Source: Candidatus Nitronereus thalassa (GTDB lineage Bacteria; Nitrospirota; Nitrospiria; Nitrospirales; UBA8639). From it: a stretch of DNA of 64,000 bases. Positions within the stretch are counted from its first letter, which is position 1; each line of letters starts with the position of its first letter. The position numbers were made by a program, and so were the translations under genes. The notes below the pieces were generated by a model. That model was not told the origin of the DNA and searched no databases. It worked only from the letters and a program-made list of their open reading frames with translations. The stretch lies in the NCBI RefSeq assembly GCF_032191465.1, contig NZ_JAQOUE010000001.1, positions 1,426,001 to 1,490,000 on the forward strand. The letters are read 5' to 3'. Of the stretch, positions 1 to 64,000 are shown piece after piece.

Positions 1-1055
1 CAAAAGCCGTCAATCGTTGCCGACACGCACTGATGTTCATTTTCCCATTGAATGACAGGAGTTGCACGACTCCCCTCCTCTACCACAGAATCAGCAACCG
101 TCACTCTATACCCTGGAAAGGTATTCATGACCTGTCCCAGACGGTTGACATGATTCGTGCTCTTCCAGTTCTCTCCTCCACTTGAATCCTGATACACTTG
201 CACTCTTGAGCCTTCATGAAGTTGCGAAGACAAGGAAGGTCGGGCTTGGCATGTCACGCTGCTCCCATTCGTCGAAGAAAGGGCTAATTGAAGAGAAAGA
301 TCTCGAAAAAAAATCGACCCGTCATCCCCCAAATCCCACATACCTCCAGGATGACACGCCGCCCTTGGGTTTCGGAGGGTAAACGCCAGCGCCACCAGTC
401 CACTGTCTCGGAAGAAGCTTAGCCTGGCAATAAAATCGGCCATTGCTGTCAAGTCCGTTGAAAACGAACCTTCCACCCGTAAAGTCACGCGAACCGGCCC
501 GGAGGCTTCGACTTCGACCGTGGAAATTCTTGGGTCCCACACCTTGCCAGAGTCATCCGTGAGGACAAAAGCACTTTTCCCCTGATCAAGGAAAGAAAGG
601 CCATTCATTACCACTTGTTCAAAAGGCTGAAACATTGTGGGATTGAGAGCAAAGCACACCTTCCCGGTATCCACTGTCAAGGCATCTCCTTCCCGATGGA
701 TCATCGAGAATTCCGATGGCGCCCCCCCGTGACTTTCATGACTACGCCCCACGGTATACTCCACGGTCTGATGTGGGCCTACTGTGGAAAAAAAATCAAA
801 CAATGCCCATTTCACACTCCCATCCGGCCACCGAGCAAGGACCTGCATTTGAAAAAGACAAGAGTGACCCTCCTGATCCAAAAGAACGAGCTGCGTCGAA
901 TCCACCACTATTCCTATGGGAAAAGGAAGGCCGATGGTGACCGGTTCGTGAATACGATCCACCCCCAATGTCTCTCGGAGTATAATGGGACAGACATTCT
1001 CCACGGAAGTCTTCACCAACGACAGTTTTCCCGATGGCGCAACACTAGTTTTCAT
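1..1055 (-). CDS. YetA/PcRGLX-like RIFT-barrel protein (3' part outside window)
   Basis: An uninterrupted reading frame of about 351 codons runs from an ATG at 1055 off the left edge. A GAGGGTG ribosome site lies just upstream of the ATG. The N-terminal part reads LARWPDGSVKWALFDF, followed later by HPGGMWDLGDDGSIFFRDL and VYQDSSGGENW. These landmarks are typical of the N-terminal RIFT-barrel region of YetA and exo-rhamnogalacturonan-lyase-like (PcRGLX) proteins, usually about 800-900 residues, so less than half is visible. No signal peptide is seen in the visible N-terminus. Family members act on or bind polysaccharides. Its place beside a glycosyltransferase suggests a part in exopolysaccharide trimming or assembly, which is inference. 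Confidence 0.72.
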   Translation of the reverse strand, partial: MKTSVAPSGKLSLVKTSVENVCPIILRETLGVDRIHEPVTIGLPFPIGIVVDSTQLVLLDQEGHSCLFQMQVLARWPDGSVKWALFDFFSTVGPHQTVEYTVGRSHESHGGAPSEFSMIHREGDALTVDTGKVCFALNPTMFQPFEQVVMNGLSFLDQGKSAFVLTDDSGKVWDPRISTVEVEASGPVRVTLRVEGSFSTDLTAMADFIARLSFFRDSGLVALAFTLRNPRAACHPGGMWDLGDDGSIFFRDLSLQLALSSTNGSSVTCQARPSLSSQLHEGSRVQVYQDSSGGENWKSTNHVNRLGQVMNTFPGYRVTVADSVVEEGSRATPVIQWENEHQCVSATIDGF

Positions 1056-1181
1056 ACTTCACCCTCATGGAGCCACTTGATCAATAGAATCATGTTTCTA
1101 GGATATTCGATTTGTTAAACGAATGAAAAAGCGGAAGGATGAAAGACCCTGAAAATCGTTCTTGTAAGTTTCGAGAGGAAA

Positions 1182-2354
1182 TTAACCACAACGATCCACC
1201 ACCGATCGAGTCTTTTGAAAAATCTGCTCCCAAGTGAATTCCGTTAGAACACGTTGACGACCATTGTCACCCAAAGCTTTTGCCCTTGTTGGATCTGACA
1301 GCAACGTCCTCACGGCATCACAAATTGCTTCAATCTGAGTCCCATCAACTCGGAAACCCGTCACGCCTTCTACAATGGCATCCTCCGTCCCACCACTTGT
1401 CCCGCCGATGACAGGCTTTCCCATAGCCGACGCCTCAAGAAACACAATCCCAAAGCCCTCGATATCTTCTCCGATCTGACGATTGGGCATGACAAAGATA
1501 TCGCCCGCAGCATAATAGCCGGAAAGTTCATCATCAGGAACTTCCCCAGCAAAGACGACATGATCAACCACCCCATACTCATACACGAGATTTTGAAGAT
1601 ACGCGCCATCACCACCAATCCCAACAATAAGGTATTTCACCGTTGGAAATTCATCCAGAATTTTTGGCAACGCTTTAATGACCATATCTTGTCCTTTTCG
1701 GCAATTCAATCGTCCGACGGTTAACAAGACGGGATCTTGGCGCAGCTTATGGCGCTCACGAATCGCCTCTCCAGAAGTGTTGGAATTATTGAATAACTCA
1801 CCGCTCACCCCAGGGTTAATAATATGTATGTTATGAGCATGCGTCCCGATATTTTCCAATATGTGTTTGGTGTTTGTTGAATTGGCAATTACGGCTGCCG
1901 CTCCGTTGTAGATCTTTGGCATGAGCCACGAAAATTTTTTGGATGTGAGGTGCGTCTGTATTTCTTCGCCATGCGCATACAGGAGGTAGGGAACTCGAGT
2001 GACCCACCGCACGAATAAGGCAACGAGGCCTTCCGGCAATACCCTTGCCACATGAATTTGCTTGATCCCATACTGACGAGAAATCTTGCAGACGTTGATG
2101 ACGGCATGGACGTAGCCACGCAACGCCCTAACATTAGTTGGATCCCAATCGGCAAAGTTCATGGAAATTCGCTCAACGGGAAATGAAAGAGTTTTGTCAA
2201 CCTTAGCGCCTTGCTCACATTCCTCGGTCACAACAACAACTTCACCGGACTGATATCGTCCATACGTATTAAGCATCCACGTGATAGTGCCGCCTTTGGC
2301 CGGCAAGAAGTTTTGCGTCAGCACCAATGTAGGGATAAAGTGTTTTGTATTCAT
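1182..2354 (-). CDS. GT4-family glycosyltransferase
   Basis: A 390-residue GT-B glycosyltransferase that would transfer an activated sugar during EPS repeat-unit assembly at the inner face of the membrane. The N-terminal half begins PTLVLTQNFLPAKGG, as in group 1 (GT4) enzymes. The C-terminal half carries VGRLNCRKGQDMVIKALP and the EX7E-type nucleotide-sugar motif EGFGIVFLEASAMGKPVIGG. The ATG at 2354 overlaps the stop of the upstream acetyltransferase gene as ATGA, which fixes the start over a longer in-frame option at 2420 and implies translational coupling. Donor and acceptor sugars cannot be told. Confidence 0.85.
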   Translation of the reverse strand: MNTKHFIPTLVLTQNFLPAKGGTITWMLNTYGRYQSGEVVVVTEECEQGAKVDKTLSFPVERISMNFADWDPTNVRALRGYVHAVINVCKISRQYGIKQIHVARVLPEGLVALFVRWVTRVPYLLYAHGEEIQTHLTSKKFSWLMPKIYNGAAAVIANSTNTKHILENIGTHAHNIHIINPGVSGELFNNSNTSGEAIRERHKLRQDPVLLTVGRLNCRKGQDMVIKALPKILDEFPTVKYLIVGIGGDGAYLQNLVYEYGVVDHVVFAGEVPDDELSGYYAAGDIFVMPNRQIGEDIEGFGIVFLEASAMGKPVIGGTSGGTEDAIVEGVTGFRVDGTQIEAICDAVRTLLSDPTRAKALGDNGRQRVLTEFTWEQIFQKTRSVVDRCG

Positions 2355-2935
2355 ACAGCATCCAATTGAGTAATCGTTTTCCTGATTTTCACCACAGCTG
2401 GCACACCCACAGCTACGCATCCCGGTGGCACAGAGGCCAGGACGACCGCATTAGCTCCAATTTGGCAATCATCTCCAATTTCAATAGGGCCAATGAGTTT
2501 TGCTCCGGCCCCCATATATACCCGATTACCAATACTAGGCACGCCACCTCTTCCCCACCGATCACCGATAGTCACTCCCTGATACATTGTGCAATCCTCA
2601 CCGATAACCGCATCGGGATGTATCATGATTCCCCCAAAATGATGGATCCGCATCCCTTTGCCGATGCAAGCCTGAGCAGGGATGGAAATACCCGTCGTTA
2701 TTTCAATGAGCCTCTCCACAACAAATCGAAAAGGCTGGGTTGGGATACCCTGTTCGAAAAACCACCGAAAAACTCGATACCCGAAAAGGGCAATAAATCC
2801 TTGAGAAAGTAGCCCTCGAGTTAATGTCCAAAGACTCCCATCTTCCTCACGAAGCCGGCATATATCACCTTGGACTGTGGACCAAAATCCTAAGGCTTTT
2901 TCTTTTTGGCAATCACTGTCGTGGGAGAAGGCCAT
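2351..2935 (-). CDS. Serine O-acetyltransferase-like hexapeptide acetyltransferase
   Basis: A 194-residue left-handed beta-helix acyltransferase of the CysE type. Residues from about 90 carry the hexapeptide signature with IHHFGGIMIHPDAVIGEDC, then VTIGDRWGRGGVPSIGN, and end GAGAKLIGPIEIGDDCQIGANAVV. The catalytic His region HHFGG is present. True CysE makes O-acetylserine from serine and acetyl-CoA. Its coupling by ATGA overlap to a glycosyltransferase makes sugar O-acetylation in EPS assembly at least as likely. The N-terminal helical region is shorter than in E. coli CysE (273 aa). The ribosome site before the ATG at 2935 is weak. Confidence 0.75.
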   Translation of the reverse strand: MAFSHDSDCQKEKALGFWSTVQGDICRLREEDGSLWTLTRGLLSQGFIALFGYRVFRWFFEQGIPTQPFRFVVERLIEITTGISIPAQACIGKGMRIHHFGGIMIHPDAVIGEDCTMYQGVTIGDRWGRGGVPSIGNRVYMGAGAKLIGPIEIGDDCQIGANAVVLASVPPGCVAVGVPAVVKIRKTITQLDAV

Positions 2936-3199
2936 TGTTGTGAAAGAACCTTATTTTCGATAATTTTTTATTAGGGGGATCTCGAACCCAAGCAGAATAT
3001 TGTCCGGGAGAGTTTAACCCTTAGAGGGCAAAGAGGTGAGACAAGCCACCTCCATGGTGATAATTGTGATCCTGTGAAACTAGCGGCACAGGAAAGAAAA
3101 AGCTGCTATTGGAAGAAAATAACAATGCCCACACCATCTGACCCTAAATTCGGTTTTAGAGATGTGTGGTAGAGGAAAACAGAAAACGATGAAAGGGAA

Positions 3200-4540
3200 C
3201 TATTTAAAGAAGGTGAAGGTTTCTGGGATAGCGGTAAGCCCCAAAAAAATCTGATTGGTTTGGGCCGTCGCTCCAAATTGGCCCCCAGACTCTTGATTAA
3301 CATACGAGTAGGTAATCCCTGCGTTGAGCCATCTCAACAGAGCTAAATTCAGCCCACTCCGTACCTGATAAGAATCCAAGTCAATGAGAGGACCGGCTAA
3401 TGATCGATTCCGACTATACCCCAAATGGAGAAAACCACCCACTAGACGAGTAAAAGATTTTTGAAAAGTCAAAACCGCATTTTGATTGAGCGTGGAAGAA
3501 GCGGCCACCCCGCCACCGGCGGCAATTTGTTGATTGACACGAAGACCAATGCTTCCATCTGGAAAGTTTTTTGTAATTTCCGCATTGCCATCAAAATTTA
3601 TCCGTGTCGTGTCCACCTCTGTATTTGTCACCGAGACACCAGCATTCGCAATAATTGGAATGGTTGGAGTCAACTGATAATTGGTTCCCATAAACACGCC
3701 ATGGCTTGTAGCGGTTCCATTGGCCCCTGGGGCTGTTGTCGCCCCACCTGAACTAAATTCAATACTCTGAAAATTATAACCCCCACTAATTTTCAATTTT
3801 TCAGAAACTCTATAGGACAAAGTTATTGGAGATTCATGGGTGAGAGAATCTTGAAGGCCCCCTCGAAAAATATTGGTATATTGAACATTTGCATTCCAAC
3901 GGGGAGCAAGAGCATAACCGACAAAAATTCTGGCTTGATTTTGAAATGTTGTCGTTGTCCGCTGAGTAAAGACCCCCTGATTATCCAAGGAATTACCAGC
4001 TAATCCTCCAATACCCCCAAGTCCACCGACACCAGCGCCACCGACCCCAGCCGCCCCGACACCAGCCACTCCCGCACCTCCCGCAGGTCCTGCTCCTCCA
4101 GCAATTTCAGTGGCACTCGAGAATATGTTACTATTTCCTGAAAACGCAGGTTGATCGGGTGCAAAATTAAAAGATTCGTTGACTCTCACCTCTAATTTTT
4201 TGGAAATTCTATTGAGAAAAGGAAGATCGATAATAAGATTCATCCCCTGGGAAACGGTATTGGCCTGAGAATTATTGACATAAAACTGGGCACTAGCGGT
4301 ATACGTTCCACCTAACTTGACGTGTTTATTTTCAAAAATCAGCGTCAATCTAGGAGTGACAAACGTCCCAAAATCATCCTTCTTATTTGCAAAGGTGAAA
4401 AAGAGGTTATCTGTATATTGCTCAGATACCGAAAGGGAGGTATCTAAAGTCAACTTGGCATGAGAAGGGGAAATAAATAATCCAAGAAAAAGAATCCCAA
4501 AGAGAAGACTTAGTAATGTTTTCTCTTTACTTGGGATCAT
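3200..4540 (-). CDS. Outer-membrane beta-barrel protein of the EPS locus
   Basis: A 446-residue exported protein. The signal peptide has K5 and K7, a hydrophobic core at 9-23 and a likely SPase I site at SHA-K (28/29). The mature part has alternating short beta strands, such as SEQYTDNLFFTFANKKDD and LRVNQQIAAGG, typical of outer-membrane barrels. It resembles the outer-membrane proteins linked to exosortase/PEP-CTERM EPS loci (TIGR03016-like). A glycine/alanine-rich tract at residues 148-181 interrupts the barrel pattern. A role in polysaccharide passage or surface anchoring is inferred from context only. It is followed at about 70-190 bases by weak inverted repeats and no clear terminator. 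Confidence 0.72.
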   Translation of the reverse strand: MIPSKEKTLLSLLFGILFLGLFISPSHAKLTLDTSLSVSEQYTDNLFFTFANKKDDFGTFVTPRLTLIFENKHVKLGGTYTASAQFYVNNSQANTVSQGMNLIIDLPFLNRISKKLEVRVNESFNFAPDQPAFSGNSNIFSSATEIAGGAGPAGGAGVAGVGAAGVGGAGVGGLGGIGGLAGNSLDNQGVFTQRTTTTFQNQARIFVGYALAPRWNANVQYTNIFRGGLQDSLTHESPITLSYRVSEKLKISGGYNFQSIEFSSGGATTAPGANGTATSHGVFMGTNYQLTPTIPIIANAGVSVTNTEVDTTRINFDGNAEITKNFPDGSIGLRVNQQIAAGGGVAASSTLNQNAVLTFQKSFTRLVGGFLHLGYSRNRSLAGPLIDLDSYQVRSGLNLALLRWLNAGITYSYVNQESGGQFGATAQTNQIFLGLTAIPETFTFFK

Positions 4541-4786
4541 AACCTGCCCGTGGTACTCATAATGACATTATTGACTTAGATTGGCGTATTGTATGGGTGA
4601 ATTAAAGAGTTGGGTTTGATGCAGTAAAGAATTAATCTACTGAAATACTAAATTTCCCCTTAAAAGTCAATGAGTTCCTTAAAATAATTTTTAAGGTTTT
4701 TTTAACCTATTCATCTAAATTTAGAAAAATATACGGAAAAAATTTTGTTTACAACACGGCTTTTGGCTACCTTTTCATCCCACTAA

Positions 4787-7700
4787 TTAATATTCCGCCC
4801 AACTTTTAATGTATAAATCGTCAATCGTCTTCCGGCTGAGAGCTTCGATAAACCGCTCGGCTAATTGCAAATTGGTGATAAGCGGGATGTTCATATCCAC
4901 CGCTTTACGGCGAATTTGATAATCATTGGTCAATTCGGCAGCCTGAAAATTTTTAGGGATATTAATGACCAAATCGATTTTTCCTTCGCTCATGTAGTCC
5001 AGGACATTGGGCGTTTCCCGCTCCATGGGCCAATGCAGTATTGTTACATCCATGTCATGCGATGCCAAGAATTCGGCTGTTCCCTGAGTGGCAAATAATC
5101 TCATGCCCATCTGAATCAAAAGACGAGACCATTGGAGGAACGCTGCCTTTGATTCGACCGGGCCTGTTGACAGGAGAACATTCTTTACTGGTATCCGATA
5201 GCCGACGGACAATAAGGCCTTTAAAAAAGCCTCCTCAAAATCATCCCCAAGACAACCCACTTCACCAGTAGAAGCCATTTCCACTCCTAGGGCAGGATCA
5301 GCCCCATCCAACCGCGTGAAAGAAAACTGCGGGGCTTTGACTCCAACCACTTCCAACTCCGAATGCCTCCCTTCGTGCAACGGAACGATTTCACCCATAA
5401 TGACTCGCGTCGCGCAATCAATATAATTTACCTTGGAGACCTTTGACACAAATGGAAAACTTCTCGATGCACGGAGATTACATTCGATGACCATCACTTC
5501 ATTATCTTTGGCCATAAATTGAATATTCACGGGGCCATTAATTTTCAGGGTTTCTATAATCTTTGCACTGACTTTTTTAATACGCCTGACAGTTTCCAAA
5601 TACGTGCGTTGGGCCGGAAACACCAAGGTCGCATCCCCTGAATGCACGCCGGCATTTTCAACATGTTCTGAGATCGCCGACAACACAAGCTTGCCATGAC
5701 AAGCCACCCCATCCATTTCCAATTCCTTAGCGTTTTCCACAAATTTGCTAAGGACAATGGGAAACTCTTTGGAAACTTTGGCAGACCGCGCAATAAATTT
5801 CTCGAGTTCTTCATGATTAGAGGCCACTCCCATTGCGGCCCCACTCAGGACATAAGAAGGCCGTATGAGCACAGGATAGCCAACCTTCGAGGCAAAGTTT
5901 TTTGCCTCCTCAACTCCAACCAACTCACCCCACGGCGGTTGTTTGATATGCAAATGGTCCAGCAGCTGAGAAAACTTGTGCCGATTCTCCGCCTGATCAA
6001 TAGAGACGGGTGACGTCCCCAGCACCCGAACTCCGGCTTGATCCAACGCCATCACGAGATTATTTGGCGTTTGTCCGCCCATCGACACAATCACCCCAAT
6101 TGGCGATTCCTTTCTGCAAATTTCCAACACCGCCTCTAAACTTATTTCCTCGAAATATAGGGCATCGCATTCGTTATAATCTGTACTCACCGTCTCTGGA
6201 TTGTAATTCACCATGATTGTCCGGTAATTGAGCGCGCGTAGCGTGTTAACCGTATTCACACAACACCAATCAAACTCCACCGAACTCCCAATTCGATATG
6301 AGCCAGACCCCAACACAATCACGGAATCTCGCTTTTCGACCTGCAAATCATCTTCATCCCCATGATAGGTCAAATACAGGTAATTGGATTGGGCAGGATA
6401 CTCTGCCGCCAAGGTATCGATTTGCTTCACACTGGGATGAATGCCATGACGTTCGCGGGCCTGTCGAACTTGAAATTCTTCGATGCCACAGAGCTGTCCG
6501 ATTTGACGATCGCTAAATCCAGTTTGCTTCGCACCTCTAAGCAGTTGACTGGATTCCAGGGGATGCGAATTTTCTCCCAACTGCTTCGCGATCTGAACAA
6601 TATGCTGAATTTTATAGAGGAACCACTTTTCAATATGCGTGAGTTCATGAATTCGATCGAGAGACATCCCCTGCTGCATTGCTTCCGCTACAATGAAAAT
6701 TCGTTCCGGCGTGGGTTCGCTCAATTCCAGTTCAAGGCCAGATACCTTTGAACGTTCTTTATTCCCCACTAATCCCTGAACCCCAATTTCCAACATGCGA
6801 AGTGCTTTTTGCAGAGCCTCTTCAAAAGTCCGACCGATGGCCATCACTTCGCCCACTGATTTCATTCCGGAACCGAGTTTCTTTGACACCTGGTGAAATT
6901 TTTTCAAATCCCATCGAGGCATCTTGATAACAAGATAATCCAGTGCCGGCTCAAAACACGACTTGGTCACCCCCGTCATGGAATTGGGTAAATCGGCAAG
7001 GTTGTACCCCAGTCCTAATTTCGCCGCGACATAGGCCAGCGGATACCCCGTAGCCTTCGAAGCCAAGGCTGAACTTCGCGAGAGTCTCGCATTCATTTCA
7101 ATCACGCGATAATCGCCTGAGGCTGGATCCATGGCAAACTGCACATTACATTCCCCAACAATCCCCACATGCCTCGCAATGCGAATCGAGACATTCCGCA
7201 ACCGATGATACTCTTCATTATTAAGAGTTTGGCTTGGAGCCACCACAATACTTTCACCGGTGTGAATTCCCATGGGATCCAAGTTTTCCATGTTACACAC
7301 CGTCACGCAGTTATCGTATTGGTCCCGAACCACCTCATATTCAACTTCTTTCCACCCTGTCAGATACTCTTCAATTAACACCTGACCCGTATAGGAAAAG
7401 GCCTTTACCGCTCGTTCTTTTAACTCCTCTTCCGTCTGGCATATACCGGATCCTAATCCACCCAAGGCAAACGCAATTCGCAACATGAGAGGATAGCCAA
7501 TGTTCTGTCCAATTCGTAGGGCATCCTCAACCGACTCTGCGACAGCACTTTTGGGAACATGTACGTCGATCTCACCTAATCGCTTAACAAATAATCCGCG
7601 ATCTTCAGTTTCACGAATGGTTTGTACCGTCGTTCCTAAGACTTCTACAGAAAATTCTTTCAAGACCCCCGTCTCCTCGAGGGCTAATCCACAATTCAAC

Positions 7701-7984
7701 GCCGTTTGACCGCCAAACCCCAGCAAGATGCCATCGGGGTGTTCTTTGGCAATCACTTTTTTGACAAACTCTGGCTTCACCGGCAGAAAATAGACTTCAT
7801 CAGCGAGATTTTCAGAAGTTTGAATAGTGGCAATATTGGGGTTTACCAACACCGTGGTGATCCCCTCATCCTTGAGTGCCTTAATCGCCTGGCTTCCCGA
7901 ATAATCAAATTCTCCAGCTTCACCGATTTTGAGCGCACCACTTCCCAGAATAAGGACTTTTTTGGGTTTCCGAATTTCAGTCAT
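4787..7984 (-). CDS. carB: Carbamoyl-phosphate synthase large subunit
   Basis: A full-length 1065-residue CarB. It makes carbamoyl phosphate from bicarbonate, ATP and glutamine-derived ammonia for pyrimidine and arginine synthesis. The layout is canonical: a first ATP-grasp carboxyphosphate domain (about 1-400, starting KVLILGSGALKIGEAGEFDYSG), an allosteric/oligomerisation linker (about 400-550), and a second carbamoyl-phosphate domain (about 555-935, with VIVLGSGSYRIGSSVEFDWC). A C-terminal MGS-like regulatory domain follows (LFATQGTAEFL). It lies 68 bases after carA on the same strand, so both are probably co-transcribed. Confidence 0.97.
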   Translation of the reverse strand: MTEIRKPKKVLILGSGALKIGEAGEFDYSGSQAIKALKDEGITTVLVNPNIATIQTSENLADEVYFLPVKPEFVKKVIAKEHPDGILLGFGGQTALNCGLALEETGVLKEFSVEVLGTTVQTIRETEDRGLFVKRLGEIDVHVPKSAVAESVEDALRIGQNIGYPLMLRIAFALGGLGSGICQTEEELKERAVKAFSYTGQVLIEEYLTGWKEVEYEVVRDQYDNCVTVCNMENLDPMGIHTGESIVVAPSQTLNNEEYHRLRNVSIRIARHVGIVGECNVQFAMDPASGDYRVIEMNARLSRSSALASKATGYPLAYVAAKLGLGYNLADLPNSMTGVTKSCFEPALDYLVIKMPRWDLKKFHQVSKKLGSGMKSVGEVMAIGRTFEEALQKALRMLEIGVQGLVGNKERSKVSGLELELSEPTPERIFIVAEAMQQGMSLDRIHELTHIEKWFLYKIQHIVQIAKQLGENSHPLESSQLLRGAKQTGFSDRQIGQLCGIEEFQVRQARERHGIHPSVKQIDTLAAEYPAQSNYLYLTYHGDEDDLQVEKRDSVIVLGSGSYRIGSSVEFDWCCVNTVNTLRALNYRTIMVNYNPETVSTDYNECDALYFEEISLEAVLEICRKESPIGVIVSMGGQTPNNLVMALDQAGVRVLGTSPVSIDQAENRHKFSQLLDHLHIKQPPWGELVGVEEAKNFASKVGYPVLIRPSYVLSGAAMGVASNHEELEKFIARSAKVSKEFPIVLSKFVENAKELEMDGVACHGKLVLSAISEHVENAGVHSGDATLVFPAQRTYLETVRRIKKVSAKIIETLKINGPVNIQFMAKDNEVMVIECNLRASRSFPFVSKVSKVNYIDCATRVIMGEIVPLHEGRHSELEVVGVKAPQFSFTRLDGADPALGVEMASTGEVGCLGDDFEEAFLKALLSVGYRIPVKNVLLSTGPVESKAAFLQWSRLLIQMGMRLFATQGTAEFLASHDMDVTILHWPMERETPNVLDYMSEGKIDLVINIPKNFQAAELTNDYQIRRKAVDMNIPLITNLQLAERFIEALSRKTIDDLYIKSWAEY

Positions 7985-8052
7985 GACAAGATTTCACTTT
8001 ACCGAACTCATTAATCCATTGACTCATAACATTTTCGTTAAAGAAACATTCG

Positions 8053-9123
8053 CTACAGCATATCGATAAACCGATCGAACAAATACGAGGTATCCGTCGG
8101 CCCTGGTGCGGCTTCCGGATGAAATTGCACACTCATAAATGGTTTTGATTGATGGCGAATACCTTCATTCGAACCATCGTTGGCATTCACAAACCACGGC
8201 ATCCAATCAGAAGTTAAGCCATTCGGCTTCACAGCAAATCCATGATTTTGCGAAGTAATATAACAGCGATCGGTCCCTAACTCTCTGCAGGGTTGATTTT
8301 GACTTCGGTGTCCAAATTTCATTTTATAGGTTTCGGCTCCAGCCGCCAGTGACAGAATTTGATGACCAAGGCAAATCCCAAACACTGGGCGATTGCCCTG
8401 GAGCAAGCGTCGGACTATCCCGATTGTGGCTTCGCACATTTGAGGATCACCCGGACCATTCGAGATCATTACCCCATCAAAATCCTCGTGCAAAAAATCA
8501 TAGTCCCAAGGTACTCGCTTCACCTGTAAACCACGACCAACTAAGCTGCGAATGATATTGAATTTTCCCCCGCAGTCTATTAACACTACTGTCTTTTTCC
8601 CGTTTCCATACATTAATGGCTCTTTCACACTCACAAATTCTACTAAGTTGTCACGATTGGGATCATAGAACTCTTGCTCCTGGCCAGTCATGAAGATTTT
8701 TCCTAGCATGCTCCCTCGTTGACGCAATTTTTTCGTCAACTTTCGAGTATCAACACCATAAATTCCAATCACCCCATGTTCCTGCAACCATTTATCAAGG
8801 CTTTGCTGTGCATTCCAATGAGAATACTCAAACGAATAGTCTGTCATCACCAACCCTTGAATATGGACCTGATCAGACTCGAAGACATCATTAAGTCCGT
8901 CCACCATTTGGGCCTGAGGCACGCCATAATTCCCAATGAGTGGATACGTTAAGGCTAAAATTTGCCCTCGATAGGAAGGATCAGTCAACGTTTCTGGATA
9001 ACCCACCATTCCGGTGTTAAAAACCACCTCCCCGGATATTGGTTCAGTACGACCAATTAATTTACCATCAAAGGAAGTTCCGTCCTCTAACATTAATATT
9101 CCGTTTTCTTGATTATCTCGCAT
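8053..9123 (-). CDS. carA: Carbamoyl-phosphate synthase small subunit
   Basis: The glutaminase subunit of carbamoyl-phosphate synthase, which passes ammonia to CarB. The N-terminal CPSase_sm domain (about 9-145) is followed by a class I glutamine amidotransferase domain. The catalytic triad is visible: Cys251 in GICLGHQI, and His335 and Glu337 in QFHPEAAPGP. I chose the ATG at 9123 (356 aa) because GAGGCAAGG sits seven bases upstream. An in-frame ATG at 9141 has no such site. The gene leads carAB inside an EPS region, so its presence there looks positional rather than functional. Confidence 0.95.
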   Translation of the reverse strand: MRDNQENGILMLEDGTSFDGKLIGRTEPISGEVVFNTGMVGYPETLTDPSYRGQILALTYPLIGNYGVPQAQMVDGLNDVFESDQVHIQGLVMTDYSFEYSHWNAQQSLDKWLQEHGVIGIYGVDTRKLTKKLRQRGSMLGKIFMTGQEQEFYDPNRDNLVEFVSVKEPLMYGNGKKTVVLIDCGGKFNIIRSLVGRGLQVKRVPWDYDFLHEDFDGVMISNGPGDPQMCEATIGIVRRLLQGNRPVFGICLGHQILSLAAGAETYKMKFGHRSQNQPCRELGTDRCYITSQNHGFAVKPNGLTSDWMPWFVNANDGSNEGIRHQSKPFMSVQFHPEAAPGPTDTSYLFDRFIDML

Positions 9124-9287
9124 CGGATTACCTTGCCTCATATGGGCATAATGAATGAAGTTATTACTCTCTCAACCACTGGGCCAAACTTGTAGATGAA
9201 GACTTCGTTGAAAGCAAGAGGCTAATACGGGCGTCTCAAAAACATTGGAAAAATCAAGAAAGGCAAAGGGCCAACACGGCACTACAA

Positions 9288-9316
9288 TTGCTGAGCTCCA
9301 TGGTGTTTGTTATAGT
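9288..9316 (+). promoter_or_regulatory. Candidate sigma70 promoter for the UDP-glucuronate decarboxylase gene
   Basis: TTGCTG at 9288-9293 and TATAGT at 9311-9316 are separated by exactly 17 bases. This gives a good -10 (five of six consensus bases) and a weaker -35. The predicted transcript starts about 65 bases before the ATG at 9390. Confidence 0.45.
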
Positions 9317-9389
9317 ACTTCGGGCATTTTACTGGTCGCAATATCACTTTTCGTAACAATTATATCTTGAACACCCTTAATGTGATGCC

Positions 9390-10355
9390 ATGAATCAATT
9401 CAAACGAAAACGAATTCTGGTGACAGGTGGCGCTGGATTTCTAGGCTCTCACTTGTGTCGAACTCTGCTCGATCAAGGAAATGAAGTTATCTGTGCTGAT
9501 AATTTTTATACCGGCACCAAGGATAATATCATTCCTATGCTATACCATCCGCAATTTGAAGTCATCCGGCATGACATCACGATTCCCCTCTATGTGGAAG
9601 TCGATGAAATTTACAACCTGGCCTGCCCAGCCTCTCCCATCCACTACCAATTCGACCCGGTACAAACCACAAAAACAAGCGTGCACGGGGCCATAAATAT
9701 GCTCGGCCTAACGAGGAGGCTTAAAGCGAAAATCTTTCAAGCCTCGACAAGTGAAGTGTACGGCGACCCCCACGTTCATCCCCAAACTGAAGAATATTGC
9801 GGAAACGTCAATCCCGTAGGCTTGCGCGCTTGCTATGACGAAGGAAAGCGTTGCGCAGAAACGTTATTCTTTGATTACTACCGGCAATTTCAACTTCCCA
9901 TCAAGGTCGCCAGAATTTTTAATACCTATGGCCCACATATGCACCCTAATGATGGGCGAGTCATTTCCAACTTTATTATTCAAGCCCTCTTAAACCGCCC
10001 CATTACTATATTTGGTGATGGTTCACAAACTCGGTCGTTCTGCTACGTTGACGATCTTATTCGGGCATTCGTGGACTTCATGGCCAGCCCCAACGATTTT
10101 CCTGGCCCCGTAAACCTTGGAAATCCTGAAGAGTTCACTATTGCGGAATTAGCCCATCTTATCATTGAACTAACAGGAACAAAGTCAATGATAGAGTATC
10201 AACCCTTGCCTTCTGATGACCCTACGCAACGCTGTCCTGATATTCGTTTGGCAAAAGAAAAATTAGGATGGGAACCACAGGTCCCACTTCGAAGCGGATT
10301 ACTCAAAACTATCGAATATTTTGAGGAGCGGATTCGTCATGCGGCTCTAACATAA
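9390..10355 (+). CDS. UDP-glucuronate decarboxylase (UDP-xylose synthase), SDR family
   Basis: A 321-residue extended short-chain dehydrogenase/reductase that converts UDP-glucuronate to UDP-xylose and CO2 using bound NAD+. The NAD-binding GGAGFLGS lies at 14-21. The catalytic set is STSEVYGDP near 119-126 and the YxxxK pair Tyr149/Lys153 in CYDEGKR. The substrate-side segment [10 protein letters not shown] is typical of UXS enzymes. It is the only + strand gene within the EPS region and has its own candidate promoter. It probably supplies UDP-xylose, or a pentose derived from it, for the EPS. A dTDP-glucose dehydratase is a less likely alternative. Confidence 0.88.
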
Positions 10356-10821
10356 GTAGCAGGAGCCATCGAATCTTTTACATCAAGGCCTAACTGTTTT
10401 TCAATTTAAGTATTGGCCAAAGACGTCATTGGGGGCAGCAATCACACAAAACGAAAAGTTTTCTTAGAGATTTGCGCAGGCTGCCGCCGTTCCGGTGCAT
10501 GTCCGGCCAGAGTATGGCTTAAATTCTTCCAACCACTTCTGAGTGATACTTTTCCTCAGCGAAAGCCGGTCAAATCCTAAAACCCAAAACTGATTTGGCC
10601 CGGTCCTTGGAAAATACTACGAGATCCCTAGACTTACACCTTGTATCTTCGGGTTCCGTGTCGTCATTCTTAACAAGTTTGATTATCAGGTTTTCGGATA
10701 AGATCCCTGCCTCTGATTAAGTGCCCTCACCCATACAACAAACGGTAAAACGCCAAGACGCAACTCACCTTCCAGGCCTAACGCCCTCATCCAACAGACC
10801 TGATATCAAGTGGGGTTGTTG
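10356..10821. other. Intergenic region without a supported gene
   Basis: 466 bases between convergent genes. I see no coding frame with a ribosome site, no tRNA and no clear rho-independent terminator. Near 10490-10520 there is only a weak hairpin around CCGG-TGCATGT-CCGG. It may be decayed sequence. Confidence 0.5.
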
Positions 10822-11394
10822 TTACAGATTGGTGATTTGATCAACCGGCATGACGACTCGAGCTTGATAAGCCACAGTCTTTAATAGCAGAGTCACTCGT
10901 TGGCGATCACTCATTTCACTCTCAAATACCGCCTCTAAACCCCGCAATGGCCCATCCTGAATTCGAACCTTTTGCCCTGGTTGGAAAGGAGTACAATTTG
11001 ACATGTCTACCCACCCCTGGGTCATCCTGTCGCGCATTGCTTCAATAATCGATGAATCCACCCGCGCGAGGGTGTCTCCAAAGGTGACGACTCTGAGGAC
11101 GCCAGTACAAAATTGCACTGCCCGGAATTGCACAGCAGGGTCAAATTTGACAAACAGATACCCTGGAAATAATGGCAGGATGACCTCTCGTCGAACACGT
11201 CGAATGATTTTTTCCTGTTTCCGATGGGGACAAAATGATTCAAGGCCCAACTGATCCAAGTTCTGACCTGATGCTTTTTCCGCTCGATTTTTCACATGCA
11301 CAAGAAACCAGTGTGATCTCGGTACATCCGCCGACTTTCCTGTTTCGCTTGCAGAAAAAGATTGAGTTTCAAGAAGGGAAGTAGAAGCAATCAT
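10822..11394 (-). CDS. NusG/RfaH-like transcription antiterminator
   Basis: A 190-residue NusG-family protein. The NGN domain (about 25-125) begins HWFLVHVKNRAEKASGQNL and contains PLFPGYLFVKFD. A KOW domain follows with FQPGQKVRIQDGPLRGLEAVF. Specialised NusG paralogues such as RfaH and LoaP bind RNA polymerase and let it read through long polysaccharide operons. This gene is the last of the EPS block, which supports that role over being the housekeeping NusG. That gene normally sits with secE and rplK, absent here. The ATG at 11394 avoids the long overlap with the preceding gene that an in-frame start at 11490 would require. Confidence 0.85.
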   Translation of the reverse strand: MIASTSLLETQSFSASETGKSADVPRSHWFLVHVKNRAEKASGQNLDQLGLESFCPHRKQEKIIRRVRREVILPLFPGYLFVKFDPAVQFRAVQFCTGVLRVVTFGDTLARVDSSIIEAMRDRMTQGWVDMSNCTPFQPGQKVRIQDGPLRGLEAVFESEMSDRQRVTLLLKTVAYQARVVMPVDQITNL

Positions 11395-11419
11395 ATGTAT
11401 TGTGTAAGAACCTATTCGA

Positions 11420-12337
11420 TCAAGCCAACGTTGGCAAAGTGCAAAACACACCGCTCGGGTCATGCGCCGGATGCTGATATAACCGTCCAATCATAGGAAG
11501 AGACTCTCGGATAGGAGCAAAAGAAAATTCTCCCAACAACCGACGGAATCGGTCTTCCGTTTTATTCAAATTGAAGTAATGGCGAAGTCGGGACCGAAAA
11601 GGCCCGGTCATGCGAGGCTGATCCTGATCAAATTCCCATGGATGCAAGTAAAACACGAGGGATTCCCCTTCCCGTTCAACTTTTCGCATCAAACTGACAA
11701 GAAGCCAAAATGGGAAAAATCGGAAATAACCACCACCAGCGACAGGAAGTCGAGTCCATCCCAGCTTACAGGTCGAAGGAGGGACCTCCCATAAGGTTCC
11801 CGAATGCGTGGAGAGCAAGTGGGGAGAAGGGTTGGCACCTGGGATCCCATATTGGTCGTGATAGACCGGAAAAACACTGGAATCATAGGCATACCCTTCT
11901 TCTAAGAGAATTGGAAGGGCCCATAGGGTTTCCTGAGTAATGGTAAACGTTGGTGCACGATAACCAAGCACTGGCATGCCAGTCACATCTTCTAACACCG
12001 CTTTGGCTCGTTTGATATCTTCTCGAAATTGCTCTTTTGTCAGAACCGTAATCAGATCGTGTCCATATCCATGGGAGGCTATTTCATGTCCGGCCTCAGC
12101 CATGCGTCGAACTAATTGTGGGCATTTTTCTGCCACCCACCCCAGGACAAACATAGTTGCTCGTACTTGATGCGCCTCTAAACATTCCAATATTTTTTCG
12201 GTATTACGCTCAACACGACTTTCCAGCAATGGCCACTGACGACGTCTTGCGGGACTATCAAAGGCCGCCACCTGAAAATGCTCCTCGATATCAAAACTCA
12301 AGCAATGCGTTCGGCGAAGACCCGTTGCATTTTCCAT
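11420..12337 (-). CDS. Polysaccharide deacetylase (EPS/exosortase-locus type)
   Basis: A 305-residue NodB-homology (CE4) deacetylase that would remove acetyl groups from N-acetylated sugars of the EPS. It opens with the variant first motif SFDIEEHF (Asp16), as in deacetylases of XrtA/PEP-CTERM loci. Metal-binding SHGYGHD follows (His89, His93), then GYRAPTFTI (Arg127). It lacks a signal peptide, so it may act on lipid-linked intermediates in the cytoplasm or reach the periplasm by another route. The ATG at 12337 lies two bases after the upstream stop. A longer frame from 12406 would overlap the sugar transferase and is less likely. Confidence 0.88.
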   Translation of the reverse strand: MENATGLRRTHCLSFDIEEHFQVAAFDSPARRRQWPLLESRVERNTEKILECLEAHQVRATMFVLGWVAEKCPQLVRRMAEAGHEIASHGYGHDLITVLTKEQFREDIKRAKAVLEDVTGMPVLGYRAPTFTITQETLWALPILLEEGYAYDSSVFPVYHDQYGIPGANPSPHLLSTHSGTLWEVPPSTCKLGWTRLPVAGGGYFRFFPFWLLVSLMRKVEREGESLVFYLHPWEFDQDQPRMTGPFRSRLRHYFNLNKTEDRFRRLLGEFSFAPIRESLPMIGRLYQHPAHDPSGVFCTLPTLA

Positions 12338-12339
12338 GG

Positions 12340-13398
12340 TCACCGTGCTCCGGACCCCATTAAAATGACTCGAATGGTTCGAAAGAGAATGGATAAATCG
12401 AACCACACAGATAAATGCTTAACGTAATAAAGATCATATTGGAGTTTCATATGCGAATCTTCGACGGATGCGGCATAGTTAAACCGAATTTGGGCCCATC
12501 CCGTGAGACCGGGACGAATGGTATGACGCAAATCGTAATAAGGAATCTGGCGTCGCAAGTTCTGGACAAAAACAGGACGTTCTGGTCGAGGGCCAACGAG
12601 GCTCATCTCCCCTTTGAGCACATTAAAAAACTGGGGCAATTCATCGATGCGAAGCAATCGAATCCAGCGACCAATCCTGGTGATTCGTTGATCACCCAAT
12701 TGAGCCCATTGGGCGGTGTCACCTTCAGAATCTGGGCGCATGGATCGAAATTTCCACAGCACGTAGGGACACCCCCGCAATCCAACACGAGTTTGCTTAT
12801 AAAGCGCCGGTCCTGACGAATCGAGCTTGATCAACAAGGCAACTAATCCCATCAGCGGTGCCAGGATCATTAATCCTAATGAAGCTCCGATAATGTCCTC
12901 GAGGCGCTTCATCAGCAACATACCCGGCCGACGCTGAAAGCCTGACGAGAAAATGAGAGCACTCGGCTTCAATTCATCGATGGAAAGCCGTCCGCACTCA
13001 CTTTCATACAACTGATGACCATCGATGACTTCCAGCCCCATGGATTTCAAATCCAAGAGCGTATCCAAGGGCATACTTCCTCGCCGATCCGTCACGCAGA
13101 TCGCAATCGTTTGGACTCGGAATCGTTCGACAATCTCAAACAGTTCGTCTACGGTCCCCAATATGGGTTTTCCATCACTAGACTGCCCCACACGGGCCGT
13201 TTCTGTGGTCAACACTCCGACCACGTCGTACCAATGTCGACGCTTGGAGGTTAGAACCCGAATCAAGTCTCCCATCAACTCGCTTTCCCCAAAAATCAGG
13301 ACTCGTTTTCGAGTATCCAGGGAGCGGAGAACTTGATCAAAAATTGACGGTGCTGGTTGATTGTGAATCTTCGGGGCCAGCATAGACCCAGTACTCAT
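12340..13398 (-). CDS. Polyprenyl glycosylphosphotransferase (initiating sugar transferase), short form
   Basis: A 352-residue bacterial sugar transferase. It would move a sugar phosphate from a nucleotide sugar to undecaprenyl phosphate, the first step of EPS repeat-unit synthesis. A Rossmann-like regulatory domain (about 30-145, with RVLIFGESELMGDLIRVL) leads into one hydrophobic segment (IIGASLGLMILAPLMGLVALLI). The catalytic domain follows with KFRSMRPDSEGD, LRIDELPQFFNVLKGEMSLVGPRPE and TIRPGLTGWAQI. The usual N-terminal bundle of about four membrane helices is missing. The start overlaps the upstream kinase stop as ATGA, so no upstream coding space is available for it. Confidence 0.9.
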   Translation of the reverse strand: MSTGSMLAPKIHNQPAPSIFDQVLRSLDTRKRVLIFGESELMGDLIRVLTSKRRHWYDVVGVLTTETARVGQSSDGKPILGTVDELFEIVERFRVQTIAICVTDRRGSMPLDTLLDLKSMGLEVIDGHQLYESECGRLSIDELKPSALIFSSGFQRRPGMLLMKRLEDIIGASLGLMILAPLMGLVALLIKLDSSGPALYKQTRVGLRGCPYVLWKFRSMRPDSEGDTAQWAQLGDQRITRIGRWIRLLRIDELPQFFNVLKGEMSLVGPRPERPVFVQNLRRQIPYYDLRHTIRPGLTGWAQIRFNYAASVEDSHMKLQYDLYYVKHLSVWFDLSILFRTIRVILMGSGAR

Positions 13399-15770
13399 AC
13401 GGATTCTCTAGTAACCGCCGTATAAGGTGCTCCATATGTTTCTTGTGACATAAAATATGGCATGCCGTGGGAGGAGGCATCGGTCAATAGAATACGGGCT
13501 TGCACGGTGGGTCGAAGCATATCCATGGCTTTGACCACGATCTCTTGCGGAGTGACTCCCGCTCGTACCACTAAAATTAGCAAGTCCGCCAACCCGGCCA
13601 ATACATTCATATCCGCCAACGGCAGAATGGGAGGAGCATCGACAAGAATATAATCGAAGCGAGATCGCAGATTTCCAATCAAAGCTGCCAGTTGTGGGAG
13701 GCGGGAAAGAGACACGGCATGATCTTCCACCGCGCCTGCGGGAAGGACCCACATGGGAACATCGTCCATACGATGAATACAATTTTCCAGTCCCACATCG
13801 CCATGGAAGTAATCCGCAAGCCCAGGTGCTGCGGGCATTCCAACAGCTTCATGTAAGCGTGGGGCCTTAAAATCGCACCCGATCAACAACACTTGCTTTT
13901 CTAAATCACGCGCCAGGGTATACCCGAGATTGACTACTGAGGATGTTTTTCCTTCACCCTTCATGGCACTGGTCGCAAGGACAACGGTATTGGCTTGTTC
14001 GGTATTCATCAATACCAATCGCGTCGCCGCAACTCGATATTGTTCAGCAACAATGGAAGAAGGCCTCCATCGGCTGACCAAAGAAGGATTTGGGGTCAAA
14101 CCTCCGCGCCATTTACCTCCGTCTGATACATTGGCAACCAATTCTCTATTCCCATTGGCTGAAGCCTCATCCCCTGAGCCAAAAGTCCCACCACCAAGAA
14201 GGAGCCCATCCGAGGACTTTCCATAGGCTGACTGAAAGCTAGGGATCGTGGCCAAAATTGGAAATCCAAGAGAAATTTCCGCATCTTCAGAACGACGGAA
14301 CGTGGGATTCCATTGTTCAATCACAAAGGCGACACCATACCCTAATACACACCCAAGGAGCAGACCGGCGAGTACAATAACCGCTCGAAGAGGACCATCA
14401 GGGGTCTTTGGCAAATTGGCTGGATCCAAAATTCTAAAGCGCTCACCTTTTTGACGCTTTTCAAGATTTTCTGAAATTCGCGCATTGAGCCGTTTCTCAA
14501 GAATATTTTGGTAATTTTCCTGCATGTTGGCGTAATCGCGCTCCAAGGCCAACATCTCCTGTTCCCGTGCAGCCGTCCGATCCACTTGGCCTTGTAATTT
14601 CTCCATGGACTCCGCCAATGTTGCGAGACGACTTTTTTGAGACTCTACTTGGAGTCTTAATTCGTTTCGATCCTTGAGCAATCCTTTTAAGTAAGGGTCA
14701 AATACTTTAATTGGCTCTTGCGTTGGAGGCTCTTCCTGCTCCACGACCGGCCTGCCTGCTATTTCATCTTTCAAGAGGGCAATTTGTTGCTTGAGTGAAA
14801 TCACGTCGGGATATGCACTCTTATATTCGGCTTGAAGTTTGACAAGATCCTGCTCAAGCTTTTTCAATAAGGCCACCTGAGAATCAACAGGAGTTCGAGC
14901 TGAAGAGTCTTGCTGATTGTATCCAAATTGATTCAATTTAATTTTTGAATCTGTACTGATCGCTCCGGACGCCTCATATTCACGAATGGCCTGCTCCACC
15001 AACAGCAAACGGTTCGTCGACGCATTGAGTGATTCCTGAATAGAGTTTCGCTCATTTTCTTTACGATCAAGGGTACTGATATTAGATTCCAATTGGCTCG
15101 GCAATTCTCCCATATACCGATTCTTAAATTGGCTCAGGGCCCGCTCCTTTGTTTCTAATTCTTGCCGGGCCGCCCGAAGTTCTGTCTCGAGAAAGTCTGA
15201 AGCCCCTTCAACAAATTGTTCGCGAAGTTTCAAGTTTTCCTCAATGTACTGGGAAGCCAAACGAGACGTGACTTTCATCGCGGTGGTAGGATCTTCATGG
15301 GCGAATGAGATCGTAAAAGCTTCAATGCGGTTCCGCCCCTTTGTCTCCACTTGAATGTTTTTCCTCATGCTAAGAATGGCCATTTCATAGCCTTCTTCCT
15401 GAATGACGTCTTGAAACAATCCAAACTCTTCAATGACCTTGACCAAACTGGTTCGGCTGAGTACTTGTTGTGTAATGGTCGACACACGACTGGCCACATC
15501 ATCAAGCACTGAGGTTACGTATTGTTCAGGAATAGTCTGCTGCTCTACCAGAATGACGGTGCTCGAACGATAGACGTCTTTTTTAAACCAGGCTAACGTG
15601 CCGGCCACTCCGACCGAAATCATGACGATCGAAAGAATGAGCCATTTCCGGCGGATCGCGATCTCAACATAGTCTTTCACCTTGCCCTGCAGGGAGGGAG
15701 AGGCACCGCGTCCCATATACTCAAGGCTTTTTCGTTCCATGTCATGCTGTTCCATAGGATTTCGCTCCAT
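13395..15770 (-). CDS. Wzc-like polysaccharide tyrosine autokinase / chain-length regulator
   Basis: A 791-residue inner-membrane protein. The first membrane helix (about 40-62) and the second (about 480-500) enclose a long periplasmic Wzz/coiled-coil region with several ELRLQVESQ-like segments. The C-terminal BY-kinase domain has Walker A GEGKT at 605-609 and Walker B YILVDAPP (Asp711). A short tyrosine tail has Tyr772, Tyr779 and Tyr783. Such kinases control chain length and export by cycling tyrosine phosphorylation. The Walker A' motif reads LLIGCDFKAP instead of the usual LLIDxD. An alternative ATG at 15755, with GGAG eight bases upstream, may be the true start. Confidence 0.92.
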   Translation of the reverse strand: MERNPMEQHDMERKSLEYMGRGASPSLQGKVKDYVEIAIRRKWLILSIVMISVGVAGTLAWFKKDVYRSSTVILVEQQTIPEQYVTSVLDDVASRVSTITQQVLSRTSLVKVIEEFGLFQDVIQEEGYEMAILSMRKNIQVETKGRNRIEAFTISFAHEDPTTAMKVTSRLASQYIEENLKLREQFVEGASDFLETELRAARQELETKERALSQFKNRYMGELPSQLESNISTLDRKENERNSIQESLNASTNRLLLVEQAIREYEASGAISTDSKIKLNQFGYNQQDSSARTPVDSQVALLKKLEQDLVKLQAEYKSAYPDVISLKQQIALLKDEIAGRPVVEQEEPPTQEPIKVFDPYLKGLLKDRNELRLQVESQKSRLATLAESMEKLQGQVDRTAAREQEMLALERDYANMQENYQNILEKRLNARISENLEKRQKGERFRILDPANLPKTPDGPLRAVIVLAGLLLGCVLGYGVAFVIEQWNPTFRRSEDAEISLGFPILATIPSFQSAYGKSSDGLLLGGGTFGSGDEASANGNRELVANVSDGGKWRGGLTPNPSLVSRWRPSSIVAEQYRVAATRLVLMNTEQANTVVLATSAMKGEGKTSSVVNLGYTLARDLEKQVLLIGCDFKAPRLHEAVGMPAAPGLADYFHGDVGLENCIHRMDDVPMWVLPAGAVEDHAVSLSRLPQLAALIGNLRSRFDYILVDAPPILPLADMNVLAGLADLLILVVRAGVTPQEIVVKAMDMLRPTVQARILLTDASSHGMPYFMSQETYGAPYTAVTRESV

Positions 15771-15841
15771 CGTTCGAAAAATTTTTTATCAACCCCAACC
15801 TGTTGTCATCCATTTTGGCCTATTTATCTGACACGCCATTT

Positions 15842-15898
15842 CTCAAATTTGTGTCACTGACATTTGAGTCCCCCTGATGGCCTGTCAGACCATCAGGG
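15842..15898 (-). promoter_or_regulatory. Two inverted repeats between export-protein and autokinase genes
   Basis: CCCTGATGG (15872-15880) and CCATCAGGG (15890-15898) form a perfect 9-bp stem. Beside it, CTCAAA (15842-15847) pairs with TTTGAG (15863-15868), enclosing TGTCA-C-TGACA. No T-run follows in the direction of transcription, so these are not plain intrinsic terminators. An RNA processing, attenuation or antiterminator-responsive element is possible. Confidence 0.4.
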
Positions 15899-15920
15899 AC
15901 CCAATCGCACTATGTACCCA

Positions 15921-16535
15921 TCAAGGAACTACAATGGTATCGCCAGATCGCAAAATAAAATTATATTCAGCCCCTGACTCCGACAGGAGAGAATCGTAGT
16001 TCACTGGAATTCTAATTTCCTTGCTTTTGCCATCCTCTGTTTTCACACGCCGAACAACTTGAATTGAATTCTCTGAGGCAAACTCGGTAAAACCACCAGC
16101 TAACGAGATCGCCTGTAAGACCGTGGCATAAGATTGTAATGGATATTTTCCTGGAGTCTTCACTTCACCAAGCACATACACCTTATAACTATTGACAGCT
16201 TTCACACTGACCGACACGGCCGGGTTATCTTTGTATTCCCGATAACGCTCGGTGATATTCTTGGCTAATTGGTCCGCCGTGAGCCCATCAGCCTCCACGT
16301 CCCCAATCAACGGCAACGACACCTTGCCATCTGGCCGGATCACGATATCAGTCCGAGTTAGATCGGGATTACGCCACACGACGACATCGATCACGTCCTC
16401 GGCTCCCAAGCGAAAGCCTTCCTCGGGTGGACCTGGCGCCACCACGACTTGAGGGCTGTTATAGGCGCAACCAGACATTCCCAAACCTGCAGAAACCACC
16501 ACGGACACTAATATTTGAGTGAAACGCGTTTTCAT
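15921..16535 (-). CDS. Polysaccharide export lipoprotein (Wza/EpsE-like), copy 2
   Basis: A 204-residue lipoprotein. A basic N-terminus and hydrophobic stretch lead to the lipobox GMSGC, then mature sequence AYNSPQVVV. A poly-export (PES) domain (about 50-135, with GAEDVIDVVVWRNPDLTRT and RPDGKVSLPLIGDV) is followed by a SLBB-like domain with YVLGEVKTPGKYPL. It ends at RSGDTIVVP without the C-terminal membrane helix of E. coli Wza (379 aa). The ATG at 16535 has AAGGTGG just upstream, better than an in-frame start at 16571. It probably forms part of the periplasmic or outer-membrane EPS exit path together with its tandem paralogue. Confidence 0.9.
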   Translation of the reverse strand: MKTRFTQILVSVVVSAGLGMSGCAYNSPQVVVAPGPPEEGFRLGAEDVIDVVVWRNPDLTRTDIVIRPDGKVSLPLIGDVEADGLTADQLAKNITERYREYKDNPAVSVSVKAVNSYKVYVLGEVKTPGKYPLQSYATVLQAISLAGGFTEFASENSIQVVRRVKTEDGKSKEIRIPVNYDSLLSESGAEYNFILRSGDTIVVP

Positions 16536-16571
16536 AAGCCACCTTCCATGCATTGCTTGACTCCCTTTCAT

Positions 16572-17198
16572 TTACGGTAACAACACCATCGTTTCGGATG
16601 GCACCACAATAGTATCGCCGGGTTGAAGCTCAAAGTTTTCAGCGCCACGCAACACGATATCGTCATAATTCACCATAATCCGTTGTGGTTCACTGCCTTC
16701 GCCACTCATTCGAAATACAACCACCCGGCTTCGAACCGCATCGGGAGCCAGACCTCCAGCAAGCGTTAGCGCTTGAATCAAAGACGTTTTGGTCAGCAAC
16801 GGGTAACGCCCCTGACTTCCGACAGCGCCTTGGACATAAATGAAATAACTATTCACCTGTTGAACCACAATCGCTACAGTGGGATTTTCTTTGTACTCTT
16901 TAAGTTTTTCCGTAATCGCATCTTTCAATTGTCCAGTAGTCCCACCCACGGCTTTGACATCCCCAATCAACGGCAATGAAATCCGACCATCGGGTCGGAC
17001 CGTTACTTGACGTGAGAGATCAGGATTTCTCCACACGCTGATTTCCAACACATCTTGCGGCCCAATAATGTAATCATTGGTGACAATAAACTGGGAAACA
17101 CCTGCGGCCCCCATCTGTCCAGAATTGGCCCAACTTGCCCCCACTCCCGAACATCCACAGATCGCCAACCCCACACACAGTACCTTCAGCATTTTCAT
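16572..17198 (-). CDS. Polysaccharide export protein (Wza/EpsE-like), copy 1
   Basis: A 208-residue paralogue of the next gene, with the same order of domains: IIGPQDVLEISVWRNPDLSR, RPDGRISLPLIGDV, YVQGAVGSQGRYPL and a QPGDTIVVP end. The N-terminus MKMLKVLCVGLAICGC is a signal sequence with a possible lipobox (ICGC). Cleavage by SPase I after ASWA is the other reading. AGGAGGGC immediately upstream fixes the ATG at 17198 over a longer frame from 17345. It is the first gene of the five- to six-gene EPS block. Two adjacent paralogues may form a hetero-oligomer or serve different membranes. Confidence 0.88.
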   Translation of the reverse strand: MKMLKVLCVGLAICGCSGVGASWANSGQMGAAGVSQFIVTNDYIIGPQDVLEISVWRNPDLSRQVTVRPDGRISLPLIGDVKAVGGTTGQLKDAITEKLKEYKENPTVAIVVQQVNSYFIYVQGAVGSQGRYPLLTKTSLIQALTLAGGLAPDAVRSRVVVFRMSGEGSEPQRIMVNYDDIVLRGAENFELQPGDTIVVPSETMVLLP

Positions 17199-18100
17199 AA
17201 CAGCCCTCCTGTAACCAAAAGACAACCGATGAGTTGATAGATTAGATCTCCTGACCTTATGGAAATTCCAAACATTGGAGGCAGGGTCCATTCCTTGGTA
17301 TTTGCTACCTAATTCGGAGAAATATCTTACGGACTTAACAGTCATATGTTTTTTTTTGAAATTAGAGAATGTCCCTTCTGCCCTATGTAGATTTCACGCT
17401 CTCCTTATTGGGCAATGGACACTGACCTTTGACACCAATCGGTCGCCTTTACCTCAGACTTAATGAGGATTCTCTTTTCACAAACAACTGCACATTTGAC
17501 CTTCAATAGCACGCTCCTCAGAGAGGTCAATTTTCTTCTCTGAGCCTGCCAACATGCATGAATTGTTTTTCTTGAGAACCTATCCGGGGAGGACTATTTA
17601 AACTACCTCTTAACTATCCAGAAAAAGGTATGAAAAATACCGCAAAGAAAAATTCCTCTAATATTTTTATTCCACATCGAGACAAAGCCCCAAATACATA
17701 TCCACCATTTTTCACGGCCAATATTATTAATGACTTTCCAAATCAGCAATGGAATCCACATTGAAAAGGTCTACCAGGCCACCAGAGGAGGATGACGAAA
17801 GACCAATACATCTTTAGGTCGGGGAATACAGTAGAATATTTCTTAATCTTCCAAGTGACCCTAAGGTGACAATTCAGGGGTCAGACTCGGCTTTCATTAG
17901 AGATAATGGCTGCTTTGCCTTCCTAAGGTCCGAGGGAAAATTTTGAGCGCTAACACCATGTAATGGAAAAAATGGTTAAGTTATCTTCAGCAACTTCCGA
18001 AAAGGGCTAGGGACAGGAGAAAACAACACCAGAAGGGAACAAGAATCATAAAATTTCTAAAATGTCACCTTGCTGAAATCCTAAAGGAGGGACGCATCGA
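17199..18100. other. Long divergent intergenic region of the EPS and bactofilin operons
   Basis: About 900 bases separate the first EPS export gene (minus) from the first bactofilin gene (+). It should hold promoters for both and a long EPS leader. I found no convincing sigma70 or sigma54 pair, no riboswitch I recognise and no well-supported gene. A 44-codon frame at 17630-17764 (+) lacks properly spaced initiation signals. The unusual length fits a regulated leader for the antiterminator encoded at the end of the block, which is inference. Confidence 0.5.
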
Positions 18101-18637
18101 ATGAATTCGACAACTGATTTGGAAAAGGAATCCACAACATTCATGTCATCAATGAAACCAGATAACTTTTCCCGCCACAGCAACCAGGGAGGAACAGGAA
18201 TGGACCAGACTAATGTCGCAGCATTTATAGGGCACGGGGTCGAATTTAAAGGAGTCATTCGATACGAAGGCAATGTTCGTATTGATGGACAACTGGATGG
18301 AGAAGTTCATGCTAATGGAACGCTCTACCTAGGAGAACAAGCCGTCTTAACAGCAAAGATTAGTGCTCAGGCCGTCATTAGCAAAGGTCAGATTACCGGT
18401 GATATTACCGCTCGAGAAAAAGTGCAATTGCTGGCACCCGCCGTCGTTGATGGATCCGTCTTGACTCCCTCTCTTCTCATGGAAGAAGGGGTCACTTTCA
18501 ATGGGACATTAGAAATGATGTCTTCGACAGCTGAGTATAAAAAGCCCAAGATTTCATATCCCTCAACCACAGACCGGGAATCTTCCAATTCACAAAAGGA
18601 CAACCGGACAGGCAAAGAGATGGCTCTTCAGGGATAA
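18101..18637 (+). CDS. Bactofilin family protein A
   Basis: A 178-residue bactofilin, a bacterial cytoskeletal protein that polymerises without nucleotides. An unstructured N-terminal tail (about 1-38) precedes the right-handed beta-helix core (about 40-145), recognisable as GVEFKGVIRYEGNVRIDGQLDGEV, then LYLGEQAVLTAKISAQAVIS and QITGDITAREKVQL. The C-terminal tail is polar. AAAGGAGGG lies upstream of the ATG. It pairs with a second bactofilin 84 bases downstream and is divergent from EPS export genes, so a role in organising envelope or EPS machinery is plausible but inferred. Confidence 0.92.
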   Translation: MNSTTDLEKESTTFMSSMKPDNFSRHSNQGGTGMDQTNVAAFIGHGVEFKGVIRYEGNVRIDGQLDGEVHANGTLYLGEQAVLTAKISAQAVISKGQITGDITAREKVQLLAPAVVDGSVLTPSLLMEEGVTFNGTLEMMSSTAEYKKPKISYPSTTDRESSNSQKDNRTGKEMALQG

Positions 18638-18721
18638 ATATTCGGGCAATCACACCAGAAGACCTGCAAGCCCATTACTCAACAATAATGAGCTTCACAG
18701 CACGAGGAGAAGGAGCACTTC

Positions 18722-19216
18722 ATGTGGGGTGAAAAAGTCAAAAAACGCGAAACGATTTTTGATGAACAGCATTATACTTTTCTTGGAAAAGGGGTGGACT
18801 TTAAAGGCACTGCTCAATTCGAAGGTACCGTCCGGGTCGATGGTCGTTTCGAAGGAGAAATGCATACCGATGACACCCTCATCATCGGTGAACATGCTGT
18901 GATTAAGGGAAATATTTCCGGCAACGTGGTGGTGAGTGGAGGGAAAGTTCAAGGGAATATCACTGCTCACCAACGAGTCCAGCTCTTTAACCCCGCCGTA
19001 GTCATTGGAGACATTCGCACACCCAATTTCTCCATGGAAGAAGGAGTCAGCTTTCAGGGCTTATGTGATATGGGACTCACAAACCTCGATCAATTTGACC
19101 TGAAGCGCCAAGAAACCATCAGTAACTCAAACGGAACAACTGGCAAAAAATATGAGAAAAATGGGAAAAATTCTGATGAAAAAGAGTGGGAAGCGAAGCA
19201 TCTTGCCCATTTGTGA
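18722..19216 (+). CDS. Bactofilin family protein B
   Basis: A 164-residue second bactofilin. The core matches the first copy block by block: GVDFKGTAQFEGTVRVDGRFEGEM, LIIGEHAVIKGNISGNVVVS and KVQGNITAHQRVQL. Its N-terminal tail is short and basic (MWGEKVKKRE) and the C-terminal tail is rich in Asn, Lys and Glu. GGAGAAGGAG precedes the ATG. Two unlike tails on similar cores suggest co-polymerising subunits with different partners. The tails are where membrane or partner binding usually resides in this family. Confidence 0.92.
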   Translation: MWGEKVKKRETIFDEQHYTFLGKGVDFKGTAQFEGTVRVDGRFEGEMHTDDTLIIGEHAVIKGNISGNVVVSGGKVQGNITAHQRVQLFNPAVVIGDIRTPNFSMEEGVSFQGLCDMGLTNLDQFDLKRQETISNSNGTTGKKYEKNGKNSDEKEWEAKHLAHL

Positions 19217-19281
19217 TTCACACCCAACATCCAGCTAATACCATTAGAAATTTTACTAAGAATTTTTTGCGTCAATCACTC

Positions 19282-19298
19282 TAGGCAATCCTTGCCTA
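19282..19298. terminator. Short perfect hairpin between convergent genes
   Basis: TAGGCAA-TCC-TTGCCTA is a 7-bp perfect inverted repeat between the converging bactofilin B and YdcF-like genes. There is no T-run on either side, so termination here is only possible, not shown. Confidence 0.3.
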
Positions 19299-19342
19299 TC
19301 ACCCGCCGATGGGAATACTTTGAATGGACCTTTAATTTCTAC

Positions 19343-20116
19343 CTATATCTGACCCCGCAAAGCTGCCCATCCCAAGCCCAAGTATTCATAGAACGCTCGC
19401 TCCGCGACTTTTAATGACTCCGCGCTAGGAACAAGATCCCACCACTGGAATTCAGTACTTTGACCAATCCTGTGGCCAACTGGAGCCGCAATTGGCGAAA
19501 GACCCTGCTTGCGAAACAAGGCCATTGACCGTGGCATATGTGAGGCTTCGGTCACCAATACCAGTGCTTCTTTTTCCACAATGTCGGCAATAAAACGTGA
19601 CTGATCTTTGGTATCACGAGAATTAGATTCTACAACAACATCTTCTCTCGGCACACCAAAAGTCAGCACAAACTGATGCATCAAAACGGCTTCCCCCGTA
19701 GACCCTGAAATGAGCATTTTTACTCCTGGAAGCTTTTGATAAAGGGCAATCCCTTCAACAAGACGAAGTACCGTAGCACTCGAGAGTTGGCTCGCCAGAG
19801 GGTAACCAGGCCTTTCTGCTCCACCACCAGACAAGACAACAACCCATTTAACATGTCGTGTTTCCACAATGGATTCACCTGCATTTGGTGATTGTACCTT
19901 CAAAGGAAGGTATTGGGACTCCAAAGGTTCAAGCAGGGCATTGGATATGGGATGAAAACTCAATAGAGTGAAGATCACAACTCCACCGCTAAGAATCCAT
20001 TTTCCCATCTGGCGCTGTGGGCGTAACCAAACCAGAATGAGCCCAACCCAAATCAATTCAAGACTCAGCGGAACAGGAAAAAACAACCGAGAGAAGATTT
20101 TTTTGAACAGATACAT
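19343..20116 (-). CDS. YdcF/ElyC-like DUF218 membrane protein
   Basis: A 257-residue protein with two N-terminal hydrophobic segments (about 8-29 and 38-57). A DUF218 domain follows, with VKWVVVLSGGGAERPGYPLAS, GVKMLISGSTGE, VESNSRDTKDQS and LVTEASHMPRSMALFRKQG. Family members such as ElyC and SanA act in envelope maintenance under stress. No enzymatic function is settled. GAGGGGG lies directly before the ATG. The order of residues in the SGG and SRDT blocks is intact, so the protein looks functional. Confidence 0.85.
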   Translation of the reverse strand: MYLFKKIFSRLFFPVPLSLELIWVGLILVWLRPQRQMGKWILSGGVVIFTLLSFHPISNALLEPLESQYLPLKVQSPNAGESIVETRHVKWVVVLSGGGAERPGYPLASQLSSATVLRLVEGIALYQKLPGVKMLISGSTGEAVLMHQFVLTFGVPREDVVVESNSRDTKDQSRFIADIVEKEALVLVTEASHMPRSMALFRKQGLSPIAAPVGHRIGQSTEFQWWDLVPSAESLKVAERAFYEYLGLGWAALRGQI

Positions 20117-20404
20117 AGCCCCCTCATAGGCAATTATTACATTTAGTTTGCGTTATCAAAGGATTCAGTGAATCCAACTGCAATTGGTACACGAGTTTAT
20201 AAAAAATGAAATCCTTGAGTAAGGCCTTGAATGCTTACGGAATGAGAGAAATAGCAGAAACTTGAAAAGAAAGCGATTCATTAATTCCCATCCAGCGGGA
20301 AGGACCGAATAAAAAGCGGACGGATTTACCCGTTAAATGTTTCGACTGACTGTTAAGTAGAAAAAGAGAGAGGCGTGAAAGGTTAAAGCAACCCCGAGTA
20401 AAAG

Positions 20405-21040
20405 CTAGAAACTTGTGGCCATTCGGATGGCAAGATCTTTGGCTCGAGAATTCTCAGGGTCAGAACATTGATGGGCGCCGGGCATGGGCTCAACAACCAC
20501 AATAGAATGAATCTTCGTAAACCCAATGAGACTCAAAGCTTTTTCCATGAACCGCTTTTGTGATTTATAATTTTCAAATCCCGAACCATTTTGATATCCG
20601 TCAAACCGTGAATAAATCACCGCTGCGGGTTTCCCCGTAATCAGCCCTTGAGGATTTTCTCCAAGCAAAAATTGAAATGTCTGGCCAGGATGAAGCAACA
20701 AGTCCAGATAATGTTTGAGTCGGTAAGGGATTCCTAAATGCCACATCGGGACAGCAAATAAATACTTATCTGCTGACTTAAACTGACTGACCATTTTCAC
20801 AATACTTTCCCACGCAGCCGCCTGCGCAGGCGTATGATTCATGCGATGAATGATGGCATAGCTAGCATCTAACGTAATCTCATCCAGAGGCTCTAGGTTG
20901 GCATCCCACACATTGATTTTTTCAAGTTGATCATTCAGGTGTGTTTCTTGATAGGCATCTAAAAACACTTTTCCCACATCCAACATCGGTGCTGAACGTT
21001 CTTTTCCAATCGAAGAATCAATGTAGAGTAATTTGGCCAT
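20405..21040 (-). CDS. azoR: FMN-dependent NADH-azoreductase (AzoR family)
   Basis: A 211-residue flavodoxin-fold quinone/azo reductase that reduces quinones or azo compounds by two electrons with NAD(P)H. FMN phosphate contacts are in YIDSSIGKERS near the N-terminus. VPMWHLGIPYRLKHYLDLLLHPG forms the flavin and dimer segment typical of AzoR. The length matches E. coli AzoR (201 aa). It stands alone between two intergenic stretches of roughly 250-290 bases. The physiological substrate is unknown and quinone detoxification is most likely. Confidence 0.87.
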   Translation of the reverse strand: MAKLLYIDSSIGKERSAPMLDVGKVFLDAYQETHLNDQLEKINVWDANLEPLDEITLDASYAIIHRMNHTPAQAAAWESIVKMVSQFKSADKYLFAVPMWHLGIPYRLKHYLDLLLHPGQTFQFLLGENPQGLITGKPAAVIYSRFDGYQNGSGFENYKSQKRFMEKALSLIGFTKIHSIVVVEPMPGAHQCSDPENSRAKDLAIRMATSF

Positions 21041-21286
21041 AGGTCAGAAGCAGGATACCGACTAGGACTTTTTTGGAATCCACAACGATCGATAAGATCT
21101 GAATTAAATCCTCACTCCATATTGTTTTGTTGTCATTTCGCTAACGGCTTCATTAATTCTATCGCAGAATAGCGGGCATGAAATCTATACGCTATTCGAC
21201 GTATTCGCCTATACCCCTCCAAGCATGTACCCTGGTGAGACCTGCTCACTTACAAACGATAGACAAAAATACCAATTAGGATCCTC

Positions 21287-21994
21287 GTGAAACCAACCAC
21301 ACCCATCCAATATTCCTCCAATTCTTTCGAATGGAAAACGCCACCCTACTTGAACAAAGGCCATGGCTGGATCTCTAGAAAAGTAACGAAATGGACTGGA
21401 TTGAGTCTGTGTATATTTCTTCTCATTTCCACTACCGTTTTTGGCTCCATTCCCGATTTCTTGGAATGGAAATGGGGGCTTCAGCTTGCTGAATTTAGGC
21501 AACTAGAAATAGAAATAGCTGAAGAATGGCCAATTTGGAAACGAGCGACGGCAGTACGACTAGGCCAACGGGCACAAGAATTGGCCAATGCCGGCTCGTT
21601 AATATTAGTCTTCGATAATGAATTGGGGTTGGTGAAAACTCATTGGGCCAGCAAACCGATCGAACGGGATGCGAACGGCAACAAAGGCATGCAATTATTT
21701 AAGGAACTGAAAACAAAATTTACCAACCGGTATGGCACACCTCAAGAAACTCATGAAGAAGCCTCAGTGAAACTACAGGGATTTATTGGGGATCTCTACC
21801 AATGCTTGCAGGAAAAAACTTGTGGTCCGTGGGAGTCCATATGGGAGACACCTGAAGGCGGCGTCCTCGTCCTCGAACTTGTCGGGCTTGACGAAAGTGT
21901 CGGTTTTGTCCAAATGACCCATCAGGGCCCTAATCTTGGAGACGCCTTACAACAAGCTCACCCCGGCTTACATTTAAAGGAACAAGAAATATAG
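21287..21994 (+). CDS. Conserved-looking exported or membrane-anchored protein of unknown function
   Basis: A 235-residue protein read from a GTG start with AGGA seven bases upstream. One hydrophobic segment (about 38-58, GLSLCIFLLISTTVFGSIP) acts as a signal anchor. The remainder should be periplasmic. It contains LEWKWGLQLAEFRQLEI and a later YGTPQE, the general pattern of small exported proteins with alternating FG.xWG and YGxP blocks. I cannot assign a family. Two cysteines close together (LYQCLQEKTCG) could form a disulphide. It stands alone, converging on the next gene. Confidence 0.6.
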   Translation: MKPTTPIQYSSNSFEWKTPPYLNKGHGWISRKVTKWTGLSLCIFLLISTTVFGSIPDFLEWKWGLQLAEFRQLEIEIAEEWPIWKRATAVRLGQRAQELANAGSLILVFDNELGLVKTHWASKPIERDANGNKGMQLFKELKTKFTNRYGTPQETHEEASVKLQGFIGDLYQCLQEKTCGPWESIWETPEGGVLVLELVGLDESVGFVQMTHQGPNLGDALQQAHPGLHLKEQEI

Positions 21995-22012
21995 TTTTGG
22001 AACATCGGCACA

Positions 22013-22080
22013 TTCTCAGAGAACCAAAGACTGAGAAAACTCCAATAGATACGATATAATAGGTAGCTCCACCCTGGAGC
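22013..22080. terminator. Two hairpins between convergent genes
   Basis: TTCTCAG (22013-22019) pairs with CTGAGAA (22031-22037) across an 11-base loop. GCTCCA (22066-22071) pairs with TGGAGC (22075-22080). Neither is followed by a strong T-run, but their place between converging stop codons fits transcription end sites. Confidence 0.35.
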
Positions 22081-22088
22081 CAAGAGGC

Positions 22089-22400
22089 TCACAGGTCATA
22101 CCGATAGGTAACATTATCGCCCCCCCATCGCTTGGTTTTGGCCTCGATCATCTTATCCTTTTCACAATACACGCAAGCAGTCACTTCATCTCTCCCCGTG
22201 AGGGACTTCATTTGCTGCATCAACCCCAACATTATTTTCCTGCCTCGCTCACGATCAATCGCTAGACGTTCGTAAAATTCTTTGGTGACATGTAATTGTA
22301 AAAGGTCGCCCTTCACAATAATGTCTTCCACCTGTGGATGGTTTCCAAGTTGAGCCCGAATTTTCTCGGAAATCTGGCATTCTTGTTCTTCCGTTTCCAT
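22089..22400 (-). CDS. Small hypothetical protein
   Basis: A 103-residue soluble protein, mainly alpha/beta, of no family I recognise. It has two cysteines in CVYCEKDK near residue 77, which could bind metal or form a disulphide, and ends WGGDNVTYRYDL. I chose the ATG at 22400 because GGGGGC lies about nine bases upstream. A GTG three codons earlier would touch that site. Hairpins at 22013-22037 and 22066-22080 separate it from the converging gene. Confidence 0.55.
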   Translation of the reverse strand: METEEQECQISEKIRAQLGNHPQVEDIIVKGDLLQLHVTKEFYERLAIDRERGRKIMLGLMQQMKSLTGRDEVTACVYCEKDKMIEAKTKRWGGDNVTYRYDL

Positions 22401-22514
22401 TACAAACACGCCCCCAAAAGGTTAAGGTCAACAACACGGGATTTCACTGATAAGATTGTGTCATATCGGGAGGGGGGCAACGCAAGGAAGACAAAACGAC
22501 TAGGCATTCAGGCC

Positions 22515-24308
22515 CTATAACAATCCCTTCGTGGCATCATCCAACCAAGTTTTTGTCCGGGACTGAACAAGGGGGGAAAGAGTGACTCGAACTCGGTCAT
22601 GATAGGTGTTCACCCAATCTATTTCCTTGGAGGTAAGTAAGGAACAATTGATCAGAGTGCGATCAAACGGAACCACAGTCAGGGTCTCGAAAGCTAACCA
22701 TTCGCGGTCCGATTGACCAAAAGAAGGGGTCGATACCGCCAGAACCAGATTTTCCAAGCGAATTCCAAATTCTCCAGCTTTATAATAACCCGGCTCATTG
22801 GAAACAATCATCCCCTTCTCTAGTGCCACTGTGCTGGGGGCTTTGGCAATTCTTTGGGGTCCTTCATGAACCCCCAGATAACTCCCGACCCCATGGCCAG
22901 TTCCGTGATCATAATCCAATCCGACTTCCCATAGGGGTTGTCGGGCTAAGGTATCAAGTTGAGTGCCGGTCGTACCTTTGGGAAAGACGGCAGTCGCTAG
23001 AGCTATATGGCCTTTCAAGACCCTTGTGTAGCAATCCCGCTGCTCCTGTGTCGGAGTTCCAATAGCCACGGTGCGGGTAATATCCGTTGTCCCATCCAAG
23101 TATTGCCCACCAGAGTCCACCAGATATAAGCAACCTGGTGCGAGCGCTCGATTAGAAGCCTCTGTAGCCCGATAATGCACAATGGCACCGTTGGACCCTG
23201 CCGCAGAAATAGTGGGAAAACTCTGATCTTTCCATAGCGCTTGCTGTTCACGACATGCGTCGAGATAATCTTGAACAGCCACCTCAGTCAATTTTCCCAG
23301 GGGAGCCTCCGCCGCCAGCCAAGCCAGAAAGTCACACACCGCGGCACCATCACGAATATGCGCCTCTCTGGAACCCTCTACTTCAACCGAATTTTTTCTG
23401 GCCTTTGGTAAAATACATGGATCTTTGCCCTCGACAATCTCGGCACCATATTTTTCTAGTTGATCAAAAATGAAACTGGCCGTTCGTTGTGGATCACACA
23501 ACACTCGGCAGCGATCTCGTCCCAGATGTTCCAAAGTGTGTCTGAATTCTTCCCCAGGAACCACGTGAACGCCAGGCCCAAGATGATCTCGTAATTCTGC
23601 AGAGACCTTTTGACTGTCAAGAAACAGCATGGCCGATTCATCACTTCGCAAGCACGCAAAACTCAGTGGCAGGGGGGTGTGCGAGACATCCCCCCCTCGA
23701 ATATTAAAAAGCCAAGCAATGGAATCCGGAGCGGTCAATACCGCCACATCAATCCGATCCTCCTTAAGTCCTTTGGCTAGATCCCTCCGTTTCTCCTCAG
23801 AGGACTGGCCTGCATAACGAATCGAATGGGGAATCACTCGAGCCCGGGGGCTCTCAGGCCGATCAGACCAGATGATATCAATCGGGTTGGGCTGGCAAGG
23901 GACCAGTTCAGCCTTGATGCGGGCACACCCTTCCCGGAGCGACTTAAGATCCTTCGGCGTGTGTAGCCAAGGATCATACCCAAGTTTGTCTCCACGCTTC
24001 AGGACGGAGTGCAACCATTCCTTGATGGAAATTTCTGAGATATGTTGAGGATCAAAAATCTCCAGGTCTATTTGATTTCGCACCTGTAAAACATAACGGC
24101 CATCCACAAACACTACGGCCTGGTCTACCAACACCACCGCCGTGCCTGCCGACCCGGTAAATCCCGTGAGCCAGGCTAACCGTTCAGCACATGCGGGAAG
24201 ATATTCATTTTGATACTCATCCGCATGCGGAACGATGAATCCGGACAAGCCCTGCTTAGCCAATTCCGAACGTAATTTCTGAACACGAATCTTCGACTCA
24301 GTACTCAT
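22515..24308 (-). CDS. Xaa-Pro aminopeptidase (M24B, three-domain type)
   Basis: A 597-residue aminopeptidase P that removes an N-terminal residue before proline. The length and three-domain layout (two creatinase-N-like domains and a C-terminal pita-bread domain) match the eukaryotic XPNPEP1-like branch rather than the 440-residue E. coli PepP. The dinuclear metal ligands are visible: VDSGGQYLDGTTDITRT (two Asp), GTGHGVGSYLGVHEGP (His), SNEPGYY (Glu) and GIRLENL (Glu). No signal peptide is seen, so it is cytoplasmic. It appears monocistronic. Confidence 0.92.
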   Translation of the reverse strand: MSTESKIRVQKLRSELAKQGLSGFIVPHADEYQNEYLPACAERLAWLTGFTGSAGTAVVLVDQAVVFVDGRYVLQVRNQIDLEIFDPQHISEISIKEWLHSVLKRGDKLGYDPWLHTPKDLKSLREGCARIKAELVPCQPNPIDIIWSDRPESPRARVIPHSIRYAGQSSEEKRRDLAKGLKEDRIDVAVLTAPDSIAWLFNIRGGDVSHTPLPLSFACLRSDESAMLFLDSQKVSAELRDHLGPGVHVVPGEEFRHTLEHLGRDRCRVLCDPQRTASFIFDQLEKYGAEIVEGKDPCILPKARKNSVEVEGSREAHIRDGAAVCDFLAWLAAEAPLGKLTEVAVQDYLDACREQQALWKDQSFPTISAAGSNGAIVHYRATEASNRALAPGCLYLVDSGGQYLDGTTDITRTVAIGTPTQEQRDCYTRVLKGHIALATAVFPKGTTGTQLDTLARQPLWEVGLDYDHGTGHGVGSYLGVHEGPQRIAKAPSTVALEKGMIVSNEPGYYKAGEFGIRLENLVLAVSTPSFGQSDREWLAFETLTVVPFDRTLINCSLLTSKEIDWVNTYHDRVRVTLSPLVQSRTKTWLDDATKGLL

Positions 24309-24557
24309 GGATCACCGTCAATTCCCACTCTTTTTCGCTCCACTTCCTTTTGTAATACAACCATCATAGCACGATCATCCCTGTGAGGGCAGTTCAGCTT
24401 CTTGTTTCTACCCGCTAAGCCATGCAGACCAATTTCGAATTTCATAGCGAAGCTCACCACCGAAGGCTACTGCAATCCGAAAGCCTCCAGCCATTAAGCA
24501 TAATCCCTTGGCAGTTCTTATAATAAGTTAGGTAACATGGATAAAAAGATCCCGTTC

Positions 24558-25196
24558 CTATGAATTCTCGATTGGCCTCGAATTTAGGGCTTTGATTTCT
24601 GTTCGCTTTCCTTTCAACTGGACGTAGGTATTGGCATAAATATTCCAACTCATCAAGTCCTCCGGCGTTACTTCCGACGCATTCACTTTTTTGGGAACGA
24701 CTCCTCCAGCCTTTAAGGCTCCCACAACCAATTCCGAGCAAAACAACTTTTCATAATCTTCTTGCGTTTTGGTTAAAGGACCTAGAAAATCCAGAGCACA
24801 GGGAATGAGCTGCCCCATATCATATTTTTTTCCTTCCTGTGCTTCTAACCAATCGAAATACTTGTCCAAATTGAGCTTTGCTCGAACCTTCTCATGTAAA
24901 GGAAGCCACCAAATTTCTCCAGTGTAATGCTGCAACGCACGCGACAACCGGGAAACGATGACCCCGCTTTTGTCTTCCTTTACGGTGGATTCAATAATTT
25001 GGTTGTAATACCCATCTTTTTTAGCTTCCGGTCGCTGCGTTTTCAACAAAATGGCCACATGGCTCACCGGAGACCCCGTAAACCATTTGATGACCTGGCT
25101 AAATTGTGTTTTGCCCCCAAACGCAATAATGTCTCCGGGTTGCATTTGGTCACGGAGCTTCGATGAGTAAGATTTCAAAGACAGGGACACAGGCAT
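24558..25196 (-). CDS. YiiX/YebB-like permuted NlpC/P60 cysteine hydrolase
   Basis: A 212-residue protein with the circularly permuted papain-like fold (PF05708-like). MQPGDIIAFGG opens the domain and catalytic His is in SPVSHVAILLK. The nucleophile is the Cys of KLFCSELVVGALKAGG. Members cleave amide or ester bonds in envelope or lipid substrates, but the substrate here is unknown. No signal peptide is evident. AAAGGAGGT eight bases before the ATG gives a very clear start. Confidence 0.8.
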   Translation of the reverse strand: MPVSLSLKSYSSKLRDQMQPGDIIAFGGKTQFSQVIKWFTGSPVSHVAILLKTQRPEAKKDGYYNQIIESTVKEDKSGVIVSRLSRALQHYTGEIWWLPLHEKVRAKLNLDKYFDWLEAQEGKKYDMGQLIPCALDFLGPLTKTQEDYEKLFCSELVVGALKAGGVVPKKVNASEVTPEDLMSWNIYANTYVQLKGKRTEIKALNSRPIENS

Positions 25197-25511
25197 AACC
25201 CAACCTCCTTTTGGTGAAATGTCTGATGTAATTTCCGAATCATGGACGGCGAAAAAATCGCATACTAACCTTTGCGTACCATTGTGGCTAGAATTTTTTC
25301 TACTCGAACCACGTCATCACCCCTACCAATTATTTCAAATTAAACAGAAGATTCCCGCACGATCGAATGAACATACTCATATCATCGCGAGACGACATCG
25401 ATGGTAATACACCTATAAACAAAATAAATGTTAGGGAAGTAAAAAACGGGAAATCATGAAGCGATAACTAGACCGAGGAGAATAACTGAGGAAAAGGACT
25501 AGGAAAGGAAA
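25197..25511. other. Intergenic region with no gene seen
   Basis: About 315 bases between two minus-strand genes. It should hold the hydrolase promoter close to 25200-25300. I see no coding frame, strong hairpin or repeat. Confidence 0.5.
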
Positions 25512-25853
25512 TTAAGCGGAAACTGGAAGGCCTATGGCCTCGGCTTCGGTTTTATAGACAGGGATGAGTTTAGGAATATTCGCCACATCCAGGATCTTTT
25601 TCACTGCGGGTCGAGGTCCAACAAGGCTCATCACCATGCCCTGCAATGCCAATCGGGCTTGGGAAAGTGCTAATAACCCAATACCCACGCTATCGACGAA
25701 ATCGACTTGGGAAAGATCAATGATCACATGATCCGTGGAACCACGTTCGGCGTTGCGCATCACAGCCTGGAACGTCTTACGGGAATAGAAATTCAAACGT
25801 CCCGAAACTTTCAGAATCCAAACACCATCATGAATATGTTCAGTAATGTGCAT
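25512..25853 (-). CDS. STAS-domain anti-sigma factor antagonist
   Basis: A 113-residue single STAS domain. These SpoIIAA-like switches bind an anti-sigma kinase when unphosphorylated and are released by phosphorylation of a conserved Ser. That Ser is in VDFVDSVGIGLLALSQA, followed by the usual LVGPRPAVKKIL segment. No partner kinase or phosphatase is adjacent, so its partners must be encoded elsewhere. TAGGGG lies upstream of the ATG. Confidence 0.88.
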   Translation of the reverse strand: MHITEHIHDGVWILKVSGRLNFYSRKTFQAVMRNAERGSTDHVIIDLSQVDFVDSVGIGLLALSQARLALQGMVMSLVGPRPAVKKILDVANIPKLIPVYKTEAEAIGLPVSA

Positions 25854-26213
25854 AAAGAAAACCCCTAACTCTTCTTCTTCGGCCGTTTGGCCAAGGATCT
25901 TGGGGATTTTTTACCAGATCTCTCCGCATCATTCCGATCAATTCCCATGAAGAGAGAAGAAAACAGCCATTTTCCCTAAAATATCTGTATTTTTTAAGGA
26001 AAAAATGAACGAATTTAGAGAGGAGGCGTCACGCTGATTGGGGATTCCCCTTCTGATTTAAATAGACTTCCCGCAACCCGCTATAGTTTAAAAAATCCAT
26101 AAATTGTTGATGAGCGCCCTTCAGCTCATGCAAAATGGACTCGAACCAATGAATCTCCCTCACGCCTGAAGGCAAAACCCAACACACCCGGAAGTATTAC
26201 CCAATTTCTCACC
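25854..26213. other. Divergent intergenic region upstream of recQ
   Basis: 360 bases between the STAS gene and recQ. A TATAGT at 26082-26087 could be a -10 element for recQ, but no good -35 lies 16-18 bases upstream. Nothing else is supported. Confidence 0.4.
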
Positions 26214-28424
26214 ATGGAATCCAAAGACGCCAGTGCTTTAAATCAAACTCCTCTCCTCCGCCTCCTCAAGGAACATTTTGGCTTCCTATCGTTTCGCCCT
26301 CTTCAAGAAGAAATCATCCGCGATGCTCTCGCCGGACGAGATGTGGTTGCCTTATTACCAACAGGCGGAGGAAAGTCCCTCTGCTTCCAATTGCCGGCAC
26401 TGGCCCGATCCGGGCTCACGGTGGTGGTTTCCCCGCTTATTGCTCTTATGAAAGATCAAGTTGATGCACTTCAAGCCAATGGCATTGCCGCCACCTGTTT
26501 GAATTCCTCACTGACCATGGAGGAGACACGAACTCGGCTGCAGGGTTTGCAACAGGGTACTTTCCAATTGCTCTACATCGCCCCGGAACGGCTCATGCTT
26601 CCAGGGTTTTTAAATGATCTACAGGGATGGAACGTGAATCTTCTCACCATTGATGAAGCTCATTGTATTAGTGAATGGGGGCATGACTTCCGACCGGAAT
26701 ATCGCAGGCTCGTAGAACTTCGTGAACGTTTCCCTTCGATCCCCATGATGGCACTCACTGCCACAGCCACGGAACGGGTTCACCAAGACATCTTGGCCCT
26801 TCTGAAACTTCGTGACTCAGCATCCTACGTAGCCAGCTTCAATCGACCAAACCTCACATATCGTGTCCTGGCCAAAATCAATCCCACAGAACAAGTTCTG
26901 TCCTTTCTCCGAACACAAGATCAGGAAAGCGGAATCATTTATTGTCAGAGCCGGAAAACTACGGAATTATTGGCGGAACGGTTACAGGCAAACAGCATCA
27001 AAGCCCAACCTTATCATGCAGGTTTGACGGCCAAGGAACGAACACGCCATCAAGAATTATTCCTTCGGGATGAAGTACAGGTCATTTGTGCCACCATTGC
27101 CTTCGGGATGGGAATCAACAAACCCAATGTGCGGTTTGTCATTCATTATGATCTGCCCAAAAACCTCGAAAGCTATTATCAAGAAACCGGCCGTGCGGGC
27201 CGCGATGGCTTACCCAGCGAATGCCTCCTACTCTTCAGTGCGGGGGATGCCGTCAAGCAGCAACATTTTATTAATGAAAAGCCGAGTCTTGAGGAACAAC
27301 AGATTGCACGCACCCAACTCCAACAGATGGTACAGTATGCCGAAGGCACGACATGCCGACGAGCCCAACTATTATCGTACTTTGGGGAGAACTGGCCTCA
27401 AGAACATTGTGACAGCTGTGATAACTGCCTCTCGCCTAGGGAAACAGTTGACGGTACGGAAGATGCCTGCACCGTGCTGTCTTGCATCGCGCAGATACGG
27501 GGAAAAAGCGGTTTTGGTGTGGGACTCAATCATGTCATCGAAGTGCTCACAGGAGCGAACACCGAGAAAATTCGTCGATGGGGTCATGAACGACTCGCCG
27601 CATATGGGAGTGGGAAAAATATTCACAGCCGCCCTGAATGGGCCGCCATCTGCCGAGAACTCATCCGCCTGGGTTACCTTGAACAAACAACGGAGCCCTT
27701 TACGATTTTGGAGCTCTCTGCCCAAGGCCGAGGCTTTCTTCGTGAACGTCCGCAAATTATATTAACAAAACCTATGAGTGCGCCCGAGAGGAAAAAATCG
27801 TCCGTGGGAGACCTTGCCCATGACGAAACGCTCTTCAAGCACCTGCGCCAACTGCGAAAAAGGTTGGCCGATGAACGGGATGTTCCAGCCTATGTCGTCT
27901 TTTCTGATGTGGCGCTACGCCAGATGGCACGAGACTATCCAACCAGCGAACGAGATTTCCTTCAGATTAGCGGCGTAGGAAATAGGAAATTACAAGAATT
28001 TGGGAAAGAGTTTCTCACAACAATTACGGAATATGTGGCCAAGCACCCGCGCCAGGATTTTCCCAAAGAACCCCTTTCCTCTTCGGCGCCTCCACCTGTC
28101 TCATCGCGGAAGAAACCACTAGGGCTTACCGTTCAAGAAACTCTGAAACGGTTTCGGCTTGGAGATTCGGTTGAACACATTGCTCAACAGCGCGGACTGG
28201 TCCCGAGCACTATTTATGGGCATTTGGAACAAGCCCTCCAAGCCGGAGAATTGATAGAGGTTGATCGACTTCTCCCGCACGAGCTAAAGGCCCGAATGAG
28301 GGAAGCCTTTGCCCAAACCGGTTTCAGCAATCTCACGGGAGCCAAAGAAATCCTCGGCAACCTATGTGATTACGGCCAACTTCGCCTATTTCGGGCTATT
28401 CACGGAAAAACATCGCAGGGATAA
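26214..28424 (+). CDS. recQ: ATP-dependent DNA helicase RecQ
   Basis: A 736-residue 3'-5' helicase of recombination and replication repair. The helicase core has Walker A LLPTGGGKS (about 53-61), the DEAH box in TIDEAHCISEWGHDFRPEY, TATA motif III and the QETGRAGRDG motif VI. The RecQ-Ct zinc site (Cys in TTCRRAQ, then EHCDSCDNC) and winged helix follow. An HRDC domain (LRKRLADERDVPAYVVFSD) comes next. The C-terminal 110 residues add a helix-turn-helix-like HTH_40 segment (VQETLKRFRLGDSVEHIAQQ), beyond the 610-residue E. coli form but common in other phyla. Confidence 0.95.
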   Translation: MESKDASALNQTPLLRLLKEHFGFLSFRPLQEEIIRDALAGRDVVALLPTGGGKSLCFQLPALARSGLTVVVSPLIALMKDQVDALQANGIAATCLNSSLTMEETRTRLQGLQQGTFQLLYIAPERLMLPGFLNDLQGWNVNLLTIDEAHCISEWGHDFRPEYRRLVELRERFPSIPMMALTATATERVHQDILALLKLRDSASYVASFNRPNLTYRVLAKINPTEQVLSFLRTQDQESGIIYCQSRKTTELLAERLQANSIKAQPYHAGLTAKERTRHQELFLRDEVQVICATIAFGMGINKPNVRFVIHYDLPKNLESYYQETGRAGRDGLPSECLLLFSAGDAVKQQHFINEKPSLEEQQIARTQLQQMVQYAEGTTCRRAQLLSYFGENWPQEHCDSCDNCLSPRETVDGTEDACTVLSCIAQIRGKSGFGVGLNHVIEVLTGANTEKIRRWGHERLAAYGSGKNIHSRPEWAAICRELIRLGYLEQTTEPFTILELSAQGRGFLRERPQIILTKPMSAPERKKSSVGDLAHDETLFKHLRQLRKRLADERDVPAYVVFSDVALRQMARDYPTSERDFLQISGVGNRKLQEFGKEFLTTITEYVAKHPRQDFPKEPLSSSAPPPVSSRKKPLGLTVQETLKRFRLGDSVEHIAQQRGLVPSTIYGHLEQALQAGELIEVDRLLPHELKARMREAFAQTGFSNLTGAKEILGNLCDYGQLRLFRAIHGKTSQG

Positions 28425-28583
28425 AGATCGCTGTGATACACTAATCTGTCAAACGGTCAAACCAAATCATCATTGAAACACGTACGAATTTAACATCCCC
28501 GCCTTCAACTTCCTTTTCGGGTACATTTCCGATCAGACGAGTTTGTACCAAGGCCCAATCCAGAAAGGTTTTTGAGACTCTCA

Positions 28584-30338
28584 ATGAATAAGCACGACAT
28601 CACCCACCATCAAAGCACGCTATCCCCAAAGGACGCATCTCCTGGCTTCAGCACACTTGGACTCGAGTCCCCATTGTTAACCACACTGGGTACGTTAGGC
28701 TATGAAGAGCCCACGCCAATCCAACAAGAAGCAATTCCTCCCTTATTGGCCAAACGTGATCTTATCGGACGGGCCGCAACAGGAACCGGCAAGACGGCTG
28801 CCTTTACGCTACCACTGCTGCAACGCCTCGCACATTCGACACGGCAAAAAAATCCGTTTGCCCTCATTCTCGTACCAACCCGCGAACTGGCCATCCAAGT
28901 CAGCGAGGCTGTCCATCGTTATGGGAAGGCACAAGGAATTGGGATCCTTGCAATTTATGGTGGCCAGGCGATCCGCCCCCAACTCGTCGCACTGAAACGT
29001 GGCGTCGATGTCGTAGTGGCCACGCCAGGGCGTGCACTGGATCATATCCGCCGCAAGACCCTTCAGCTGAAGGATCTACAAATCGTGGTCCTCGACGAGG
29101 CGGATGAGATGCTCAATATGGGATTCGCGGAGGATCTGGATGCCATACTTCAGCAAACTCCCAAGACCAGGCAGACCGCCTTGTTTTCAGCGACCATGCC
29201 CCCACGGATTGCCTCCATCGCACGCCGACATTTGCAAGACCCGGTGGAAATCCAAATTATCAAAGAACCCATCAAAGCTGGAGTAGCGCCTCGCGTGAAC
29301 CAAATAGGATACCTTGTGACCAGACCTCACAAAGTGGCGGCTCTGGCTCGTATCCTGGATATGGCCACCCCAAAATCGACACTCGTATTCTGTCGAACTC
29401 GCCTGGAAGTCGATGAGTTGACCTCTGCGCTCAACACCCGCGGTTACCGAAGTGAAGGCCTGCATGGCGGCCTCAACCAGGCCCAACGCGATCGCGTCAT
29501 GGCCTCATTCCGGTCAGGCAAGACCGAATTATTGGTGGCCACGGACGTCGCCGCCCGAGGGCTGGATATCTCTCACGTCTCGCATGTCATGAATTACGAT
29601 GTGCCATCGTCTCCTGAAGCTTACGTCCATCGTATTGGACGGACTGGCCGCGCCGGACGCACGGGTGAGGCCATCACGCTCGTCGAACCACGCGAACAAT
29701 GGCTGCTGAAAAACATCGAACGACTCACGAAATCTAAAATCGAAATGGCCACGCTTCCCACCGTCGCCGATCTCCAAGCCAAGCGACTGACAGGCATAGG
29801 AACTTCTATTCAAGAAATCTTAACGGCCAACAAGTTTGAACAGTTTAGAAACGTCGTCAACACGCTTATTGAAAAATTTGACCCTGTCGATGTGGCAGCG
29901 GCTGCAATTCAACTCGCGTATGGATCGAAATCGGGAGAACGCAAGGAAGAAGAAATTCCTGTCATTCGGGGCCACGAAATGGAAAAGTCTCGGAGACCTC
30001 AAGGATCAAAACAGGCACCACAGGAAAGATCGCGCGGGGCAAAAATACGAGGTGAGACTGGCAGACCAGCTGGCCCTCGCGATCGTGGTGGACCTAGCAT
30101 AAAAATGGCAACTCTAAGTTTCAGTGCTGGAAGAAATGCGGGCATCGGCCCAAGGGATCTCGTCGGTGCGATTGCGAATGAAGCCGGGCTGCCATCGAAA
30201 ATGATCGGGCCTATTAAAATAGACGATCAATTCTCGCTTGTGAAAGTTCCGGCAGAACTAGCGAGAGACATTATGAAAGCGATTGGGAGGACGAGGTTGA
30301 AAGGGAAGAAGGTAAGTATTCGGCTGGAGAGGGACTAG
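28584..30338 (+). CDS. DEAD-box RNA helicase with DbpA-type C-terminal domain (DeaD/CsdA-like)
   Basis: An RNA helicase of about 584 residues, probably for ribosome assembly or cold-shock mRNA unwinding. Visible motifs are the Q-motif region TPIQQEAIP, Walker A AATGTGKTAAF, VLDEADEML, SATMP, and HRIGRTGRAGRTG. A basic, Arg/Gly-rich linker leads to a C-terminal RRM-like RNA-binding domain (FSAGRNAGIGPRDLVGAIAN to the end), as in DbpA and CsdA. I use the ATG at 28584. A TTG at 28572, four codons earlier, has AAAGG only three bases upstream. It follows recQ by about 150 bases but need not be co-transcribed. Confidence 0.93.
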   Translation: MNKHDITHHQSTLSPKDASPGFSTLGLESPLLTTLGTLGYEEPTPIQQEAIPPLLAKRDLIGRAATGTGKTAAFTLPLLQRLAHSTRQKNPFALILVPTRELAIQVSEAVHRYGKAQGIGILAIYGGQAIRPQLVALKRGVDVVVATPGRALDHIRRKTLQLKDLQIVVLDEADEMLNMGFAEDLDAILQQTPKTRQTALFSATMPPRIASIARRHLQDPVEIQIIKEPIKAGVAPRVNQIGYLVTRPHKVAALARILDMATPKSTLVFCRTRLEVDELTSALNTRGYRSEGLHGGLNQAQRDRVMASFRSGKTELLVATDVAARGLDISHVSHVMNYDVPSSPEAYVHRIGRTGRAGRTGEAITLVEPREQWLLKNIERLTKSKIEMATLPTVADLQAKRLTGIGTSIQEILTANKFEQFRNVVNTLIEKFDPVDVAAAAIQLAYGSKSGERKEEEIPVIRGHEMEKSRRPQGSKQAPQERSRGAKIRGETGRPAGPRDRGGPSIKMATLSFSAGRNAGIGPRDLVGAIANEAGLPSKMIGPIKIDDQFSLVKVPAELARDIMKAIGRTRLKGKKVSIRLERD

Positions 30339-30810
30339 GAAGGTGGGAATTAAGATATTTCGTGTCTAGTAGACGAGAAATCTGTCTGGACAATCTACCC
30401 ATTGCCGACGCACAACCGTGTCATTCCCGACATCCTTAATCGGAAAACAAGATTTTTCTTTTCTTTGCCATCCTGAACGGAGTGAAGGATCTTTTTTTTA
30501 TAACTAGAAGAACAACGCGAAAAATCTCAAACCGGCGATTAGTAAGGTTTAGAAAGGAATTCGTTCAATGGTACCTGTAAGTCCCTGGTTAAACTAACCC
30601 TGCCCGGGGACCTTCCCCGACCGCACCTACGGCTCTATTTTCCCCCCACATATTTTCACCTAGTGTTTTTTTTGGTTTTTTCGTCTATGATTCCGGGTCT
30701 TCTCGGGATCAACCAAACGACAACTCGGTCAAAACGCATGGCCTAGGAGAGGGTTCATTCGCCATAGGACTTATTAGGTTTTTATTTTTTTGTTTTAAAG
30801 GAGAGTAATC
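30339..30810. other. Intergenic region containing a dispersed-repeat-like element
   Basis: 472 bases between the RNA helicase and the FAD oxidoreductase. It holds the short repeat described at 30466-30490 and T-rich stretches at 30490-30500 and 30661-30685. No coding frame was accepted. AAAGGAG at 30798-30804 is the ribosome site of the next gene. Confidence 0.5.
30466..30492 (+). repeat. Short intergenic repeat, core CCTGAACGGAGTGAAGGAT
   Basis: The segment CATCCTGAACGGAGTGAAGG, ending in a T-run, matches a short motif that I recall as scattered in intergenic DNA of many bacteria. Allowing a one-base gap, it is a near copy of the inverted element at 32905-32932. The two copies bracket the FAD oxidoreductase gene. 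Confidence 0.5.
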
Positions 30811-32835
30811 ATGGGGCTTTTTAAGAAAAAATCCGCAGCTGAGAAACAACGTAAAGCAGAAATAAAAAAGGCCAAGAAAGATGCTCGCGCCGACAAAAAA
30901 GACGCTCGCCAAGATTCCAGGGAGGTAAAGAAAACCGCCCGCAAAGACGCAAAAGCAGAAAAAAAAGACCTACGCCAGGAAACCAAGGCCGTGAAGAAGG
31001 ATGCGCGACAAGATAAACGTGAGGGGCTAAAGGATGTTCGCCAATCCGATCTAACCGGCAAGGCCAAGCGGGATGCGAAAAAAGATGTTCGCAAGGGAAA
31101 AAAGGATACGGTTAAAGTTGCGAAACAAGAGAAGAAAGATAAGAGGCATGATATTCGGAACGAGAAAAAGGATCGTGTGCAGGATGCCAAGGTGGAGAAG
31201 AAGGAGACAATTCAGCAGATCCGCGAGAGAAAGCGTGCGATCCTCAAAAACCTACGGGTACCGAAGGCATTGGATCGAAAATGGAATAGCTACCTGAAAT
31301 TTCAGCATGTGGATGCCTTGGAAATTTACAAGCCGAATACCCTGAGTCATTTGCAAACCATCTGCCGAATTGCGACCGACAATGGGTTAAAAGTACGCGC
31401 CATCGGCTCCGGCCATTCTTTTTCTGAAATCGGCGTCACGGAGGATATTTTTGTGGAGACGAAAAATCTCAACAAAATGTTGCCGATGAACAATACCCGC
31501 AAAAATAAACTCAAAAACAATGTCCGGCGGCGGCGAATGGCAGAATTACAAGTTGGGCGCACGATCATTGAAATTTCCAAAGAGTTGGAGAAGTCCGGTG
31601 AGGCCTTGATAAATCAAGGCACCTACGATGGACAAACCTTTTGGGGCGCAGTGTCGACTTCTACGCATGGATCAGGCCTCAAGCGAGGGCCGTTCCCAGC
31701 CATGATACTCAGCCTAGTATTGGTAGGCGAGGGTGGACGGACGTACCGCATTGAACCTCGGGATGGGATTACCGAGGCGCGCAATTGGCGTGAAAACGGC
31801 ATTGATGAGCTCATTCAAAATGATGATGTGTTCAATTCAGTCATTTGTTCGTTTGGCTGTATGGGAATTGTCTATTCCGCCGTCATCTCGACTCGTGAAT
31901 TCTATTGGATGAATGAGTGGACCTATATTTCCACCTGGTCAGCCTTTAAAGAAAGTTTTTCTCGCTATTCTGACATGCGAGCCTTTGTTGAACGCTGGGA
32001 CACCATTTCACTCTTGATTGGCCCGACCAAAGCCAAATCGGGCGGCAAAGATGGCGTAAGTTTCAAGGGTGAAAACCCCATGGCCATGAACCTGCGATTG
32101 GAAACCAACGAGACCCGCACCATTGGCGGAACATTCATGGATAGTTTGACCAAGTTTTTCGAGCGAATTGGGGTCATCGACTGGATCAAGGCTCCAGCAG
32201 AAGGCCGAGGCTTTACAGTGGCGGATATCTTTCCCGGTGATGCTTGGATTGCGAAGAAAGGCGTTCGTGCTTCCGGCAAGATCGGCTGGATGGGTGAAGA
32301 GATCAAGCCTAAAGAAACACCCATAAAGCGGCGCAATAAATGCTACAAGATTTTCCCCAAAGGCGGAAAATTGTTTGGGGGCTATGGGTTGGAGGTCGCC
32401 TTTCCCATTGAACGCACCATCGAAATCATGGATCGGATTATCGAGTTGGCCGAAGAGAATAAATCCAACAAGTTATTCCACACTGCGCCGGTGGCAGTCC
32501 GTTTCGTCGCACCGACGACGGCCTATGCCTCGCCCCAATATGCAGATCCGAACGACAATGTGTCAGCATTTGACCAAGGCACGGTCATGTTCGAAGTTCT
32601 GATGGCCAAAGGGACGGAAGGCGGCATGCAAGCCTTGCAATTGATTGAGGAAGCGATGCTAGATGAGCGCGATGTCCGTGTGCATTGGGGGCTTCATTTT
32701 GATCGAATCAACAGCCGCAATACGAATTTTGAGCGGATGTATCCCAAATGGCCCCAATTCCGCGCAACGTTCCAACGATTCAATCGCCAAGGCACGTTTA
32801 AGAATGTCTTTACCGATCGAATCGGCTTGCGCTGA
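30811..32835 (+). CDS. FAD-binding (VAO/PCMH-type) oxidoreductase with lysine-rich hendecad-repeat N-terminus
   Basis: A 674-residue protein in two parts. Residues 1-151 are almost wholly Lys, Arg, Asp, Glu, Ala and Gln, arranged mostly as 11-residue units such as KKDARQDSREV, KKTARKDAKAE, KKDLRQETKAV, KKDARQDKREG, KKDKRHDIRNE and KKDRVQDAKVE. This predicts a long charged helix or coiled coil. From about residue 165 comes a PCMH FAD domain, with VRAIGSGHSFSEIG holding a possible covalent-flavin His. WGAVSTSTHGSG follows. The C-terminal half resembles sugar-lactone oxidases (gulono/arabinono-lactone type). A strong ribosome site precedes the ATG. The substrate is unknown. Lactone or sugar oxidation is a family-level guess. 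Confidence 0.82.
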   Translation: MGLFKKKSAAEKQRKAEIKKAKKDARADKKDARQDSREVKKTARKDAKAEKKDLRQETKAVKKDARQDKREGLKDVRQSDLTGKAKRDAKKDVRKGKKDTVKVAKQEKKDKRHDIRNEKKDRVQDAKVEKKETIQQIRERKRAILKNLRVPKALDRKWNSYLKFQHVDALEIYKPNTLSHLQTICRIATDNGLKVRAIGSGHSFSEIGVTEDIFVETKNLNKMLPMNNTRKNKLKNNVRRRRMAELQVGRTIIEISKELEKSGEALINQGTYDGQTFWGAVSTSTHGSGLKRGPFPAMILSLVLVGEGGRTYRIEPRDGITEARNWRENGIDELIQNDDVFNSVICSFGCMGIVYSAVISTREFYWMNEWTYISTWSAFKESFSRYSDMRAFVERWDTISLLIGPTKAKSGGKDGVSFKGENPMAMNLRLETNETRTIGGTFMDSLTKFFERIGVIDWIKAPAEGRGFTVADIFPGDAWIAKKGVRASGKIGWMGEEIKPKETPIKRRNKCYKIFPKGGKLFGGYGLEVAFPIERTIEIMDRIIELAEENKSNKLFHTAPVAVRFVAPTTAYASPQYADPNDNVSAFDQGTVMFEVLMAKGTEGGMQALQLIEEAMLDERDVRVHWGLHFDRINSRNTNFERMYPKWPQFRATFQRFNRQGTFKNVFTDRIGLR

Positions 32836-33138
32836 CAAACTGTTGTTCAGAGGAAAACTGTTCAGGACTTAATTGAATGAGGGCTTTCGCGCCCGCGCAA
32901 CGAGGCCTCCTTCGACTCCGCTCAGGACAGGCTTTTGTTTCGGCAAAAGGACCCAAAACCATTTCCGCCCGAGCACGAAGGCGGGAAAGCACAATTAGGT
33001 TTCCATTCTGAAGAATTGGTGGGCAAATTGAACAATCACTCAATTCGCATGTCATCTCCCAATTCTCAGCCAAGTCAACCGAGTCTGACTCTTCTCATAC
33101 ATTTGGGAAATGTTCAGAAGATGTTTTGTTAAGCAGGA
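32836..33138. other. Intergenic region containing the second, inverted repeat copy
   Basis: About 300 bases between converging genes. Besides the repeat at 32905-32932 I see no gene. A reverse-strand frame across it encodes CPERSRR, the translated form of this repeat rather than a protein motif. Confidence 0.5.
32905..32932 (-). repeat. Short intergenic repeat, inverted copy (core CCTGAGCGGAGTCGAAGGA)
   Basis: On the minus strand this reads GCCTGTCCTGAGCGGAGTCG followed by AAGGAGG. It is the well-known short motif found between genes in many bacterial genomes, and in spurious ORFs it gives the peptide ACPERSRR. It lies 70 bases beyond the FAD oxidoreductase stop and is inverted relative to the copy at 30466. 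Confidence 0.6.
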
Positions 33139-34014
33139 TTAGGAGTGCAATGGGTACGCCTGCCACTTTGAATTGTCGTGACAGCAAATCGTCCAAATTT
33201 CATTTATATGTTTTAAGTATCCCAGGGGAAGTGGGTTTCGTGCCTTTGGATTGTGGATAATCATTGATCCAGCCAATAAGTCAAAGGCCAGTGAGAAAAA
33301 TGAGCAGTCGGAATACAACACCGCTGAGATTAAACTATTCTCCCCAGATAAAAAAAACCTTGTATCAATTTCCTCCCCACTGGCTTTCGGAATACTCTCA
33401 CAATACCTAATGCCCTCATTGGCATCAGAGGTACCAGGACCAAATATCACATAAGGGGCTCCCAAACCGTGAGTGGCTCTCATAATTGCCGGTGGACTTA
33501 AACAAGCTCTCGGACTAAGCTTCGATGAGCTAATAGCAATTACACAAATGTCGCTTCTCGATATAATTCCGCATTTGAGATATTCCTTATATTTTTTCTT
33601 TTTTTCATCGAGGGCACTACAAATACGTAAAACAATCTGATCGACCGGGACTCTCTCAGCTACCGAAGCGCCATACTTTATCGGCGAAACTGAATTGGGG
33701 TTACCTTCTTCTCCTGGTCCTGGACAAATAGCCTCTACAAATATCTTTTTACCATCTTTCTCCATGACAAAGTCTGGCCCATGTTCAGTGCTCGTTGGTT
33801 TATACTTTTCACTCTTCAAGATCTTCGCGACCATCATCTCCCATAGTCGTGCTAATGGATCTTGGTCAAGTTGGCTTTCAAAATGGGAATCTTCTAACCC
33901 GTCAAAACAACAAAAAAGATCAATTATTCTTTCACGAAGACAAAAAATGCCTGAATCCTCTGGAAGGGTTTTAAGAAATTTGCTCTTCGGATATTTTTCA
34001 AAAATGTTCATCAT
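33139..34014 (-). CDS. Orphan protein with possible PD-(D/E)XK-like nuclease motif
   Basis: A 291-residue soluble protein I do not assign to a named family. HGPDFVMEKDGKKIFVEAI (about 78-96) resembles the PD-(D/E)XK core: an Asp after a turn, then Glu in a beta strand. The final Lys is replaced (VEAI rather than VExK), so nuclease activity is doubtful. An upstream helix (ARLWEMMVAKILKS) fits the fold. Cysteines are scattered. It has no partner gene, stands next to the repeat-flanked oxidoreductase, and looks like an accessory gene. An ATG one codon later (34011) has a better spaced AAGG. Confidence 0.6.
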   Translation of the reverse strand: MMNIFEKYPKSKFLKTLPEDSGIFCLRERIIDLFCCFDGLEDSHFESQLDQDPLARLWEMMVAKILKSEKYKPTSTEHGPDFVMEKDGKKIFVEAICPGPGEEGNPNSVSPIKYGASVAERVPVDQIVLRICSALDEKKKKYKEYLKCGIISRSDICVIAISSSKLSPRACLSPPAIMRATHGLGAPYVIFGPGTSDANEGIRYCESIPKASGEEIDTRFFLSGENSLISAVLYSDCSFFSLAFDLLAGSMIIHNPKARNPLPLGYLKHINEIWTICCHDNSKWQAYPLHS

Positions 34015-34140
34015 AAGCCTTAGAAAGGAAAGGTAGGATCAAGTCTTGCAATGCCACTCTGCTCTTCCCCACCCACGAAAAAGCAATACTCTCCCAGTAG
34101 CCTAATGAGTTACATTTTTTGGCGACGACGGGTCACAAGT

Positions 34141-34665
34141 TTACATTTCTCGTGCTGAGAGCTTTGGGTCGAGGAGCTTTTGTGCACTGTCGCTGCTGCT
34201 TACTGGTAGGCCGGATGGGTCTAGGAGGCCGAGTTGCACAAGTACGGAGGCTTGATCCCAATAGATATGTTCGTGGGCGACTTTGCCATTTTCAAATTTG
34301 ACGATCACTACCACCGCGACTTCCACACGTCGGCCAGTGGGAGGGACTCCTGGAAGCATCCAATCGATTGGCATGGTGTGCGTAAACTTGATCACGTTTT
34401 CTTCCACCAGTTGCTCTTCCCCAATGGTAGTTGACACGTTGATGAATTCGACATCGGGCGGAAAGAATTTTCCAATCAGGTGGTTGGCATAAAATTGACG
34501 CACTCCTTCCCGGCCTACGCCACCCATCTTCACGGGTATGTTATGGAGATGAGGGGCGTCCGTCATCGTGGCCATAGTAGCTTCGAGATCGCCGTCCATT
34601 TCAGCATTCATATGTTGCTGAAAGACATCCACCATCACTTGCTGATTTGAGGATAGGTTACCCAT
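34141..34665 (-). CDS. SnoaL/NTF2-like protein
   Basis: A 174-residue protein of the NTF2-like (SnoaL polyketide-cyclase/ketosteroid-isomerase) fold. The N-terminal helix MVDVFQQHMNAEMDGDLEATMATM is followed by the beta-sheet half with VEVAVVVIVKFENGKVAHEHIYWDQA. Such proteins form small hydrophobic pockets and are either isomerases, cyclases or binding proteins. The substrate cannot be told. GGAGGTG just upstream fixes the ATG at 34665 over an in-frame start at 34713. It is probably co-directional with, but separate from, the FKBP gene. Confidence 0.78.
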   Translation of the reverse strand: MGNLSSNQQVMVDVFQQHMNAEMDGDLEATMATMTDAPHLHNIPVKMGGVGREGVRQFYANHLIGKFFPPDVEFINVSTTIGEEQLVEENVIKFTHTMPIDWMLPGVPPTGRRVEVAVVVIVKFENGKVAHEHIYWDQASVLVQLGLLDPSGLPVSSSDSAQKLLDPKLSAREM

Positions 34666-34752
34666 CACACCTCCATTGAGCTCATGGTTCTTTATTACAT
34701 GGGTACAACACACATAGCGTCAGTCAATTTCTGCCTTTCCCTAAGCAGTTCA

Positions 34753-35241
34753 CTAATGCGCATGACCGCCTTCGTGAGTATGGCCGTGGTCGAGTTCTTC
34801 TTGAGTAGCTTCCCGGACATTGACAATTTGGATGTCAAAATTTAACGTCACGCCAGCTAAGGGATGGTTTAGATCGATGGTGACTTCGTCACCCTCGACT
34901 TTGGTTACGACAATGTGCTGGGCAGTCCCATCCGGAGCCTTGGCTTCGAATGCCATCCCTGCTTCCACGACATCGACACCTTCGAATGCTGCACGTTCGA
35001 TGACCTTTATGCCATTGGGGTCAACCTCTCCATAGCCCTCTGCAGGCGCCACTTTCACGGTCAGAGAATCTCCGGCACTTTTCCCCACTAGGGCTTTTTC
35101 CAATCCTGAGACGATATTCCCCGCTCCGTGTAGATACGCCAACGGCTCCCCACCCTCTGAACTATCCAATACCTTTCCTGCTTCATCCATGAGCTTATAA
35201 TGCATGCTAACGACCGATTTTTCGCCAATAAGTAACGCCAT
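34753..35241 (-). CDS. FKBP-type peptidyl-prolyl isomerase, SlyD-like
   Basis: A 162-residue prolyl isomerase and chaperone. The split FKBP domain has VVSMHYKLMDEAGKVLDSS and YLHGAGNIVSGLEKALVGKS. The insert-in-flap domain reads VAPAEGYGEVDPNGIKVIERAAF, and LNHPLAGVTLNFDIQIVNVREAT closes the domain. A short His-rich tail (DHGHTHEGGHAH) could bind Ni2+ or Zn2+, as in SlyD, although much shorter than the E. coli tail. Cytoplasmic. It lies 88 bases upstream of the SnoaL-like gene on the same strand. Confidence 0.9.
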   Translation of the reverse strand: MALLIGEKSVVSMHYKLMDEAGKVLDSSEGGEPLAYLHGAGNIVSGLEKALVGKSAGDSLTVKVAPAEGYGEVDPNGIKVIERAAFEGVDVVEAGMAFEAKAPDGTAQHIVVTKVEGDEVTIDLNHPLAGVTLNFDIQIVNVREATQEELDHGHTHEGGHAH

Positions 35242-35416
35242 TGATTTTCCTTTCTGTGAGTCGAAAGTCCTTTCTTAACCAGAAGAAAGGCTTGCGAAAT
35301 AATAGCGGGCTGCCACGAAGAAACTCGCAGATTTCTCTACCCGTTTTTGAGTCTAATGACCTTGCTTGTACGTTGCAAGGCCGGTGTGCTTGGTGGAAAT
35401 TCTAGAACTGGGAAAT

Positions 35417-35442
35417 GGCCTGGGAGATTTTATCACCAGGCC
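35417..35442 (-). terminator. Hairpin downstream of sucD
   Basis: GGCCTGG (35417-35423) pairs with CCAGGCC (35436-35442) across a 12-base loop, 70-90 bases past the sucD stop. Only a short ATTT follows in the direction of transcription, so it is a weak terminator candidate for the rTCA operon. Confidence 0.4.
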
Positions 35443-35510
35443 GAATAGAAGCTGATGAATAGCAATACATACAGAGGAGGTCTTGTCGCTTGATTAAAAA
35501 GCTAGAACCA

Positions 35511-36380
35511 TCAACCCAAAGCTTCTTTGACTGTCTCGCCAATTTCCGCTGGATTTTTGACCACTCGAACCCCAGCAGATTCCAAGGCGGCCATTTTTTC
35601 TTTGGCAGTGCCTTTTCCGCCAGTGATGATGGCTCCAGCATGGCCCATGCGTCGCCCAGGAGGAGCCGTGATCCCCGCGATAAAACCGATAACCGGTTTG
35701 GTCATTTCTTTTTTGATAAAGGACGCGGCTTTTTCTTCAGCATCACCACCGATCTCGCCGATCATGACGACCGCTTCGGTCTCGTCGTCTTGCTCGAACA
35801 TTTGAAGCAGATCAATGTATCCGGTTCCAATGATGGGATCGCCGCCAATGCCGACACACGTCGTTTCGCCAAGCCCCAAATTCGTGAGTTGGTTGACGGC
35901 TTCATAGGTAAGGGTACCGCTACGGGAGATCACCCCCACTTTGCCTTTTTTATGAATGAAGCCCGGCATGATACCGATTTTACATTCGTCTGCTGTAATG
36001 ATCCCTGGACAATTGGGGCCGATGAACCGGGTCTGGGTGCTCTGGAGCGCACGTTTCACACGCACCATTTCATTGACCGGAATGCCTTCGGTGATACAGA
36101 CCACTAACCAAATGCCCGCATCTGCAGCTTCGAGAATGGCATCTGCCGCGAAGGGAGGCGGTACAAAAATCAACGACGTGGTGGCTTCGGTCTTTTTAAC
36201 AGCTTCGCGAACGGTGTTAAATACCGGAATGCCCTCAACTTCTTGCCCCGCTTTTCCAGGAGTCACCCCTGCCACAATCTGTGTTCCATAGGCCTTACAC
36301 TGCGTGGCATGAAAGGAACCTTCTTTTCCAGTAATACCCTGGACCACGACTTTCGTTGATTTATTCACTAAGATACTCAT
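35511..36380 (-). CDS. sucD: Succinyl-CoA synthetase alpha subunit
   Basis: A 289-residue CoA-binding subunit. With SucC it interconverts succinate, CoA and ATP with succinyl-CoA, running toward succinyl-CoA in the rTCA cycle. The CoA-binding fold has [14 protein letters not shown]. The phospho-histidine loop is [12 protein letters not shown] (His247), and [20 protein letters not shown] is conserved. GGAAGGAACGGAG precedes the ATG. It follows sucC by 118 bases and ends the long rTCA gene run. Confidence 0.96.
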
Positions 36381-36498
36381 TCTCCGTTCCTTCCTTTTTC
36401 TTCTTTCACTTTTTCGTGAGGAAGTTGAGTTCTCACTGCGGCCGTCGAGCGATCACCTTCTGAGGTGAGCGCTCCGGGAGCACAGGAATTTAACATCC

Positions 36499-37683
36499 TC
36501 ACCCCTTTTTCTTTTTGCCTTTCATGGCCACAATCTTTTGCGCGGCTTCCCAGAGGTCGGTGGCCACATCTACCTTTAAGCCTGACTCGAGGAGAAGCTT
36601 TCGGCCTTCCTCGGCATTGGTTCCTTGGAGACGAACCACCACGGGCAATTTAATGCCGACCTCTTTTGATGCTTCGATCACGCCGTTGGCAATACGTTCG
36701 CATCTCACGATTCCACCAAAGATATTGATGAAAATGCCTTTGACTTTTTTGTCCTTGAGGAGAATGCGAAATCCGGCGGCTACGGTCTCTTTCGTCGCTC
36801 CGCCGCCAACATCTAAGAAATTCGCGGGTTCGGCACCGGCTAGCTTAATGACATCCATTGTCGCCATAGCGAGCCCTGCGCCATTCACCATACAGCCGAT
36901 ATCCCCGTCGAGTTTCACGTAGTTGAGATTATGCTTTCCTGCTTCAATTTCCATCGGCTCTTCCTCGTGCAAATCGCGGAGGGCCTGGATATCCGTATGT
37001 TTGAACAACGCGCAATCATCGAAAGAAACTTTGCCATCCAAGGCAATCAGCGTTTTTTCCGTGGTAATGACCAGCGGATTAATCTCCACCATGGACGCGT
37101 TCTTTTCCATAAACAAGCGATACAAATTCCCCAGCATTTGAATGAACGGATTGACCACCGCCTTTTCAATCGCAGGCAAGCCTAGGGCAAAGGCCAGATT
37201 GCGCCCGTTGTAGGCTTGAAACCCAACGGCCGGATCAATGGTTTCCCTGATGACTTTTTCCGGGGTCTTTTCCGCCACTTCTTCGATCTCCATTCCACCT
37301 TCGGTACTAGCAATGAAGACCGGACGCCCAGTATCCCGATCGACGAGTAAACTAAGGTAGAGTTCCTTGTCGATTCCTGCGCCTTCTTCAATGAGCAATC
37401 GGCGAACTTTTCTGCCCTTTGGACCCGTTTGATGCGTCACGAGGGTTTTTCCCATGAGCTCTTGCGCCAACCCCGGAACCTCGTCACGATTTTTTGTGAT
37501 CTTCACGCCACCAGCTTTGCCTCGTCCTCCTGCATGGATTTGCGCTTTGACCACATACACTGGGGTGTCAAGCGCCGCCGCCCATTTTTCGGCAGCCCGG
37601 GCACTTTTAATTTCTTTGCCCTTGGGCACAGGCACTCCAAATTGAGCAAATAACTGTTTCGCTTGAAATTCGTGAATGTTCAT
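36499..37683 (-). CDS. sucC: Succinyl-CoA synthetase beta subunit
   Basis: A 394-residue ATP-grasp subunit that binds nucleotide and succinate. The N-terminus [22 protein letters not shown] is canonical. [19 protein letters not shown] binds nucleotide and [11 protein letters not shown] holds the Mg ligand. The C-terminal flavodoxin-like domain has [17 protein letters not shown] and [13 protein letters not shown]. The end is lysine-rich (GKKKKG). It lies 107 bases after frdA, so it is likely part of the same transcript. Confidence 0.96.
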
Positions 37684-37790
37684 ACAGATCCCTTTTTTCG
37701 TTAAAATTGCTCTTGGGGCCAGCCCTGCTCGACCACTTGATTGTATGTTGTCATTCCTAGTTTGCCAAAGGGGAAATGACGAGATACGTC

Positions 37791-39377
37791 TTATGTATTC
37801 TGCGTTCGCGTATACGCGGGCAACACCATCGGGGAGATGACTTGACTGGTGACACCATGTTTCTTGCTTTCGGCCCGGAAGCGTTGCAAATGGGTTAACG
37901 TTAATTTCCCCTGAGAAGCGGTTTTCACTCTCGATGCTGCGGTGAGTCCCGAACGTTTTCCAAATACCATGAGATCTAACAGCGAGTTCCCCATTAACCG
38001 ATTACGCCCATGCAACCCCCCAGAGGTTTCCCCAGCCACGAATAGATTCTTCACTGATGTTTCACTATTGGAATCGATCTTCACGCCACCGTTTTGATAA
38101 TGCAGTGTCGGATAGATCAACACGGGGTCTTTTCGAATATCCACGCCATACCGTTCATATTGCCGAACCATGGCCGGGAAATGTTTATCCAACGTCCCCT
38201 CTCCTTGTTCAGCTTCGAGCAGCGGAGTATCCAACCAGACACCAACCCGACCTGTGGCGGTACGTATGCCGCGCCCTTCTTCACATTCTCGTATAATCGA
38301 TGACGACACCACATCGCGTGTATCCAACTCATTCACAAACCGTTCACCTTTTGAATTGACCAAATGTCCGCCTTCTGACCGAATGCCCTCGGTCACGAGC
38401 TGGCCGACCAATTGTTCGGGATATACGCCACCCGACGGGTGATATTGGAAAGTATCGATTTGAACAAGTGGAGCGCCCATTCGATACGCCAGTGCGAGAC
38501 CATCGCCCGTAGCCCCATAATGGTTACTCGTGGGAAATCCTTGAATGTGCAGACGTCCGATTCCACCCGTGGCCAAAATCACGGCTTTGGCCGCCACGAC
38601 GACAAACCGCTTGTTATCCAAATCTTGGAGTACGGCCCCGGTGCATGTCCCCTGTTCATCACTCAACAATTCGATCGCAGCGGCGAATTCAAGCAGCTGA
38701 ATCTTTTGGTTCAGGACTTCATCCTTCAGCACCCGCATGATTTCCAGCCCGGTATAATCGGAACAGGTCAACAAGCGTTCTTTTGTACTGCCACCCCCTT
38801 TTTTCACATGCAAGTTGCCATCGGGGTCTCGATCAAACAACACACCCAATTCTAATAACCACTTCGCAATCGAAGGACCCTCTTCCACCATAGTTTTCAG
38901 GAGGTCATGGTCATTTTTCATATGACCACCCTTGAGGGTATCCAGGAAATGCTGAACCGGGGAATCATTAGGAGCGACCGCGATTTGCATGCCACCTTGA
39001 GCCATGACGGAATTCGAATCGGCTAGGCGCAACTTGGTCGCCAGCAGGACTTTTGCTCCTTCGGCATGGGCATGCAGTGCTGCGGCACAACCAGCACCGC
39101 CGCCGCCAACCACCAACACATCAACTGTATAATCTGGGGTCAGGGTCAACTCTGTAGGAACGGGACTATCCCCTTCCAATACCGAAGCCAATTCTCGAAC
39201 CGTCAGATCGCCCGCATTTGGACCGAAAGCCACGGGACGATACGCCGCCTCGCGATGATCGGGATGGTATTTTTTTATGAGCGTATCACGCTCGGCAGGA
39301 CTCAGTTTGGGTAAGGCTTGAGCACGACGGGAATCGCGAGAATTGTGGACCACTTGATGAAGTGCATGAATATCCAT
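37791..39377 (-). CDS. frdA: Fumarate reductase/succinate dehydrogenase flavoprotein subunit
   Basis: A 528-residue flavoprotein. It would reduce fumarate to succinate in the rTCA direction, or oxidise succinate. The FAD Rossmann motif [23 protein letters not shown] and the substrate/FAD segments [19 protein letters not shown] and [14 protein letters not shown] are present. At the place where SdhA/FrdA carry the covalent-FAD His (HTxAAQGG), this protein reads NSVMAQGG (Asn122), so FAD is probably non-covalent. An N-terminal extension of about 80 residues precedes the Rossmann fold. The ATG at 39377 is used. A GTG at 39392 directly abuts GGGGGA. Confidence 0.88.
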
Positions 39378-39397
39378 AAATGAAAAAGTCACTCCCC

Positions 39398-40141
39398 CTA
39401 TTTAATATTCGCGGAGGCTTGCTGCAATTCGTCATCGGACATTTTCAAGACGCGGTCCCAATCTTCTTTGTATTGTCCCTCTTCTATGGCCTTAATTCGA
39501 TCAGCAAGGCCCGCGGGCTTTTCCATTTCTCGCACACCATAGGCTCGACTGGCATAGACGCCGACCAAGCTCGGCGCAATATCGGCAATACAGACCGGCG
39601 CGCACAGGCCGCACATCACACAATCCATAAACGTTTCCGACACCGCCTTAAAATCACCAAAAACGGCTTTCCACACGCCTTCTCTCACATCGATGCCTTG
39701 CGGACAAGCCTCTGTGCAGGCATTACAATTCCGGCATAAAGGCGCCTCGGGATACAACTCAAACAAATCTTGTTTAGGATTTTCGAGGGTATTGAGATCG
39801 TAAACGGCCTTCCGCGCGGGAAACGGCGGAGCAAACGAAAAAGACATGCCATCTTCCACGGCATGGGAACAGGCGAGGCAGGTTTTGACTTTCGGGTCAT
39901 CCTTGGTTCGATAGTAAGTTCCACATGCGCCACAAAAACCACCTAGGCATCCTGCGCCACGAGTGACCTCATGGCCCGCATACCACAGCGCCTTCATCAG
40001 CGTAATCCCTGCGGGAACTTGATGGGCCTTCCCATCGATTTCCACAGTCACCATCTTCGGTTCTTGGGCATGCTCTTGATCGACCGTATTTTCGTTTTCA
40101 GTGGTCATAGGCAATTGGGTGACTTCCAAGTAGGAAGCCAC
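39398..40141 (-). CDS. frdB: Fumarate reductase/succinate dehydrogenase iron-sulfur subunit
   Basis: A 247-residue electron-transfer subunit. A ferredoxin-like domain has Cys65, 70, 73 and 88 in GAGCLGGFCGACGTYYR and TCLAC. Two complete 4Fe-4S motifs follow: CRNCNACTEACP (Cys136, 139, 142, 146) and CVMCGLCAPVC (Cys174, 177, 180, 184). Canonical SdhB/FrdB instead bind 2Fe-2S, 4Fe-4S and 3Fe-4S clusters. No cytochrome b or membrane anchor gene is adjacent, so the pair may be soluble or use other partners. The GTG at 40141 follows AAGGATGG. An ATG at 40108 is possible. Gap to frdA is short. Confidence 0.85.
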   Translation of the reverse strand: MASYLEVTQLPMTTENENTVDQEHAQEPKMVTVEIDGKAHQVPAGITLMKALWYAGHEVTRGAGCLGGFCGACGTYYRTKDDPKVKTCLACSHAVEDGMSFSFAPPFPARKAVYDLNTLENPKQDLFELYPEAPLCRNCNACTEACPQGIDVREGVWKAVFGDFKAVSETFMDCVMCGLCAPVCIADIAPSLVGVYASRAYGVREMEKPAGLADRIKAIEEGQYKEDWDRVLKMSDDELQQASANIK

Positions 40142-40154
40142 CCATCCTTCTTGG

Positions 40155-42401
40155 TTAATTCAAGGCATTTAAAGCCGAACCCGCTTTAAACCAGGTTATT
40201 TGGGGCTCGGTCATGCTGTGATTGGCTTGTATGGTAATTTCCTTGCCATCCTTCTTATGAATCACCACGGACACGGGTTTTCCAGGAGCCAGAGAGGCCA
40301 GACCTGTGACACTGATCCGATCTTCTTGCTCAATCTGATCATAGTCCGAAGGATTGGCGAACGTCATGGGAAGAATGCCTTGCTTCTTCAAATTGGTTTC
40401 ATGAATACGCGCAAAACTCTTCACCAACACGGCAAGGACACCAAGGAACCGTGGCGACATCGCGGCATGTTCACGGCTGCTGCCTTCGCCATAATTTTCA
40501 TCACCAACGACGAACGACCCAATGCCCTTCGATTTATAATCACGGGCAACTTGCGCCGGCGTCAGTCCTGATTCCCCAGTTAACACATTGTTGGCTTTGC
40601 CAGCCTCGCTCGCAAAAGCATTGTTGGCGCCAAGGAACATGTTGTCGCTAATTTTATCCAAGTGCCCACGGAACTTGAGCCAAGGCCCGGCAGGAGAAAT
40701 GTGATCAGTCGTCGTCTTCCCTTTGGTTTTAATCAACAATGGAAGTTTCACAAAGTCTTTGCCATCCCACTTTGGAAATGGTTGCAGCAATTGAAGCCGT
40801 TCACTGGTAGGAGGCAGATCCACTTCCAGACCCTCGCCATTTTCCGCTGGAGCGACAAAGCCTTCCTCGCCTTTGGCAAACCCTTTGGCTGGCAATTCTT
40901 CCCCCTGAGGAGGATCGAGCTTAATGTCCTTGCCATCCGCAGTTTTGATGGTGTCGTGAATGGGATCGAATCCTAAATTCCCAGTCAGCGCATAAGCAGC
41001 CACTAATTCCGGACTCGCCAAAAATGACAAGGTTTCAGCAATCCCGTCATTCCGACCAGGAAAATTCCGGTTAAACGTGCTGACAATGGAATCGGCTTTC
41101 CCCTTGACTCCATCCGCGCGCTTCCATTGACCGATACATGGGCCACAAGCATTCGCCAACACCGTAGCACCTAAATCTTCAAACGTCTTCATGAAACCAT
41201 CGCGTTTCATAGTATGGAAAATACGTTCGGAACCTGGTGAAATTAAAAATGCAGTTTTGGCTTTCAAGCCCGCTTTCAAACCTTGCTGAGCAATATGGGC
41301 GGCCCGGCCAATATCTTCATAGGAAGAATTCGTACAGCTTCCGAGAAGCGTGGCTTTTAGCTCAACGGGATAGCCTTTTTCCTTCGCTTCGGCGGCTAAT
41401 TTGGAAATGGGTCGCGCTAAATCCGGAGAATGCGGACCGACCACATGCGGCTCCAACGCCGACAGGTCAATTTCCACGATTTCGTCGAAATACTTTTCGG
41501 GATTTGCATAGACTTCAGGATCAGCCACTAACAATTCTTTATTGGCCTGAGCCAACTTCGCAATATCCTCACGCTCGGTAATCTTGAGATAGTCCACCAT
41601 TTTTTGATCAAAGGGGAAGACCGACGTGGTCGCGCCCAACTCCGCGCCCATATTGGTAATCGTGCCTTTGCCGGTGGCGCTAATCGTTTCAGCGCCTGGA
41701 CCGAAGTATTCGACGATTTTGTTTGTGCCACCTTTTACCGTGAGTTTTCCGCAGATATACAAAATCACATCCTTGGGAGATGCCCAACCACTGAGTTTAC
41801 CCGTAAGTTTTACACCGATCAGTTTGGGATGCAGCACTTCCCAGGGAAGTCCGGCCATCACTTCGCCAGCGTCGGCTCCACCGACGCCAATGGCCAACAT
41901 ACCTAACCCACCGCCATTGGGTGTATGAGAGTCTGTTCCGATTATGAGCCCACCAGGGAATGCATAATTTTCCAGAACCACTTGATGAATAATGCCTGCG
42001 CCAGGTTTCCAAAAACCAATGCCATACTTTTTCGCGGCGGACGCCAGAAAGTTATAGACTTCCCGATTTTCTTGGTTGGCAATCATGAGATCTTTTTCAG
42101 AACCCATTTCCGCCCGAATGAGGTGATCGCAATGAATCGTACTCGGCACAGCGGCCTTCTTTTTGCCGGCTTGAATGAACTGCAACATAGCCATTTGGGC
42201 CGTAGCATCTTGCATGGCCACGCGATCAGGCCGAAGGGCCAACATGGCCTTGCCTCGGTCCCAGGCTTGAGTATTCAAATCATCAGCATGGGACACCAGG
42301 ATTTTTTCAGCGAGCGTTAAACCTCGACCAAATTTTTTCCGAGCGGCGTCAATGGCCGCTGGCATTTTTGCGTATAAATTTTTGACTAAATCAATCGACA
42401 T
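40155..42401 (-). CDS. Aconitate hydratase (mitochondrial-like type)
   Basis: A 748-residue aconitase that interconverts citrate and isocitrate with a 4Fe-4S cluster. It resembles the mitochondrial ACO2-like branch rather than AcnA (about 890 aa) or AcnB. Substrate and cluster segments are visible: AVPSTIHCDHLI, GTDSHTPNGGGLGMLAIGVGGADAGE split across the active site, LLGSCTNSSYEDIGRAA (cluster Cys) and ANACGPCIGQW (two cluster Cys). The C-terminal swivel domain has GDENYGEGSSREHAAMSPRFLG. CGGAGAA precedes the ATG. It sits between frdB (13 bases) and aclA (85 bases) in the rTCA run. Confidence 0.95.
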   Translation of the reverse strand: MSIDLVKNLYAKMPAAIDAARKKFGRGLTLAEKILVSHADDLNTQAWDRGKAMLALRPDRVAMQDATAQMAMLQFIQAGKKKAAVPSTIHCDHLIRAEMGSEKDLMIANQENREVYNFLASAAKKYGIGFWKPGAGIIHQVVLENYAFPGGLIIGTDSHTPNGGGLGMLAIGVGGADAGEVMAGLPWEVLHPKLIGVKLTGKLSGWASPKDVILYICGKLTVKGGTNKIVEYFGPGAETISATGKGTITNMGAELGATTSVFPFDQKMVDYLKITEREDIAKLAQANKELLVADPEVYANPEKYFDEIVEIDLSALEPHVVGPHSPDLARPISKLAAEAKEKGYPVELKATLLGSCTNSSYEDIGRAAHIAQQGLKAGLKAKTAFLISPGSERIFHTMKRDGFMKTFEDLGATVLANACGPCIGQWKRADGVKGKADSIVSTFNRNFPGRNDGIAETLSFLASPELVAAYALTGNLGFDPIHDTIKTADGKDIKLDPPQGEELPAKGFAKGEEGFVAPAENGEGLEVDLPPTSERLQLLQPFPKWDGKDFVKLPLLIKTKGKTTTDHISPAGPWLKFRGHLDKISDNMFLGANNAFASEAGKANNVLTGESGLTPAQVARDYKSKGIGSFVVGDENYGEGSSREHAAMSPRFLGVLAVLVKSFARIHETNLKKQGILPMTFANPSDYDQIEQEDRISVTGLASLAPGKPVSVVIHKKDGKEITIQANHSMTEPQITWFKAGSALNALN

Positions 42402-42486
42402 AATATTTTCTCCGCATTCATCCGAGGTGGCTTAGGCCGAAGGGGCTCAGGCCATCCATCGGAGTCTATTGTTAGAAACCACCTGA

Positions 42487-44313
42487 CTATTTCAGTGGTG
42501 GCACTTCCCGACGACTAGGGGCTGCATAATTCACTAAATAATTAAACAATCGAATCAATCGGCTGCCTTGCCGCTTTTGATCCGTCCAATGGCCGATCAG
42601 TCCAATGGTTCTGGACAGAACAAAGAACCCGTTGAGACTATCCACCGGGAAGCCAATATCGACTAAGACTGCCGCCATGGTACCGTCGACGTTTAGGATT
42701 AGGTTATCTTTTTTGGCTGCCGTAATTTTTTCCACCTCTAGCGCAAAATCTAGATGCGGTGTGGGAATACCTAAACTTTTCACGTACCCGACAAGTTCTT
42801 TGACCCGCTTGTCCGGGTTTCGAAGGCTTTTCACCCTATGGCCAATTCCCGGAACTGGTCCGACATTTTGCTTCATGTAACCCAAGAATTCATTAACGGC
42901 CATCTTGTTATCGATGGCGTATTTGAAGTAGCGTCCGGCATCCGTAACGGCTCCACCAAAGCGTGGGCCAATCATGATCAGCCCAGCCGCGACTGCCTGA
43001 GACATTCCAATCCCCGCACAAGCTCCAATGATGGTCGTTAACGCACCACTGACACAAGGGCCATGGTCCGCGGAAAGAATAATGATCCGCCGCATAATTT
43101 CGGCTTCTTGCTTGGACACCAATCGGCCATCCCAGAGCAAGCCAATCACATGCGTAATGTCATACCCTTTATTAATAAGCTCAGAAGCGGGATACCCTTG
43201 ATAATAAGGCTCATCCCCCCGATCATCACTGATGGTCGATTTAATAAGTGGAGTAACGAGAATATCGCCATCGGCCATGCCTTGCTCCACACTCCGAGGC
43301 AACGCAGGCTTCTCGGTTTCCGTCAACTCAGGAATGGCTTTAACCTGTCCCAATTTCAACAGCTCTTCATAAGTGGCTTTAATCGCAGGTCCCAACGCGC
43401 CAAAAGTATCAGGCACTGTCGCTCCAGATTTCTTCAAGGCTTCGGATTTCGCTCGGGCTGACCCTTCACCTTTCAGTCCTTCCTTGGCTCCCGCATGGCC
43501 AAACTTCATCCCTTTCGGTAGGCTTTCCTGGCAGAAACCGGAAACCACTGCGAGCAATTTAATCCGGCGTTTCTTCGCGCCATACCATTCAGCTGCACGT
43601 TCTTCCAAATCTCCACCCATTTCTCCAACGATCACAACGGCTTTGGTTTGGGGATCGTTTTCAAACATTTCCAAATAGCTGACATAATCCGTGCCCGGAT
43701 ACGCATCCCCCCCGATGCCAATGGCCGTAGTAATCCCATCAGCGAACTGCGAACAAATCCAAATAATTTCGTTAGACAGGCCACCCGACTTCGTGATGAC
43801 CCCGAATGAACCTGGGCGATATAGTTTGCAAGCTACTAAATTATCAAACGCTCCGCCGATAACGCCCAGACGGCATTCGCCAGCAGACATCACGCCAATT
43901 GAGGAAGGCCCGTTAAACGTCTTTTTTAAACCCCGAGCATGTTTTCCCAAAAGCTTGGCGTCTTTTTCAGGAAGGCCCTCAGTAATCATAGACACTGTTT
44001 TGATGTGGGAATCATCCAAAGCTTCTTTGGCGCTAGCATAGGCACGATCGGCGCCGACATACACTAAGCTGGTATTGATCTCCGGGTGATTCGCCGTGGC
44101 TTCCGCAATGGTTTTGTAAATAGGAATCATCACTATTTGATTCCCGCAAATCACTTCATTGAATTTACCGGCATCAGGCGGATAGACAAAGGCGGATACA
44201 TTCAATGGCTGTTTGATCATATATCGGAACTCGGCCATCCGTTTAGCCGCGTTCACGCCGGCCACACCGCCCTGAATTACTACGTGGGTATCTTTCGTTG
44301 CCAAAATACTCAT
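42487..44313 (-). CDS. aclA: ATP-citrate lyase alpha subunit
   Basis: A 608-residue subunit, the length of Chlorobium AclA. With AclB it cleaves citrate plus CoA to acetyl-CoA and oxaloacetate using ATP, the defining step of the rTCA cycle. The N-terminal half is SucD-like, with CoA-binding VVIQGGVAGVNAAKRM. The phosphorylated His is in KFGHAGAKEG (His273). The C-terminal part is citrate-synthase-like, with GPCVSGALTTI and PGIGHRVKSLRNPDKRV. GAGGAGAG precedes the ATG. It lies 37 bases after aclB. Confidence 0.96.
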   Translation of the reverse strand: MSILATKDTHVVIQGGVAGVNAAKRMAEFRYMIKQPLNVSAFVYPPDAGKFNEVICGNQIVMIPIYKTIAEATANHPEINTSLVYVGADRAYASAKEALDDSHIKTVSMITEGLPEKDAKLLGKHARGLKKTFNGPSSIGVMSAGECRLGVIGGAFDNLVACKLYRPGSFGVITKSGGLSNEIIWICSQFADGITTAIGIGGDAYPGTDYVSYLEMFENDPQTKAVVIVGEMGGDLEERAAEWYGAKKRRIKLLAVVSGFCQESLPKGMKFGHAGAKEGLKGEGSARAKSEALKKSGATVPDTFGALGPAIKATYEELLKLGQVKAIPELTETEKPALPRSVEQGMADGDILVTPLIKSTISDDRGDEPYYQGYPASELINKGYDITHVIGLLWDGRLVSKQEAEIMRRIIILSADHGPCVSGALTTIIGACAGIGMSQAVAAGLIMIGPRFGGAVTDAGRYFKYAIDNKMAVNEFLGYMKQNVGPVPGIGHRVKSLRNPDKRVKELVGYVKSLGIPTPHLDFALEVEKITAAKKDNLILNVDGTMAAVLVDIGFPVDSLNGFFVLSRTIGLIGHWTDQKRQGSRLIRLFNYLVNYAAPSRREVPPLK

Positions 44314-44350
44314 CGAACTCTCTCCTCAGGTCGTAGTCTTAGTTAGAAAA

Positions 44351-45544
44351 TTATTTAGACAAAGCCATATCCACAATATCAGTCAACGGCAGTGTGCGAT
44401 CGAAGACTTCAATTTTGAAGCCTTCTTTTTGCAGCTCTTTCATTGCAGCCAATCCTTGCTTTTCATTCGGGCCGCCTCGACGCACCCAAATGCGAACATT
44501 GTCCATCTTGCCTTCGGCCTTAGCCTTTCGAAACGCATTGATGATTCCACCAAAGGTCTTTTTGACGTCAGTAAAATTCGCAATGGCGCCACCAACAATA
44601 ATGTTAGTAATACCTGGCAGCGAACAAACCTTCTCCGTTAACACTTCCACCGCCCAATCCGGAGGATCACCAGAGTATTCGGCATAATTAGCCAATTTTC
44701 CTCCGCGGGCCACGACGGCATCGGAGTAATACACGCTCGCGCCTCCACCAGCGGGCAGCATGGCAATATTGCCTCCGGGAATCTCGATGAGCTTGACCGA
44801 CCCTTTGACCTTGGCATCGACCGCCATGACTTCTTCTTCATTCTTGGTATAGGCACGACCAAATTCCGCAGCAAAAGGAAACGTCCAATCCTTGTGACGG
44901 AATTTGGCATCGCCATCGAGGAGGGTGACCGCATCGAGAGCAACCAAATCACCGGCGGAATTTTGCACCACCGGATTAATTTCTAAATATTGCGCATCTT
45001 CGTTATCAAAACAGATGAACAGCTTTTTGAGGAATTCCGCCACCTTTTTGGCCGTGTCACCAGAAAATCCAGCATCTTTTACCAGACCAGAAAGCGCCGC
45101 ATCGGTCGGCTCTTCGCCAATATCCACTAAAATCCGTTTCACCTTCTCCCAATTGGATTCAACTTCGATCCCGCCACAATTCGCCACCATGATCTCGACA
45201 CCTTCGCGCACCGATTTGGCAGCGGCATAATATTCGTCGGTGTGATCAATGGCTTCCGAAACAATCACTTCACGGATGGTCACTGATTCCACCTTTTTGC
45301 CTAACATCTCCTTGACTGCCGCTTTGGTGCCCTTGAGATCCAACCCAACTTTGACCAGGCCCAATTTAAATCGAGACCCCAACGCCTCATGGGCCTTGGC
45401 AACCAATTTACTCTTTTGTAGCCAGTCATTGGTTTGTGCAAGTTGGTCAAATTCCTCTGACGAACTCACGACCACGTAATTCGGGGTTTGCAGCCCCCAC
45501 TTCTTCAACAAGCCCATTCCCGGGCCTTCAAGTACCTTAGCCAT
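44351..45544 (-). CDS. aclB: ATP-citrate lyase beta subunit
   Basis: A 397-residue SucC-like subunit that supplies the ATP-grasp nucleotide site of ATP-citrate lyase. It opens MAKVLEGPGMGLLKKWGLQTP. YLEINPVVQNSAGDLVALDAV gives the Mg-binding pattern, and IVGGAIANFTDVKKTFGGII closes the phosphate-binding half. AAAGG precedes the ATG. It is first in the run of seven rTCA genes and has a good promoter candidate immediately upstream. Confidence 0.95.
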   Translation of the reverse strand: MAKVLEGPGMGLLKKWGLQTPNYVVVSSSEEFDQLAQTNDWLQKSKLVAKAHEALGSRFKLGLVKVGLDLKGTKAAVKEMLGKKVESVTIREVIVSEAIDHTDEYYAAAKSVREGVEIMVANCGGIEVESNWEKVKRILVDIGEEPTDAALSGLVKDAGFSGDTAKKVAEFLKKLFICFDNEDAQYLEINPVVQNSAGDLVALDAVTLLDGDAKFRHKDWTFPFAAEFGRAYTKNEEEVMAVDAKVKGSVKLIEIPGGNIAMLPAGGGASVYYSDAVVARGGKLANYAEYSGDPPDWAVEVLTEKVCSLPGITNIIVGGAIANFTDVKKTFGGIINAFRKAKAEGKMDNVRIWVRRGGPNEKQGLAAMKELQKEGFKIEVFDRTLPLTDIVDMALSK

Positions 45545-45608
45545 AACGAAACCTTTGTTAAGGTGGGTGATATATAGAAATTTCAGAACTCAGAACACCG
45601 AACGGTGG

Positions 45609-45637
45609 ATTTTAATGAGATTTTTTTCTTGTCGCAA
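45609..45637 (-). promoter_or_regulatory. Candidate sigma70 promoter of the rTCA operon
   Basis: On the minus strand TTGCGA (45632-45637) and TAAAAT (45609-45614) are exactly 17 bases apart. The -10 matches five of six consensus bases. Transcription would start roughly 58 bases before the aclB ATG. No operator could be recognised. Confidence 0.5.
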
Positions 45638-45757
45638 CCAACCAGAAGACCCAGAACAAACGAGAGACGAAAGGCCCAGAAAATGATACCGTTTAACCAC
45701 CATCTGCACATCTCATGAAGTTTTTCTTTTAAATTCAACAACTTGATGTTGGTGGTT

Positions 45758-47098
45758 TCAAAATCCTGAAGAAACTTCTTTCCACGTCCGCACTTTCACG
45801 GGTTGCGAGAGTAATGCGGATTTTATGAAGCAACTATTATATTGGACGCTAAGCTGGCCTCCCATTTGTTTGAGGGCACTCACCCATAGCCCACCCTGTA
45901 GGGTAATCGCGGCCCCATCCCCCTGGATAATGAGTTCGCCGTTGACAATGATCATGCCCTCCCAAGAGACTTCCCCCTCCAATATTGCCGACCCATTCAC
46001 CAATAACATGCCTCGCCCCTGGAAGTTGCGTATCACAGTCGGACTCTGATTTGTCCCTTGAATAAAATAGGTTGCGGAATCAGGCGAAGATCCTGATTCT
46101 TGATTCGAGAGACCTGACTGAACAGAGATAGCACCTGACTTGAGTCCCGTCAGGGCTTGGGACAAATCTAGCTCTACTCCCCCTTGGTAAGGGGTCGTCG
46201 GACCCCCATCAAATTGCATCGCCTCACCTGAAGTCACCAGACTGCCTGAATACACCGGAGGAAGGCTAGGAGCCCCTCCACAAGCATCATGACCATAAAT
46301 TGCCCCACCCTGTCCAGCAAAAGTCACAGCCCCCGCTGCATATACAGCCCCGAGATGATTGGGCCCAGGAGGGTGAAACAACTCAGCCTCAAGAAGTACT
46401 CCACTTGCACCGTTCCCTCCATGAACCGTGACCATTTTCACAGGTAACCAGGGGGTGGGGCCTTGAATGGTTAACGGTTGGGGAATGATCGAATCCTTAT
46501 TCGAATAACCGTAAAAAATCACGTTTCCGACATTTGCCACCTGATGCTTTTTATTCGTGCCGTCCAAATCAAGGTAGTGGGGAGTTTCCGCCTTATGCCC
46601 CGTCTGCTCGGCATCATATTCAGTTTTGTGTCGAACCTTAATCCAGTAGGGAAGCAGCGATTGCATACTGTTCGGCTGAATCGCGCTACTTGTAGGATTT
46701 CCGGGTTGAGGAAAGTAATTTAACAACTGAGATGAAAAACTCTGGTCATCGTTGGGGGTCCACGAGGTTGAGGTCACAATATACGCAGACCATATGGGGT
46801 TGGCATTTTGCCCGAGATCAGCAATAAAAAATTGTTCAGTTCCTGGTCGGTTTCTCAACCGCGCTTTCGCTTCTGCCAACCCTGCCTCAGCAGCATAAAA
46901 ATCTTGTACTGCCTGTCGCTGGTTTCCACTAATCTTGATTTCCGTCGAAGTCGTTTGGAGCACAGTGACCGCCACAATTCCCACCACAACCACTAATAAT
47001 AGCGCAGAGACTAAGGCGAAACCTTGGCATTGTTTGGTTACAATCATTTGAGGAGTAATTGATTTTCCTACACGTCCAATTTCCACCCGTAATTTCAT
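45758..47098 (-). CDS. PilX-like minor pilin/assembly protein with large C-terminal domain
   Basis: A 446-residue protein. The N-terminus carries a membrane segment (about 27-48, FALVSALLLVVVVGIVAVTVL) preceded by Gly (QGFALVSA). TSTEIKISGNQRQAVQDFYAAEAGLAEA follows, the PilX_N pattern. The large C-terminal region is Gly, Ser and Pro rich with predicted beta strands (SAILEGEVSWEGMIIVNGELIIQGDGA). Typical PilX is about 160-200 residues, so this is much longer. It probably acts in minor-pilin complexes that prime type IV pilus or a type II secretion-like fibre. It starts as ATGA over the end of the PilW-like gene. Confidence 0.8.
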   Translation of the reverse strand: MKLRVEIGRVGKSITPQMIVTKQCQGFALVSALLLVVVVGIVAVTVLQTTSTEIKISGNQRQAVQDFYAAEAGLAEAKARLRNRPGTEQFFIADLGQNANPIWSAYIVTSTSWTPNDDQSFSSQLLNYFPQPGNPTSSAIQPNSMQSLLPYWIKVRHKTEYDAEQTGHKAETPHYLDLDGTNKKHQVANVGNVIFYGYSNKDSIIPQPLTIQGPTPWLPVKMVTVHGGNGASGVLLEAELFHPPGPNHLGAVYAAGAVTFAGQGGAIYGHDACGGAPSLPPVYSGSLVTSGEAMQFDGGPTTPYQGGVELDLSQALTGLKSGAISVQSGLSNQESGSSPDSATYFIQGTNQSPTVIRNFQGRGMLLVNGSAILEGEVSWEGMIIVNGELIIQGDGAAITLQGGLWVSALKQMGGQLSVQYNSCFIKSALLSQPVKVRTWKEVSSGF

Positions 47099-47709
47099 GG
47101 CAAGTTCCTGGGGACCACTCGAGAGCGTAGGGTAAAAGTTCGATGGCCATCGTTTTTTGGATAATTGGCATCAGGATGTTCGGTTTGCGCGGTAAGCATG
47201 AGTTCAACCATTCGAATCTGCGTAGCATCTCCAGTCACGTTCCCTTGTCCATCAAAATATCGAATGACTAAAGATTGAATGTGCCCCGCCACAGGTTGTC
47301 GCCCACCCCTTCCTACTTTTCGTTTCAGAGTCATCGTGGAGGCGTCATGAAGAAACACGATGGATTCATTGGAATCGGTGAGGACCCCATTTCCATTAAG
47401 GTCCGACCTGATGTGCAGCTCCTTTGGATGATAGTCGACTCCAAGAAAATCATTTGAGCTGTTTTTATCTCGATTTACTCCCATGGGATCGTAGCCAGCC
47501 ATTCGAACTTCACGCGTCATCAGATCCATAGCGGCACGGGCATTTTGTTGCATCCCCATTACATCTTCTTGCACGACTCGTTGTTTCACCTGAATAAGGT
47601 GAATACTATATACCGCTGCCACCGTGGCTAAACCCATCACCAGGGCCACCATAAGTTCGGTTAATGTCACTCCCCGCTGATCAAAGATTTTTGTCGAGGA
47701 ATGGGCCAT
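47095..47709 (-). CDS. PilW-like minor pseudopilin
   Basis: A 204-residue prepilin. The class III signal has RGVTLTELMVALVMGLATVAAVYSI. The peptidase cuts after Gly and the Glu5 is in TLTELM. The downstream region QQNARAAMDLMTREVRMAGYDPMG is the PilW hallmark. It sits in a four-gene prepilin cluster with translational overlap to the PilX-like gene and two bases after the PilV-like gene. It would help start the pilus fibre at the inner membrane. Confidence 0.86.
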   Translation of the reverse strand: MAHSSTKIFDQRGVTLTELMVALVMGLATVAAVYSIHLIQVKQRVVQEDVMGMQQNARAAMDLMTREVRMAGYDPMGVNRDKNSSNDFLGVDYHPKELHIRSDLNGNGVLTDSNESIVFLHDASTMTLKRKVGRGGRQPVAGHIQSLVIRYFDGQGNVTGDATQIRMVELMLTAQTEHPDANYPKNDGHRTFTLRSRVVPRNLP

Positions 47710-47711
47710 AT

Positions 47712-48086
47712 TTATTCAGCCACGATGGTAGACAAGGATACGGAATGCCGATCCTCTGCCCAAGATACGGTGACGGTGATGGTGTGCAAGCCTACGTTCG
47801 GAGTATTGGGACTAATCGCTATAACGCGTCTATAGAGGGGAAAATCAAGCAGGGATTCATATGGCTCATCGGTTACAATCTGACCGAGAATTGCAGGGTT
47901 GTATCCAATCAGTGTTAGCTGTTCGATTTTCTCTTGCGCTAAAAAGGTGGCAGTGGAGAGATGCTTGCCTGTGGCCGCCCCCTTCCATGACACCGTGGCC
48001 AGCCCAGAAAGAGCGAGGAGCGCCACAAACACCAATCCCATGGCAATGATGATTTCGACCAGGGTTAAGCCACGCCGATTGCCCAT
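47712..48086 (-). CDS. PilV-like minor pseudopilin
   Basis: A 124-residue prepilin. The signal is very short (MGNRRG), then the methylated-residue and helix region LTLVEIIIAMGLVFVALLALSG. A PilV-like helix with LAQEKIEQLTLIGY follows. The pilin Glu5 is in TLVEI. It is one of four minor pilins processed by the adjacent peptidase. It is smaller than many PilV proteins but the fold appears complete. Confidence 0.85.
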   Translation of the reverse strand: MGNRRGLTLVEIIIAMGLVFVALLALSGLATVSWKGAATGKHLSTATFLAQEKIEQLTLIGYNPAILGQIVTDEPYESLLDFPLYRRVIAISPNTPNVGLHTITVTVSWAEDRHSVSLSTIVAE

Positions 48087-48133
48087 GGCTCCTCCTTCGA
48101 CGAGACAGTTTACTGATGGCTTCAGCGGTATTT

Positions 48134-48616
48134 TTATTGAGGAGGTTTGACCTTGACCTGGCCGGTTATGCTCACAGTGACCAACATCTCTCCAGCCTGA
48201 TTGGCGATCGTCACCGTTCCCAAACTCGAGGCCGTTCCTCTCGGATGAAATATGGGGTTGCGGTTAGAACGAATCGTGACCCCAGGATAGTCATCTTGAA
48301 TCGATCGACTTTCAAGAAACTCTCCTACATCGGCCTTCCCGTTATTATTATCATCATCCAAGATGTCATACTGATGCGCCTCCGAGAAAAGGACTCTAAA
48401 TTCATTGCCCTGACTCACGGCCTGCATTCTCGCCGCCAATAGATCCGCCCGAACCTGTCGAACTGCACCATTGAGATGATAATGAGGAATCTGCGTTGAC
48501 AGCCAAGATCCACCGATGAGGGCTACCACGGACAATATGCCGAGCACTATCAGCAACTCGGTCAAGGTAAATCCCTGCTGACGAGTAAAAGGAGAGCGAG
48601 GGACATCGACCATCAT
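48134..48616 (-). CDS. GspH/FimT-like minor pseudopilin
   Basis: A 160-residue prepilin. QQGFTLTELLIVLGILSVVALIGGSWL is the class III prepilin signal with Glu5. The following residues (HLNGAVRQVRADLLAARMQAVSQGNEF) match GspH/FimT. The globular domain is beta rich (DDDNNNGKADVGEFL could bind Ca2+ through Asp and Asn). It leads the prepilin set directly after the peptidase gene. Confidence 0.87.
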   Translation of the reverse strand: MMVDVPRSPFTRQQGFTLTELLIVLGILSVVALIGGSWLSTQIPHYHLNGAVRQVRADLLAARMQAVSQGNEFRVLFSEAHQYDILDDDNNNGKADVGEFLESRSIQDDYPGVTIRSNRNPIFHPRGTASSLGTVTIANQAGEMLVTVSITGQVKVKPPQ

Positions 48617-48679
48617 TCTGCATACTCCCGTTCACAGCAAAATGGAGTGAAACTGTGTCACGGCCTCTTTCTTCCGCAA

Positions 48680-49456
48680 CTACCACATGGTTCGAATATA
48701 CCATTGCACTAGATCTGCCTTGAAAAAGAGCGACGCCAAGGCACCGAACACTAGAAACGGCCCAAATGGGATGTAATGTCCTCGCTCCATCACTTTACAG
48801 ACCAGGAGCCCAATTCCCACCACAGCCCCCATCACCGAAGCCAGCATCAACGTTAGTAGCGCTGATTGCCACCCTAAAAAAGCCCCAATCATGGCGAGGA
48901 GTTTAATATCTCCCCCCCCCAAACCTTCCTTACCGAACATATAGGGGCTGAGAATGGCGAGCCCCCAAAGAATTCCCCCACCCAACACCACGCCTACAAC
49001 TGCATTGAGGAACCCAATGGGCAGGATGGTGGCCGCCGCCAACAGGCCCAGGACAATCCCTGGCAAGGAGATCACATCAGGGATGATCAGATGATCCAGA
49101 TCAATCCAGGCGACAACGAGGAGGGCCGAAAAAAATATGGCATACACGGCAGCTACCCAAGTCCAACCAAACGTCGCCACGATCCCAACATAGCCTAGGC
49201 CATTCATCAGCTCCATAATCGGATATCGTAACGAAATGGAGCCCTGGCAATTCCGACAACGACGCCCAAGACAAATGTAACTAATGAGGGGAATATTGTC
49301 GAACCAGGCGATGGGTTGTTGACAATGAGGACACCGCGAACGAGGTGAGACCACCGACTGGCCCTCGGGCAATCGAACTACACAGACATTCAGGAAACTC
49401 CCTACGACCAATCCGATCGGAAACACCCATAGATAGAGCCACCAAGGGTCTGTCAT
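48680..49456 (-). CDS. pilD: Prepilin peptidase (A24 family)
   Basis: A 258-residue inner-membrane aspartic peptidase. It cuts and N-methylates prepilins such as the four encoded next door. The zinc-type Cys motif (CPHCQQPIAWFDNIPL and CRNCQG) is present. The two catalytic Asp lie in WIDLDHLIIPD and GGGDIKLLAMIGAFLG. About seven to eight hydrophobic segments can be counted. It lies 63 bases upstream of the first minor prepilin gene. Confidence 0.93.
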   Translation of the reverse strand: MTDPWWLYLWVFPIGLVVGSFLNVCVVRLPEGQSVVSPRSRCPHCQQPIAWFDNIPLISYICLGRRCRNCQGSISLRYPIMELMNGLGYVGIVATFGWTWVAAVYAIFFSALLVVAWIDLDHLIIPDVISLPGIVLGLLAAATILPIGFLNAVVGVVLGGGILWGLAILSPYMFGKEGLGGGDIKLLAMIGAFLGWQSALLTLMLASVMGAVVGIGLLVCKVMERGHYIPFGPFLVFGALASLFFKADLVQWYIRTMW

Positions 49457-49587
49457 ACCTGCATCTTGTGTTAGTCAGAAAATCCGCTCGTATGGCGTAA
49501 AATACGTAATTTATGCACTTTACTTTCAAACAAACAGACTGCTAGTATTCCCTACATAATTCATCTTGAGGAAAAGTTCGGTGATTC

Positions 49588-49848
49588 ATGACCACGCAAC
49601 TCAGAGCCAAAAAAAGAGAAATGATTCCCTTGAAACGAAAACGTCCTGAAGCCTTAACCGAGCGCGAGCAAGAAATTCTTCAGCTGATTTGGTCAGGACT
49701 GAAGAACAAAGAAATCGCGCAAAGACTTAAAATCAGTGTCAAAACCGTGGAGGCCCATCGGGCCAATATGATGAAAAAGGTCCGCGTGTCTAACGCAGCC
49801 CAACTCCTTAATGCCGCAATTCAAGAGGGCCTCATCCAGATTCGTTAA
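49588..49848 (+). CDS. GerE/LuxR-type helix-turn-helix protein
   Basis: An 86-residue DNA-binding protein that is little more than a GerE domain: LTEREQEILQLIWSGLKNKEIAQ, then the recognition helix KISVKTVEAHRANMMKKV. No receiver or sensory domain is attached, so its activity is not controlled by phosphorylation in the usual way. It is divergent from the prepilin peptidase gene and may regulate the pilin cluster. The end overlaps the rlmB stop by 17 bases on the opposite strand. Confidence 0.85.
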   Translation: MTTQLRAKKREMIPLKRKRPEALTEREQEILQLIWSGLKNKEIAQRLKISVKTVEAHRANMMKKVRVSNAAQLLNAAIQEGLIQIR

Positions 49849-50701
49849 GGCCGACTTTCGCCGCCATTCTCTGCCTGACAACCTCATACACCACCACGGC
49901 CACACTCGCCGAAACATTGAGCGAATCCACTTTCCCCCGCATTGGAATTTTAGCTTGCCCAGCACATTTCTGGAGGACTCCTGGCCGAACCCCTTTCCCT
50001 TCCCCACCAAACACTAGAATAATAGGGCCATTCATATCCATTTCATGGTACGATTGTTTCGCATCTGGATGCAATGCAATCGACGAAATATCTTGCGCCT
50101 CAAATCGTTCGATCAGTTTTCCGATATTGGAGCACCGCGCTACAGCCATATACTCCAAAGCCCCAGCGGATGTACGAGCGACGGTTGAGGTGAGCCCAAC
50201 TGAACGCCGGTCGGGAATGAATATTCCATTGACACCGGCCGCTTCCGCCGTTCTGATAATGGCCCCAAGATTTTGCGGGTCTTCAACTCCATCCAAGGCC
50301 AAGAATAAGGGAGCCTCCTGTTGACAAAGGGCCCTTTCTAGAATTTCGTCTTCGGTAGTATACGATTTGGCCGCCACAAACCCGACGACGCCTTGATGAT
50401 GCTCTCCCCGAAGGACCAATCGATCCAGGTGATGACGCGGCTCCACCACAAGGGGAACCCCTTGGGCTTTTGCCATTTGAATGATCTTGTAAAATTGGCG
50501 ATCCCGGTGAGTCAATGCGATCTTCACGAAACTTCGAGCCCCTGCCCGAAGGGCTTCGGTTACCGCATGGATACCACAGATTCGTTCGCCGAAATTATCG
50601 CTTCCATCTCGTGGAACCGTCGGGACGGTCTTCGAGGATAATGCCTTTGGAGGCCAGGTCTTTTCGGATTTGATCTGCTGTTTGAAAGTTTTTTTCCTCA
50701 C
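49832..50701 (-). CDS. rlmB: 23S rRNA (guanosine-2'-O-)-methyltransferase, RlmB-like
   Basis: A 289-residue SpoU-family methyltransferase for 23S rRNA G2251. The N-terminal substrate domain begins ERICGIHAVTEALRAG. The SPOUT knot has NLGAIIRTAEAAG, LVFGGEGKGVRPG and SLNVSASVAVVVYE. The only ATG in frame (50701) lies 107 bases inside cysS in another frame, and no later ATG, GTG or TTG occurs before the core domain. The real overlap therefore appears large. A paralogous SpoU enzyme such as TrmH is less likely. Confidence 0.92.
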   Translation of the reverse strand: MRKKTFKQQIKSEKTWPPKALSSKTVPTVPRDGSDNFGERICGIHAVTEALRAGARSFVKIALTHRDRQFYKIIQMAKAQGVPLVVEPRHHLDRLVLRGEHHQGVVGFVAAKSYTTEDEILERALCQQEAPLFLALDGVEDPQNLGAIIRTAEAAGVNGIFIPDRRSVGLTSTVARTSAGALEYMAVARCSNIGKLIERFEAQDISSIALHPDAKQSYHEMDMNGPIILVFGGEGKGVRPGVLQKCAGQAKIPMRGKVDSLNVSASVAVVVYEVVRQRMAAKVGLNESG

Positions 50702-52076
50702 GGGCCTTGCGTCGACTTTCGATTTGATGATTTATCCATTCATCTGTTGCCCCCTCTATAACGACTGGGGCGACACCAGAAATCCCCAATGCACCAGCAG
50801 GAGGTGTAATTACAATTGGACTAAATTGCCAGTCTTTAGGTTGAACCTGGAAAAGACCTATTGGAGTTCCCCATTTTCGGAAACTTTTTAGGATCTTGCG
50901 CTTTCCTTGATCTGAATATTTTCCTTCAAATTTATTCAAAATACCACGAAGTCTATGGAACTCGCCTAATACTTTTGGGGTATTAAAATCATCATCCATG
51001 GCCTTCTCAAAATTTTGTTCGGTTTCAACAAGTATACCTGCTAGTTCTATGTCAGAAAGCTCTTTGCTTTCTACCGCAGGTTCTTCTAGTCTTTGGAAAA
51101 GTCCGTAAAAATTGTCTAATGCAGATTTTGCCTCAGAAAGAGCCTGATCAGAAAAATTAATGTCACTTCGATAATGCGTTGACAGTAGAAGATACCTGAG
51201 AGATTCCGAAGTCACTGATTCTTTCCACTGTGATTTTTCAAATATTTCCCTAATAGTAAAAAAATTTCCCAGTGATTTAGACATCTTTTCTTCGTCAATT
51301 GTGACGAATCCGTTGTGCACCCAATACCGAGCGAACTCTTGTCCAGTCGCAGCACACGATTGTGCAATTTCGTTTTCATGATGGGGAAAAATAAGATCCT
51401 TGCCCCCACCATGGATATCGAATATGTCCCCAAGATGATGCACGGACATAGCCGAACACTCAATATGCCACCCAGGGCGCCCAGCGCCCCAAGGACTGTC
51501 CCAGGCCGGTTCTCCAGTCTTCGCGCCTTTCCACAATGCGAAATCCATGGGGTCTCGTTTGCGGGAATCGACCTCAACCCGCGCCCCTGCTTGCATATCC
51601 TCCAACTTCCTTCGTCCCAACCGTCCATAGGTCGCGAACGTAGAAACCTCGTAAAAAACATCATGGTCGACCTGATAGGCATGCCCTTTATCTACCAAGG
51701 CCTTGATCATCTCGATGATTTCAGTCATATGCTCTGTGGCTCTCGGCTCGATATTGGGGTTTAGGATTCCTAACCGATTCATGTCCCGGTAATAGGCGTG
51801 CACATATTTTTCGGTGACTTGATTCCAGGGTCTGGATTCTTCCACCGCCCGATTGAGAATTTTATCATCAATATCCGTGAAATTTTTTACGTAGTTGACC
51901 TCGTACCCTCGGTAGGTGAGATAACGTCGGATAAGGTCAAAGACGATGGCACTCCGGGCATGGCCTAGGTGACATTCATCGTACACCGTTACTCCACACA
52001 CATACATGCCAACCTGATGTGGAATGCGCGACACGAATTCTTCTTTTTTACTGGTCAGGGAGTTGAATATCTTCAC
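50595..52076 (-). CDS. cysS: Cysteine-tRNA ligase
   Basis: A 493-residue class I synthetase that charges tRNA-Cys. The HIGH-type motif reads HLGHA (about 36-40), the zinc ligands include Cys27 and the WHIECSAM Cys, and KMSKS is intact in EEKMSKSLGNF. The start is a GTG at 52076 with only a weak ribosome site. The C-terminal DALR region ends SRRKAREEKNFQTADQIRKD, normal for the family. Its end overlaps the rlmB start. Confidence 0.96.
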   Translation of the reverse strand: MKIFNSLTSKKEEFVSRIPHQVGMYVCGVTVYDECHLGHARSAIVFDLIRRYLTYRGYEVNYVKNFTDIDDKILNRAVEESRPWNQVTEKYVHAYYRDMNRLGILNPNIEPRATEHMTEIIEMIKALVDKGHAYQVDHDVFYEVSTFATYGRLGRRKLEDMQAGARVEVDSRKRDPMDFALWKGAKTGEPAWDSPWGAGRPGWHIECSAMSVHHLGDIFDIHGGGKDLIFPHHENEIAQSCAATGQEFARYWVHNGFVTIDEEKMSKSLGNFFTIREIFEKSQWKESVTSESLRYLLLSTHYRSDINFSDQALSEAKSALDNFYGLFQRLEEPAVESKELSDIELAGILVETEQNFEKAMDDDFNTPKVLGEFHRLRGILNKFEGKYSDQGKRKILKSFRKWGTPIGLFQVQPKDWQFSPIVITPPAGALGISGVAPVVIEGATDEWINHQIESRRKAREEKNFQTADQIRKDLASKGIILEDRPDGSTRWKR

Positions 52077-52087
52077 GGCGTACTGGC

Positions 52088-52693
52088 TTAATCACTTGGG
52101 GATGGTGAAGCCTTCATGGCTTTCTTGGCATGGTGTTTGACCACCCAAAATCCAATGGCAATGAGCGCCACAAGCAGAATCGTTAAGAGATTAAAGTATT
52201 GTTCAATCACTTCCTTCACCCATGGGCCAAAGAGTTGCAGTGTTCCGGCTACAAGAAAAAAACGAGCCCCACGGCTGAGGAGGGACGCAATCACGAAGAC
52301 CCGAAAATTGACATAGAAGGCCCCCGCGCCGATGGTGAACACTTTATACGGAATTGGCGTCAGCCCTGCAATCAGAATGGCCCAACCTTCATACCGTTCA
52401 AAGGTTTGATGCACCATGGTCATTCGTTCAATTCCCATGAACCGCAGAAGCAACGGCCTACCGCCCCACCATCCTATGGCATAACCAAAAATTCCTCCCA
52501 ACACTGACCCGACGGTCGTCACCGCAGCATAGTACATGCCCCATGATGGATTGCCTAAGGTCAGGGCCATCAGTAGCACGTCCGGAGGCAAAGGAAAAAA
52601 TGAAGATTCGGCAAAAGACAGGATAAAGAGCGCCGGCACTGCATACGGCGATTCCGACCAAGATAACATCCAATCATAAAGCTCGTGAATCAT
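52088..52693 (-). CDS. DedA/YqaA-family membrane protein
   Basis: A 201-residue protein of the VTT/SNARE-assoc group, with about five hydrophobic segments. Landmarks are AESSFFPLPPDVLLMALTLG near the N-terminus, LGGIFGYAIGWWGGRP, the conserved Gly-Arg pattern in SLLSRGARFF, and a basic tail. DedA relatives keep membrane lipid carriers flipping and pH balance. YqaA-type members are less studied. It lies 11 bases before cysS on the same strand and 14 bases after surE. Confidence 0.83.
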   Translation of the reverse strand: MIHELYDWMLSWSESPYAVPALFILSFAESSFFPLPPDVLLMALTLGNPSWGMYYAAVTTVGSVLGGIFGYAIGWWGGRPLLLRFMGIERMTMVHQTFERYEGWAILIAGLTPIPYKVFTIGAGAFYVNFRVFVIASLLSRGARFFLVAGTLQLFGPWVKEVIEQYFNLLTILLVALIAIGFWVVKHHAKKAMKASPSPSD

Positions 52694-52706
52694 AGAGCAG
52701 GACTAG

Positions 52707-53489
52707 TTAGGACGACTGATGAAGAGTACGGACTCGTTTATTTAATGTGGGCTCCCAAGCCCGCAACTTTGTCAACGCGCTATACTGTGTCATATCGAAG
52801 TGAAGAGGAGTCAATGAGACAAAACCATTGGTAATAGCATCCACATCTGAATGTTTTTTTCGATTCCATGACACCTGTTCCCCAGCAATCCAGTAATACT
52901 TTCCACCCCGTGGATCCATTTTTTCAACCACTGGATTATCATATCGACGCCGACTTAATGAAGTGAATTGCATTCCCTGAATTTTACTTGTAGGCAGATC
53001 CGGCACGTTCACGTTCAACAGGGTATCGGCTGGGAGGCCATGCTGCATGACCATTCTCGCAATTTCGAAAGCCACTTTGGCGCCCACAGAAAATCGAAAT
53101 TGCTTTTGCCCATCCATAGACACCGCCACCGAGGGTATCTCACGAATGGCTCCTTCTAATGCAGCCGACACCGTACCAGAATTGGTGACATCATCACCAA
53201 GATTTAACCCCTTGTTTATTCCAGAAACCACAAGATCAAGTTTCTTTCCTTTCAGAAGCTGACCGACAGCCAAGGTAATACAATCGGAAGGCGTCCCATT
53301 AACGGAATACATTTGGCGCCCGACTTGTGTCAGCCTAAGAGGTTTGTGCAAGGTGATAGCACGTCCCATTGCATTTTGCACGCGGTCTGGGGCCACAACC
53401 CAAACATCCCCAAGGGCCGATAAGGCCTTGGCTAAAGCTCGAATGCCAGTGGAACCAATCCCATCATCATTGGCCACGAGGATGGTCAT
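52707..53489 (-). CDS. surE: 5'/3'-nucleotidase SurE
   Basis: A 260-residue nucleotidase of stationary-phase survival. The metal site begins ILVANDDGIGSTGIRAL. VVSGINKGLNLGDDVTNSGTVSAALEG carries the conserved Asn and Ser ligands. The family's Tyr and Trp side of the pocket appears later (YYWIAGEQVSW). Substrates are nucleoside 5' and 3' monophosphates and short polyphosphate. It leads a likely surE-dedA-cysS-rlmB group. AGG lies about 12 bases before the ATG, so the start is less certain. Confidence 0.92.
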   Translation of the reverse strand: MTILVANDDGIGSTGIRALAKALSALGDVWVVAPDRVQNAMGRAITLHKPLRLTQVGRQMYSVNGTPSDCITLAVGQLLKGKKLDLVVSGINKGLNLGDDVTNSGTVSAALEGAIREIPSVAVSMDGQKQFRFSVGAKVAFEIARMVMQHGLPADTLLNVNVPDLPTSKIQGMQFTSLSRRRYDNPVVEKMDPRGGKYYWIAGEQVSWNRKKHSDVDAITNGFVSLTPLHFDMTQYSALTKLRAWEPTLNKRVRTLHQSS

Positions 53490-53652
53490 AAGAAAAAAAA
53501 CCTATTCTTCTCCCCTGACTCAATCAATGAAATTTTCCTAGTCCAAGGTGAAACAGACGTTATGCTCTTCATACTGTGAATGAATGTCGGTAATTTTTTT
53601 GCTTAAGTTAGGGTAATATCCAGGACAATCAGGTCATCATATGGTTCTAACG

Positions 53653-53691
53653 AAAAAGAGCCCGCCTCAATGAATGAGGCGGGCTCTTTTT
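53653..53691 (-). terminator. Strong intrinsic terminator of the 2-oxoacid:ferredoxin oxidoreductase operon
   Basis: A perfect 17-bp stem (53653-53669 with 53675-53691) around a five-base loop. GC-rich in the middle, it is flanked by A-run and T-run on the two sides, so it can end transcription on either strand. It lies 39-77 bases past the alpha subunit stop and ahead of surE. Confidence 0.9.
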
Positions 53692-53729
53692 CATTTTTAC
53701 TCTCAAATTATTCTTGCTTCAACAGCCCA

Positions 53730-55076
53730 TCAAATATTTTGCATAAAATGAGCAACTTCATCTGGATCGACCGTACCCATAATGGCGGATGATGGAACGG
53801 TTGCAGATTTTTTACCGGTAAGTCCACATTCAATTTCTTCGTAAATCATTTCAACTGGCATGGACATACCACCATACACATGTGGACCCGCCACAATTTT
53901 GGCTTTGGAATACCCATAAACCGCCGTGGCCACATCTTTGGCTAACCACCCAACATAATTAAATTCAGGCACCACGATGAGTTTGGCCTTTGCGCAAAGT
54001 TTACGAAGTTCTTTTGTGGGAAATGGCCTCAATGACCTAATTTTTATCAGCCCAGCTTGTATGCCATTCTCTGTACACATACGAATGGCTTCACGACATT
54101 GGCCAGCCATACTACCTGAAGCAATCAAAATTACCTCGGCACCCTCAACATCTTGAGCTTCCAGCAGTCCATCCATGTATAAATCGATATATTTTCGTGA
54201 TCGTTCAACCGCGGCCCACACCTCTTGCTGCCACACCGCATGAATGTTATAGGCCATGAAGTTTGATTTCTGGACCGGAGCATCACGAGACAATCGAGCT
54301 GGTGGATTTTCTGCATCCAACACCGGCACCGCCCCACGCCAGGCTTGACGGGCAGGTAATTTCAGACCTTTATCCTGCATGGCACAATACCCACGCGCAT
54401 GAGTCACAAAAAATCCATCACAACACACCCCCACAGGAAGAGTTACATCATTCATTTCACTAATGATGAAACCTTTCATGATAAAATCAAACAAATCTTG
54501 TTGATTCTCCGCATGGAAGACGATCATTCCACAATTCAGCAGGTAGGCGATTTCAATATTGTCCGGTTGAATGGCTAAAGGCGCGTTGACGACGCGGCAG
54601 GTAAACATCGCCACAGCTGGCAATCGATGCCCTGGCCATGAAGCAATGGGCTCAATCCCGCGAAGCGTACCTGGGCCGGCAGTTGCGGTAAAGCAACGCA
54701 CACCGGCGCGTGATCCACCGGCGATGGCAGACATCACGCCATATTCTTCCTCGCCACGGTAATACTCTTTCACATAGCCTTCTCCATACAATACCCCAAT
54801 GAGCTGCATGGTTTCACTTTGGGGGGTAATGGGATAGGCAATAGAAAGATCCACGTTTGATCGGCGAACCGCTTCCTTGGCGGCCTCACTCCCGGTAATA
54901 AACTCTCGCTCCCGAGGAGCTTCGTTAAACATATATTGTGGAGTCACTTCTTTTTGTCTTTTTGCCTCGGCATGGGGATCTTTTCTCCCGCTCTGTGATG
55001 AAGGTGCCGGTGCGGCACTCGTAATTGGGTCGCCTTGTGGATTGGTTTTGACTTCTGGCTCTAATGTATCACTCAT
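53730..55076 (-). CDS. 2-oxoacid:ferredoxin oxidoreductase alpha subunit
   Basis: A 448-residue alpha subunit, last gene of the five-gene operon. The enzyme either carboxylates acetyl-CoA to pyruvate or succinyl-CoA to 2-oxoglutarate with reduced ferredoxin. Residues 1-45 are a Pro/Ser/Ala-rich tail. The pyrimidine-binding side follows with LSIAYPITPQSE and GEEEYGVMSAIAGGSRAGVRCFTATAGPG. The C-terminal domain has EVILIASGSMAGQCREAIR and VVPEFNYVGW. AGGGG precedes the ATG. Pyruvate versus 2-oxoglutarate specificity cannot be told from sequence reading. Confidence 0.93.
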   Translation of the reverse strand: MSDTLEPEVKTNPQGDPITSAAPAPSSQSGRKDPHAEAKRQKEVTPQYMFNEAPREREFITGSEAAKEAVRRSNVDLSIAYPITPQSETMQLIGVLYGEGYVKEYYRGEEEYGVMSAIAGGSRAGVRCFTATAGPGTLRGIEPIASWPGHRLPAVAMFTCRVVNAPLAIQPDNIEIAYLLNCGMIVFHAENQQDLFDFIMKGFIISEMNDVTLPVGVCCDGFFVTHARGYCAMQDKGLKLPARQAWRGAVPVLDAENPPARLSRDAPVQKSNFMAYNIHAVWQQEVWAAVERSRKYIDLYMDGLLEAQDVEGAEVILIASGSMAGQCREAIRMCTENGIQAGLIKIRSLRPFPTKELRKLCAKAKLIVVPEFNYVGWLAKDVATAVYGYSKAKIVAGPHVYGGMSMPVEMIYEEIECGLTGKKSATVPSSAIMGTVDPDEVAHFMQNI

Positions 55077-55146
55077 GGCTTAACCCCTTTATGGGTGGTG
55101 GCGAAGTCCCTTCAATTTGAAAGGACACCATTAATGTATGTTTTCT

Positions 55147-55938
55147 TTACCCTTCTCGTTGCATATCTTCCGGCTTATGGCCAAAGGCTGCAGCACTAGC
55201 CGCTCCTTCATTCCCGATTGGAATATCCAATGGGTTGGTATGACTTTTCCCTCCATGCACCAGAGATTGAAAGCCGGTATATCGAACATTTTCCCCATTC
55301 TCCGGCAACTTTAACCCCATCTCTTCACGCACTCGTTTGAAGACTTGGGCCGCCTTCCGAATTTTTGTGGCATCGGAATCTCTTACGGTATACATAGCGT
55401 CTTCATGGCCTTGCTCTGCACAAATCGCCGAAGTCCAGCAGTTCGTCCCGGCCCGAATCATTTTTAGGGTCAAATTGGCATAATGACAATGGACGCCAAT
55501 GAAAATACAGACCTCAATTTTATTCCCCCAAATGGTTAAATTTGGATGATTAGGGTTAATCATTTCTTCAGGTTCAATTTTTGGATATTTGGGACGATAA
55601 TCTGGCATGGGAATAATCAAGACATCAGGTATTTGTGCGGCAAGTTCCAAAACGGCCTTGGCTTTATCCGCTGCATGATCATTCCAATTCCACAAGACGA
55701 GGGGTCCTGGGAAAATTGTGGCATTTTTTCTAGTAAACATGGCCTTGGCCATTTCTTCCAATGCCTTTTCCTCAGCAACTTCATGCCCAAAAGTTAGCCC
55801 ATTTCCTGGCTTTGGAGGAAGCACACCCAACTCGGCAGCAGATGGAGGATGAAACCCCGCCGGTCCCGGCTCAACAATTCTTTCTAACTCTGTCACTCCC
55901 ACTTTCTGACTCCAATCATTGGGTTGTAAATGATACAA
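55147..55938 (-). CDS. Accessory (epsilon-type) subunit of 2-oxoacid:ferredoxin oxidoreductase
   Basis: A 263-residue soluble protein read from a TTG. It contains TFGHEVAEEKALEEMAKAMF, IFPGPLVLWNWNDHAADKAKAV and HCHYANLTLKMIRAGTNCWTSAICAEQGHEDAMY. This fits the extra subunit present in five-subunit enzymes of Aquificales and Nitrospira, sometimes labelled a CO-dehydrogenase-beta-like protein. It shares frame with the upstream delta gene, whose TAA stop lies 12 bases before the TTG. No ATG occurs near the N-terminus. Its role in the complex is not known to me. Confidence 0.72.
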   Translation of the reverse strand: MYHLQPNDWSQKVGVTELERIVEPGPAGFHPPSAAELGVLPPKPGNGLTFGHEVAEEKALEEMAKAMFTRKNATIFPGPLVLWNWNDHAADKAKAVLELAAQIPDVLIIPMPDYRPKYPKIEPEEMINPNHPNLTIWGNKIEVCIFIGVHCHYANLTLKMIRAGTNCWTSAICAEQGHEDAMYTVRDSDATKIRKAAQVFKRVREEMGLKLPENGENVRYTGFQSLVHGGKSHTNPLDIPIGNEGAASAAAFGHKPEDMQREG

Positions 55939-55950
55939 AAATGGTCGGTT

Positions 55951-56280
55951 TTACATTTGTCCACGAACCGGATTGGCTAACACCGCGCTACTATTTTTTT
56001 CCGCATAGGTGATATTTTCAGTGAGTGCCTGGTCACCAATCTGATCAATCATTTCCATTTTAATGGCATTATGTTTCGCCATATTGTCACAAACCCAGAC
56101 ACATTGGGCGCAGCCCTTACAACGATCCACGGCGACATAGGCGGCTCCATACTTCAGACCTTTTTCTTTGCCCGCGTCATTATTGTAATTAATGGTATTA
56201 GCTTCGGGACAATATTGGGTACATAATTTACAACTAGTGGCAGCACAAATTTCTGTATCAATATGAGCAACTAAATACAT
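55951..56280 (-). CDS. 2-oxoacid:ferredoxin oxidoreductase delta (ferredoxin-like) subunit
   Basis: A 109-residue electron-carrier subunit. Two cluster motifs can be seen: CAATSCKLCTQYCPEAN (unusual first spacing) and CKGCAQCVWVCDN. They would take two 4Fe-4S clusters between the beta subunit TPP site and ferredoxin. GAGGGGA precedes the ATG. It lies 23 bases after gamma and is in the same frame as the next gene. Confidence 0.9.
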   Translation of the reverse strand: MYLVAHIDTEICAATSCKLCTQYCPEANTINYNNDAGKEKGLKYGAAYVAVDRCKGCAQCVWVCDNMAKHNAIKMEMIDQIGDQALTENITYAEKNSSAVLANPVRGQM

Positions 56281-56303
56281 AGTATCCCCTCTTCAAAGAT
56301 GAG

Positions 56304-57008
56304 CTAGGCCGTTGCCGCAGAAGTCGCGCCTTCTTTTACTTTAGCCCACCCATTATCAACGGCATAGTCCCAAGCAGCTTTTACAACAGCAAGATTTTTA
56401 TCAATGAGCTCCTGCTTTTTCTTAAACTTTCTTTCTACCACGCTATCTAAAGCCGCTGTCCCCCCGGAAACCACGAAGCCTTTTCCAAGGAATCGATCCT
56501 TCACCGCTTGAGCCAAGGCATCCATATTCGTCAAACCGGTGATGGCCCCCATAGCACCAATCATCGCCATATTTGTGGCGAGGTCAATCCCAGCCACATC
56601 AAGCGACAACGTGGTCGCAGGCAAATAGAATAATCTGGCATTAATTTCTTTTAGCTCACGTTCCTGATCCGGCTCTAACCTCATGGGCCCATCATGGTTG
56701 ATTAAGGCGACCCCTTCCTTTTTCAACCCGTAGTAAAAGGGGTTTGTGTAACTTTTTCCATGAGTAATGACCTGAGGATGAAAAATCATAATAATGTGAG
56801 GAAAGGTAATCTCGCCAATTTCATAAATTGGCTCATCGGAGACCCGAACATAACTTTCCACTGGCGCCATCCGTTTTTCAGAACCATAGAAAGGAACAAT
56901 CGTGCTTTCTCCACCGGCATTAATTACTCCAGTGCTAAAAATATGAGAGCCCGTGACAACACCCTGTCCTCCTACTCCTGCCATACGAATATTAAAACGA
57001 ATCGCCAT
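56304..57008 (-). CDS. 2-oxoacid:ferredoxin oxidoreductase gamma subunit
   Basis: A 234-residue gamma subunit. It opens with IRMAGVGGQGVVTGSHIF, the gamma Gly-rich motif. FYGSEKRMAPVESYVRVSDEPI then helps bind CoA or the beta subunit, and ATNMAMIGAMGAITGL closes the domain. AGGAGGG precedes the ATG. It lies 58 bases after the beta subunit gene, so it is co-transcribed. Confidence 0.93.
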   Translation of the reverse strand: MAIRFNIRMAGVGGQGVVTGSHIFSTGVINAGGESTIVPFYGSEKRMAPVESYVRVSDEPIYEIGEITFPHIIMIFHPQVITHGKSYTNPFYYGLKKEGVALINHDGPMRLEPDQERELKEINARLFYLPATTLSLDVAGIDLATNMAMIGAMGAITGLTNMDALAQAVKDRFLGKGFVVSGGTAALDSVVERKFKKKQELIDKNLAVVKAAWDYAVDNGWAKVKEGATSAATA

Positions 57009-57066
57009 GACCCAAACCCTCCTCTATCTTCAATACCTTCATGAACCTGACATCTGTAGATAACTC

Positions 57067-57957
57067 TTACTTCTGTTCGACAGCCTTCGCAGGTTTTGGC
57101 AAATATTCTTTATAACCGTATAACTGGGCCAAGCACTCCTTGGCTTCATCCGTAATATATTCAGAAAACTTATACCGATCGTTTTCAACATCCTTGGCAT
57201 CTTCCATCACCTTATCCGTGGGAATGGCATATTCGATGTTGCAGGAGGTATAGGCCTGAATGTAGGTCGGGCCAATTTCACGAGCAACCAATACAGCCTT
57301 CTTTATCACGCTTTCCACACGTCTCGGGTTATTCGGAACGACGGTGGCCACATACGCGCAACCAGCCACTTTCGCCATTCCTAACATATCCATCTTTTCA
57401 AACTTTTTCCCTAACGGGGCCATCTTCAGAACTTGGTTTTTATTAGTCATCCCACTTTCCTGTCCACCGGTGTTTCCATACACCTCATTATCAAGCATGA
57501 TGGTGGTAAACTTTTCTTTTCTAAACCATGAATGGAGTGTCTGAGCAAATCCGATATCTGCCATTCCACCGTCCCCTGCCATAACAACTACATCTTTTGG
57601 TTTATCCCCGAACCGGAGCCGTAGACCACGAACCAGCCCACTGGCAACCCCATTTTGATCACCATAGTTTCCATAGACAAAAGGAATCGCCGCTTGTGAA
57701 ATAGCAAGACGACCACACCCTGCCGTTCCCACCGTGATCGTATCTTCGGGGTTAGGAAATGCAATCATTGCTAAACGAATAAACAAAGTCATGGCACATC
57801 CCGCACACATTGGATGCTCTTCCAAAATTTCTTTGAAAGTGCCAACTTGAGAAACAGAAGTTTTCTTCCCAAATGGACCAAAATCCACCATATCTCGATA
57901 TTCTTTGGGCATGAACTTGCCAAATCCAGGCGTGAATTTCACGTAATCGAGGCTCAT
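57067..57957 (-). CDS. 2-oxoacid:ferredoxin oxidoreductase beta subunit
   Basis: A 296-residue TPP-binding subunit and first gene of the operon. Cys51 and Cys54 lie in HPMCAGCAMTL and help hold the proximal cluster. The TPP motif runs from AGDGGMADIGFAQTL to LDNEVYGNTGGQESG. AAAGGAGGG lies before the ATG. The order beta-gamma-delta-epsilon-alpha matches five-subunit enzymes of rTCA bacteria. These are reported to tolerate some oxygen in Hydrogenobacter. Confidence 0.94.
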   Translation of the reverse strand: MSLDYVKFTPGFGKFMPKEYRDMVDFGPFGKKTSVSQVGTFKEILEEHPMCAGCAMTLFIRLAMIAFPNPEDTITVGTAGCGRLAISQAAIPFVYGNYGDQNGVASGLVRGLRLRFGDKPKDVVVMAGDGGMADIGFAQTLHSWFRKEKFTTIMLDNEVYGNTGGQESGMTNKNQVLKMAPLGKKFEKMDMLGMAKVAGCAYVATVVPNNPRRVESVIKKAVLVAREIGPTYIQAYTSCNIEYAIPTDKVMEDAKDVENDRYKFSEYITDEAKECLAQLYGYKEYLPKPAKAVEQK

Positions 57958-58413
57958 CGTAGACCCTCCTTTTTGTATGGTTTCCTAAAAGTTAAGACAG
58001 ACTAAACAGCATGGTTTCTTAAAAACAAAAGACTACCCTGAACTAATTGACTCTTTAGGGTTAAGGTTAAGAAAAAAACCTTATTTCCAAAAAGAAAATA
58101 CTAGGCCTATTACCGTAGCAAAGCATTGAAAATAATGTCAATCTAGAAACATTTCAATCATTCTTATAAATCTAGACGAGAACCTTGTTGACCTTTGGTA
58201 ATCCTAAAGGTGAACCAACCAAGAAGGCAACACAAAAGAAGACCCAACACGAAAAAAAGAAGGCCTACCCCCTTCGGGTGCCTAGGGCTTTGGCCCCATA
58301 CAGATCACTTTCTGAAGTTGTACGAACCACAGGAATTAGAAAAATGATGATGCAAAACTTAGCCAACAGAAGGAAAAGAGCTTCCGGAAGGGGAAAAAAT
58401 CGAAAACAGAAAA
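57958..58413. other. Upstream region of the oxidoreductase operon
   Basis: About 450 bases between two minus-strand genes, A+T-rich on the operon side. It contains the promoter candidate at 58112-58141. A + strand frame at 58185-58457 is very basic but overlaps the M23 peptidase gene and was not accepted. Confidence 0.5.
58112..58141 (-). promoter_or_regulatory. Candidate promoter of the 2-oxoacid:ferredoxin oxidoreductase operon
   Basis: On the minus strand TTGACA (58136-58141) is a perfect -35. TACGGT (58112-58117), 18 bases away, is a weak -10 that keeps the key A and final T. The leader would be about 150 bases long. Confidence 0.4.
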
Positions 58414-59388
58414 TTAATCTAAAATATACTGAACCGGGTTCACAACCTTATCATTGATCGCCACCTGGTAGTGAAGATGAGGCCCGGTAGAAAATTTCCC
58501 TGTACTGCCAACCAACCCAATCACATCACCACGCTGCACTTGATGCCCATATTTCACCAGCACTTTGGAAAGGTGCCCATAAGTTGTTTCAATGCCATAC
58601 CCATGATTAATACGGATAAAGTTTCCCATCCTAGTATCATAGGCTGCCACGACAACTTTTCCAGAAGCAGGCGCTTTAACTTCTCTTCCCCTGGGTGACC
58701 CAATGTCCAATCCTGAATGAAAGGCTTTCTTCCCGGTGAAGGGGGAAATTCTTGGCCCAAACTTTGAGGTAATATGGCCTTTTACCGGCCAAATGGAGGG
58801 TGTTGCTGCCCAACGGCCCACCCGTTCTCCAGCGGTTTCTGATAAATTATCAAGGATTTGCTGCTCCCTGGAGGCCTGGCGGTCCAACCAAACTAATCCT
58901 TGCTCAATATTGACAACCAATGAGGCTTGGCTTGTGTCCTTGTTAGTCACGGCCTGATCTTCCAAATTTGAAGGATCGAGAGATTGCCCCGGCTCCCCAT
59001 AGGCAGCATTTTCATAGGGAAATTCCTCTCCACCTTGACCGTTCACTTCTATGCCTTCAACACTGTCGGGCTCCAAACCGAACATAGTTTGAAGCTTCCG
59101 ATTCAGTTCTTGCATCACGAGCATCCGCTGTTTCATATCATCGATCGTCGAGGAAAACGTTCTGGTCTGCCCTCGAGTTTCCACGATCTCGGTACGCAAC
59201 GCATTCAATTCCGAAACCTGGCTGGTTTGGACAACATAGTGAGCCATTATTCCCAACTGCACTACGATAAGGACTGCTGCGGTCACTAAAGCCCGCTGCA
59301 TGGTCACTTTGCGCAATCTCATCCGGAGAGGATTGGTCGTCGCTCCTCGAAAGATCATGATGGTATAGGCTTCATCAGAGGTTTTCAT
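58414..59388 (-). CDS. M23-family (LytM) peptidase
   Basis: A 324-residue membrane-anchored peptidoglycan endopeptidase. An N-terminal hydrophobic helix (ALVTAAVLIVVQLGIMAHYVV) leads to a coiled coil (VSELNALRTEIVETRGQTRTF). The LytM domain has FGPRISPFTGKKAFHSGLDIG, where His224 and Asp228 bind zinc, and HLHY (His304, His306). All catalytic ligands are intact, so it is probably active rather than an EnvC-like activator. AGAGGA precedes the ATG at 59388, better than 59409. It is monocistronic by spacing. Confidence 0.9.
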   Translation of the reverse strand: MKTSDEAYTIMIFRGATTNPLRMRLRKVTMQRALVTAAVLIVVQLGIMAHYVVQTSQVSELNALRTEIVETRGQTRTFSSTIDDMKQRMLVMQELNRKLQTMFGLEPDSVEGIEVNGQGGEEFPYENAAYGEPGQSLDPSNLEDQAVTNKDTSQASLVVNIEQGLVWLDRQASREQQILDNLSETAGERVGRWAATPSIWPVKGHITSKFGPRISPFTGKKAFHSGLDIGSPRGREVKAPASGKVVVAAYDTRMGNFIRINHGYGIETTYGHLSKVLVKYGHQVQRGDVIGLVGSTGKFSTGPHLHYQVAINDKVVNPVQYILD

Positions 59389-59516
59389 AGTCCGTCCTCT
59401 TAATGGCAACTTCTAAGTAGTTGATATACTGTACTGGAGTTGCTCCCTAAGGGTCAACGCCAAATTTTAAAGGCTTAATGGTCTTTTGATAAGAAACACG
59501 TTCTTCAATAATAAAT

Positions 59517-59846
59517 TCACGAGTTATTGGATTTATTCGTCATATCCTGGATCCAGGACAAATAAGATTCGGAGCCTTGAACAATAGGCAGTGCAATAAT
59601 TTCTGGAACATCATAACTATGTTGAGCCGTAATGGCTTTTTTCAATGTATTAAAGAGCGGCATCCTCGTTTTGAGAATCATCAGATACTCTTCTTCCTCG
59701 GATATTTTGCCTTCCCACTGAAAAAACGATTTCACCTTGGGAAGTACATTAACGCAAGCTACCAAATGCTGTGCGACAAGTAGCTTGGCTAAAGCCGCTG
59801 CTTCTTCTTCGGAAGAAGTTGTGACGAACACAACTATTGCATCCAC
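59517..59846 (-). CDS. cutA: CutA divalent-cation tolerance protein
   Basis: A 109-residue small trimeric CutA1 protein. IVVFVTTSSEEEAAALAKLLV opens it, and LVACVNVLPKVKSFFQWEGKI is the most conserved block. Later blocks read LILKT-like LMILKTR and YDVPEIIALPI. It has been linked to copper tolerance in E. coli, though its real role is uncertain. I chose the GTG at 59846 with AGGATGG six bases upstream. A TTG at 59864 is also possible. Confidence 0.93.
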   Translation of the reverse strand: MDAIVVFVTTSSEEEAAALAKLLVAQHLVACVNVLPKVKSFFQWEGKISEEEEYLMILKTRMPLFNTLKKAITAQHSYDVPEIIALPIVQGSESYLSWIQDMTNKSNNS

Positions 59847-60136
59847 GGTCAGCCATCCTGGCAAATCCCAATTCTCAAAAATGTCGATCCAAATCCTTAG
59901 GCAAAAAATAACTGGGTGTTACTTAAGGCTGGTTTCCACTTCCTAATCGCAGTAACCACACCTTTGTTAAATATTATCGGCAGTTCCTGCTCAAACTTAA
60001 AGACATAAAAAACAAATATAAATAAGATTTAACACCTAGATATTCCCACATAAAATATTGCATTCCCAATCACTGCTCATTTCTCCAGCCCACTCATTGT
60101 TTCTGGGGTTTAGATTAAAAAGCCCCTTTTAGTAGA

Positions 60137-60880
60137 TTATTTTCCAGGGATTCGGGTTTTTGATTTTTCAGCTAGATCGATAATAGCTGGACGAAACGAA
60201 TCCTGAAGTGCCACTGGATAACTCTGGACCGATTCCTCTAACCCATAATACACACCATCATTGACAGCCCCCTGAAATTTCATAGCAAAACTCCATAAGA
60301 CTTGGGATGGGTCCCCGGTTGGCGTTAACCGAAGATCCATTTCCACCTCGGTCGTCGTTTCTCCCATAGGCAACCCAATCATCCAAAACACGGTGCCAAG
60401 CGGACCCAAGAGATAGGTGGTCAACCGACGTTCCCACTTGGTTGAATGGAGGCGTCCTCGCAAGACGTAATCACTGGAGGGAGGAGACTCCCCACCCGCA
60501 AAGGTCACTGAAGAAAAGATTTTAGCTTCTCGAATCTCATCAGCCAATGCTCTCGCAAAATCCTTTGAAGGATCAAAAAAGAGTTCATCAACTTCTTCAG
60601 GGTCAACCACGGTCTCGGGACGATCATACGAGGCTACCCCATGAGGCACCAAAGGAATCGCCACTTTCCAATACTCATCCTGGACCTTATTCCCTCGAAG
60701 ATCTTCAAGAGGAAGTACGACAAGTCGTGCCGAAATAGGGTCCTGGGGTGGAACATCCAAATAGGTTTTGTCGGGAAGGGGTGGATACGTCCACTCTCTG
60801 TTCCCTAAACAGCCAGACACGCTCAAAGCCCCAATCATGAGAACACACAAAACTTTCCACACTGATGTCACCCGAACCAT
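60137..60880 (-). CDS. Lipoprotein of unknown function
   Basis: A 247-residue lipoprotein. The signal helix and lipobox read VLMIGALSVSGC, with modification at the Cys, then LGNREWTYPPLPDKTY. The mature part has ARLVVLPLEDLRGNKVQDEYW, LADEIREAKIFSSV and YVLRGRLHSTKWERRLTTYL, a pattern seen in lipoproteins related to LPS or GNA1162-like transport, but I do not assign a family. AAGGAG eight bases upstream fixes the ATG at 60880. Asp+2 is absent (Leu+2), so outer-membrane sorting is expected if Lol rules hold. Confidence 0.72.
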   Translation of the reverse strand: MVRVTSVWKVLCVLMIGALSVSGCLGNREWTYPPLPDKTYLDVPPQDPISARLVVLPLEDLRGNKVQDEYWKVAIPLVPHGVASYDRPETVVDPEEVDELFFDPSKDFARALADEIREAKIFSSVTFAGGESPPSSDYVLRGRLHSTKWERRLTTYLLGPLGTVFWMIGLPMGETTTEVEMDLRLTPTGDPSQVLWSFAMKFQGAVNDGVYYGLEESVQSYPVALQDSFRPAIIDLAEKSKTRIPGK

Positions 60881-61125
60881 ATCATGTCTCCTTGATAACA
60901 AACCCATTCAGCATAAAAAAGAGTGTAGCACATCTGACAGAAAATTTTCCGCTTTTCCTTGATCCCCAGGCCCAAAGGACTGAGGAGCCTCAGCACTCAA
61001 TAATCACCTAGGAAAATGTAGAAGACAATCCAGGCTTCCCATCAAAATTAAGAGAGAACTGTCATCTCCCCAAGATAACGAAGGGGGGACCTCAAACACA
61101 AGAAGCAGACAATATCGAAAGTTTC

Positions 61126-61749
61126 CTAGGAATTGACAAGACCACCTAGTCGAGACAATGAACCCTGAAGTTCTTGATATGACCTGGCGACAGGAATTTG
61201 AGGAAATTCTGCTTTGATCGAATCCGGAGGACAAAAAAACACCCCCACATTGGCTTCTTTTAACATAGAAATATCGTTGTAGGAGTCACCAGCAGCCAGC
61301 ACACGAAAATTTAAATTCTTCAGGGCGGCCACCGCATGACGTTTTTGATCAGCTTGACGAAGATGGTAGTTTCGAATAAATCCTTCTTCATCAATTTCCA
61401 AGGTGTGACAAAAAATTGAGGGGTACTGAAGCTGTTGCATGAGGGGCGCCACAAGATCGTAAAAAGTATCAGAAAGAATGATCACCTGGCATCGCGCACG
61501 TAACCAATCTAAGAACTCGGCGGCACCCTCAAGTGGCTTCAATGTAGCAACCACATTTCTTATATCCGCAATCCGCACCCGATGATCAGCCAAAATTTTA
61601 AGGCGAAGTCGCATTAATTCGTCATAGTCGGGTATATCACGAGTGGTCACTTTCAAATCCGCAATACCCGTTTTATCAGCGACCGCCAGCCAAATTTCTG
61701 GAGTCAACACTCCTTCCATATCAAGACAGGTCAATACTGGCTGTGTCAT
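61126..61749 (-). CDS. thrH: Phosphoserine phosphatase / homoserine phosphotransferase ThrH-like
   Basis: A 207-residue HAD enzyme. The HAD motif I reads CLDMEGVLTPE, with Asp10 as nucleophile and Glu12 where most HAD enzymes have Asp. This is as in Pseudomonas ThrH. IILSDTFYDLVAPLMQQL is motif II and AAGDSYNDISMLKEA is motif IV. ThrH dephosphorylates phosphoserine and can transfer the phosphate to homoserine. It may be the final step of serine synthesis here, with the 2-hydroxyacid dehydrogenase upstream. Confidence 0.9.
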   Translation of the reverse strand: MTQPVLTCLDMEGVLTPEIWLAVADKTGIADLKVTTRDIPDYDELMRLRLKILADHRVRIADIRNVVATLKPLEGAAEFLDWLRARCQVIILSDTFYDLVAPLMQQLQYPSIFCHTLEIDEEGFIRNYHLRQADQKRHAVAALKNLNFRVLAAGDSYNDISMLKEANVGVFFCPPDSIKAEFPQIPVARSYQELQGSLSRLGGLVNS

Positions 61750-61850
61750 AAGATCTTCATCTTTCCTCTTTCTCTCACGAGGAATTGATCGGCCAAACCT
61801 AGAGCTTACGCATCTTACTAAGAAACAACCCCCAGGACAATCATTACGCT

Positions 61851-62834
61851 TTATTTCTTAAACACTTCAGGATTCACGCAATACGGTAAGTCTTCGCCCG
61901 CTAAACCTGCACGAAGATTTTCTGCAGCCATCAAAGCCATTTTTCTACGAGTAGCCACCGAGGCACTCGCAATATGCGGCACCACCAAGCAGTTGGGCAA
62001 GGTTAACAGAGGATCATCCACCGAGATCGGTTCGGGGTCAGTAACATCCAAGGCTGCATAGGCAATGTTTTGATTTCTGAGGGCATCATATAAGGCCTTC
62101 GAATCCACAACCCTACCCCGTGACGTATTAATCAGAATAGCCGTGCGCTTCATACGATTGAGAACCTTCTTATCAATCAATTGTTGGGTTTCAGATGTCA
62201 GGGGAACATGCAAACTGAGAAAGTCGGATTCTGCAATTACTCGATCAAATGAAACTTGTTCCACGTTAGCCTGGGCAAGTAGTTCGCTGGGAATGGGCCG
62301 CGAATGGTTGACTAATACCCGCATACCAAACCCATGCGCCCGCTTCGCCACAGCCTGACCAATTCGCCCAAATCCAATAATCCCTGCCGTCGCACCATTA
62401 ACATCTTGACCGACAAACAGGGCGGGATCCCAAGCCCCCCAACGCCCGGCCTTCACAAATTCCGCTGCCTCACCAATTCGCCGACCAGCAGCCATGAGCA
62501 AGGCGAAGGCAAAATCTGCTGTAGTTTCGGTCAAAACCCCAGGGGTGTTCCCAACAGGAATTTTCCGTTTCGTGCAGGCCTGTATATCGATATGATCAAA
62601 TCCAACAGCCATCGTACTGACCACACGAAGCCGTGGAGCCAGCGATAACAATGCTTCATCAATCGTATCTGTCAGTAAGCAATACAGGCCATCCACCTCT
62701 GAAACTTTTTCACACAACTCATTTCGCGGGATTGGCTCTTCTCCAGACCAGAGCTCAACATCGGCAAAGCTTTTAATCGCTTCTAAGCCTGCTTCGGGAA
62801 TCCGTCGGGTTACCAGAACGCGAGTCTTTGCCAT
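61851..62834 (-). CDS. D-2-hydroxyacid dehydrogenase (glyoxylate/hydroxypyruvate reductase type)
   Basis: A 327-residue NAD(P)-dependent dehydrogenase. The nucleotide site reads GIIGFGRIGQAVAKRAHGFG. The catalytic Arg is in INTSRGRVVDS, Glu in DVTDPEPIS and His in VPHIASAS. The closest general class is glyoxylate/hydroxypyruvate reductase (GyaR, D-glycerate dehydrogenase). The lack of an ACT domain argues against SerA. The ATG at 62834 lies 24 bases after the antiporter stop. An in-frame start at 62897 would overlap that gene. Confidence 0.9.
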   Translation of the reverse strand: MAKTRVLVTRRIPEAGLEAIKSFADVELWSGEEPIPRNELCEKVSEVDGLYCLLTDTIDEALLSLAPRLRVVSTMAVGFDHIDIQACTKRKIPVGNTPGVLTETTADFAFALLMAAGRRIGEAAEFVKAGRWGAWDPALFVGQDVNGATAGIIGFGRIGQAVAKRAHGFGMRVLVNHSRPIPSELLAQANVEQVSFDRVIAESDFLSLHVPLTSETQQLIDKKVLNRMKRTAILINTSRGRVVDSKALYDALRNQNIAYAALDVTDPEPISVDDPLLTLPNCLVVPHIASASVATRRKMALMAAENLRAGLAGEDLPYCVNPEVFKK

Positions 62835-62857
62835 GAACAAGGGATTACCTTTTATCT

Positions 62858-63862
62858 CTATATGACCGTCACCAAGACCACGAAAGCCAGATAGCATAAA
62901 CCATTTAGAATCACGTGGTGCGGTTGCAGGCTCTGACGCCTAGCCAACACCAACAGATAGGTCGTCGCCAAAAAGGTCAGCCCCATTCCTAGCAGAACTT
63001 CTTTCCGGGGAACCCAGGGCGTTAACATCACGCCAAGTGCCGGAAGGAGACTCCCTTGGAACACCATCGCACCGGTGATATTCCCGAATGCCAGAGTATC
63101 GCGGCCACGCCGTATCCACAAAATACTATTTACTTTCTCTGGCAACTCAGTCGCTACCGGCACGATTAACAACGACAAGGCTAATGTCGAAATTCCCAAC
63201 CACGCGGCCAAATGCTCCACGCCAAAAACAAATCCCTTGGCTCCTCCTACAATAAGCGCGAGCCCCAACAATAGTTGGATTATAATCGTGACGAGATTTT
63301 CCGGCAGCTTGATTTTGCTAAGAAACAGGGGATGATCGGCCTCTGTCCCATGACCCTGTTCGACCAATCCACGTGACGCACGAATAGTCAGCATGAGATA
63401 AATCATATAACTGAGAGTTAAGCCAAACGCGATCGTCACCCGAGTGACCCGCCATTCCACGGGAATAAACACCGCAATGGTGGCTAACAAAAAGGCAAAT
63501 AAAAACCAATGCAGATCCCGGAGTAACCCTGTCGGTTCTGGGCGAAAATAGCTGTTCCAGCCCCGACGATGCGCCGCAAACATTCCCATGAGAAACAAGG
63601 TCAAGGTTGAAAGCATTAGCGGTGCACCCAGGATCGCCCCGACTCCGACCTCATGGCGTGTTTCCAGACTGGCAGAACTCGCCACTACCGCCACGATTGG
63701 CACCATGGCCTCGGGTAATGCCGTGCCCACGGCTGCAAAAATCGACCCAGTCACCCCCTCGGATATACCTAACCGTTCGCCGAGATGCTCTAGGGCATTG
63801 GTAAAGACTTCGGCCCCGATCAATATTAAAAAAAGCGCCAGTAGTAGAATCCAAAGTTCCAT
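62858..63862 (-). CDS. Cation/Ca2+ exchanger-family membrane protein
   Basis: A 334-residue inner-membrane protein with about ten hydrophobic segments. The two inverted alpha-repeats of the CaCA family are visible as GSIFAAVGTALPEAMVPI near residue 40 and LLIVPVATELPEKVNSI near residue 230. Each carries the ion-binding Glu. A soluble linker with LVEQGHGTEADHP separates the halves. It would exchange Ca2+ or another cation for H+ or Na+. It lies upstream of the dehydrogenase, probably in one transcript. Confidence 0.87.
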   Translation of the reverse strand: MELWILLLALFLILIGAEVFTNALEHLGERLGISEGVTGSIFAAVGTALPEAMVPIVAVVASSASLETRHEVGVGAILGAPLMLSTLTLFLMGMFAAHRRGWNSYFRPEPTGLLRDLHWFLFAFLLATIAVFIPVEWRVTRVTIAFGLTLSYMIYLMLTIRASRGLVEQGHGTEADHPLFLSKIKLPENLVTIIIQLLLGLALIVGGAKGFVFGVEHLAAWLGISTLALSLLIVPVATELPEKVNSILWIRRGRDTLAFGNITGAMVFQGSLLPALGVMLTPWVPRKEVLLGMGLTFLATTYLLVLARRQSLQPHHVILNGLCYLAFVVLVTVI

Positions 63863-64000
63863 TGTCGTCTCACTTTATCCATCGAACCTCATTTGTCAGC
63901 AGAAGCCAATACCCTCCGTCTTTTGCCGTATACCAAGCCTCTTGCTCCCCGAACAAAATATACAATAGACTATGCCTATGGACGATTGGATGTGGATTGC

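What the first reader, a model, noticed from the sequence alone, without database searches (positions are those of the whole stretch)
30811..31263. LEA-like 11-residue repeat tail on an FAD oxidoreductase
Residues 1-151 of the FAD oxidoreductase parse into about a dozen near-perfect 11-residue units beginning KK, with two short interruptions. Units include KKDARQDSREV, KKDLRQETKAV, KKDARQDKREG, KKDKRHDIRNE and KKETIQQIRER. Hendecads of this sort build right-handed or straight coiled coils and occur in desiccation-linked LEA proteins. A catalytic VAO-type domain follows directly. I know of no such fusion, though I cannot search. It could bind nucleic acid or polyphosphate, or act as a tether or stability element.
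Basis: partly seen in the sequence, partly recalled or inferred. Interest (0 to 1): 0.68.

Follow-up and report, generated by a model that had tools for sequence, protein, structure and literature searches.

The report
Charged helical hairpin on a flavoenzyme
A rare bacterial flavin enzyme carries a 150-residue, highly charged front end built from 11-residue repeats, predicted to fold into a stiff two-helix hairpin with one basic and one acidic face; a distant bacterium has the same front end at the same length, so it is under selection and probably docks or assembles the enzyme, but its function is untested.

Summary
Residues 1-151 of ORF 30811-32835 (+) show 11-residue periodicity far above shuffles (lag-11 z = 7.6-7.8, 0 of 5000), and the repeat is old at DNA level. 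The LEA label does not hold: no LEA_4 match, poor fit to the group 3 LEA consensus, basic rather than apolar residues dominate. The tail is not drifting filler. A Sphingomonadales ortholog (L010; 66% identical overall) has the same 151 residues without a gap, 64% identical (catalytic core 67%), with amino-acid-changing sites held back (pN 0.26 against pS 0.91). AlphaFold predicts helices 9-77 and 83-149 joined by a conserved QSDL(T/K)GK turn (pLDDT 93.5), superposing on straight antiparallel bundles. Each helix carries apolar, basic and acidic stripes in the same order, so a hairpin would have one basic and one acidic long face. The catalytic part is a VAO/aldonolactone-oxidase fold that keeps the flavin His but lacks the active-site Glu and Lys of alditol oxidases. 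The fusion was seen in three genomes only. Best reading: a rigid electrostatic arm that docks the enzyme on a polyanionic surface or on copies of itself. That function is inferred, not shown.

The parts
30800..30803 (+). GGAG ribosome-binding site, 7 bases before ATG
   Evidence: sequence read
30811..32835 (+). whole gene, 674 aa: N-terminal charged hendecad arm plus FAD oxidoreductase
   Evidence: ortholog L010 aligned over full length, 66% identity
30811..30846 (+). residues 1-12 MGLFKKKSAAEK: identical in L010, 11 of 12 in L011
30835..31041 (+). helix 1 of the arm (residues 9-77); hendecad block 1 is about residues 18-79
   Evidence: AlphaFold; periodicity
31042..31056 (+). turn of the hairpin (residues 78-82, QSDLT), conserved as QSDL(T/K)GK in L010
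31057..31257 (+). helix 2 of the arm (residues 83-149; 83-145 in the full-length model); hendecad block 2 is about residues 86-145
31327..31752 (+). FAD_binding_4 (PF01565), residues 173-314
   Evidence: E 8e-14
31414..31416 (+). His202 of GSGHSF, expected histidyl-FAD link
   Evidence: alignment with alditol oxidase; the linkage is inferred
32338..32820 (+). ALO C-terminal domain (PF04030), residues 510-670
   Evidence: E 3e-9
32494..32502 (+). A562-V-R564, in place of Glu-x-Arg of alditol and aldonolactone oxidoreductases
32683..32694 (+). H625-W-G-L628, in place of HWGK/HWAK (Lys replaced)

Best explanation
The first 150 residues form a rigid antiparallel helical hairpin about 10 nm long, standing on the N-terminus of a VAO-fold flavoenzyme that is probably cytoplasmic. 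Eleven-residue repeats keep its stripes straight, so one long face of the hairpin is basic and the opposite face acidic. The arm works as an electrostatic docking element: its basic face (tail net charge +31) holds the enzyme on a polyanionic partner such as nucleic acid, anionic membrane or polyphosphate, while the acidic face keeps the hairpin soluble or contacts a neighbouring basic face. Shown here: the repeat, gapless conservation, purifying selection and charge-stripe order. Predicted: the hairpin. Inferred: docking and the nature of the partner. Confidence in a real, selected, hairpin-type domain is about 0.8; the docking function is what lowers the figure given.
For: Periodicity z 7.6-8.5 in two orthologs. 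151 aligned residues with no gap, 64% identity, against 67% for the core. Codon-position changes 0.25/0.25/0.70; pN 0.26, pS 0.91; between the two sphingomonad copies dN/dS 0.16. 52 of 59 basic and 24 of 28 acidic residues keep their charge in L010, against 10 of 25 polar ones keeping their class. AlphaFold pLDDT 93.5, pTM 0.73 for the tail alone; the same two helices appear in the full-length model. The model superposes on residues 9-150 of the designed three-helix bundle 4tql (142 residues, 2.4 A) and on the antifreeze protein 4ke2 (151 residues, 3.2 A). Basic stripe at +71 to +126 degrees and acidic at -69 to -133 degrees from the apolar stripe in both helices of both orthologs. No signal peptide or membrane segment is evident on reading the N-terminal sequence.
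Against: No partner, localisation or assembly was or could be tested. Acidic residues are conserved as well as basic ones, which suits self-association as much as polyanion binding. The apolar stripe is weak (mostly Ala, Val, Thr), so the hairpin could be loose in solution. The tail alignment given to AlphaFold held only three sequences, two of them nearly identical, and AlphaFold tends to draw charged repeats as helices. Helical bundles give Z near 10 without kinship (note). The neighbouring genes give no functional hint and are not shared.
Confidence: 0.42

Rival explanations
1. The hairpin is an oligomerisation module: hairpins from two or more enzymes pack into a four-helix bundle, or stack basic face on acidic face, giving dimers, clusters or filaments of the flavoenzyme.
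For: Both charged faces are equally conserved and lie on opposite sides; exact length conservation; the 11-residue-repeat protein 4ke2 superposes over all 151 residues and is, from general knowledge, a four-helix dimer; the turn region 72-97 is better conserved (72% against 52-59% in neighbouring helix parts).
Against: The large net positive charge would repel like copies unless screened; the apolar stripe is weak; no multimer was modelled.
Confidence: 0.3
2. LEA-like protective tail: largely disordered in water, becomes helical on drying or stress and shields the enzyme or others.
For: 11-residue repeats, hydrophilic and lysine-rich; bacterial group 3 LEA proteins exist (DosH of Deinococcus, PMC10295645); block 2 fits the LEA consensus better than shuffles.
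Against: No PF02987 match in the tail even at E 10 and none in this genome; 43-58% fit to the LEA consensus against 100% for a control, with K/R where the consensus wants apolar residues; a conserved turn and fixed length suggest a defined fold.
Confidence: 0.1
3. Single stable alpha-helix (SAH) spacer, with the two helices in line rather than folded back.
For: Very high K/R/D/E content; SAH domains act as rigid connectors and springs (PMC5812594).
Against: Opposite-charge pairs at i,i+4 are depleted (8 against 21 expected, z -3.9) and like-charge pairs enriched, the reverse of SAH logic; a turn with Gly is conserved; the model superposes on folded-back bundles.
Confidence: 0.08
4. A passive solubility or low-complexity linker kept by composition alone.
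For: K/D/R/A helices of similar make-up occur in unrelated bacterial proteins (L008, L099, L100).
Against: Gapless 151-residue conservation, 12 of 12 identical N-terminal residues in L010, a conserved turn and conserved phase shift are more than composition requires.
Confidence: 0.08

Closest known systems
Alditol oxidase / L-galactono-1,4-lactone dehydrogenase branch of the VAO/PCMH flavoprotein family (2vfr, 8ot8, 8qmy)
   Same: Fold over residues 155-674 (Z 36-39, 383-427 residues aligned, rmsd 2.4-3.4 A); GSGHSF His202 at the flavin-linking position; PF01565 + PF04030 above cut-offs.
   Different: Only 17-21% identity; Glu of E-x-R and Lys of HWGK/HWAK replaced by Ala562 and Leu628, residues that line the substrate site in alditol oxidase (PMC10771423); below the cut-offs of all four NCBIfam aldonolactone-type models matched (TIGR01676-TIGR01679); extra N-terminal arm.
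Group 3 LEA proteins (LEA_4, PF02987), e.g. Deinococcus DosH
   Same: 11-residue repeat, hydrophilic, lysine-rich, helical.
   Different: No profile match; basic residues in many positions where LEA repeats are apolar; conserved turn; fused to an enzyme.
Straight antiparallel helical hairpins and bundles (designed bundle 4tql; winter flounder antifreeze protein 4ke2)
   Same: Predicted backbone geometry; 4ke2 also has 11-residue repeats (general knowledge).
   Different: 4ke2 is Ala-rich and binds ice; 11-16% sequence identity, no homology claimed.
Helical-hairpin arms on enzymes, such as the N-terminal tRNA-binding arm of seryl-tRNA synthetase (from memory, not tested)
   Same: Would work in a similar way: a long charged hairpin on the N-terminus that grips a polyanion.
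   Different: No sequence or structural match to it was sought or shown here.

Membership tests
VAO/PCMH flavoproteins (FAD_binding_4 + ALO) | FAD_binding_4 and ALO domains above Pfam cut-off | tested here: met
   51.9 and 37.2 bits against 26.4 and 23.1
VAO/PCMH flavoproteins (FAD_binding_4 + ALO) | fold of the family | tested here: met
   Z 36-39 to 8qmy, 8ot8 and 2vfr over residues 155-674
Alditol / aldonolactone oxidase | active-site Glu-x-Arg and HWxK Lys | tested here: not met
   Ala562-Val-Arg564 and HWGL625-628 in alignments; L010 has AIR and HWGL
Alditol / aldonolactone oxidase | score above the NCBIfam cut-offs (TIGR01676-TIGR01679) | tested here: not met
   best 103 bits against cut-off 292
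Alditol / aldonolactone oxidase | oxidation of alditols or aldonolactones | not testable with these tools
   needs enzyme assay
Group 3 LEA (PF02987) | profile match | tested here: not met
   none for the tail at E up to 10; none in the genome at E 0.001
Group 3 LEA (PF02987) | 11-mer consensus with apolar positions 1, 2, 5, 9 (PMC10295645) | tested here: not met
   43-58% of positions fit, many K/R in apolar positions; block 2 nevertheless exceeds shuffles
Group 3 LEA (PF02987) | disorder in water, helix on drying; desiccation role | not testable with these tools
   needs CD and survival tests
Hendecad helical repeat | 11-residue periodicity above shuffles | tested here: met
   z 7.6-8.5; charge peak at 3.64-3.67 residues per turn in each block
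Hendecad helical repeat | continuous apolar a/d/h core of a coiled coil | tested here: inconclusive
   apolar moment weak (0.05-0.11); 3/8 spacing of apolar sites mainly in helix 2; hydrophobic periodicity clear only in window block 1
Single alpha-helix (SAH) domain | enrichment of i,i+4 opposite-charge pairs | tested here: not met
   8 against 21.4 expected, z -3.9

The most novel reading that the evidence does not exclude
A two-faced (basic/acidic) hendecad hairpin is a portable module that makes a flavoenzyme assemble into salt-sensitive stacks or filaments, or coats it onto nucleic acid or polyphosphate, a regulatory arrangement not described for VAO-type enzymes as far as I could search; the enzyme also has an altered active site and so perhaps a new substrate.
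Probability: 0.2. Interest if true: 0.65.

Novelty: new variant of a known kind. Interest (0 to 1): 0.45.

Why it matters
Highly charged repeats are often dismissed as low-complexity filler. Here such a stretch is about as conserved as the enzyme it is attached to, keeps its length to the residue between two phyla, and has a definite predicted fold. If it docks or assembles the enzyme, it is a simple, designable electrostatic arm. The catalytic part is also a candidate for new flavin chemistry, since two substrate-binding residues of its nearest characterised relatives are replaced.

Tried and rejected
LEA family membership. Classical SAH. Recent tandem duplication. Tail as a shared module elsewhere in this genome (none), in 396 Nitrospirota genomes (two weak composition-type hits) or in 398 genomes of the sphingomonad order (two weak hits to exported proteins of another make-up). 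Viral or phage origin: viral-contig scans gave nothing, the phage collection one weak core-domain hit, PHROGs one chance-level hit. The plasmid collection gave only remote core matches. The first genome-contig scan, with poor patterns, found nothing. Solved structures by tail sequence: none. Viral fold library for the tail: nothing at E 0.001. Operon context: no shared neighbours between the window and L010/L011. Literature searches for such a fusion found none; only open-licence papers were searched.

Full report
What is there. The ORF at 30811-32835 (+) encodes 674 residues behind a good ribosome-binding site. Residues 173-314 and 510-670 match FAD_binding_4 and ALO above the Pfam cut-offs. 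Residues 1-151 contain 41 Lys, 18 Arg, 17 Asp and 11 Glu (net +31) and match no Pfam family even at E 10.

The repeat is real. Identity at lag 11 is 45 against 17.5 expected (0 of 5000 shuffles), and lags 22 and 33 stand out too. Anchoring on KK gives units at 29, 40, 51, 62 and again at 97, 108, 119, 130, 141, with a phase shift of two residues between the sets. It is charge more than hydrophobicity that repeats: the charge signal peaks at 3.64-3.67 residues per turn in each block (0 of 500 shuffles), while the hydrophobic signal passes shuffles clearly only in window block 1. Units are diverged (about 32% identity), no tandem repeat is visible in the DNA, and codon sharing between units is not above chance.

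It is conserved. Searches of this genome, its genus (3 genomes) and 396 Nitrospirota genomes found no second copy. An alignment-based scan of genome contigs found two close relatives, both Sphingomonadales metagenome-assembled genomes, L010 and L011, and both carry the tail. Only these two of 32 genomes of their genus, and one of 398 sampled from their order, have it. The tail of L010 aligns with no gap over 151 residues at 64% identity, against 67% for the core. Changes fall on third codon positions (0.25, 0.25, 0.70); pN is 0.26 with pS 0.91 (saturated); the two sphingomonad tails differ with dN/dS 0.16 (core 0.04). Basic and acidic residues keep their charge (52 of 59 and 24 of 28), while only 10 of 25 polar ones keep their class. 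The first 12 residues are identical in L010, and the turn region 72-97 is 72% identical against 52-59% in the adjoining helix parts. Of the 80 relatives the scan returned, the N-termini of 30, the best-matching ones included, were inspected and showed no similar tail outside L010 and L011; some have short extensions, and L031-L033 have long N-terminal repeat domains. In a tree of 28 cores the window and L010 pair with full support on a long stem. The scattered distribution and unrelated neighbours fit horizontal transfer (inference).

Predicted shape. AlphaFold gives helices 9-77 and 83-145 in the full-length model and 9-77 and 83-149 for the tail alone, the latter at mean pLDDT 93.5 and pTM 0.73. 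The tail model superposes on residues 9-150 of the designed three-helix bundle 4tql (142 residues, 2.4 A) and on 4ke2 (151 residues, 3.2 A), so the two helices are most likely folded back and nearly straight in the model. The Z-scores, 9.8, lie in the range common for helical bundles, so this speaks for shape, not kinship. Coordinates could not be inspected directly. Stripe angles were computed from sequence at 3.67 residues per turn: the basic stripe lies at +71 to +126 degrees and the acidic at -69 to -133 degrees from the apolar stripe in all four helices. In an antiparallel pair with apolar stripes facing each other, equal order places both basic stripes on one side and both acidic on the other (geometric inference). 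At 1.5 A per residue, about 65 residues make an arm of about 10 nm.

What the enzyme is. The core has the fold of L-galactono-1,4-lactone dehydrogenase and alditol oxidase (Z 36-39) at 17-21% identity. His202 sits where these enzymes bind FAD covalently, but Glu of E-x-R is Ala562 and Lys of HWxK is Leu628, and L010 has the same two replacements. In alditol oxidase the Glu, Arg and Lys belong to the active site and the Lys is called catalytic (PMC10771423). It scores far below the NCBIfam cut-offs. So it belongs to the VAO family by fold and domains, but naming it an alditol or lactone oxidase is not justified.

Mechanism. Most likely the arm is an electrostatic docking element; its closest rival is an assembly module. 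The excess of positive charge favours a polyanionic partner; equal conservation of both faces and strict length favour ordered packing with itself. LEA-type protection, a SAH spacer and passive filler each fail one or more tests. In L010 and L011 the gene lies about 170 bases behind, and on the same strand as, a gene for an Rrf2-family regulator (Pfam for the L010 copy), a family that often senses iron-sulfur or redox state (general knowledge); the window copy has no such neighbour.

Limits. Three tail sequences only; two are near-identical, and L011 lacks about 317 bases just after the tail, really or through assembly. Metagenome collections could not be scanned. No biochemical evidence exists here.

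Noticed in passing
window 33139-34014 (-): 291-aa protein with no Pfam or NCBIfam match but significant PADLOC matches to PD-T7-5 and PD-T7-1 (E 2e-14, 3e-14), candidate anti-phage proteins.
   Followed up: partly
L031, L032, L033: Relatives of the flavoenzyme core fused to long N-terminal repeat domains (L033, a Nitrospira, also has C-terminal FG-GAP repeats), so this enzyme family takes on different accessory domains.
   Followed up: partly
alignment A3, L012-L030: A broad, mostly Bacteroidota/Ignavibacteria set of ALO-type proteins lacks the Glu of E-x-R, and several also have HWGQ or HWGL for HWGK: possibly a subfamily with another substrate.
   Followed up: partly
L011 around 5999-6003: About 317 bases missing just after the tail compared with L010, with a few bases of overlap at the joint; the gene is out of frame in this metagenome-assembled contig.
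   Followed up: partly
L008 1282-1833 (+): Nitrospirota exported-looking protein with Cys-rich charged repeats (CKKDARSDKKDCKQDC and similar), unrelated to the enzyme.
   Followed up: no
L099, L100: Sphingomonad exported-looking proteins with REANREYRNEVRDARQDYRRDVRDA-type charged helices and a glycine-rich C-terminus; similar composition to the tail, no shared register shown.
   Followed up: no
window 30339-30810: 470-base gap between a DEAD-box RNA helicase gene and the flavoenzyme gene; no such helicase neighbour in L010 or L011.
   Followed up: no

Follow-up and report, generated by a model that had tools for sequence, protein, structure and literature searches.

The frdBA gene pair of a Nitrospirales rTCA operon: a probable cytosolic fumarate reductase apart from complex II

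The frdBA Locus

The window, by which we mean the whole stretch of 64,000 nucleotides from Candidatus Nitronereus thalassa analysed here, carries open reading frames (ORFs) in the order aclB-aclA-acn-frdB-frdA-sucC-sucD (Table 1). Succinyl-CoA synthetase is the next step of the rTCA cycle past fumarate reductase, and a 2-oxoacid:ferredoxin oxidoreductase gene set, situated ~14 kb from frdBA, probably provides the step after SucCD in the rTCA direction. Nitrospira are major nitrite oxidisers whose CO2 fixation, through the rTCA cycle, proceeds under air. The donor of fumarate reduction sets the energy cost of the cycle and its dependence on the quinone pool.

Table 1. Positions in the window of frdBA and of the rTCA genes around it
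Feature	Position	Strand	Description
frdA	37791..39392	-	ORF; FAD_binding_2 flavoprotein, 533 aa from GTG, 528 from ATG at 39377
frdB	39398..40141	-	ORF; iron-sulfur protein, 247 aa; 2Fe-2S N-terminal and HdrC-like double 4Fe-4S C-terminal domain
aconitase (acn)	40155..42401	-	ORF; name by sequence recognition; 13 bp upstream of frdB
ATP-citrate lyase large subunit	42487..44313	-	ORF; aclA type, 608 aa; name by recognition
ATP-citrate lyase small subunit	44351..45544	-	ORF; aclB type, 397 aa; name by recognition
sucC	36499..37683	-	ORF; succinyl-CoA synthetase beta; name by recognition
sucD	35511..36380	-	ORF; succinyl-CoA synthetase alpha; name by recognition
2-oxoacid:ferredoxin oxidoreductase gene set	53730..57957	-	ORFs; name by recognition
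ferredoxin-like subunit	55951-56280	-	109 aa; part of the 2-oxoacid:ferredoxin oxidoreductase set

The gene neighbourhood of frdBA recurs in related Nitrospirota loci. ATP-citrate lyase genes stand beside frdBA in L043, L047, L050, L059 and L060, and citryl-CoA synthetase/lyase-like genes, identified by weak matches, are present in L044-L046, L048 and L049. The pairing of frdB with frdA is not a matter of chance, since both are conserved as neighbours throughout Nitrospirota and in many further phyla. The initial annotation of this DNA had found no anchor gene adjoining the pair, and we agree: acn lies upstream of frdB and sucC downstream of frdA, with no membrane gene between, and no membrane-subunit gene (SdhC/D or SdhE/F) was found beside the window frdBA. 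Nor were Hdr, Flx/Asr or FrhB genes found among the neighbours of the pair in the window.

Elsewhere in the window (30811-32835), an oxidase-like protein begins with a long lysine/aspartate-rich repeat of 150 residues, which precedes a sugar-lactone-oxidase-like FAD domain, named by recognition.

The Flavoprotein FrdA

The covalent-FAD His, the trait of complex II that was tested, is absent from FrdA, where Asn127 (Asn122 when counted from the ATG at residue 6) aligns with His45 of E. coli SdhA and FrdA. The replacement of the FAD-linking His by Asn, proposed in the initial annotation, is thus correct, and from the sequence the FAD of FrdA is very probably non-covalent. The dicarboxylate site is intact: H318, E335, R338, R359, H431 and R465 of FrdA align with H242, E255, R258, R286, H354 and R399 of E. 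coli SdhA, respectively. These catalytic residues, together with the location of the genes in an rTCA operon, make it very likely that FrdAB is a fumarate reductase.

Two features of FrdA were missed by the initial annotation, an N-terminal extension of ~85 aa and the absence of a C-terminal domain. In Pfam, FAD_binding_2 was matched and Succ_DH_flav_C (PF02910) was not, and the C-terminal region of E. coli SdhA has a counterpart in FrdA for only ~40 residues of the alignment. Truncation of the frdA C-terminus by a frameshift was considered and rejected, there being only ~107 bp between frdA and sucC, and the relatives being equally short. FrdA-family ORFs have a median length of 555 aa and a range of 385-653 aa that takes in partial and over-extended ORFs (96 ORFs, loci L043 up). 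The N-terminal residues H38, P39 and D40 are invariant in an alignment of 53 rows, and a regular-expression search for this His-Pro-Asp signature matched 43 of the 96 FrdA-family ORFs.

The AlphaFold2 model of FrdA has a pLDDT of 89.8. Its best fold matches (VIA) are soluble flavocytochrome c fumarate reductases (Z up to 40.8, 388 residues, rmsd 2.2); E. coli FrdA (Z 37.8) and yeast Osm1 (Z 36.0) are also matched. The flavin domain thus resembles that of the flavocytochrome c enzymes, but the window pair lacks their haem c domain, and the haem c motif CxxCH was not found in FrdA or FrdB. Fold likeness alone is no demonstration of function, and FrdA and FrdB were modelled as single chains, so that the FrdA-FrdB interface lies outside the reach of the models. 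The best NCBIfam model for FrdA is that of TfrA (NF004900), from the thiol:fumarate reductase TfrAB of methanogens, at 371.6 bits far below the cut-off of 718. Among the matches listed, no NCBIfam model scored above its own cut-off for FrdA or FrdB.

The Iron-Sulfur Protein FrdB

FrdB contains the motifs that the initial annotation had described: a 2Fe-2S motif formed by Cys 65, 70, 73 and 88 (C-x4-C-x2-C-x14-C), with Cys91 as an extra cysteine, and two complete C-x2-C-x2-C-x3-C sets at 136/139/142/146 and 174/177/180/184. None of the 12 cluster cysteines varies among 22 aligned relatives or in an alignment of 50, and Pfam matches are to Fer2_4 and to 4Fe-4S dicluster models. TfrB of methanogens has a C-terminal CCG (HdrB-like) domain. 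The window FrdB lacks this domain, no CCG match being found by Pfam in its 247 aa.

In the AlphaFold2 model of FrdB (pLDDT 86.7), prediction is poor at the start and around residues 51-60. The first half matches the 2Fe-2S domains of FeSII, complex I and hydrogenases (Z 8-9), and residues 109-195 match HdrC (Z 11.8, 87 residues, rmsd 2.2); the match of an SdhB chain to FrdB is at Z 7.7 and rmsd 12.1. In several Nitrospirota families, two tandem copies of frdB precede frdA (L043, L047, L051, L052 and L053).

Distribution and Phylogeny

A search with FrdB gave some match in 104 of 148 Nitrospirota genomes, the strong matches being those in the order of the window, in families adjacent to it and in one that is Leptospirillum-like. 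FrdA was matched at E <= 1e-127 in 159 of 175 Nitrospiraceae genomes by our reading of the match listing, the other 16 having a weaker match or none. The genes of relatives are plain ORF calls throughout, and the structure alignments cover 52 of the 75 eligible relatives for FrdA and 49 of 71 for FrdB. Asn occupies the covalent-His position in all 126 FrdA-family ORFs of the fetched loci, a number in which the window gene accounts for two and two genomes are counted twice. Four other flavoproteins were met, three with His at this position and one, the NadB of the window genome, with Asn.

In a quick maximum-likelihood tree, FrdA falls in a clade apart from SdhA, FrdA and NadB (SH-aLRT 100). 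On the family side of this branch are 73 of the 80 tree rows, and E. coli SdhA, FrdA and NadB, together with the SdhA and NadB of the window genome, are outside. The 80 rows were drawn from 104 collected, 24 near-duplicate or closely related rows having been removed by hand and short ORFs excluded earlier. The tree is the product of a short search, includes long outgroup branches that were flagged by the program, and is built without TfrA or Hydrogenobacter rows. The rTCA-linked Nitrospirota rows are not part of the branch that unites the other 59 family rows, and their mutual order is unsupported.

Complex II, NadB and Hydrogenase in the Same Genome

The window genome also encodes a type E complex II (L152 4760-8318), with an SdhA of 571 aa, an SdhB of 328 aa and an adjoining gene for a CCG protein (SdhE-like) of 295 aa. 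Its SdhA keeps the covalent-FAD His, unlike the window FrdA, which belongs to another clade; its SdhB, like FrdB, has two complete CxxCxxCxxxC motifs. The initial annotation had taken Asn in the flavoprotein and two 4Fe-4S motifs in the iron-sulfur protein as the sign of a soluble rather than a quinone-linked enzyme. The argument is weak, because Asn is also found in the genome's own NadB and both 4Fe-4S motifs in its own type E SdhB. Accordingly, Asn127 is rejected as proof of a special donor, and possession of two 4Fe-4S motifs does not prove that an enzyme works without quinone.

A complete group 3b NiFe hydrogenase set (HyhBGSL type) is located at L153 4800-8918 and includes, as HyhG, the one AsrB-like gene of the genome. 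HyhBG was rejected as a general donor, an ortholog above 300 bits being present in only 7 of 26 genomes.

Electron-Carrier Modules around Relatives

A genome scan, whose first sequence was a distant relative, confirmed 355 loci, of which the best 80 were retained; these come from sulfate reducers, Firmicutes, Chloroflexi, archaea and others. Because of this starting sequence and this selection, the sample over-represents the Hdr/Flx-linked branch and its counts are not true shares of contexts. Among the best 80 of the 355 loci, 69 have a Hdr, AsrAB/Flx or FrhB-like gene on the strand of frdBA and no more than 6 kb from it, HdrB being the partner in 48, HdrA in 38, AsrB in 14 and FrhB without AsrB in 17; the remaining 11 have none of Hdr, AsrAB/Flx or FrhB within 6 kb. 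These names have support from Pfam, in which AsrB shows NAD- and FAD-binding domains and the DHODB iron-sulfur domain, AsrA shows Fer4_22, HdrB shows CCG and MvhD shows FlpD. These gene neighbourhoods are better evidence than the two sequence markers: judging from them, the FrdBA family would be wired mostly to cytosolic modules, but the window member is partnerless.

Such modules also occur within the Nitrospirota. The order FrdB-FrdB-FrdA-SucC-SucD-FrhB-AsrA-AsrB is found in L051-L053, and in one family (L055, L057 and L062) a second frdBA is part of an HdrCBA-MvhD-FrhB-AsrAB-FrdBA array, which stands besides or instead of the rTCA-type copy. The gammaproteobacterial loci L089 and L095, from far relatives, have the order HdrCB-FrdBA-HdrA-MvhD-FrhB-AsrAB. 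They share a gene pattern with the published gammaproteobacterial rTCA clusters that hold TfrAB with FlxABCD-HdrABC (PMC6315080), a likeness of gene order; a Flx-Hdr "succinate operon" with fumarate reductase is likewise described for Pseudoclostridium thermosuccinogenes (PMC7282089). Neither Flx nor Hdr genes adjoin the window pair, in contrast to these clusters.

The HdrB-like partners score 161.5 bits as SdhE and 152.5 bits as HdrB, both below cut-off. Since the two scores are about equal, some of the relatives may be membrane-associated. Adjoining multi-pass membrane genes were seen only in L112, L135 and the five Leptospirillum-like loci (L044, L045, L046, L048 and L049); in all five of the latter a PsiE-family gene is directly upstream of frdB.

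Proposed Mechanism and Alternatives

We consider it probable that the product of frdBA is the enzyme with which Nitrospirales reduce fumarate in the rTCA cycle, a cytosolic protein pair that has a non-covalent FAD and is supplied by a soluble low-potential carrier and not by quinol. FrdA would reduce fumarate at its non-covalently bound FAD, using the standard His/Arg/Glu site. FrdB would relay electrons to this FAD by way of one 2Fe-2S and two 4Fe-4S clusters. The second half of FrdB is predicted to resemble HdrC, the subunit that relays electrons in heterodisulfide reductases, and not a quinone-reducing SdhB. The cytosolic complex would be fed by NADH through a diaphorase module or by ferredoxin, both of which are candidates, and succinate oxidation would be left to the type E complex II that the genome encodes at another locus. 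The analysis establishes the two genes, their residues and cluster motifs, the operon, the family and the predicted folds; the direction of the reaction, the non-covalent FAD, the solubility and the class of donor we infer.

The initial annotation had likewise proposed a soluble fumarate reductase with a low-potential donor. The fumarate reductase, the lack of an anchor gene and the separate clade all stand, but the argument from markers is lost. For the low-potential donor, the Hdr/Flx/Asr modules around distant relatives provide indirect support, whereas no such module adjoins the window pair. The window and the 11 loci among the best 80 of 355, all of them without a donor module nearby, count against the preferred explanation. 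So does menaquinol, whose potential by itself would also suffice to drive the reduction of fumarate.

On the whole, FrdAB is more probably free of a link to quinol than tied to one, and we regard as unlikely the alternative of a type E-like quinol-linked complex whose membrane subunit is encoded at a distant locus, such as the CCG protein SdhE from the sdh operon or a member of the PsiE family. A candidate partner does exist in the SdhE-like CCG gene beside the genome's own SdhAB. Against the alternative, the window has no anchor gene adjoining frdBA. The HdrB-like partners of relatives resemble SdhE; on the other hand, the relatives that are linked to AsrAB have NAD(P)H input, and the fold of FrdB is closer to HdrC than to SdhB. 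The PsiE gene of the Leptospirillum-like loci is the orf1 of Levican et al. (2008; PMC2607301), who described FrdAB of Leptospirillum ferriphilum without a canonical anchor, classed it as type E and proposed orf1 as its anchor, covalent FAD and ubiquinol being taken as the general rule. In a search of 10 genomes, however, the PsiE family was not found in G147 or G011, both of which carry frdBA.

That FrdAB acts mainly as a succinate dehydrogenase, or reversibly, with electrons passing from succinate to soluble carriers, is very improbable. The active-site residues would be the same for both directions, as established for SdhA/FrdA, and weak expression of the sdh operon is recorded for N. moscoviensis (PMC6606698). 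Against this, the established potentials make oxidation of succinate with NAD or ferredoxin strongly uphill, frdBA is in an rTCA operon, and a separate complex II is present in the genome. The least credible alternative makes the flavoprotein an L-aspartate oxidase: the nadB model (TIGR00551) scores 311.1 bits, the genome's own NadB shares the Asn and an "SdhA or NadB" annotation exists for an ortholog (see below), but the score is below the cut-off of 452.75, the separate NadB groups with E. coli NadB, and frdA has frdB as its partner gene within the rTCA operon.

Comparison with Known Systems

Relatives of the FrdBA pair are already in print, namely Leptospirillum FrdAB and TfrAB with Flx-Hdr. 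The Leptospirillum-like loci (family f14) carry homologous FrdB and FrdA, and the published cluster of L. ferriphilum resembles the window in having a frd pair without a canonical anchor, with acn, ccl, sucC and sucD as the rTCA cluster. Unlike the window, the Leptospirillum-like loci use citryl-CoA synthetase/lyase and have the PsiE-type gene (orf1) upstream. Hydrogenobacter thermophilus is said to have a soluble NADH-dependent fumarate reductase of five subunits encoded by five unlinked genes. That enzyme, which we compare by description only, is likewise soluble and serves the rTCA cycle of an aerobe. A subunit list is available for the fumarate reductase of Aquifex (PMC10052474). In Nitrospina, fumarate reduction was ascribed to complex II in the Nitrospina paper.

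The N. moscoviensis Ortholog and a Candidate Diaphorase

An ortholog of FrdA with 82% identity is located at 657,862 in G188, which we take to be the genome of N. moscoviensis. The nuoF copy near 3.84 Mb fits NITMOv2_4064, the nuoF tag given in PMC6606698. The spacing then comes to 945 bp per tag, so that tag 696 is expected at the position of FrdA, on the assumption that tags are linearly spaced and with nuoF as the second anchor. The ortholog is therefore almost certainly NITMOv2_0695, the evidence being strong but indirect. In the transcriptome study of Mundinger et al. (PMC6606698), NITMOv2_0695 is annotated as "SdhA or NadB" and is highly transcribed, far above the SDH/FRD cluster. The flavoprotein gene of the likely rTCA fumarate reductase pair of N. 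moscoviensis was thus left unassigned, under an ambiguous name, despite its high transcription. Our search, with papers behind subscription (the first Nitrospira genome paper among them) outside its reach, met no publication in which the Nitrospira pair is given the role of a soluble rTCA fumarate reductase. Once the pair is identified and set apart from type E complex II, this gap in the bioenergetics of Nitrospira becomes accessible to direct assay of the enzyme.

For the donor, a new NADH-dependent assembly can be imagined, in which a stand-alone NuoF and a 2Fe-2S ferredoxin would serve as diaphorase for the partnerless FrdAB. Although this NuoF is the most specific of the donor candidates, we think the assembly quite doubtful, the argument being one of co-conservation only; if true, it would mean that carbon fixation is uncoupled from the quinone pool in aerobic nitrite oxidisers. 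The N. moscoviensis NuoF is reported in PMC6606698 to pair with a 2Fe-2S ferredoxin and to be highly transcribed, and complex I is proposed there as the NuoF partner. The window genome has a stand-alone nuoF with an adjoining 2Fe-2S ferredoxin gene and without nuoE (L173 3869-5530), and the same pair is present in G081 (L175 4141-5802), the ferredoxin gene following nuoF in both of these genomes. A NuoF copy scoring ~508-526 bits is found in all seven Nitrospirales genomes examined.
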